Of a DNA stretch of 26,889 bases, positions 1-26,889 are shown one piece after another. Positions within the stretch are counted from its first letter, which is position 1. Every line of letters begins with the position of its first letter. The stretch lies in assembly GCA_002495735.1 (NCBI GenBank), contig DAGM01000050.1, positions 5,634 to 32,522 of the forward strand. Reading direction: 5' to 3'. Both the position numbers and the translations under genes were made by a program. The stretch comes from Euryarchaeota archaeon UBA54 (GTDB lineage Archaea; Thermoplasmatota; Poseidoniia; Poseidoniales; Thalassarchaeaceae). Under the pieces are notes generated by a model that worked only from the letters and a program-made list of their open reading frames with translations, was not told the origin of the DNA and made no database searches.

Positions 1-311
1 ATTCCTAAGGCTAACATCACAATGACTTTGATTACGAAATCTAGGCCCTTTCGCGCCAACCAGATAATCAGCACTGTGAAAATCATGATGAATAACAGTT
101 CCAAGGCGACATAGCCGCCCTTGGACGCACCTTCCGCTCCGAAGGCTCTGACTTCGTCAACATCGTAAATTGGCTGGATGCTGAGGCCTAGTAGAATCGT
201 GCCGACGAACATGCCCCCCATGCCCGCCATCGATGCCCACTGCTGCCGCATCACTTCGAGCACACTACCGGGCTCGCTTCCGTCCATGCTCCCACGAACT
301 TCAAGGCCCAT
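1..311 (-). CDS. Presenilin-like (A22-type) membrane protease, N-terminal part
   Basis: The reading frame starts at ATG 311 on the minus strand and runs off the left edge, giving the first 103 residues. An AAGGTG ribosome-binding sequence lies just upstream of the ATG. The visible part has a short hydrophilic leader, a hydrophobic helix (about residues 28-45), a polar loop containing FGAEGASKGGY, a second long helix (about 67-86) ending in ARKGLDF, and the start of a third. This loop-then-helix-then-basic-residue layout resembles the N-terminal region of archaeal presenilin/signal-peptide-peptidase homologues (PF06550). The catalytic YD and GxGD motifs would lie outside the window, so the call rests on pattern only. 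It could be another polytopic membrane protein. It is divergent from folC with about 50 bp between the starts. Confidence 0.45.
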   Translation of the reverse strand, partial: MGLEVRGSMDGSEPGSVLEVMRQQWASMAGMGGMFVGTILLGLSIQPIYDVDEVRAFGAEGASKGGYVALELLFIMIFTVLIIWLARKGLDFVIKVIVMLALG

Positions 312-362
312 ATCACCTTGACCCGTTCACGCCCGGGCGCTGCTTGGGAGTGGGGAATCCGA

Positions 363-1580
363 ATGAGTGACCGAGACTGGCTCGACGAGCGGATGTTAAT
401 GGGAGTAAAACTGGGCTTGGAGAACTGCGCTACACTTCTCTCCAGACTAGGAAATCCACATCTTGACTTCCCTTCAATTCATGTCGCTGGTAGCAACGGA
501 AAGGGATCTGTATGCGTCCAGCTGTCTGCGGCTGCCTGTGCCAGCGGGCTCACTACCGGGCTGTTCACCTCACCGCATCTGGTGACCGTCGAGGAGAGAA
601 TCAGAATCGACGGCAGACCAATATCACCTGAGACATTCGACAAACTGCTCAGTTCCGTTAGGGACGCTGCCGAAATGGATCCAGAGTGCAGCCCGACTTA
701 TTTCGAGACAACCTTTCTCGTTGCGATGATTGCATTCAGTGAGGCTGGAATAGAGCGTGGCATTATCGAGACTGGGTTGGGAGGGCGGCTCGATGCGACT
801 AGGATGGTCGAGGCAGATTTATGCATCCTGACCACTATTTCGAAGGAGCACAGCGAGTTCCTAGGCGATACTCTCGCTGAGATTGCCGCCGAGAAGGCGG
901 CCATACATCGACCCGGAGTTCCTCTCATAGCACTGCAGCACGATGATTTGCTGGTCAGGCGAGTCATCGAGGGGACAGCAGGGGACGACTTGTCCTGGTT
1001 GCCTAGGTCCCAAACCGGCTCGAAATGGTCTAGCTACTCGGCTATGGTCGAGGCCACGGCCGCGCATCTTGGGTGGCAAGCACTCACGGAGAACTGCTTC
1101 TGGCCTGGTCGCTCGGCAGGTTATGGGAAGGATTGGATGGACGGCGTGGTGACACACCTGAGCGCCGCGCACAACGCAGAGAGCCTCGCCAGTGACCTCG
1201 CTGAGGTAGTCAGTCCCAGCGTAGTCCTGCTAGGATTGAGCAAGAAGGCTGACTTGAGAGCCACGCTCGAACCGGTCGTTGCTGCGTTCCGTAAGGAGGA
1301 CAGGTTCATCCGACTTATCTTGACCGAGACGACTAGCGGTAGAGATCCCTCTGTCAGCGTCGAGGAACTGTCCACGACACTGGAGAGCATGGGTGTGATT
1401 CACACCCTCAATAATGTGGAGAGGAATCCCGAGAAGGCCTTTGAAATGGGAGGAGAGATGGCGAGAGAGCTCAAGTCCGAACTGCTAGTCATCGGCAGCG
1501 TTTACCTCATCGGAGACCTGCTCGGATATGTCGTTGATAGGGACGGATTGGATCTCTGGGACGAGTTGACAGTCCACTAA
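363..1580 (+). CDS. folC: Folylpolyglutamate synthase / dihydrofolate synthase (FolC family)
   Basis: Mur-ligase-fold enzyme that adds glutamate to folates (and may make dihydrofolate) using ATP in the cytoplasm. The 405-residue product has the P-loop GSNGKGS at about 43-49, followed by the family sequence FTSPHLVTVEERIRIDG, the ETGLGGRLDAT segment that helps bind the substrate, and the KEHSEFLG segment that replaces the usual LDHTEYLG. Length fits the family (about 400-430). The frame is open upstream to a TTG at 318, but ATG 363 is preferred because it follows a GGGAG/GGGG stretch and gives the usual short N-terminus. It leads a probable plus-strand operon with the small membrane protein and dCMP deaminase. 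Whether it has one or both activities cannot be decided from sequence. Confidence 0.9.
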   Translation: MSDRDWLDERMLMGVKLGLENCATLLSRLGNPHLDFPSIHVAGSNGKGSVCVQLSAAACASGLTTGLFTSPHLVTVEERIRIDGRPISPETFDKLLSSVRDAAEMDPECSPTYFETTFLVAMIAFSEAGIERGIIETGLGGRLDATRMVEADLCILTTISKEHSEFLGDTLAEIAAEKAAIHRPGVPLIALQHDDLLVRRVIEGTAGDDLSWLPRSQTGSKWSSYSAMVEATAAHLGWQALTENCFWPGRSAGYGKDWMDGVVTHLSAAHNAESLASDLAEVVSPSVVLLGLSKKADLRATLEPVVAAFRKEDRFIRLILTETTSGRDPSVSVEELSTTLESMGVIHTLNNVERNPEKAFEMGGEMARELKSELLVIGSVYLIGDLLGYVVDRDGLDLWDELTVH

Positions 1581-1619
1581 GAACCCAAGTAGGATGACTT
1601 GCTGAGATGCTCGCATCAC

Positions 1620-1931
1620 ATGTCCGAGGATAAGGAAGACAAGGTCGAAGTCAGGGTCGTAGTGGAGTCGAAGGACTCGGCGTCAAAAATCATCCTGATT
1701 GCCCTCACACTGGTTCTTCTCGGTATTCTGATTGCAGTAGCCTCCTCCGGAGGGGTAGACGAGTTGTTGTCCAAGAGGGGCGATAGCGGAGTCGGGAACT
1801 GTGGAGACGGGATTGACAATGACAACGGCGGTCAAGCCGACGAAGACGACCCCGACTGCTACTCAAATCCGAAATTATGGGAAGGATACGACCCGAGCCT
1901 GACTGAGGATCAACCGGACAATGACGTCTAG
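1620..1931 (+). CDS. Small membrane-anchored acidic protein with MopE-like Asp-rich loop
   Basis: A 103-residue protein of unknown function. It has a short charged cytoplasmic start (MSEDKEDKVEV), one hydrophobic helix at about residues 24-43, and an exported acidic tail. The tail carries the motif CGDGIDNDNGGQADEDDPDC, which resembles the DGIDNDCDG-type metal-binding repeats of MopE-like secreted proteins; here it occurs once, bounded by two cysteines that might form a disulfide. ATG 1620 is preferred over an in-frame TTG at 1599. It lies 39 bp after folC and 12 bp before dCMP deaminase on the same strand, so it is probably cotranscribed, but nothing links it functionally to either. Calcium or other metal binding is an inference from the Asp spacing. 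Confidence 0.7.
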   Translation: MSEDKEDKVEVRVVVESKDSASKIILIALTLVLLGILIAVASSGGVDELLSKRGDSGVGNCGDGIDNDNGGQADEDDPDCYSNPKLWEGYDPSLTEDQPDNDV

Positions 1932-1943
1932 AAAGGTGTAGAT

Positions 1944-2381
1944 ATGAGCAATAAGTGGGACAGAAGATTTCTCGATTTGGCTGCACACATCTCAGCTTGG
2001 AGCAAGGACCCCTCAACCAAGGTCGGGTGCGTCGTAGTTGGAGAGGATAGGGAAATCCGCTCGACTGGGTTCAACGGTTTCCCGCGTGGCATCGAGGACG
2101 ATGCTGAGAGACTCGAGGACCGTGAGCAGAAGTACCCACTAATATGCCACGCTGAGGAGAACGCCATAATGCATGCAGCGAGGACCGGTATCTCTCTCAA
2201 GGGGAACACCGCTTACGTCACTTGGCCTCCGTGCACGCGCTGCACGCGCTCGCTCATACAAGCTGGAGTCTCCGAAGTGGTTTATCCTGCAGATATCGAT
2301 ATTCCCGAACGCTGGAAGAAGGACTTCGGCATTGCCATGGGGATGATGCAAGAGGCCGGAATCACAGTCAGACAGGCCTAG
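1944..2381 (+). CDS. dCMP deaminase (zinc-dependent cytidine deaminase fold)
   Basis: Converts dCMP to dUMP, feeding thymidylate synthesis. The 145-residue protein has the complete zinc and catalytic signature: HAEEN (His69, Glu71) and PPCTRC (Cys97, Cys100). The N-terminal segment with SKDPSTKVGCVVVG and TGFNGFPRG is typical of dCMP deaminases rather than tRNA or cytosine deaminases. Length matches the family (about 140-180). An AGGTG ribosome-binding sequence sits 8-9 bases before ATG 1944. It follows the small membrane protein by 12 bp. Its TAG stop lies inside a CTAG that also supplies the stop of the opposing kinase gene. Confidence 0.9.
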   Translation: MSNKWDRRFLDLAAHISAWSKDPSTKVGCVVVGEDREIRSTGFNGFPRGIEDDAERLEDREQKYPLICHAEENAIMHAARTGISLKGNTAYVTWPPCTRCTRSLIQAGVSEVVYPADIDIPERWKKDFGIAMGMMQEAGITVRQA

Positions 2382-2920
2382 GGCAGCCTCTCGATTAGTT
2401 CCTCTAGATTGCCGTGCAAATCCTCTAAAGAGCCGTTGTTGAAAAGGACCAGATCGGCTAGTTCTGCTGTTGCCACCAATGCTTGGCCTGCAGCATCGAG
2501 AGCCACTTCCTCTGACTTCTCTTGCGAGATGAAGGTGGCTCTGTCAGAGGGGTCGCCCGGCCGAGCCCGCTCCTTAGAGCGCTGCCAGCGTGAATCAGTT
2601 CCGGCTAGAATTTCGATGAGCACGAAGTCGTCTCGAACCCTCAGGGCCTCGACTTCACCAGGAGTTCGTATCGAGTCGATGACAGCATCATCTCCCGACA
2701 GCTCATCGAGCAGCATCTCGGCGAGAATACCAGCTCCGCCACGCCTCCTCAGCTCGCGTCCTCCCTCGATGAGAGACCCTCTACTTTCCTCGATACCCTC
2801 TTCGGATAGCCACCTCCTGATGGAGTCGGAGCATGACATCGTCCGCACCCCTCTGCTGGCGAACCACTGTAACACAGTAGTCTTGCCAGAGGCGTACCTC
2901 CCAGTCAGTCCTACCAGCAT
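2378..2920 (-). CDS. P-loop nucleotide kinase, UPF0200 / dephospho-CoA-kinase-like
   Basis: A 180-residue P-loop protein with Walker A GRYASGKTT near the N-terminus, a VIDSIRTPGEVEALR segment where a Walker-B-like strand is expected, an Arg-rich lid region (SKERARPGDPSD) and a C-terminal LADLVLFNNGSLEDL segment. The order matches the archaeal UPF0200 family (MJ1399-like), which is related to CMP/AMP and dephospho-CoA kinases; the substrate is not known. ATG 2920 is chosen over ATG 2947 because GGAGGA lies immediately upstream of it. It follows the PLC-like lipoprotein gene on the minus strand (about 50 bp) and is convergent with dCMP deaminase, sharing the CTAG stop. A nucleotide-salvage role is suggested only by the neighbour. 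Confidence 0.7.
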   Translation of the reverse strand: MLVGLTGRYASGKTTVLQWFASRGVRTMSCSDSIRRWLSEEGIEESRGSLIEGGRELRRRGGAGILAEMLLDELSGDDAVIDSIRTPGEVEALRVRDDFVLIEILAGTDSRWQRSKERARPGDPSDRATFISQEKSEEVALDAAGQALVATAELADLVLFNNGSLEDLHGNLEELIERLP

Positions 2921-2969
2921 ATCTCCTCCGTCCGGTCTGACGCGCATAGGGATTGCGTCACGACCTGAA

Positions 2970-3998
2970 TCAGGGATGTCCGGGAACCTCTCCTGACCAG
3001 TCAGGCATCTTGTTCAGCGTAATCGTCACATTCGTCACCTCGCCGTCCTCCCAGTAGTCGACGGCGATGAAGGTGGGTCTGTCACCGACCTCTTCCCAGC
3101 ACCCCAGAGTCCTCTCTAGCAGAGTGTCGTAGTCATTGACCTGCCCAGCTCTAACCGGATCGGCCAGACCAAAGGTGCTCGACAGCCAGTTGTTTAGGTG
3201 CCAGACTGGCTGGATTCCGTCGCCCCTACCAACTCTGCAAGACATCTCATCCTGTTCCTGCTCGCCATACGGCGTATCCCAACTGTGAGTCCAAGCGTGG
3301 TGCAGCCAGGGAAACCTCTCGTCATACTGGTAGTCCCAGTAGACCACAAGGTCGGTACCGTTGAGCACCATTTCTCCGATACTCGGCCAAGGCTGCCCGG
3401 GCTGGTGCACGAAGACCCTGTCGAGCATACCTGTCTGGTTGAACAGCACTTCGAGATGCTCTCCCGGGACATAGTTCTCCAGCAGCAGACTGACCACGTC
3501 GCCGCTGCTGTTGTTCATCAGCGAGCCGAGATGGCTCATCCATGCATAGGCATCCACCTCAGAGTATATGCATGGATGTAGGAAGGTGGAATCCGGGTCA
3601 CCGTGGCAGAACCGAACGTCCTCGACGGCGGTGTCTTCTTTGGACAAGTGATGAGTATCGAGCATGTATGCGCGAATCCCACCGTCCCACTGCGCTTGCA
3701 GCGCAGTATAGTGATTCATCGCCATCCATACACCATCCTCTATGGTAGCGAACGAGTTGTGAGTCTCCGGGAAGGTGAAGTTGTCGTAACTCCGCAGGCA
3801 GTACTCCGCCATACCATGACAAACAATCCCATCACTACCATTCAAGGGGTCGAGCCCGTGTTCCTCTTCCCAGCCATTCGGAAGTCCATCTCCATCTTCG
3901 TCAGCGCCCGGGTCCAACTCCGGTGGCTCTTCAGGACTGAAGCATCCTGGGCCGAACAGGCTGCAGACCAGCAATAGGGCCATCGAGAGACTCCTCAT
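2970..3998 (-). CDS. Secreted lipoprotein with PI-PLC-like phosphodiesterase domain
   Basis: The 342-residue product starts with a signal peptide whose end, LFGPGC (Cys19), looks like a lipobox. Next come an Asp-rich loop, DEDGDGLPNGWEEEHGLDP, of thrombospondin type-3 kind (about 33-51), and a domain with PETHNSF (His80), GIRAYMLDTHH (Asp114, His116) and RFCHGD (His132). These match the TIM-barrel phosphodiesterase (PI-PLC X-like) pattern of two catalytic histidines and an acidic metal or ligand residue, found in bacterial and fungal secreted PLC-like proteins. The protein would act at the outer face of the membrane on a phospholipid or other phosphodiester; the substrate is unknown. The frame is open to 4079, but ATG 3998 puts the signal peptide at the N-terminus. 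It heads a two-gene minus-strand unit with the kinase. Confidence 0.72.
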   Translation of the reverse strand: MRSLSMALLLVCSLFGPGCFSPEEPPELDPGADEDGDGLPNGWEEEHGLDPLNGSDGIVCHGMAEYCLRSYDNFTFPETHNSFATIEDGVWMAMNHYTALQAQWDGGIRAYMLDTHHLSKEDTAVEDVRFCHGDPDSTFLHPCIYSEVDAYAWMSHLGSLMNNSSGDVVSLLLENYVPGEHLEVLFNQTGMLDRVFVHQPGQPWPSIGEMVLNGTDLVVYWDYQYDERFPWLHHAWTHSWDTPYGEQEQDEMSCRVGRGDGIQPVWHLNNWLSSTFGLADPVRAGQVNDYDTLLERTLGCWEEVGDRPTFIAVDYWEDGEVTNVTITLNKMPDWSGEVPGHP

Positions 3999-4131
3999 CG
4001 CTATGAAGCGGTGCTCTCCATTCATGAAACAATCGGATTTCGTACTCAGGAAGGCCCCGCAGAGCGCTTCGCGAGACAAACGCCTCGTCGGAAGGCACTA
4101 ATCGTGAGAGCATGACCCCGCGCCGAGGGAG

Positions 4132-4959
4132 ATGGCGCGTCGAGGTACTGCCAGCCCGGGGTCGTTTGGCCGTTGGTGGGAGAGTCAGAGTGACCGCCAC
4201 TTCCAGATAATCGCCTACTCGACGATTATTTCCGTCTCCAGCATGGTCTGGGGCTTCGTCTTCCTGTTCGTTCTGGATGGCCACAGTGACCCAGAGGTCG
4301 AGCATTTGGTCCCGTGGAGCTGGCTGGCCTTCATCGGGGGGTTGGCAGTGGCATTCTACGCCGCACCGGAGTTTGCCGTGTACTCGGGGCAGCGACAGAT
4401 CCTAGAAGACATCCTACACCTCGATTCACGCCCTGAGATACTTCGTCGCCACAAGGAGGCAGAGGACGCCGCAGACATGCTTGGCAAGTCATACCAAGCG
4501 CGTTTAATGGGCCTGTACATGATGCATAACGTCAAGATCGGCAAGAAGTACAAGATTGAGTCTGTGAGTCCGCACAGGTCTGCCATTTCCCCAGAAGGCG
4601 ACGAAATCAGAATCCAATCCCCCTCGGGACAGTCGTGGTGGTACACCACTGATTCAACTCTCGCCAATACCTTGCCGGGCTTGCACCCTCTCAGGAAACA
4701 GTCAGTCAATCAGGGACTGATTGCTGGTTCGTTAACTGGGACTATGCTTCTTGCATACAACACAATGTTGGGATTGTTCACTAGTTCCAGCGGCGAGCGC
4801 GACCACACACTAGACCTGACTGCATCGATTTATGAGTTTGAACGGGTCTACGAGATATCTCCTCACTACGATGCTATCAGCATTCTTTTCATCTCCCTGT
4901 TCGCAGGCTTGCTGCTTTCTACTCGCCCCCGCACTGAGTCGGGCGAAGAGGAGGAGTGA
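4132..4959 (+). CDS. Unknown membrane protein, about four TM helices
   Basis: I do not recognise a family. The 275-residue protein has hydrophobic helices at about 26-48, 63-83, 198-218 and 246-265, with a soluble cytoplasmic-type segment between helices 2 and 3. That segment is rich in charged residues (DILHLDSRPEILRRHKEAEDAADMLGK) and contains the sequence KIGKKYKIESVSPHR. The tail is acidic (SGEEEE). GAGGGAG directly precedes ATG 4132. The next gene, signal peptidase I, starts one base after this stop, and its ribosome-binding sequence GGAGGAG lies inside this gene's last codons, so the two are almost certainly translated from one message and may act together at the membrane. Confidence 0.75.
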   Translation: MARRGTASPGSFGRWWESQSDRHFQIIAYSTIISVSSMVWGFVFLFVLDGHSDPEVEHLVPWSWLAFIGGLAVAFYAAPEFAVYSGQRQILEDILHLDSRPEILRRHKEAEDAADMLGKSYQARLMGLYMMHNVKIGKKYKIESVSPHRSAISPEGDEIRIQSPSGQSWWYTTDSTLANTLPGLHPLRKQSVNQGLIAGSLTGTMLLAYNTMLGLFTSSSGERDHTLDLTASIYEFERVYEISPHYDAISILFISLFAGLLLSTRPRTESGEEEE

Positions 4960-4960
4960 G

Positions 4961-5770
4961 ATGTCTTCCGGAATAGCTAGGGAAGTCATGCTGGCTCTCG
5001 GCCTAGTGGTTCTGTTGCTCGGATCGATGTGGGTCGCGACCGGTTCGTTCCCGCCGATGGTCGTCGTTGAGTCTGGTTCTATGATGCACGAGGATGATGG
5101 CTCTCTGGGTGCCATCGACCCCGGTGATCTGGTGCTGGTAATGGATCCCAACAGGGTCGAAATCGTGACCTTCGCCGAGGCCACTGAGACTGGTAACGAC
5201 AACTTCGGATACGAATCGCACGGCATGGCGGGAGATGTCATCATCTACCAGAAGAACGGTGGTTCTGACACCCCAGTCATCCATAGGCCCTTGCTCAAGG
5301 TAGTGGCTAACGCATCGGGAGGCTGGGATGTTCCGGGGACCACTCTGCGAAACGTGGACAGCATCACCTGGACACTCGACTACCAGTGCCCCTACCATGG
5401 TGGATTCACCAATCTCGAAATAAAGAACTGGGAACCCCCTCATGAGGGCTACCTTACAACGGGAGACAATGAGGGAACCAATGGTTGTAATATCGATCAG
5501 AGAATAGCCACTGGCGATGATCCGAGAAGCGGACTAAAGGATGAGAATGGGAATCCGGTGCAGGCGGTTAAGGACGAGTGGGTTGTCGGTGTTGCTTCCA
5601 CGGAGATTCCCTGGCTAGGTGCAGCAAAACTCGCTTTCTCAGGCACATCGTCCCAAGTCACGGATACAACATGGAGGGGCCTCGCTGTGGTTGTCGCAGT
5701 CATAATCTCGATACCGTACCTGCTAGAGATTGTCATCGAGAGACGCGATGAATCCGCTGAAGAGGAGTGA
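4961..5770 (+). CDS. Signal peptidase I, archaeal Sec11 type
   Basis: Membrane serine protease that removes signal peptides from exported proteins. Residues 8-28 form the N-terminal TM anchor. The catalytic serine is in VVESGSM (Ser40). A histidine in VIHRPL (His108) takes the place of the bacterial lysine, as in ER and archaeal enzymes. TTGDNEGTNG (Asp169) supplies the conserved acidic residue. A second TM helix lies near the C-terminus (about 240-258). At 269 residues it is long for the family, with extra sequence between the His and Asp motifs (about 115-165). ATG 4961 is selected over an upstream open start at 4832, which overlaps the previous gene. It ends one base before the site-2 protease gene on the other strand. 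Confidence 0.88.
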   Translation: MSSGIAREVMLALGLVVLLLGSMWVATGSFPPMVVVESGSMMHEDDGSLGAIDPGDLVLVMDPNRVEIVTFAEATETGNDNFGYESHGMAGDVIIYQKNGGSDTPVIHRPLLKVVANASGGWDVPGTTLRNVDSITWTLDYQCPYHGGFTNLEIKNWEPPHEGYLTTGDNEGTNGCNIDQRIATGDDPRSGLKDENGNPVQAVKDEWVVGVASTEIPWLGAAKLAFSGTSSQVTDTTWRGLAVVVAVIISIPYLLEIVIERRDESAEEE

Positions 5771-5771
5771 G

Positions 5772-7280
5772 TCATACCACTCGCGGCAGGATAATCGGCA
5801 CGATTACTATGAACAACACTAGGAAGTTACTCATGCTGCTGATACGTTCAGCCATCGCTTCCACTCGCATGGGGTGGATGCCGCTGGTGAGCCTGTCCAG
5901 CACGGAGTGAAACCCGTCTTTCACTATGTGGCCGCCATCGAAAGGTATCATGGGAATCAGGTTGGCGAAGCCGAGCAGGAAGTTAATCCAGACCAGCCAG
6001 AATAGGAAGTCAAACAGCATCAGCATACCTTCGGTTCCCAGAGCGGAGGCGACATTGCCACCACCGGATTCCAGCATGGCGCGCTCCTCCAGCATCATCG
6101 TCTGCCCTTCGTACTGTATCGGGACTCCAATCATTGCCAGAGGAGTGAGAGCAGTGCCTAAGGCAGACTGTCTCAGGTTGTAATCTCCACCCAGTATTCT
6201 GGAATAGTAGTCTACCCCGGACGAACTAGATCGCAGGTTGCTCACCCCTAGGAAGGCATCACCACGCTCGATGCCCAGTTCGGCCAGTATAACTTCAGTA
6301 TCTTCTACGCACAACGCATCGCCTTCGCACAGCCCGATATAGTACTGGTAACGGTCTCCAAGAGTGACTGAGATGTCGCGAACCGTTCGCTTACCTTCTG
6401 AGTTGGGCTGCGAGAGTTTTGTGAAAGTCACCTCTTCACCCGATGACAGCAAATCCATCTGTTCTACGAAATCGCTGTAGTCGGATACTCTGGCACCTTC
6501 TATCCGGATGATGATCTCGTACGGGAGCAGCCCCCCTTCTTCGGCCCCCTCCTCTGCGATGACCCCTGTGGCGTAGACTCCGGGATGACTCGCAACCAGA
6601 CCAGAGGCCGCTGCTGACAGCATGATTAGAGCGATGTAAGTGGCGATGATATTGATTGATGGGCCAGCGGCATACAGGCGCATCCTCTCGCGTCTAGGGG
6701 CACGAACCATCTCATGCATCTGCGGTTCGGCGAAGGCCCCAATTGGAATGGGTCCGGCCAGTAGGAGTCCGAAGCTGCGGACTCGCATGCCGTGCGCACG
6801 CGCTTGGATGCCGTGGCTGTATTCGTGTATCACCAATGCGAAGACGAGGGCTAGTACTGGCCACCAGAACGGCACGAAACTGGTCACACCCGGTATCAGC
6901 AACAGGTCGCTGGCCGGCAGGTACTCCTCAGGCGGGGCTATCGCGGTGCTAATCGCACTAATCAGGAGCAGAGTAACGACTCCGAGCATGGCCAACATGC
7001 AGAGCCAGATTGAGAATTCCCCGAACGCCCGCCAGAATTTCCTACTGCTAGAGATCCAATCTAGGAACCGCTGCCCATGCATGGTCCTGACCATGAGCAC
7101 GACTCCGAGCACCTTCGACACTCCGTACCTGTCGAGGTGACCTTCGTTCTCGAGGTATAGCAGGCCGACGTACCAGAGCCCCGTGGCCACCACTACCCAC
7201 AGTGGAGAGCCGATGAAATACAGCAGGTAGAGCATCAGCATCGGGAGCCAGTAACTTCTCCTTCGCGCCCCCTCTTCCAT
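5772..7280 (-). CDS. Site-2-protease-family intramembrane zinc metalloprotease with PDZ domain
   Basis: Polytopic M50-family protease of 502 residues that cleaves membrane-spanning substrates. The zinc motif HEYSH (His152, Glu153, His156) sits in a TM helix. The second metal-binding motif is NLIPMIPFDGGH (Asp448), the family's N-P-L-D-G equivalent with Phe instead of Leu. Between them is a soluble region with PDZ-like sequence (about 237-305: YATGVIAEEGAEEGGL, then IIIRIEGARVSDYSDF). Several helices precede the HExxH (about 10-40, 55-65, 90-115, 138-150). The protein faces signal peptidase I end to end. Known relatives act in membrane signalling or clear signal-peptide remnants; the target here is unknown. 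Confidence 0.88.
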   Translation of the reverse strand: MEEGARRRSYWLPMLMLYLLYFIGSPLWVVVATGLWYVGLLYLENEGHLDRYGVSKVLGVVLMVRTMHGQRFLDWISSSRKFWRAFGEFSIWLCMLAMLGVVTLLLISAISTAIAPPEEYLPASDLLLIPGVTSFVPFWWPVLALVFALVIHEYSHGIQARAHGMRVRSFGLLLAGPIPIGAFAEPQMHEMVRAPRRERMRLYAAGPSINIIATYIALIMLSAAASGLVASHPGVYATGVIAEEGAEEGGLLPYEIIIRIEGARVSDYSDFVEQMDLLSSGEEVTFTKLSQPNSEGKRTVRDISVTLGDRYQYYIGLCEGDALCVEDTEVILAELGIERGDAFLGVSNLRSSSSGVDYYSRILGGDYNLRQSALGTALTPLAMIGVPIQYEGQTMMLEERAMLESGGGNVASALGTEGMLMLFDFLFWLVWINFLLGFANLIPMIPFDGGHIVKDGFHSVLDRLTSGIHPMRVEAMAERISSMSNFLVLFIVIVPIILPRVV

Positions 7281-7315
7281 AGTGCAAGGGGCGCATTTTC
7301 CCTCTTCAACCTGCG

Positions 7316-7341
7316 TCTCATGAGAGTAAGCACCTTGAGAC
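7316..7341. promoter_or_regulatory. Palindrome between divergent S2P and coiled-coil genes
   Basis: The 80-bp gap between the two divergent starts contains a perfect 10-bp palindrome, TCTCATGAGA (7316-7325), and an imperfectly spaced inverted pair GTCTCA (7315-7320) / TGAGAC (7336-7341). It could be an operator, but short palindromes also arise by chance. Confidence 0.2.
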
Positions 7342-7360
7342 AGGGCACCCTACGACTAAC

Positions 7361-7549
7361 ATGTCTAGAGAAGCGGAGGAAGACGAGAGGAGCCTGAACC
7401 GACGAATCGACTCGCTCAGACGCGAGCGCGACAGTGTCAGGAGGCTGCTGAAGCAGGCTTCTCTGGATGGAGTCAGGGAAAGCGTTGAGCGACTTAACAA
7501 GAGACTTGACAGGTTGGATTCCGAACTCTCTGGTGAGAACGAATTCTAG
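7361..7549 (+). CDS. Small coiled-coil protein
   Basis: A 62-residue, highly charged protein of no recognised family. Almost the whole length is predicted by eye to be one amphipathic helix with heptad-like Leu/Ile/Val spacing (SLNRRIDSLRRERDSVRRLL, then VERLNKRLDRLDSEL), so it probably forms a coiled coil or binds a partner helix. ATG 7361 is the only good start; there is no strong ribosome-binding sequence. Support that it is real: its TAG stop shares a CTAG with the stop of the opposing Hjc-like gene, as at another convergent junction in this window, and it fills an otherwise empty gap. It could still be a chance ORF. Confidence 0.55.
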   Translation: MSREAEEDERSLNRRIDSLRRERDSVRRLLKQASLDGVRESVERLNKRLDRLDSELSGENEF

Positions 7550-8130
7550 TTGGTGAATTCTAGTACTGACTCAAGATTCTGCACACTCGTCATGCCTGTA
7601 TCGATTGATCTAGCCCCGTCTGATCGGCATACTAGTGCTATGAAGCGGTGCAGAGGCATCCCTTGGGACCAGTCAAGATGTGGTGTGCCATTGCGGGTGA
7701 GCGGCAGTTTTGGGATGCTCCTAGAGAGATGCCGTAACTTACCAGTCAACGCTTCCACCTCTACGCGCATAATCCGCCAACTGTCCCCCCTGACTCCCTT
7801 GAGCCTATATGCGTACAGGGGCAACAGACCACACCTCTCTCCTGTCGAGCGCAGTGCCTCATACTGGAGCATAGTCCTTCCAGATAGGTACTGCTTGGGA
7901 TATTTGGAGGACTTGACTTCTATCGGGAAGCACATATCGCCGCGCAGAACCAGCAGGTCTCCGGTGCCCTCAGAGCCACTGCCCGGGGCTCTGACGACTA
8001 GAAACGGTCGTTGTATCACTTGCATGGCGCAGGCGCGTTCGATTTCGCTGCAGGATTTGGTAACCGCGCGTACGCCTTTCAATTCACCCGCAAGTACAGC
8101 GCGCAACTCACGCTCGTAAACGCCGCCCAC
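7546..8130 (-). CDS. Hjc-like Holliday junction resolvase / PD-(D/E)XK nuclease
   Basis: Structure-selective endonuclease of the archaeal Hjc type, which cuts four-way DNA junctions during recombination. The 194-residue product has the family's N-terminal YERELR (Glu6/Glu8), the VVRAPGSGSE segment (Arg47), Asp58 in GDLL and the catalytic pair IEVKSSK (Glu71, Lys73). This Glu-Arg-Asp-ExK set matches Hjc. The protein is longer than typical Hjc (about 125-140), with roughly 25 extra residues before the core and an extended C-terminus of unknown role. The start is GTG 8130. It lies 44 bp downstream of the macro-domain gene on the same strand, so the two are probably one transcript. Confidence 0.75.
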   Translation of the reverse strand: MGGVYERELRAVLAGELKGVRAVTKSCSEIERACAMQVIQRPFLVVRAPGSGSEGTGDLLVLRGDMCFPIEVKSSKYPKQYLSGRTMLQYEALRSTGERCGLLPLYAYRLKGVRGDSWRIMRVEVEALTGKLRHLSRSIPKLPLTRNGTPHLDWSQGMPLHRFIALVCRSDGARSIDTGMTSVQNLESVLEFTN

Positions 8131-8174
8131 GCCACTATCGCATTCTCAGGGTTATTGAGAACATTGGTCTTGTC

Positions 8175-8816
8175 TCACTCGAACTTGCCCTTTCGGTATT
8201 CCCGCGTTCTGTCGACTCCAGGAAACCTGTCCTCGCTCTCGCGGTAAACCGTCTTCATGTTGGTCAGGAAGTTGTTTTCGTTGGTGACAATCAGAACCAT
8301 ATCGACCCCAGGGTCATCCTCCGCATCCATCCACGCGAGTACAATCTCCATCGTCATACGCGCTCCTTCTCTAAATGGATAGGCGAAGACATCCATCCCG
8401 AGGGGAGGGAGCACCAGCGTCTCTCGGGGTTCGAGCTTCTCTACGGCCTCGAACATCGAGTCGTAAGACTTCTTCAGCAGTTCGCGCCTGAAGTTGTCCT
8501 GCGTTGGCCTTCTGCAATCGGGGCCAACCACATGCACTATGTGCGTGGCAGGGAGATTGAACGCCGGGGTGGTTACGGCCTCACCGACGCTGCAGGGCTG
8601 TAGGTTGAATTTACGGCGCTCTTTGGCGATTCCCGCACAGAACTCCCGCAACTCCTCTCCTGCGGCTAGTTGCATCCTCTCATCGAGCCCTTCGCGTCCG
8701 GCCAGTCTGTTGTTAGCTGGGATAATTATGACGTCGCCCTCCACCTGAGTCAGATCACCGAATACGACGCGAACCTGCCCATGTCGACATTCACGAACTA
8801 TCACTACCTCAGCCAT
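8175..8816 (-). CDS. Macro-domain (ADP-ribose-binding) protein
   Basis: Macro-domain fold protein of 213 residues, likely to bind or hydrolyse ADP-ribose or related nucleotide derivatives. Visible signatures are GDLTQVEGDVIIIPANNRLAG (the N-terminal strand with the Asn-Asn pair), GEAVTTPAFNLPATHIVHVVGP and, further on, VLPPLGMDVFAYPF. These are the usual macro-domain landmarks in order. ATG 8816 is preferred over 8852 because it follows a GGGG stretch and puts the domain at the usual distance from the N-terminus. The pairing with an Hjc-like nuclease hints at a DNA-repair or nucleic-acid ADP-ribosylation link, but that is inference. It is divergent from the Lrp-type gene. Confidence 0.85.
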   Translation of the reverse strand: MAEVVIVRECRHGQVRVVFGDLTQVEGDVIIIPANNRLAGREGLDERMQLAAGEELREFCAGIAKERRKFNLQPCSVGEAVTTPAFNLPATHIVHVVGPDCRRPTQDNFRRELLKKSYDSMFEAVEKLEPRETLVLPPLGMDVFAYPFREGARMTMEIVLAWMDAEDDPGVDMVLIVTNENNFLTNMKTVYRESEDRFPGVDRTREYRKGKFE

Positions 8817-8918
8817 ACGTCCCCAAGGGGGGGCCATCGGATATCTATTCATCGGGGAACTCTCCAGCCCTCGAGGAACTAGGCAACCTTGATTCGCGAT
8901 GGCCCACTAGGTACACTC

Positions 8919-9152
8919 ATGTCGGCCGGATACGTACTAATCAACGTCGAACCAGGCTCTGAGTCCAGCGTGCGCGATGCAGCGGCTAGCTTCGATTGTG
9001 TCACAGACTCCAACCTGCTCTTCGGCGACTACGACCTAATTGTCAAGGTTGAGGGCGATGACATGGGAGACATTGCCCGAAATGTCGTCGAATCCATCAG
9101 ATCTATTCCTGGAGTTGTTAATACCAAGACTCTGGCTTGTGCAGAAATGTGA
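8919..9152 (+). CDS. Stand-alone Lrp/AsnC effector-binding (RAM) domain protein
   Basis: A 77-residue protein that is just the C-terminal effector domain of Lrp/AsnC regulators, without the DNA-binding HTH. The sequence fits the domain: AGYVLINVEPGSESSV at the start, LLFGDYDLIVKVEGDD in the middle, and IRSIPGVVNTKTL at the end. Such single-domain proteins form dimers or larger rings and bind amino acids or act as partners of full-length regulators. The frame is open to a TTG at 8889, but ATG 8919 gives the exact domain length. It lies upstream of MC1 on the same strand with a 115-bp gap, so cotranscription is uncertain. Confidence 0.85.
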   Translation: MSAGYVLINVEPGSESSVRDAAASFDCVTDSNLLFGDYDLIVKVEGDDMGDIARNVVESIRSIPGVVNTKTLACAEM

Positions 9153-9267
9153 GATTTCAGTCCCTTCGGTATTTAGAAAAACCCCCCAATTGACGCGCAG
9201 TATAGCGTTTCTCCGCCCATAACTTCATTATCCCTCCTGAAAGGGCGCGGAGCGGAGGAATTGCATA

Positions 9268-9531
9268 ATGTCTGGAAAGAAATATTTCGTACTGATGGAT
9301 AGCGGTAGCGACACCACACAGGTGTTCGTTAGCAAGCAGCCACGCGGTGCAGCCCTAAAGGCGGCCACGCGTGGACACACTGACATAGAGCTGAGGGAGC
9401 GAGGGACCAACAAGGTCCACTGCTTCAGTGGTTGGACTGAGATGGTGAACAAGCCCAAGAATGGGCCTGCATGGCTACCGGCTAAGATCAAGAAGGCGAA
9501 TGTCAAGAAGAGTGGAACAAAGCGCGTTTAG
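9268..9531 (+). CDS. Chromosomal architectural protein MC1
   Basis: Monomeric DNA-bending protein that shapes archaeal chromatin. The 87-residue product matches MC1 along its length: an N-terminal KKYFVLMDSG strand, the KQPRGAALKAATRGHTDIEL helix and strand, LRERGTNKVHCFSGW with the conserved Arg-Glu-Arg-Gly-Thr core, and the NKPKNGPAWLPAKIKKA segment near the C-terminus. The protein is strongly basic at the end (KKANVKKSGTKRV). GGAGG lies about 10 bases before ATG 9268. The 115-bp region upstream holds AT-rich stretches (for example TATTTAGAAAAA near 9169-9180) that could carry the promoter, but no convincing TATA/BRE pair can be fixed. A perfect hairpin covers the stop codon. Confidence 0.93.
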   Translation: MSGKKYFVLMDSGSDTTQVFVSKQPRGAALKAATRGHTDIELRERGTNKVHCFSGWTEMVNKPKNGPAWLPAKIKKANVKKSGTKRV

Positions 9532-9540
9532 GCGCTTTGT
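9517..9540 (+). terminator. Perfect 9-bp hairpin across the MC1 stop codon
   Basis: ACAAAGCGC (9517-9525) is an exact inverted copy of GCGCTTTGT (9532-9540), with a 6-nt loop GTTTAG that contains the TAG stop. It is not directly followed by a T run (a short TTTT lies near 9565), so it may stabilise the mRNA end or assist termination rather than be a classic terminator. Confidence 0.45.
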
Positions 9541-9575
9541 GATCTCTCTTGATCGCCGGTACGATTTTCCCCCTA

Positions 9576-9591
9576 GAGAGCGGAGCCTCTC
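9576..9591. terminator. Weak hairpin between convergent MC1 and sdhB
   Basis: GAGAG (9576-9580) and CTCTC (9587-9591) flank a 6-nt loop, in the 78-bp gap between the two convergent genes. The stem is short, and on the minus strand it is followed by a GGGGGAAAA stretch rather than T residues. It may help end the sdhB transcript, with low certainty. Confidence 0.2.
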
Positions 9592-9609
9592 ATCTTGAGG
9601 CCATAGGGT

Positions 9610-10368
9610 TCAGTCAGAGCGGAGTCTACGCGCCAGCATGGCTAGAGGGTCGTAGAATTCGGTCACCACCCGCTCCTTAAGGGGAATGATTGCGTTGTCG
9701 GTGATGTTGATTCCTGCAGGACACACCTCAGTGCAACACTTTGTAATGTTGCAGTAGCCGATGCCGAAGTCGTCCTTGATCTCGGGTATTCGACTCTCGG
9801 TATCTAACGGGTGCATCTCGAGGCCTGCCAGACGGACGAAGAAGCGGGGTCCAGCGAATTCGTCGAACTTCTGATGCTCTCGAAGCACGTGGCAGGTATT
9901 GACACAGAGCATACACTCTATGCACGAGCGGAACTCCTGCAACCGGTCAGCTTCTTCTTGATGGAATTCCCAGTCAGGCGCCTCGGGACCGTTGATCGGA
10001 GCAATCCTGCGCTCCATGTCATAGGCCCATGAGGTGTCGGTAACGAGATCCTTGGTCAGGGGGAAAGCTTGCATGGGCTTGATTAGTACCGGCTCACCCT
10101 CTGGAGTCTCCTTGAGGACATCCTCCATCCTAGTCATGCACATCAGCTTTGGTTTGCCGTTAACTTCAGCGCTGCATGAGCCGCACTTCCCGGCCTTGCA
10201 GTTCCAGCGGCACGATAGATCAGGGGCCTGCTCGGCTTGGATTCTGTGAATCACATCGAGGACCACCATGCCCTCGTCAAGTGTGACGGTGTAGTCGATC
10301 ATCCGGCCGAACGGCTCACCGTCACCATCGGGCTCACCCCTGAAGATTCTAAATGTCACCTCGCTCAT
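9610..10368 (-). CDS. sdhB: Succinate dehydrogenase / fumarate reductase iron-sulfur subunit
   Basis: Electron-transfer subunit of complex II, passing electrons from the flavoprotein to the membrane quinone. In its 252 residues it has the N-terminal [2Fe-2S] ligands (CRWNCKAGKCGSCS plus a later Cys in KLMCM) and the C-terminal ferredoxin-like ligands CIECMLCVNTC and CNITKCCTEVCPAG for the [4Fe-4S] and third clusters. Length is normal. The start is ATG 10368, whose A is also the last base of the sdhA TGA stop (TGATG), with GGAGGGG ahead of it; a TTG at 10371 is less likely. It is the last gene of sdhCAB and ends 78 bp from MC1, convergently. Confidence 0.93.
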   Translation of the reverse strand: MSEVTFRIFRGEPDGDGEPFGRMIDYTVTLDEGMVVLDVIHRIQAEQAPDLSCRWNCKAGKCGSCSAEVNGKPKLMCMTRMEDVLKETPEGEPVLIKPMQAFPLTKDLVTDTSWAYDMERRIAPINGPEAPDWEFHQEEADRLQEFRSCIECMLCVNTCHVLREHQKFDEFAGPRFFVRLAGLEMHPLDTESRIPEIKDDFGIGYCNITKCCTEVCPAGINITDNAIIPLKERVVTEFYDPLAMLARRLRSD

Positions 10369-12200
10369 CAAGACCCCTCCTCGTGCAAGTCATCTGTGTC
10401 CAGCAGTGATTTCAGGTCATCAGGGATCTCCGGGTAGGAGGCGTAGCCGATATCCATAGAGCCGTCACCTCCCATTGAGATGACGCTGGTCACCTTGCTC
10501 CAGTGGGAGTGGTCGGTCTCGGGAAAATCGTCTCTGGTGTGAGCACCGCGACTCTCCTCTCGCCTGAGTGCCGCTAGAGCGCACATGCGACTGACATCGA
10601 TCATCGCGCTGAGTTCTAGGGCCTGATGCCAACCGGGGTTGTATGTCCTCCCTCCTCCAGGGGAAGTGATGGAAGCGCGGCCTGATAACTCGTCTAAGTC
10701 GGCCAGCGCCTCTAGGAGTAACTTCCTCGTCCTGATAATCCCGGCCTTGTTCTGCATCATCTCGCGCAGGTCACTCACCACTTTTGCCGGGTTCTCTCCA
10801 TCCTTCCGACTCAGAGGAGCGAGCGTCTCAACCACGACATCATCGACCTCGGACTGGTCTATACCAGCGAAGTAACTCATCTCCTTGGCCGCCTCAGCGG
10901 CTTGCACGCCGGCAATCTTGCCAAATACAATCAGGTCTGACAGGGAGTTGCCGCCAAGACGGTTGGCACCGTGCAGACCCGTCGCGACCTCGCCGGCCGC
11001 GTACAGTCCCGGCACCGAAGTTTCCTGAGTGTAAGGGTCGACCTTGACCCCCCCCATCACATAGTGAGCAGTCGGACCAACCTCCATCGGCTGCTTGGTG
11101 ATATCTACGGCTGCGAGTTCCTTGAACTGGTGGTACATACCGGGGAGCTTCTTCTTGACCTCATCCTCGTCCCTCCAAGAGATGTCCAAGTAGACACCTC
11201 CGTGCTCTGAGGCCCTACCCGCTGCTCGCTCGCTGTTAATCGCCTTGGCAACCACATCGCGAGTCAGCAACTCTGGCGGGCGTCGCTTGGTTGCGAGCTT
11301 GCCTGAAATGACCTCTTCGACCCATTCGAGCGCCTCCTCTTCGGTGTCAGCGAATTCGTCAGCGTACATCTCAGGCACATAGTCGAACATGAAACGATTA
11401 CCCTCGGAGTTTCGCATTATCCCGCCTTCCCCCCTCACTCCCTCGGTGACCAGAATACCCTTTACCGAGGGTGGCCAAATCATCCCGGTTGGATGGAATT
11501 GCACGAACTCCATATCACCCATCTGGGCTCCGGCCCAGTAAGCTAGGGCATGCCCCTCGCCGGTGTATTCCCACGAACCTGAGCAGACCTCCCAACAGCG
11601 CGTAATTCCTCCCGTGGCCAGTATTATCGTCTTGGCCTTGAAGATGTGTAACGAGCCGTCGTTACGGTCGTAAGCGAAGCATCCGGAGATGCGCCCGTCG
11701 GCTTGGAACAGTCTGCGCACTGTGAATTCCATGAAAACGTCCATGCCCATGTGAATTCCCTTCTGTTGCAGGGTACGAATGAGTTCGAGACCGGTGGCAT
11801 CGCCGATGTGGGCCAGTCTTGGGTAGGTGTGACCGCCGAAGTTGCGCTGGCTGGTCAGCCCCTCCGGTGTCCGGTCGAAGACTGCGCCCCACTGCTCGAG
11901 CTCACGAATTCTGTCAGGTGCCTGCTGGGCATGGATCTGTGCCATCCGCCAGTCTCCGAGGTACTTTCCCCCCTTCATCGTGTCACGGAAGTGAGTCTGC
12001 CATGAGTCCCGATGGTCCTTGTTGGCGAGGGCCGCGGCGGCGCCGCCCTCGGCCATCACAGTGTGTGCCTTGCCAAGCATTGACTTGCAAATCATCGCCA
12101 CGCTTACTCCGGCGGCGCTGGCTTCGATGGCGGCGCGTAGCCCAGCGCCGCCCGCGCCAATTATGACGACATCATGCTCATGTATCACGACATCCTTCAT
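10368..12200 (-). CDS. sdhA: Succinate dehydrogenase / fumarate reductase flavoprotein subunit
   Basis: Catalytic FAD subunit of complex II that interconverts succinate and fumarate. In the 610-residue product, HDVVIIGAGGAGLRAA is the dinucleotide fold. GKAHTVMAEGG carries the histidine (about His46) expected to hold FAD covalently. QRNFGGHTYPR and QFHPTG belong to the dicarboxylate site. GLYAAGEVATGLHGANRLGGNSL is the C-terminal FAD-binding segment. Its length is typical. The start at ATG 12200 overlaps the sdhC stop as TGATG, so a longer frame to 12233 is not used. The sequence style (QRNFGGHTYPRLAHIGDATG) is that of actinobacterial Sdh1-like enzymes; direction of the reaction in vivo cannot be told. 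Confidence 0.93.
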   Translation of the reverse strand: MKDVVIHEHDVVIIGAGGAGLRAAIEASAAGVSVAMICKSMLGKAHTVMAEGGAAAALANKDHRDSWQTHFRDTMKGGKYLGDWRMAQIHAQQAPDRIRELEQWGAVFDRTPEGLTSQRNFGGHTYPRLAHIGDATGLELIRTLQQKGIHMGMDVFMEFTVRRLFQADGRISGCFAYDRNDGSLHIFKAKTIILATGGITRCWEVCSGSWEYTGEGHALAYWAGAQMGDMEFVQFHPTGMIWPPSVKGILVTEGVRGEGGIMRNSEGNRFMFDYVPEMYADEFADTEEEALEWVEEVISGKLATKRRPPELLTRDVVAKAINSERAAGRASEHGGVYLDISWRDEDEVKKKLPGMYHQFKELAAVDITKQPMEVGPTAHYVMGGVKVDPYTQETSVPGLYAAGEVATGLHGANRLGGNSLSDLIVFGKIAGVQAAEAAKEMSYFAGIDQSEVDDVVVETLAPLSRKDGENPAKVVSDLREMMQNKAGIIRTRKLLLEALADLDELSGRASITSPGGGRTYNPGWHQALELSAMIDVSRMCALAALRREESRGAHTRDDFPETDHSHWSKVTSVISMGGDGSMDIGYASYPEIPDDLKSLLDTDDLHEEGS

Positions 12201-13060
12201 CACAAACCACCCCACAGCACAATCTCGGTCCACCAGCCCATGGTGCAGGCGTAGATGTAGAAGTCAGAGAACATGACAATGAACAGAGAGTAGAGAGCCC
12301 AATCCTTGTGGTGCTCGTTGAACCATGTCGACATCCTCCACATCCGGTATCTCAGTATGGGTCTGGAGCCGCTCGTCCAGAGATTAGACCCTCCTCCAAC
12401 CAGATGTCGGAAGGCATGGCATCCGAAGGTGTAGCCGGCTAGGGCGATGACGTTGACAGCTAGGACCAAGGAGCCCACCGAGACCCCGTATGAGTGAGCA
12501 TGACTCACCGGGTCGTGGAAGTTGACCGACATCCAGACGTCGTACGACAGTATCGGCAGGTATGCCAACGCGGCGTAGAGGAAGTAGCGATGCAGGTTCT
12601 GGACGAGCAGCAGCCCGGTCTCTCCGCTGTACTCGTTCCACGGCGTGGAGACCGCGCAACCGGTGGGCTGCTGCATGAAGGCGCGATAGTACGCCTTGCG
12701 GTAGTAGTAGCATGTTCCCCTGAAGCCAGCGGGGAAGATCAGAATGAACATCGCCGGACTCATCCACCACAACCGCTGAGGGACCCAGGAGTTCTCATTT
12801 GGGTAAATGAGCGGGCTGAACAGCGGACTTAGAACGTGACTACCCTCACTCTCTATGGCCATTGTTTGGTTGCCCGCACTCCTGCCGAAATCCTCGAAGA
12901 TCCAGAAGTCGGCCTCCATGAAGCCGCGCCATGTGGCGTACACGATCATAATCCCGAGGTAGGCGGCCATCGCCGTCGGCCCCTTCCACCAATCATCGAC
13001 TCGGTCGGTGGCGCCGAATCCCTTCTTCATCGGGAGCGGGAGTTTGATGCCCTCACTCAT
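12200..13060 (-). CDS. sdhC: Succinate dehydrogenase membrane anchor subunit, Sdh1-type
   Basis: Single-chain membrane anchor of 286 residues with about five TM helices (around 31-47, 95-117, 160-180, 196-220, 256-275). The segments GFRGTCYYYRKAYYRAF, CAVSTPWNEYSGETG and LLLVQNLHRYFLYAA resemble the anchor of mycobacterial Sdh1-like complexes. Several histidines (HRYF, SHAHSYG, CHAFRH) are candidates for haem or quinone contacts, but I cannot assign them. No separate SdhD is seen next to it, consistent with a one-subunit anchor. ATG 13060 is chosen over a frame open to 13144 because the extension is low-complexity and lies over the dyad at 13114-13130. It is the first gene of sdhCAB. Confidence 0.85.
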   Translation of the reverse strand: MSEGIKLPLPMKKGFGATDRVDDWWKGPTAMAAYLGIMIVYATWRGFMEADFWIFEDFGRSAGNQTMAIESEGSHVLSPLFSPLIYPNENSWVPQRLWWMSPAMFILIFPAGFRGTCYYYRKAYYRAFMQQPTGCAVSTPWNEYSGETGLLLVQNLHRYFLYAALAYLPILSYDVWMSVNFHDPVSHAHSYGVSVGSLVLAVNVIALAGYTFGCHAFRHLVGGGSNLWTSGSRPILRYRMWRMSTWFNEHHKDWALYSLFIVMFSDFYIYACTMGWWTEIVLWGGL

Positions 13061-13113
13061 GGTCCATCCCTGATGTCCGCATCGCGTAGTCCTAGCCCCA
13101 TAAGGGATTGCAT

Positions 13114-13130
13114 GAGTCCCTATGGGACTC
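13114..13130. promoter_or_regulatory. Perfect 7-3-7 dyad upstream of sdhC
   Basis: GAGTCCC (13114-13120) and GGGACTC (13124-13130) are exact inverted repeats around TAT. A second overlapping near-palindrome pairs CCCATAAGGGA (13097-13107) with TCCCTATGGGA (13117-13127). The site lies 54-70 bp before the sdhC start and 46-62 bp before the zinc-ribbon start, in a divergent gap, so it is well placed to be an operator for one or both. Confidence 0.4.
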
Positions 13131-13175
13131 AATCGATGATGCAAGGTTCAAGGCACACATCTCCAAGCGTCAGAC

Positions 13176-13283
13176 ATGTTCGGAGGGGACATCGAGACAT
13201 CGATCTGTCTGAACTGCGGGCACATGCCCGGTGCGTGGTTGCCTGGGCTGCCTTGCCCTGAGTGTGGCGAACCCCTGCTCTAA
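13176..13283 (+). CDS. 35-residue zinc-ribbon microprotein
   Basis: A very short frame that encodes 35 residues ending in TAA. It has two Cys pairs: CLNC at 11-14 and CPEC at 27-30, with 12 residues between, the spacing of a minimal treble-clef or zinc ribbon. A His follows the first pair (CGH) and a Gly the second (CGE), as in zinc knuckles. ATG 13176 is the first start after an in-frame stop at 13137; no ribosome-binding sequence is seen, which fits a leaderless message. Its stop overlaps the stop of the opposing aldehyde dehydrogenase gene (CTAA). It is divergent from sdhC. The function is unknown; zinc binding is inferred from the cysteines. Confidence 0.6.
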   Translation: MFGGDIETSICLNCGHMPGAWLPGLPCPECGEPLL

Positions 13284-14908
13284 GCGAGACCCGCGTAGTC
13301 AGCGTCGGCTTCCTCGATATGGACTTCGTCTACATCCATCTGAGCCAGTTGTAGTTTGCCGGAGAGCTCATCATTGACAGCATGCCAGTACGAGTAAGCC
13401 TCGATGACCCATATGCCGGACTCGCGGGTGCCGTTGCCGCTACCTTTGACACCACCGAACGGAAGGTGAGCCTCAGCACCGGTGGTGGAGTTGTTGATAC
13501 CAGTCATGCCGGCTTTGATACCGCTCTTGAACCGGTATGCCTCAAGTCGATCGTTGGTGTAGCAGGCGCTTGACAGTCCATAGGGAGAGGCGTTAGCGAG
13601 GTGGAGGGCGTGGTCGAAATCCTTAGCTTTCACTACGGTCACAGCTGGTCCAAAGATCTCTTCGTGGAAGCATTCCATGTCCTCAGTCACATCAGCGTAG
13701 ACGTGAGGCCACATGTATGCGCCCTCTGAGGCATCGCCGACGAAGTTGGTAGGCTTGCTATCATCGGTTATCATGCCCTCGCCCCAGAGCTTGGTGGCTC
13801 CGCTTGACTCGCACATGCCGAGGTCCCTCAGGAAGTCCTTGGCGTACCTCCCGGAGAGCATCGGACCGTACAGCACGTCGTCGTGACGCATTGAGTCGCC
13901 AATTTTAGTGGACTCAACCTTGGCCATGAACTTCGTCATGAACTCGTCGTAGACATCCTCGTGGATAATCAGATTGCCGAGGCTCGTGCAGCGCTGTCCA
14001 GCGGTTCCGAAGCCAGACCAGTAGGCCCCCTCTACGGCGTTGTCGAGGTCGGCCGAAGGCATCACCACGAGCGGGTTCTTGCCGCCCAGTTCGAGCGAGC
14101 ACGAGACTAGGTTGCGCCCACAAATCTCGCCAATCATCTTGCCGACCGCGGTCGAACCGGTGAAACTAATCTTGTCGATCAGTCCTTCGTCGACGGCGTC
14201 GACGAGGAGCTGACCCGCTCCGCTGCCCTTGCCGTGGATGAGGTTGATGACTCCATCTGGAAGTCCGGCTTCGTGAATTATCCGGGTCAGCATGAATGAG
14301 AGCAGCGGCGAGTCCTGCGGCGACTTCCAGACGCAGGTGTTGCCACACATGATGGCAGGTATCATTTTCCAGAAAGGCACTGCTGCAGGGAAGTTACAGG
14401 CGTTGATGATACCACAGACTCCTAGTGGCCTGCGGTAGGTGAAAAGCTCTTTGTCAGGCAGCTCGGAGTTCACTGTCTGGCCGTACAGTCTGCGTCCCTC
14501 CGATTGGAAGAATAGGCATGTGTCTATGGCCTCTTGAACCGATCCAGCCGATTCCTTCAGCGTCTTGCCAATCTCCCTCGTCTCTACTCGAACGATTTCG
14601 TCTTTGTACTCCATCAGGAGCCGTCCCATGTTGCCGATAATCTGCCCGCGCGTGGGCGCGGGGGTGGCCGCCCATCCAGGGAACGCTGCTCGAGCGGCGT
14701 GAAGCGCAGCGTGAACATCGTCCTTACCGGAGAGGGGAAACTCCCCTAGACAGTCCTCTAACCAAGCCGGATTGCGACTCTCAAAGGTACCACCGTCCTT
14801 GGCCTCGGTCAGCTGTCCGTTGACGATGTTGTAGCCCCTGACCTTAGGGCTCCCGTTTGGATTGTCTCCTTCCATCACTTCGAAACCAGCCTCAAGCACA
14901 TGGGTCAT
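13280..14908 (-). CDS. NAD(P)-dependent aldehyde dehydrogenase
   Basis: Oxidises an aldehyde to the acid using NAD or NADP. The 542-residue protein has all main ALDH landmarks: NACNFP (Asn172), WKSPQDSP (Lys195), FTGSTAVG, the general base in LELGGKNP (Glu273), the catalytic cysteine in GTAGQRCTS (Cys307) and EEIFGPAV. The sequence around the cysteine ([10 protein letters not shown]) and the [21 protein letters not shown] segment recall the ALDH7 / semialdehyde-dehydrogenase branch, but the substrate cannot be fixed. It is longer than usual (about 480-510) because of an N-terminal extension of about 35 residues. It lies beside sdh, so a succinate-semialdehyde role is possible but unproven. 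Divergent from CDC48. Confidence 0.9.
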
Positions 14909-14963
14909 GGCCCACGCGAATCACCCTTACGCCATGAATCCTACTCATCCGCTCCCTTCGTTC

Positions 14964-14978
14964 CGATAACCGTTATCG
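14964..14978. promoter_or_regulatory. Perfect dyad CGATAAC-C-GTTATCG between ALDH and CDC48
   Basis: CGATAAC (14964-14970) and GTTATCG (14972-14978) are exact inverted repeats around one C, a 15-bp site of the size bound by a dimeric regulator. It lies in the 144-bp gap between divergent genes, 56 bp before the ALDH start and about 75 bp before CDC48. The rest of the gap holds no gene; GTTTAACTA near 15005-15013 could be a TATA-like element for CDC48. Confidence 0.4.
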
Positions 14979-15052
14979 TCCTAGGGACATCTCATTGTTG
15001 GTAGGTTTAACTAGCCTCACAACCGAAGAGTGTCTGCTAGGAGCGTGCCGTT

Positions 15053-17278
15053 GTGTCAGAAGACTCGCCTGAATCACTAACTCTCAGGGTGGCGAAGGCC
15101 ATCCCAAGCGACGTGGGCCACGGTCGTGCACGCGTCCCATTCGATAACGAGCTTAATCTCAAGCCAGGTGACATAGTGGAGATTACGGGTGAATCAAGCA
15201 CAGCAGCCATCGTCTGGCGTTGCCGTCCCGAGGACGCTAATCTGGGTGTTATTAGAGTCGACGGAATCATCAGGAAGAACGCCGGTGTAAGCCTAGGCGA
15301 CCGAGTCAGCATCACCAAGGTCGAGACCCAGCCCTGCCAACGCCTCGTGCTTAGCCCGGTGATGGCAAAGCAGCAGAAGGTCCGCTTTGGCCCAGGTATC
15401 GAAGGCTTCGCACGACGCGGCCTCAACAAGCGCCCGGTTGTAGCAGGCGACCGTATCTTCATCCCCGGTATGACGCTGTTCGCCGAAGCTCTGCCCTTCG
15501 CCATCGTGGCGACCAATCCGAAAGGAATCGTCCAAGTCCTCCCTGACACTGAGATTGTAATCAAGGAGGAACCAATCGATGAGGAGGAGAACGAACAGGA
15601 ACAGATCATCAGCTACGAGGACATCGGCGGTGTCGACCCACAGATTGAGAAAATTCGTGAGATGATAGAACTCCCACTGAAGCACCCTATCCTGTTCAGG
15701 CAACTGGGCATAGACCCCCCTAGGGGAGTGCTGCTGCACGGACCACCCGGGACCGGCAAGACCCTGATTGCGAAAGCCGTGGCGGCGGAAACCCAAGCTC
15801 ACTTCACCTCGATTAACGGTCCCGAGATAATCAGCAAGTATTACGGCGAGAGCGAGAAGCAACTCAGGGAGATTTTTGACGAGGCCGCAGCAAACGCTCC
15901 AGCCATCATATTCATCGACGAACTAGACAGTATCGCGCCCAAGCGTGAGGATGTGACAGGCGAGGTCGAGCGCAGGGTCGTGGCCCAGTTGCTGACTCTG
16001 CTCGACGGGATGCAGGGACGCGACAACGTCGTCGTCATCGGAGCCACCAATCGCCGTGACGCCATCGATCCAGCTCTGCGGCGCCCCGGCCGCTTCGACC
16101 GCGAGCTTGAGATTGGCGTACCTGACAAGAACGGTCGCGCCCAAATAATCCAAATCCACACCCGTGGAATGCCAATCAGTGACGACTTCGAGATTGAATG
16201 GCTGCTGGAGAACTCATACGGCTTCGTTGGCGCTGACATCTCAGCGCTTGTACGGGAGTCTGCGATGAAGGCCTTGCGCCGTTATCTGCCCGAGATAGAC
16301 CTCGACAAGGAGCAGATTCCACCTGAGGTGTTGGAGAAGATGGAGGTAAAGATGTCCGACTTCCGTCAAGCCATCAAGGAGATTGAGCCGAGTGCATTGC
16401 GCGAGATTTATCTTGAAGTACCAGAGGTATCTTGGGATCAGGTCGGCGGTCTCGAGGAGGTCAAGGAGAGGCTGAAGGAGAGTATCGAGTGGCCGCTTAC
16501 AAAGCCCGAGATGTTTGAGCACTTCGGAATCAACCCGCCGAGGGGAATCCTCCTGTTCGGAGCACCTGGAACCGGTAAGACCCTAATCGCCAAGGCGATA
16601 GCCAACGAGGCTCAAGCGAATTTCATCTCTATCAAGGGCCCGGAACTGATTTCGAAGTGGGTAGGAGAGTCGGAGAAGGCCCTCCGCGAGGTCTTCAAGA
16701 AGGCCAAGCAGTCAAGTCCCTCAATCGTGTTCCTTGACGAGTTCGAGAGTATAGCGGGAATGCGTCGATCCTCCGAAGGTTCTGGCTCCGATGTAATGAA
16801 TCGTGTAGTCAACCAGCTCCTCAGTAGCATGGACGGCCTCGAGAGCATGGAAGGCGTCATTGTTGTCGCGGCGACAAACCGTCCCGAGATGATTGACCCG
16901 GCTCTACTGCGTAGTGGTAGGTTCGAACGGGTCCTGCACATTCCTCCTCCTGATGCCACCTCAATCAAGCAAATCCTCAATATCCATACCGCGGACATGC
17001 CCCTAGGGAGATTCAAACTCGATGATCTGGCTGCGAGTATGAATAATTACACCGGCGCCGACATCGAGGCGGTATGCAGAGAGGCCGCACTCATCGCCAT
17101 GAGGGCCGAGCGCAAGACCGTCTCAAAGAAGCACTTCCAGGAGGCAATCGGGCGCGTGCGCCCAACGGTGACCGATGAGATGATGCAGTATTACGGTCGC
17201 ATGGAGGCCATGCTCACGAGCGGCCTAGAGTCAGTCCGCCGTCGCCCTGACGGGCTCTCGGGCATCGAATCGGTTTGA
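15053..17278 (+). CDS. CDC48/VAT-type double-ring AAA+ ATPase
   Basis: Hexameric unfoldase that extracts and unfolds proteins using ATP, often for the proteasome. The 741-residue protein has an N-domain with the double-psi barrel start ([18 protein letters not shown]), then ring D1 with Walker A GPPGTGKT (about 229) and Walker [15 protein letters not shown], then ring D2 with Walker A GAPGTGKT (about 502) and Walker [15 protein letters not shown]. Arginine-finger regions ([17 protein letters not shown]) are present in both rings. Length fits archaeal VAT. It starts at GTG 15053 with TAGGAG upstream. The C-terminus lacks an obvious HbYX proteasome-docking motif. It begins a five-gene plus-strand run, with the PRC-barrel gene 9 bp downstream. 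Confidence 0.95.
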
Positions 17279-17287
17279 GGTGGAAGA

Positions 17288-17530
17288 ATGCCGACGACCT
17301 TCGGCCGGGAGATTTTGGGACGGGAGGTCGTCGACGAATCTGGCGATCGTCTGGGCCATATGGCTGACTTCCGACTCGACACTGACACGGGCAGCATAGT
17401 GTCCCTATTGGTCTCCATCGAACCGGATATCGATCCCACCATGCTGCCTTGGCCGACTGTCGACGGTCTCATCTCCGTCCCTGTCGAAGACGTCGCCGGT
17501 ATTGGCGCGAGTGTGCAGTTGGCACGCTGA
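17288..17530 (+). CDS. PRC-barrel domain protein
   Basis: An 80-residue single-domain protein of the PRC-barrel family. The sequence FGREILGREVVDESGDRLGHMADFRLDTDTGSIVSLLV is the typical first half (a gly-rich turn followed by strands), and LPWPTVDGLISVPVEDVAGIG the second. PRC barrels act as small binding modules in RNA processing, photosynthetic reaction centres and, in archaea, cell division (CdpB-type proteins). It starts at ATG 17288 with GGTGG upstream, 9 bp after CDC48, so they share a message. A link to division or to CDC48 is inference from position. Confidence 0.85.
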   Translation: MPTTFGREILGREVVDESGDRLGHMADFRLDTDTGSIVSLLVSIEPDIDPTMLPWPTVDGLISVPVEDVAGIGASVQLAR

Positions 17531-17593
17531 CTACTGATGCACGACCCGTTCACCACCACATAACGGTCTTAAGACGAAGTTCAGGCTCGTTAG

Positions 17594-17610
17594 CCGTTCC
17601 TACGGAACGG
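17594..17610 (+). promoter_or_regulatory. Perfect 7-3-7 hairpin overlapping the DUF4350 gene's ribosome-binding site
   Basis: CCGTTCC (17594-17600) and GGAACGG (17604-17610) are exact inverted repeats around TAC. The right arm overlaps the GGAGG (17609-17613) that precedes GTG 17622. Folding in RNA would bury part of the ribosome-binding sequence, so the hairpin could slow translation of the downstream gene, or end some transcripts from CDC48-PRC. Confidence 0.4.
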
Positions 17611-17621
17611 AGGCTCTCAGG

Positions 17622-19280
17622 GTGGCGGATCGGCAGGAGATAGTGAACTTCCTGAAGACCCCCCGTGCGCGCCGCAGTGCACTCATTTTCGCCTTCTGGG
17701 TGTTGCTGTTGATTCTAACTTCCACAGTTGCCATGACCTATATCGTCCCCGGGCAGACCCACCAGTCTGCCTATGGTGATGACTGGAACGATCTGGGTGC
17801 TTTCAGGGCCGATATCAACAACATGGGAATCGAGACCACGGCTCTGGTATCGAGCCCTCTTCTGCTAAACGAGATTGACCATCCCGAGGAAGCCATATTC
17901 ATCGTCTCTGGGGTGGAGCGTGATACTATTTCTCTGCCTCGTTTCACCGGAGATGAGAGCATCATCGAGTTTTCCGAGGGAGAGGGCTACACAACCTCAG
18001 AGATACTGGCCATCGAGGCCTTCGTCGAGAGTGGCGGCACAGTCCTGCTGATGGATGACTTCGGATACTCCAGCAATCTCGCCAACCAGTTCGGCCTACA
18101 GTACTCCGGCCACAGGCTGTACGACGAGGGCTCGTACGCCACCGAGTTGGGTGCGGACTACATCTGGGTCAACATTGGCTCTGCGTTCAACTTCACCACC
18201 AATTCAGGATCCCTCGCGACCATCCACCCCTGTCTGAAGGACCTCGATAACGACGGCGTCATCGATATCCTTGACCCGGAGCCTCTGGACCCAGCGATCT
18301 CCGCCTTCGTCACCGAGGCCGACGCCGGTTTGTGCGCGCACAGATACTCCTCCGAGGGATGGGACTTCTCAGAGAACTATCACTTGCTGACCAACACTCC
18401 CTCTGCCTTTGAGAAGGCGACGTCGTACAATCCCGTAGAAAACCGCTACGCCATCGGCAAGTCGACCCTCGACTCTTACCTCGATACCAACGACGATGGT
18501 AACTTGACGGTTGGCTTCGAGTCACTCGGTATCCAGGGGGATGAGCAGGGTCCATTCGCTGTCTACGTCAGATACTGTGAGGACAGGCTGTGCTTAGACG
18601 CCGACTCGGGAAGGGTCCACTTCGTCGCCGATGGCTCGATTCTCATCAACTCCCTGTACGATCCCGACTCAATGGGCTTTTTCGCTGCAGGAGGTGGCTC
18701 GACCCAGTCCATCTCCATCCCCGACACGGACAACCGCAAGTGGGCCCTAGACATCATTGCCGAGTCTCTGCTGGTCAACCCCAACTCTACCGAGGCCAGC
18801 TCAAACGCCATCGTCATCTTCGACGAGAGTCGCCACCAGCAGCCCACCCTGTTCGGAGACACCTACAACCTGCTGTACTACCTACTGATCTACTTCACCA
18901 ACGACTGGATGGCCATGCTGCTGCTGTTCCTGACGCTGTTCATAGTCCTCGAAGCAGTCCTTATCCGCAAGGAGGATCCCGAGGACTGGCGCCACGTCTT
19001 CCGCATCATCTACTATGGCTTCGGGGATGCCAAACGCTACGCGTACTACCAGCGCCCTGAGAAAATCCGACAGGTCCTGCTCTCTCGCGTCCGCAACCTC
19101 AACACGTTATCGCGAGAGGAATTTGACGCACTGCCTGCAGTAGAGCTGCAGCGCATGATTGAGGATCCGATACTCGTGAACTTTATCTTCGAGGACAGAC
19201 GGTACAAGGCTGATGAGCTGGTTGGCATAATCAAACGAATCAAGGAATGGGGCAGAACCGATTCGGAGGCGGAGGCGTAG
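17622..19280 (+). CDS. DUF4350-like membrane protein with exported Ca-type loops
   Basis: A 552-residue protein anchored by TM helices at about 20-41 and 429-447, with a large domain between them that should be outside the cell and a cytoplasmic C-terminus of about 100 residues. The first part of the outer domain (EEAIFIVSGVERD, EILAIEAFVESGGTVLLMDDFG) matches the DUF4350 pattern, an inactive glutamine-amidotransferase-like fold found beside DUF58/MoxR genes. Inserted in it are two Asp-rich calcium-type loops, DLDNDGVIDILDPE (about 207-220) and DTNDDGNLTVGFE (about 288-300). GTG 17622 follows GGAGG. The DUF58 gene begins 2 bp after its stop, so they are coupled. Confidence 0.72.
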   Translation: MADRQEIVNFLKTPRARRSALIFAFWVLLLILTSTVAMTYIVPGQTHQSAYGDDWNDLGAFRADINNMGIETTALVSSPLLLNEIDHPEEAIFIVSGVERDTISLPRFTGDESIIEFSEGEGYTTSEILAIEAFVESGGTVLLMDDFGYSSNLANQFGLQYSGHRLYDEGSYATELGADYIWVNIGSAFNFTTNSGSLATIHPCLKDLDNDGVIDILDPEPLDPAISAFVTEADAGLCAHRYSSEGWDFSENYHLLTNTPSAFEKATSYNPVENRYAIGKSTLDSYLDTNDDGNLTVGFESLGIQGDEQGPFAVYVRYCEDRLCLDADSGRVHFVADGSILINSLYDPDSMGFFAAGGGSTQSISIPDTDNRKWALDIIAESLLVNPNSTEASSNAIVIFDESRHQQPTLFGDTYNLLYYLLIYFTNDWMAMLLLFLTLFIVLEAVLIRKEDPEDWRHVFRIIYYGFGDAKRYAYYQRPEKIRQVLLSRVRNLNTLSREEFDALPAVELQRMIEDPILVNFIFEDRRYKADELVGIIKRIKEWGRTDSEAEA

Positions 19281-19282
19281 GT

Positions 19283-20551
19283 ATGTGGACACGCAAGGCA
19301 TCCCTGATGGTGACCAGTGGCATCAGCCTGATTCTAATCGGGATGATGATATCCAACTTCCAGTTGATGATTGTCGGTCTGACATTCATCTCGTTCCTCG
19401 CCATCAATGGGTGGGTTTCGGGACACTCCGAGCTCGAAGTCACCCGGACCATCAATGGCACTCAGACCAATGACATCAATGTCTACAAGGGCGACGATGT
19501 GGTGATCGAACTAACGGTCACGAACAACTCCTACCGCAGGACTCAGCAGCTCGAGGTCTTCGACAACGTGCCGCACGAGATGAAGATGCGTACAGGCATC
19601 AACCAGATGCGCATGAACCTCGGACCCGGCCAGACTACGCGCATCAAGTACCGGGTCCGTTGCCCACTGCGCGGGCACTACACAATCGGTCCGATATCGG
19701 TACGCTACCGCAACGCGTTCAATCTCTACGTCAATGACTCCCAGATTGAGGACCGGACTGACGTGACCGTGTTCCCTCAGGTTAGGGAGATTGAGGAGGC
19801 GCTGCTGCGCTCCGATGTGCCCAAGATGTACACCGGGGCGACCACCCTCAAGACTCCTGGGCAGGGCATGGAGTTCTACTCCCTGCGCGAGTATCTGCCA
19901 GGTGACTCCTTCCGTTCAATCAACTGGAAGGCGTACGCCAAGACTGGTGAGCTGATGGTCAACGAAAAGACCAGAGACGCGGTCACAGACGTCTTCATCT
20001 TCCTAGACACAAGGGATGTCTCGAGAATCGGGACCGTCCTCAAGAACCCACTCGAGATGGGAACTGTCGCCGCCGCTTCGGTTTCGACCTATTTCATCCG
20101 ACGGCGTGATTCGGTGGCTCTAGTGACCTACGGCGAGAAGATGGATTTCCTGCTGCCGGAGACTGGAGACAAGCAGGACTACAAGGTTCTGAGCAGGCTA
20201 GCAGCGGTCGAGGCCAAGGGCTCTATGCCACTGCAGGCGGTCACCAACGCGATGTCCGCGAGGATGAGCAGGGGCTCACCCGTGTTCATCATCAGCAGCC
20301 TTGAGGGTGACGGCACAACTCTGCCTGCAATACGTCATCTCGCGGGAAAGGGTCACGAAGTCATTGTACTCTCTCCAAGCAGCATCGACCTCGAGAGGCT
20401 GGTCAGTCGCATACCCAGGATGTCCTACGAGGTCCTCAAACTGGAGAGGCAGAACAGGCTCACGGCGATTTCCGGTTACGGTGCGAAGGTGATTGACTGG
20501 ATGCCAGATGTCGAGCTTTCGCAGGCCCTGCTGCAGGTGAGGTCGGTTTAG
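19283..20551 (+). CDS. DUF58 (von Willebrand A-like) protein
   Basis: Membrane-anchored DUF58 protein of 422 residues. Two TM helices at about 9-24 and 27-44 are followed by a beta-sandwich segment (about 50-160). Next come the family signature GMEFYSLREYLPGDSFRSINWKA (split here at about 194-216) and a vWA-like domain starting DVFIFLDTRD, whose metal site is degenerate (DTRDVS in place of DxSxS). DUF58 proteins are usually encoded next to a MoxR AAA ATPase and are thought to act with it in assembling or activating membrane complexes. ATG 19283 is used because it follows GGAGG; the frame is open to 19247 inside the previous gene. The 8-TM gene follows after 11 bp. Confidence 0.85.
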   Translation: MWTRKASLMVTSGISLILIGMMISNFQLMIVGLTFISFLAINGWVSGHSELEVTRTINGTQTNDINVYKGDDVVIELTVTNNSYRRTQQLEVFDNVPHEMKMRTGINQMRMNLGPGQTTRIKYRVRCPLRGHYTIGPISVRYRNAFNLYVNDSQIEDRTDVTVFPQVREIEEALLRSDVPKMYTGATTLKTPGQGMEFYSLREYLPGDSFRSINWKAYAKTGELMVNEKTRDAVTDVFIFLDTRDVSRIGTVLKNPLEMGTVAAASVSTYFIRRRDSVALVTYGEKMDFLLPETGDKQDYKVLSRLAAVEAKGSMPLQAVTNAMSARMSRGSPVFIISSLEGDGTTLPAIRHLAGKGHEVIVLSPSSIDLERLVSRIPRMSYEVLKLERQNRLTAISGYGAKVIDWMPDVELSQALLQVRSV

Positions 20552-20562
20552 GAGGCTAAATT

Positions 20563-21795
20563 ATGGCAATGGAATCAGTTCCCGAATCACAGACTCTACA
20601 CATACCCAAGTTGCGCAGGCGCTGGCAGGTACTAGTCCTGCAGCTAATCTCAACCGCCTCACTGCTGTTCTTGATGAAGCGGATGAACAGCGTCTTTGGC
20701 TCATGCACCGACCAGTTCATCGCGGACTCAGGAGGCCCGGAGTCGACCTATTGGTGTCCGGCCTACGAGCACACTAGGGGCTTGCAGTACTGGACCGACT
20801 CTGACTCTATCGGCCTATTCTTGCCAGACTTCGTTCACGGCCTCGTCGATTTGTCCGGAAACATCCTGTCAGGGGACGCCACCTTCGTCGCGCCGGTACT
20901 GCTCTGCGCGGTTATCACAGCAATATGGGTCTACATTCTACATCAGAGCGAGAAGATTCAGATGTGGGTCAACAGACTGATCTCCTTCGGTTTTGTGGGT
21001 TGGATGGTGCTGCCTTTCCTGCTCTCATGGATCTACGCCATGGTGGTTTCAGGACCCCACCTTCCATTCGGTCATGAGAACCCAGCCTACAACCACATTG
21101 ACCATCTCTGGGATCCGTTCATGTTCATCTTCGAGATGATATTCCTCGGCATTGTTTTCGCCCCTATCTTGGCCGGTCTGATGGGCATATGGGGACTCTC
21201 CAAGAGGATGATTACATGGGCTGTTGGCTACTTCCTGATGGTCGTCGGGATTCATGCCATGCTGACCTTCGAAGGCATCACCGCCGCAGTCGACGTCGGA
21301 CTGCAGCCGCTGCCCGCCCAGATTGGCGACGCCACCTTGTACGGAGGGTTGGTATCGCCGTTGTCCCTGACGCTGATATCAATAGCCATTCTGATTATCA
21401 TCTTCATGGAAGCAGGACTCGCGGTAATCAATCACCTAGAGTACGCCGCGATGTTGCCTGAGGAAGCCAAGAGGAACCCCGAGTACGTCACCCAATTCAA
21501 GAACGTCATGAACTCGCACATTGTCCACATGGTTAGCATCACCGCGGTAGTTGCTCTTACCACTGCGATCGCTCTCGAGTTCGATGACTTCCTAATCTCA
21601 CTAGTGGGCCTGCTTGAAGGCTCTCAATGGTCCGGTCAGGTCCGCGAGTCGCTCGAGCTTCAGCTGACCTACGGCAAGGTCATCTCGGCCAGTTTGTTCC
21701 TGTTGGTGGTGGCCGGCATGCGCTTCGTATTGCCATGGCAGCGCGTCACTGGTATCATCGAGACTGGGATGAGCAGGATTCGCTCGACCGACTAA
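20563..21795 (+). CDS. Unknown polytopic membrane protein, about eight TM helices
   Basis: I do not recognise a named family. The 410-residue protein has hydrophobic helices at about 23-39, 107-126, 138-160, 187-210, 215-234, 262-290, 325-345 and 375-395. The loop between helices 1 and 2 has two cysteines (CTDQF, YWCPAYEH) and looks exported. The loop near 297-320 is charged (MLPEEAKRNPEYVTQFKNVMNSH). Its ribosome-binding sequence AGGAGG lies 8 bp before ATG 20563 and overlaps the end of DUF58. As last gene of the CDC48-PRC-DUF4350-DUF58 run it probably works with the DUF58/DUF4350 pair as their integral-membrane partner. Confidence 0.8.
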   Translation: MAMESVPESQTLHIPKLRRRWQVLVLQLISTASLLFLMKRMNSVFGSCTDQFIADSGGPESTYWCPAYEHTRGLQYWTDSDSIGLFLPDFVHGLVDLSGNILSGDATFVAPVLLCAVITAIWVYILHQSEKIQMWVNRLISFGFVGWMVLPFLLSWIYAMVVSGPHLPFGHENPAYNHIDHLWDPFMFIFEMIFLGIVFAPILAGLMGIWGLSKRMITWAVGYFLMVVGIHAMLTFEGITAAVDVGLQPLPAQIGDATLYGGLVSPLSLTLISIAILIIIFMEAGLAVINHLEYAAMLPEEAKRNPEYVTQFKNVMNSHIVHMVSITAVVALTTAIALEFDDFLISLVGLLEGSQWSGQVRESLELQLTYGKVISASLFLLVVAGMRFVLPWQRVTGIIETGMSRIRSTD

Positions 21796-21799
21796 GAAA

Positions 21800-21818
21800 A
21801 GAGCTCGAGTCGAGCTTT
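21800..21818 (+). terminator. Short hairpin after the 8-TM gene
   Basis: AGCTCG (21802-21807) and CGAGCT (21811-21816) pair around AGT, and can extend outward by one G-U and one A-U pair. It comes 7 bp after the stop at 21795 and is followed by TACC rather than a T run, so it is a possible but weak end for the five-gene transcript. Confidence 0.3.
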
Positions 21819-21885
21819 ACCTCACAACACATCACAGTTCAGGTTCGACGAGTGGGTTCAAGCCAAATTGCATCGAGCATCGAGC

Positions 21886-22887
21886 ATGGTGGACGCACTC
21901 GCAGTCGAGAACTGCAGTCGCTGCAACGTTCCCTCAGTCATCCACCAGGCCTACAGCGGCCAGCACCTCTGCGACAGGCACCTGTTTTCCTCGATCCGCA
22001 AACGCACCTCCAAGGAACTCAGGCAGCAGCTCAGGCTGCCCAAGGACGCGAGGCATGAGGACGGCTCACTGTATCGAATACTCGTGGCTATCTCAGGAGG
22101 TAAGGACTCCGCGGTCTTGCTTACTATGATGCACGACATACTCGGCCGCCGCCGCGATGTTGAGTTAATCTCTGGCTGCATAGATGAGGGCATTGACGGC
22201 TACCGCGCACCCTCGCTCGAGTGCGCAAGGCAACTGGCCGAGAGTCTAGATGTGAGATTCGAGACTCTGAGCTACGAGGAGATGGGTTACGAGCGCATGG
22301 ATGAGGTCGTCACGAGGATGCCGGCGATGGGCGAGAATCACGACGAGGCCAATGGACTGATGCCGTGTTCATACTGCGGCGTATTCCGCCGCCAGGGGCT
22401 GAACGCACTGGCGCAGAAGGTCAACGCGGACGTTATGGCCCTAGGCCATAACCTCGACGACATGGCCCAGTCCATCCTGATGAACCTGCAGAATGGAGAA
22501 ATCGATCGATCAGTCAGGTTGGCCCCACACACTGAGAACCCGATAGAAGGAATCGCACCTCGAATAGTGCCTTTGCGATGGATTCCAGAGCAGGAGATTC
22601 ACGCTCACGCTATATGTCAGAGCTTGCCTATGTATCACGGCGACTGCCCACATGCTCCTGGGGCGATGCGTCAGCAGAGTCGTGGAATCGTTGCCGATAT
22701 GGAGTCGATAACTCCTGGTGCTCGACACGGTCTACTTCACTCTCTTGATGAGATACGCAGACTGCACCGTAAGGCCAATCAGAACTCAAGATCAGAGGTG
22801 AACAACTGCATAGAGTGTGGAGAGATCACCAGCCGAGAAGTCTGCCAGGCATGCACGATGAAGCAGTGGCTGGCAGAAACGGCGTGA
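21886..22887 (+). CDS. TtuA/Ncs6-family tRNA 2-thiolation enzyme
   Basis: ATP-dependent sulfurtransferase that puts sulfur on a uridine of tRNA (position 34 or 54). The 333-residue protein has an N-terminal zinc finger (CSRCNVPSVIHQ, LCDRH), the PP-loop SGGKDSAVLL, PCSYCG and GDCPHA, whose three cysteines match the Fe-S ligands of TtuA-type enzymes, the segment GHNLDDMAQS, and a C-terminal CIECGEITSREVCQAC zinc pair. All family features are intact. The frame is open to a TTG at 21868, but ATG 21886 puts the zinc finger close to the start, as in homologues. Which uridine it modifies cannot be told. It is convergent with pyrI; a strong hairpin covers both stop codons. Confidence 0.88.
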   Translation: MVDALAVENCSRCNVPSVIHQAYSGQHLCDRHLFSSIRKRTSKELRQQLRLPKDARHEDGSLYRILVAISGGKDSAVLLTMMHDILGRRRDVELISGCIDEGIDGYRAPSLECARQLAESLDVRFETLSYEEMGYERMDEVVTRMPAMGENHDEANGLMPCSYCGVFRRQGLNALAQKVNADVMALGHNLDDMAQSILMNLQNGEIDRSVRLAPHTENPIEGIAPRIVPLRWIPEQEIHAHAICQSLPMYHGDCPHAPGAMRQQSRGIVADMESITPGARHGLLHSLDEIRRLHRKANQNSRSEVNNCIECGEITSREVCQACTMKQWLAETA

Positions 22888-22912
22888 ATCAGAGGGCACC
22901 CTCTCTGATTCA
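22885..22912. terminator. Bidirectional hairpin containing the stop codons of both convergent genes
   Basis: TGAATCAGAG (22885-22894) is the exact reverse complement of CTCTGATTCA (22903-22912), and inside it GG pairs with CT (one wobble), giving a stem of about 12 pairs and a 4-nt loop. The first TGA is the stop of the thiolase gene, and the last TCA is the reversed stop of pyrI. The hairpin therefore exactly fills the 22-bp gap and likely ends transcription or protects both mRNA ends. Confidence 0.6.
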
Positions 22913-23377
22913 GAGGATATTCTCTACGATTTCTTCCATATCTTGACCGCGCCCGCAGTAGGAACAACGAATCTCTAGCGGCTCGATGTTGATTACTCGC
23001 AGCTTGTGCGGTAGTGGTTCGCGGGCATTTTGAGTTATACAGTTCCAAAACGAGCAGCGGGCGATGTTGACTAGATCTTCTCCGAGTTCTGCCTTCAGCT
23101 TCTTACCAACTCTGTAGTTTCGGATGATGGCAACGCTCGCTGCAGGTGCGATGAGGGCTAGCCTGTCAAGCTCCTCCTGACTGAGCTCGCGGTCCTCGAT
23201 TTTCAGTACATCCTTGCGCCCGAGTTTGGCGCTCGGCACGTTCATCACCATCGAAATCGGGTTGGAGCGCCCGATGTCCAGCCTGAGCATGCGCAGGACT
23301 TGGATTGCGCGACCACCGGGTATGTGGTCGACTACCGTGCCATTGCAAATCGCGGTAACACGCCTCATCTCGCTCAT
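22910..23377 (-). CDS. pyrI: Aspartate carbamoyltransferase regulatory chain
   Basis: Regulatory subunit that binds nucleotides and holds catalytic trimers together in the ATCase holoenzyme. The 155-residue protein has the N-terminal allosteric domain (VDHIPGGRAIQVLRML, with NPISMVMNVPSAKLGRKDVLKIEDREL) and the C-terminal zinc domain with four cysteines (CSFWNC, then CSYC). ATG 23377 is chosen because its A is the last base of the pyrB TGA stop (TGATG), with GGTG just upstream; a GTG at 23380 is possible. It follows pyrB directly, as expected for coordinated subunit production. It is convergent with the thiolase gene. Confidence 0.93.
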   Translation of the reverse strand: MSEMRRVTAICNGTVVDHIPGGRAIQVLRMLRLDIGRSNPISMVMNVPSAKLGRKDVLKIEDRELSQEELDRLALIAPAASVAIIRNYRVGKKLKAELGEDLVNIARCSFWNCITQNAREPLPHKLRVINIEPLEIRCSYCGRGQDMEEIVENIL

Positions 23378-24306
23378 CACTTCACCTTCTTGGGAACTTT
23401 TACGTCGAGGCAGTCACACAGTAGAGCCATCCTCGCGACCACACCATTGAACGCCTGCTGGAAGTATCTAGCGTGATGAGTCGAGTCGACGCTTGGATGG
23501 ATCTCGTTGACCCGAGGCAGTGGATGCATGACGATCATACTCTCCTTGGCGCCGGCCAGGTCAGAGGCCGTCAGCATGTAGATGCCGGCAACCTTGGTGT
23601 ATTCATCCTCATCGGCAAAACGCTCCTTCTGTATGCGAGTCATATAGATGACATCGGCTTCAGCGATGGTTCCGGCGAGGTCAGCAGTCTCAGTCACTTC
23701 TGCCCCCTCTGCATTTAGGTCGGAGACTATCTCGGAGGGCATTTGCAGTGATTTAGGCGATACCAGTGTCAGTGTCACGCCGAAGCGAACTAGGGCGTGA
23801 GACAGGCTGTGAACAGTGCGCCCATAGCGTAAATCACCCACTAGGACGACGTTAAGTCCCTCGAAGGTACCGTACGCCTCACGGATGGTGAAGAGGTCGA
23901 GGAGAGTCTGGGTCGGGTGGTTGCCCGCACCGTCGCCCGCGTTGAGTACCGGGATCTCGATGGCATCCGCGCTGTATTGCGCTGCACCCTGTTGTGGATG
24001 GCGAATGGCAGCCACGTCGGCGTAGCCGTCAATCATCTGCATGGTGTCGTACAGCGTCTCGCCCTTGGCCACAGAGGAGCCGGCGGAACTGAAGTTCAGC
24101 ACCGATCCACCAAGCCTTTTCATCGCGGACTCGAAGGACATCCGGGTTCTAGTGGAGTTCTCAAAGAACATGTTCGCGAGGACCTTACCTTCAAGCAGAG
24201 GGAGGTAAATATCGCCCTTGGCGGCAGGAAGGAGACGCTCGGCGTTGTCTAGGAGACTGGTAATCTCCTTGTTTGTCAGATCGTCCATCGTGATGAGGTC
24301 GCCCAT
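23377..24306 (-). CDS. pyrB: Aspartate carbamoyltransferase catalytic chain
   Basis: Catalyses the first committed step of pyrimidine synthesis, carbamoyl phosphate plus aspartate to carbamoyl aspartate. The 309-residue product has the carbamoyl-phosphate loop FENSTRTRMSFE, the SSVAKGETLYDT loop with its catalytic Lys, the GNHPTQTLLDLFTI segment and the aspartate-binding HPLPRVNEI. Length is typical. It starts at ATG 24306 with GGAAAGG upstream. It is divergent from the sugar kinase gene with about 114 bp between, a gap that holds no other gene I can see. With pyrI it forms a two-gene operon. Confidence 0.95.
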   Translation of the reverse strand: MGDLITMDDLTNKEITSLLDNAERLLPAAKGDIYLPLLEGKVLANMFFENSTRTRMSFESAMKRLGGSVLNFSSAGSSVAKGETLYDTMQMIDGYADVAAIRHPQQGAAQYSADAIEIPVLNAGDGAGNHPTQTLLDLFTIREAYGTFEGLNVVLVGDLRYGRTVHSLSHALVRFGVTLTLVSPKSLQMPSEIVSDLNAEGAEVTETADLAGTIAEADVIYMTRIQKERFADEDEYTKVAGIYMLTASDLAGAKESMIVMHPLPRVNEIHPSVDSTHHARYFQQAFNGVVARMALLCDCLDVKVPKKVK

Positions 24307-24420
24307 CGCCTTTCCTCAGCGAAGCCGGGAGCGTGCCGGTTATCTGTCTTACTATGGGCCCTCTGGACCCTTTGACACGATACCGTTGGCTTGATGTGGG
24401 GCAATTATACCGCGCGACTG

Positions 24421-25395
24421 ATGATAATCAGCCGGACCCCGGTCCGAGTCTCGTTTTGCGGCGGTGGAACAGACGTCGATTGGTTCGCCTCGTCCGAGCC
24501 TAATGGGGGCATGGTCGCCTCATTGGCACTTGACAGGCACATCCACGTGACTGTGAATCGGCGTTTCGACGACAGGGTCCGGGTGTCCTATTCCTCAATG
24601 GAGATGGTGGAGGACTTCGAGGACCTCGAGCACGAGCTGGTTAAGGAGGCCATGAGGATGACAGGAGTGACCTCCAGTGTCGAGATTACGACCATCGCCG
24701 ACATTCCCTCCAGAGGCACTGGCTTGGGCTCCTCCTCTGCAGTCACTGTGGGGTTGCTCAACGCATTGCATAGGTTCGCAGGGCACAATGCCTCTCCCGA
24801 GCAGTTGGCGGAGGAGGCCTGCCGCATTGAGATAGATATCCTCGGACAGCCAATCGGTAGGCAGGATCAGTACGCAGCCGCCTTCGGCGGTGTCAATGCG
24901 ATTAGCTTCGGCCCCGACGGCGTCGATGTAGATCCGGTGAAGATATCTCCCTATGTCGTCGAACGCCTTTCAGAAGAATTCACACTCGTATTCACCGGCA
25001 CGTCGCGAAGCGCCTCGGAAGTGCTGAGCGAGACCCCTGAAGACCCGGCTGATAAGCTGACCAGACTTCGCGTCATTCGCGGACAGGCCGACGCAGTTCG
25101 AGGTATGCTGGAGTCCGGAGATCTTGCCGGACTGGGTTCGTTGATTGGCGAGGCTTGGGATTCCAAGCGTGGCATTTCCCCAGGTATCAGCAGTGACGAA
25201 CTCGATGCCATGCACAACCGCATCATGGCTATGGGGGCCACCGGTGCCAAGCTGCTCGGTGCAGGCGGAGGGGGTTTCTTCCTGGTTCACGGCGATGCGG
25301 ACCTGCGGGTCAGGCTGGCCGAACTCGGCCCTAAGCACAGACTGATTCCCCTAGGAGTGGATGGGAAAGGCTCCATAATCATCGATGAGGCATAG
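24421..25395 (+). CDS. GHMP-family sugar kinase, HddA-like
   Basis: ATP-dependent small-molecule kinase of the GHMP fold, most like D-glycero-D-manno-heptose-7-phosphate kinases. In its 324 residues are ISRTPVRVSFCGGGTD at the start, the nucleotide loop IPSRGTGLGSSSAVTVG (about 97-113), GRQDQYAAAFGG and the C-terminal GATGAKLLGAGGGGFF. The substrate may be a heptose or fucose-type sugar for cell-surface glycans, but this cannot be fixed. ATG 24421 matches the usual family N-terminus; the frame is open to 24391. CAATTATAC just upstream is AT-rich. The EEP-type gene follows after 8 bp with an AGGTG overlapping this stop, so the two start as one transcript. Confidence 0.82.
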   Translation: MIISRTPVRVSFCGGGTDVDWFASSEPNGGMVASLALDRHIHVTVNRRFDDRVRVSYSSMEMVEDFEDLEHELVKEAMRMTGVTSSVEITTIADIPSRGTGLGSSSAVTVGLLNALHRFAGHNASPEQLAEEACRIEIDILGQPIGRQDQYAAAFGGVNAISFGPDGVDVDPVKISPYVVERLSEEFTLVFTGTSRSASEVLSETPEDPADKLTRLRVIRGQADAVRGMLESGDLAGLGSLIGEAWDSKRGISPGISSDELDAMHNRIMAMGATGAKLLGAGGGGFFLVHGDADLRVRLAELGPKHRLIPLGVDGKGSIIIDEA

Positions 25396-25403
25396 GTGTC
25401 AAA

Positions 25404-26889
25404 ATGGGCTCTCGCACTTCAGCACTGACTCTGGCGCTTCTGATGCTGTTCGGCACGCTCGCCGCCCCAGCACTCGCAGACGGTGATCAGCCGGAGACCG
25501 GCGAGCGCGACCACCCGCCAGAGGAAGGCAATGCGAGTTTTTCTGTAACAATCGATGGTCTTTTTGATGATTGGGAGTCAATCCCAGTTGTGTATGCCGA
25601 CCCTGCCGGTGATGGAACCGATGAAGATTTCAGTATGCTGAAAATTGCTAATGACAACGATTTCATGTTCTTTTCCATTGAGTTTCATGACGGGGAGCAC
25701 TTGATGCAAAACTGGAACGATATCCATCTTTATTTGGATACGGATGCAGAGGTGAACACGGGTTTGCCAGTTCATGGTATTGGAGCCGAACTGGACTGGT
25801 GTTTTGGCTGCCGAAGCGGGTATTATTACATCATGGATGGGATTATTGAAATATCTCAAAATGACTTAACCTTGAGGATTGCACCCACCATTACTGGTGA
25901 AAGATTTGAAATTGCCATCAGCCGTTCAAGCGCTATTTTAACAATGGATGGGACCCAAGAACCAACAACCATCAAGATTGTCTTACAGGGAGGCGGAGAG
26001 GCTCCTGACATTCTGCCTGATGAACCGGGAGGGATTGAATATGAGTTCGACTCTACACCGGTGCCATCACCGGAAATCATTACACTTGAAAAAAATGAAA
26101 TGGAGCATCTAAGAATTCTATCCTACAATGTTCGGCAAAATGGATTGTTTGACCCCGAACGTCAAGCAGAATTTGAGCGGATCATCAAAGCTTTGGAACC
26201 AGATATCATGGGATTCCAGGAAGCGTATGATGACAACGATACGAATGATGTCAACGATATAGAAGCGCTATTCGAGGATTGGTTTCCGGGAGTGAACTGG
26301 CACGTGAGCAGTGAGTGGAACGGAAATTTTGTCGTGTCCCGATATCCAATCTTACATCAGGGGCATCATTCATGGAGATCTATGGGTGTATTGCTGGATA
26401 CAGAAGAGGATTTGGGGACACCATTGTTTTTCATCAATTCACATTTCAGTTGTTGCGATGCCAATGATAACCGTCAGGAACAGGTGGATGAGCTCATGAG
26501 TTTCGTAAGAGATTTGAAAAATGGATTGGGTCCCTTTACCTTGGAATATGGTACTCCCATTGTACATGTGGGAGACTTCAACTTGGTTGGGTACCGACAA
26601 CAATTAACGACACTTACTGACGGCGATATTGTTGATGAAGCATCCTATGGAATTGATTTTTTACCAGATTGGGATGATTCTCCTTTGACAGATCTGTTTT
26701 CCCGCCAAACTCATATTCGAATGGGATATACCTGGAGAAGTGATAACAGTGAGTATAATCCAGGGAAACTGGATTATATTCTTTATACGGACTCAGTTTT
26801 AGAACCGGTTAAGCATTTTGTGCTGAACACACTGGCAATGTCTGAAGAGGATTTATCCTTTTACAATCTGAATTCAGAAGACACAAAAA
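25404..26889 (+). CDS. Secreted CBM9/DOMON-like plus exo/endonuclease/phosphatase-family protein, incomplete
   Basis: The frame starts at ATG 25404 and stays open for 495 codons to the window edge. Residues 1-26 form a signal peptide ending APALA. After an acidic linker, about 46-200 read as a CBM9/DOMON-like beta-sandwich (SVTIDGLFDDWESIP, LYLDTDAEVNTG). From about 233 there is an exo/endonuclease/phosphatase domain with LSYNVRQNG, PDIMGFQEAYD (catalytic Glu), HVGDFNL (Asp, Asn) and GKLDYILY; the final SDH motif would lie beyond the edge. The first 45 codons are GC-rich like the neighbours (67% in 25441-25500 by hand count), the rest AT-rich (40% in 26041-26100; 37% in 26641-26700). The substrate (nucleic acid, phospholipid or sugar phosphate) is unknown. 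Confidence 0.8.
   Translation, partial: MGSRTSALTLALLMLFGTLAAPALADGDQPETGERDHPPEEGNASFSVTIDGLFDDWESIPVVYADPAGDGTDEDFSMLKIANDNDFMFFSIEFHDGEHLMQNWNDIHLYLDTDAEVNTGLPVHGIGAELDWCFGCRSGYYYIMDGIIEISQNDLTLRIAPTITGERFEIAISRSSAILTMDGTQEPTTIKIVLQGGGEAPDILPDEPGGIEYEFDSTPVPSPEIITLEKNEMEHLRILSYNVRQNGLFDPERQAEFERIIKALEPDIMGFQEAYDDNDTNDVNDIEALFEDWFPGVNWHVSSEWNGNFVVSRYPILHQGHHSWRSMGVLLDTEEDLGTPLFFINSHFSCCDANDNRQEQVDELMSFVRDLKNGLGPFTLEYGTPIVHVGDFNLVGYRQQLTTLTDGDIVDEASYGIDFLPDWDDSPLTDLFSRQTHIRMGYTWRSDNSEYNPGKLDYILYTDSVLEPVKHFVLNTLAMSEEDLSFYNLNSEDTK

Follow-up and report, generated by a model that had tools for sequence, protein, structure and literature searches.

Exchangeable enzyme heads on a predicted surface stalk of Thalassarchaeaceae: a probable display locus with one head of Marinimicrobia-like origin

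Introduction

Polymorphic toxin systems combine a conserved carrier with alternative C-terminal toxin domains and an immunity gene. Such systems are also named in the excerpted text of PMC8416519, which describes VARTIG, a hypervariable Ig protein of Thermococcales that varies through recombination between species, and for which the authors' own searches, as given in that excerpt, found no close counterpart in other archaea. In Ca. Poseidoniales, a version of the proteorhodopsin gene acquired by horizontal transfer has taken the place of the resident single-copy gene, possibly through homologous recombination, and the surface ocean harbours Marine Group II archaea in abundance (PMC6461757, excerpt). 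Interdomain transfer of bacterial genes into Group II/III Euryarchaeota has been reported as well (PMC4122925, excerpt).

The locus analysed here lies in a stretch of 26,889 nucleotides, hereafter the window, from Euryarchaeota archaeon UBA54 of the family Thalassarchaeaceae (contig DAGM01000050.1, positions 5,634 to 32,522). The question addressed is how Marine Group II archaea, to our knowledge uncultured, gain and trade enzymes that attack organic matter. With polymorphic toxins the locus shares a conserved carrier and alternative enzymatic domains, but the toxin is C-terminal and accompanied by an immunity gene, whereas here the variable enzyme heads sit between signal peptide and stalk, N-terminal of the latter. 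As in VARTIG (PMC8416519, excerpt), part of an archaeal surface-type protein with Ig-like domains varies by interspecies recombination; yet in VARTIG the C-terminal Ig domain is hypervariable and variable genes follow, while here the Ig-like stalk is conserved and the N-terminal enzyme varies. The proteorhodopsin overwrite (PMC6461757, excerpt) concerns the same order and likewise a replacement at a conserved neighbourhood, represented here by a kinase neighbour in 67 of 70 stretches and a switch of nearest relative at the gene start; there, however, a version of the same protein entered, whereas here unrelated enzyme domains, one of them bacterial, are found within a conserved carrier. Interdomain transfer, in the excerpt of PMC4122925, is reported for genes, in contrast to a domain fused inside a resident gene. 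Same-place replacement of proteorhodopsin (PMC6461757, excerpt) and a recombining Ig protein (PMC8416519, excerpt) are already known; apparently new here are unrelated enzyme heads on a conserved stalk, for which no account was present among the matches listed in the literature, subscription papers lying mostly outside that scope.

Results

The open reading frame at 25404-26888 (495 residues) is open to the window end, and its composition changes within one frame from 65.9% GC over 25404-25538 to 42.6% beyond (Table 1). A change-point was placed at 25538 for the whole window and at 25530 within 24391-26889 (2-unit support interval 25516-25547), which confirms the sharp break near 25530-25540 that a sequence-only reading had described and whose local GC values agree with the recomputed 60-base values. 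Before 25530, none of 484 upstream segments of 1350 bases falls below 53.0% GC (mean 56.3%).

Table 1. Coordinates of features in the window, from the resident flank to the window end
Feature	Position	Strand	Remarks
pyrI-like gene (name by reading), resident flank	22910-23380	-	with pyrB nearest to G118/G113, 89-93%
pyrB, aspartate carbamoyltransferase domains, resident flank	23377-24306	-	PF02729, PF00185
GHMP kinase gene, resident flank, usual upstream neighbour	24391..25395	+	PF00288, PF08544
Inferred recombination seam, resident DNA / imported signal peptide and module	25396..25411		position approximate, near the start codon
Signal peptide, residues 1-26 (end by eye)	25404..25481	+	same kind in G001, G109
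Acidic linker, residues 27-44	25482..25535	+	residues 1-42 identical in metallopeptidase-bearing P0225
Old seam, archaeal linker / bacterial-type enzyme	25530..25538		GC break; bacterial homologues match from about residue 45
Beta-rich N-terminal module domain (putatively DOMON/CBM9-like)	25536..26117	+	beta-rich in the P0121 model; no Pfam match up to E 5; covered by bacterial homologues
EEP enzyme domain	26118..26889	+	cut by the window end before the SDH motif and before the stalk

The frame matches PF03372 (EEP) with 42.7 bits against a cut-off of 24.5 and belongs by fold to the EEP superfamily. It contains YNV, QE, SH and GDFN, which we take, together with SDH, to be the metal-site and catalytic motifs of EEP; the position of SDH falls past the window end, and P0121, P0123, P0124 and P0136, the archaeal fusions inspected for these motifs, have all five. 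The break had been located at the border between the linker and a CBM9/DOMON-like domain; its position stands, and the DOMON label is left without Pfam support, residues 45-238 giving no DOMON or CBM9 match up to E 5 when searched within the whole frame. The AlphaFold model of the relative P0121 is beta-rich in the region matching these residues and has a helix at 4-17 in the signal peptide. Foldseek with the whole model retrieved mostly multi-Ig proteins, with overall TM-scores to the query of only 0.06-0.16, while a sequence profile search of the PDB gave no match up to E 0.01 and NCBIfam none on the window frame. Elsewhere in the window, as judged by eye, 2970-4079 on the minus strand encodes a predicted secreted protein whose start is lipobox-like and which resembles a phospholipase.

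In an EEP tree of 66 rows, the window, 16 archaeal fusions and the metagenome protein P0001 form one group (SH-aLRT 97), nested in a clade (100) with 13 further rows, among them L002 and L004, two loci named as Marinimicrobia. Secreted EEP proteins of Marinimicrobia/Fidelibacterota (P0002-P0010, L002, L004) carry the same domain pair, are 70-84% identical and keep the EEP motifs; they differ from the archaeal proteins in a bacterial signal peptide and in a C-terminus of GWNLVG-type repeats or, in many farther bacterial homologues, the sorting domain PF18962 in place of the archaeal stalk. Because of this sorting domain, the farther homologues are probably secreted, too. The window module, with 42.6% GC, is close to the L004 gene (43.3%) and the L002 gene (37.4%), and gene GC is 37-43% in six Marinimicrobia-type loci, a composition which agrees with the kinship in the EEP tree; an enzyme with low-GC bacterial kin does lie in frame behind an archaeal export signal. 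Elsewhere, the EEP module is joined to zinc phospholipase C, multicopper oxidase, amidohydrolase and metallo-beta-lactamase (P0137, P0138, P0194, P0196, P0205), the relatives P0137 and P0138 being those which also have a zinc phospholipase C-type domain, and since it is fused to other enzyme domains in such proteins as well, the module seems fusion-prone.

The same junction, proposed earlier as something to seek in related genomes, is present in a Ca. Thalassarchaeum betae MAG (G001) and in 16 metagenome proteins. A protein search admitting long proteins recovered these 16 archaeal fusions (P0121-P0136; 1051-1448 residues) on contigs of up to 161 kb; both seams were inspected in all 16 and the full sequence was read in 11 of them. 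Fifteen look complete, while P0122 is incomplete and ends in a foreign-looking tail, DRKSTRLNSSHALISYAVFCLKKKKLV, presumably a translated sequencing adapter and not archaeal sequence. In the T. betae MAG, a 97-kb contig (L001) begins at residue 51 of the window frame, and a second contig (L013), whose last 91 bases are the first 91 bases of L001, ends in the kinase gene, a signal peptide of the same kind and the same seam. Bacterial homologues align from about residue 45 only. In relatives, the reading frame of the EEP module continues into a stalk that finishes with a hydrophobic helix. A signal peptide, an extracellular-type stalk and a C-terminal hydrophobic helix would be expected of a membrane-anchored archaeal surface protein, and the protein may be anchored in this way.

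P0001, the nearest row to the window on the EEP tree (support 85), is 97% identical over the whole window frame, signal peptide and all, and differs from it by substitutions before as well as after the seam. On a contig of 2029 bases, it joins the N-terminus of the window to a C-terminus of Marinimicrobia type, 87-90% identical to P0003/P0004, and represents a chimeric contig or, alternatively, a different type of allele, a primary fusion. As the window ends inside EEP, a bacterial-type C-terminus like that of P0001 is possible for the window protein, too.

Within the family, a search with the whole window frame gave matches in 6 of 148 genomes, with the enzyme only in G001 and G030; in G109, G113, G118 and G119 the match covered just the N-terminal 34-58 residues. 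Across the order, the EEP part was found in 2 of 318 genomes (G001 and G030), both times at the stalk locus. Among viral contigs, two stretches matched a pattern and neither encodes a relative.

The stalk itself is widespread: 137 of the 148 family genomes have it, and a piece of it matched in 173 of 311 genomes of the order. For a survey of heads, assigned by short motifs, 80 of the 137 loci were taken: 64 have none of the three recognised heads, 10 a serine hydrolase, 2 an EEP head and 2 a metallopeptidase, while tandem heads occur once each as metallopeptidase plus serine hydrolase and as EEP plus metallopeptidase (for G110 and G117 the assignment uses only the tail end of a head). Among the 64, 20 encode a protein of more than 760 residues, mostly with another N-terminal stretch; one of these (G070) contains long runs of N. 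Of the 80 stretches, 70 have a GHMP kinase match, and in 67 of these the distance from the end of the match to the chosen gene start is no more than 40 bases. Another 122 proteins from metagenomes (106 new among 120 listed, and P0121-P0136), again assigned by motif, comprise 57 with none of the heads, several being fragments without a start, 44 with serine hydrolase, 15 with EEP, 5 with metallopeptidase and 1 with EEP plus metallopeptidase.

The serine hydrolase head matches PF00144 (140.6 bits in P0226, cut-off 27). The metallopeptidase head has a HELGH motif of the zincin HExxH type; its profile matches lie below the cut-off for Reprolysin_5 in P0225 (18.8 of 27) and at it for Reprolysin_4 in P0136 (22.1 of 22). 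Relatives of the metallopeptidase head are encoded in 6 of 148 genomes, 4 at the stalk locus and 2 elsewhere (G002, G003), and those of the serine hydrolase head in 16 of 148, 10 at the stalk locus, 5 elsewhere and 1 marginal. The off-locus relatives are parts of other proteins (G036:C23:66636-67841, G093:C15, G090:C41, G089:C156, G022:C16; G002:C68, G003:C72) and are a possible reservoir of heads. Two side observations concern the stalk gene: in other genomes of the family (L083-L101) it has about 930-960 residues with some 230 extra at the N-terminus, whose GC fits the host, and in G119 (L067), G117 (L104) and G113 (L105) its sequence is divided between two or three reading frames, through either real decay or sequencing errors.

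Mosaic alleles are found among these proteins. P0125 and P0121 are 100% identical in signal peptide and linker, 98.9% in EEP and 47.7% in the stalk, while P0124 and P0125 have stalks 99.8% and signal peptides 45% identical; by eye, the first approximately 50 stalk residues of both P0124 and P0125 resemble P0123 and the remainder P0136. The first 42 residues of the window protein recur in front of a metallopeptidase, unchanged in P0225 and with two differences in P0228. The source of P0228 is the uncultured marine group II/III euryarchaeote SAT1000_32_C10, presumably a fosmid clone.

For a tree of the distal stalk, 148 rows were reduced to 134 with a stalk start and enough length and to 103 after near-copies among P0284-P0316 were dropped. 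Head state needs 19 changes on the 103-row tree and at least 18 on a 99-row version without the fragments P0249 and P0250 and without P0122, L104 and L120; one clade for the 17 EEP-bearing stalks is rejected (p-AU 3.3e-37), the tree being an average since stalk genes recombine. In pairs of metallopeptidase and of serine hydrolase proteins, for the latter 21 pairs among the 24 of 54 rows from which the head could be excised by motif, identity is often higher in the head than in the stalk, with an excess of about -3 to 38 points that could in part come from slower evolution of the enzymes. The GC of these two heads lies within a few points of that of their own stalks, as expected of older or native parts. 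Exchange of heads among lineages is well supported, and Thalassarchaeaceae appear to swap surface enzymes between species.

In the window, the locus looks recombinant, as judged from comparisons with relatives. The three upstream genes are nearest to G118/G113, 85-93% identical up to 25200 and 83% and 76% over the last 195 bases of the kinase gene, and these two genomes have a head-less gene here with a different signal peptide. The window signal peptide (25404-25480), in contrast, is 94.8% identical to G001 and 93.5% to G109, as compared with only 62-65% to G118/G113. Upstream, 126 informative sites side with G113/G118, 23 with G001/G109 and 6 with neither; within the signal peptide, the first pair has 2 sites and the second 18 (Fisher p 3.6e-11, with the sites, 20 of them in the signal peptide, being linked). 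As the last part of the kinase gene points both ways (11 sites with G113/G118, 6 with G001/G109, 4 with neither), the crossover is set near the start codon and not to the base. Towards L001, the module is 98.4% identical in DNA and the kinase gene 77%; 10 nonsynonymous and 7 synonymous codon differences separate the two modules, which gives no sign of strong purifying selection.

Capture of the enzyme behind a resident export signal, as first proposed, is therefore correct only in that an enzyme with bacterial kin lies in frame behind an archaeal signal; the signal is not resident, given that the upstream genes are nearest to G118/G113 and the signal peptide to the module-bearing G109/G001, and probably came together with the enzyme by recombination from another lineage of the family. 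Nor could a sequence-only reading reveal that this enzyme is just one among the alternative heads of a longer protein. Two seams are distinguished, the old one at 25530-25538 and a younger one about 130 bases upstream, invisible to composition.

Discussion

The locus is probably one for surface display with exchangeable ectoenzyme modules, the window holding the first part of one allele whose EEP head came from a Marinimicrobia-like bacterium. Its conserved frame would combine a signal peptide with a beta-rich stalk that closes with a hydrophobic helix at the C-terminus, the gene lying in most cases directly behind one for a GHMP kinase. Between signal peptide and stalk, the head would vary by strain and species, being absent, a serine hydrolase (PF00144), a zincin metallopeptidase, an EEP enzyme or a tandem of two. 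Acquisition of the EEP head from the bacterium would apparently have been a single event, in which the enzyme was trimmed to its domain borders and joined in frame on either side; the head may then have moved among archaeal lineages through recombination in the conserved flanking sequence, for which homologous recombination would be the route, the transferred tract sometimes taking along the signal peptide and about 50 stalk residues. In the window genome, an EEP allele would have replaced a head-less resident one, with the crossover near the start codon.

The heads fall in hydrolase families. The likeliest function of the EEP head is that of a predicted ectoenzyme which, at the cell surface, would break down phosphodiesters, nucleic acid among them, for the nutrients they yield. 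The same exchange might serve another purpose, the alteration of an exposed surface for escape from viruses or grazers or in conflict with neighbours, and variation against viruses is the main rival to the nutritional role. A variable exposed part on a conserved stalk is indeed the pattern of VARTIG and of polymorphic toxins (PMC8416519, excerpt); as only three kinds of enzyme are recognised and the EEP motifs are intact, which would favour catalysis, and as many loci carry none of the three heads, surface variation as the purpose is considered unlikely.

A single capture in place, behind the lineage's own signal peptide and without exchange among archaea, would suffice for the enzyme as such, the archaeal EEP modules forming one group, yet appears improbable when the window signal peptide and the upstream genes differ in their nearest relatives, near-identical modules sit on stalks 48% alike and the EEP stalks are not one clade. 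Entry of unrelated kinds of heads between the same two points could also be the work of a mobile element or site-specific recombinase; by eye, however, the open reading frame lists of the window and L001 contain no integrase or transposase, and tracts extend into signal peptide and stalk, as homologous recombination would give, which leaves a dedicated mechanism of this kind with little to recommend it. An assembly or binning chimera of archaeal and Marinimicrobia contigs, the other explanation of the sequence-only reading, accords with the abrupt composition change, with contigs of G001, G030, G110 and G117 that end inside or beside a head and with P0001 as itself perhaps chimeric, but is hardly credible: different lineages have the in-frame seam, flanked on either side by substitutions, also on long contigs (up to 161 kb), and the far end of the module likewise keeps the frame, so that the composition break of the window is genuine and no assembly artefact.

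If the locus is indeed one of surface display with exchangeable heads, its alternative heads, mosaics and traceable bacterial source make the question of how Marine Group II archaea obtain and trade such enzymes testable from existing metagenomes, where the frequency of each head can be followed across depths, seasons and substrates. As the contig ends in the four genomes named above warn, genes of this kind will be misread both by composition-based binning and by whole-gene annotation. For the family as a whole, the chances are about evenly balanced that Thalassarchaeaceae hold a pool of exchangeable ectoenzyme heads, in which one recombination event can give a stalk a nuclease-like, peptidase or serine hydrolase head, a tandem of two or none, and bacteria supply new heads; if so, the use of extracellular substrates would shift between archaeal species while the rest of the genome stays unchanged.
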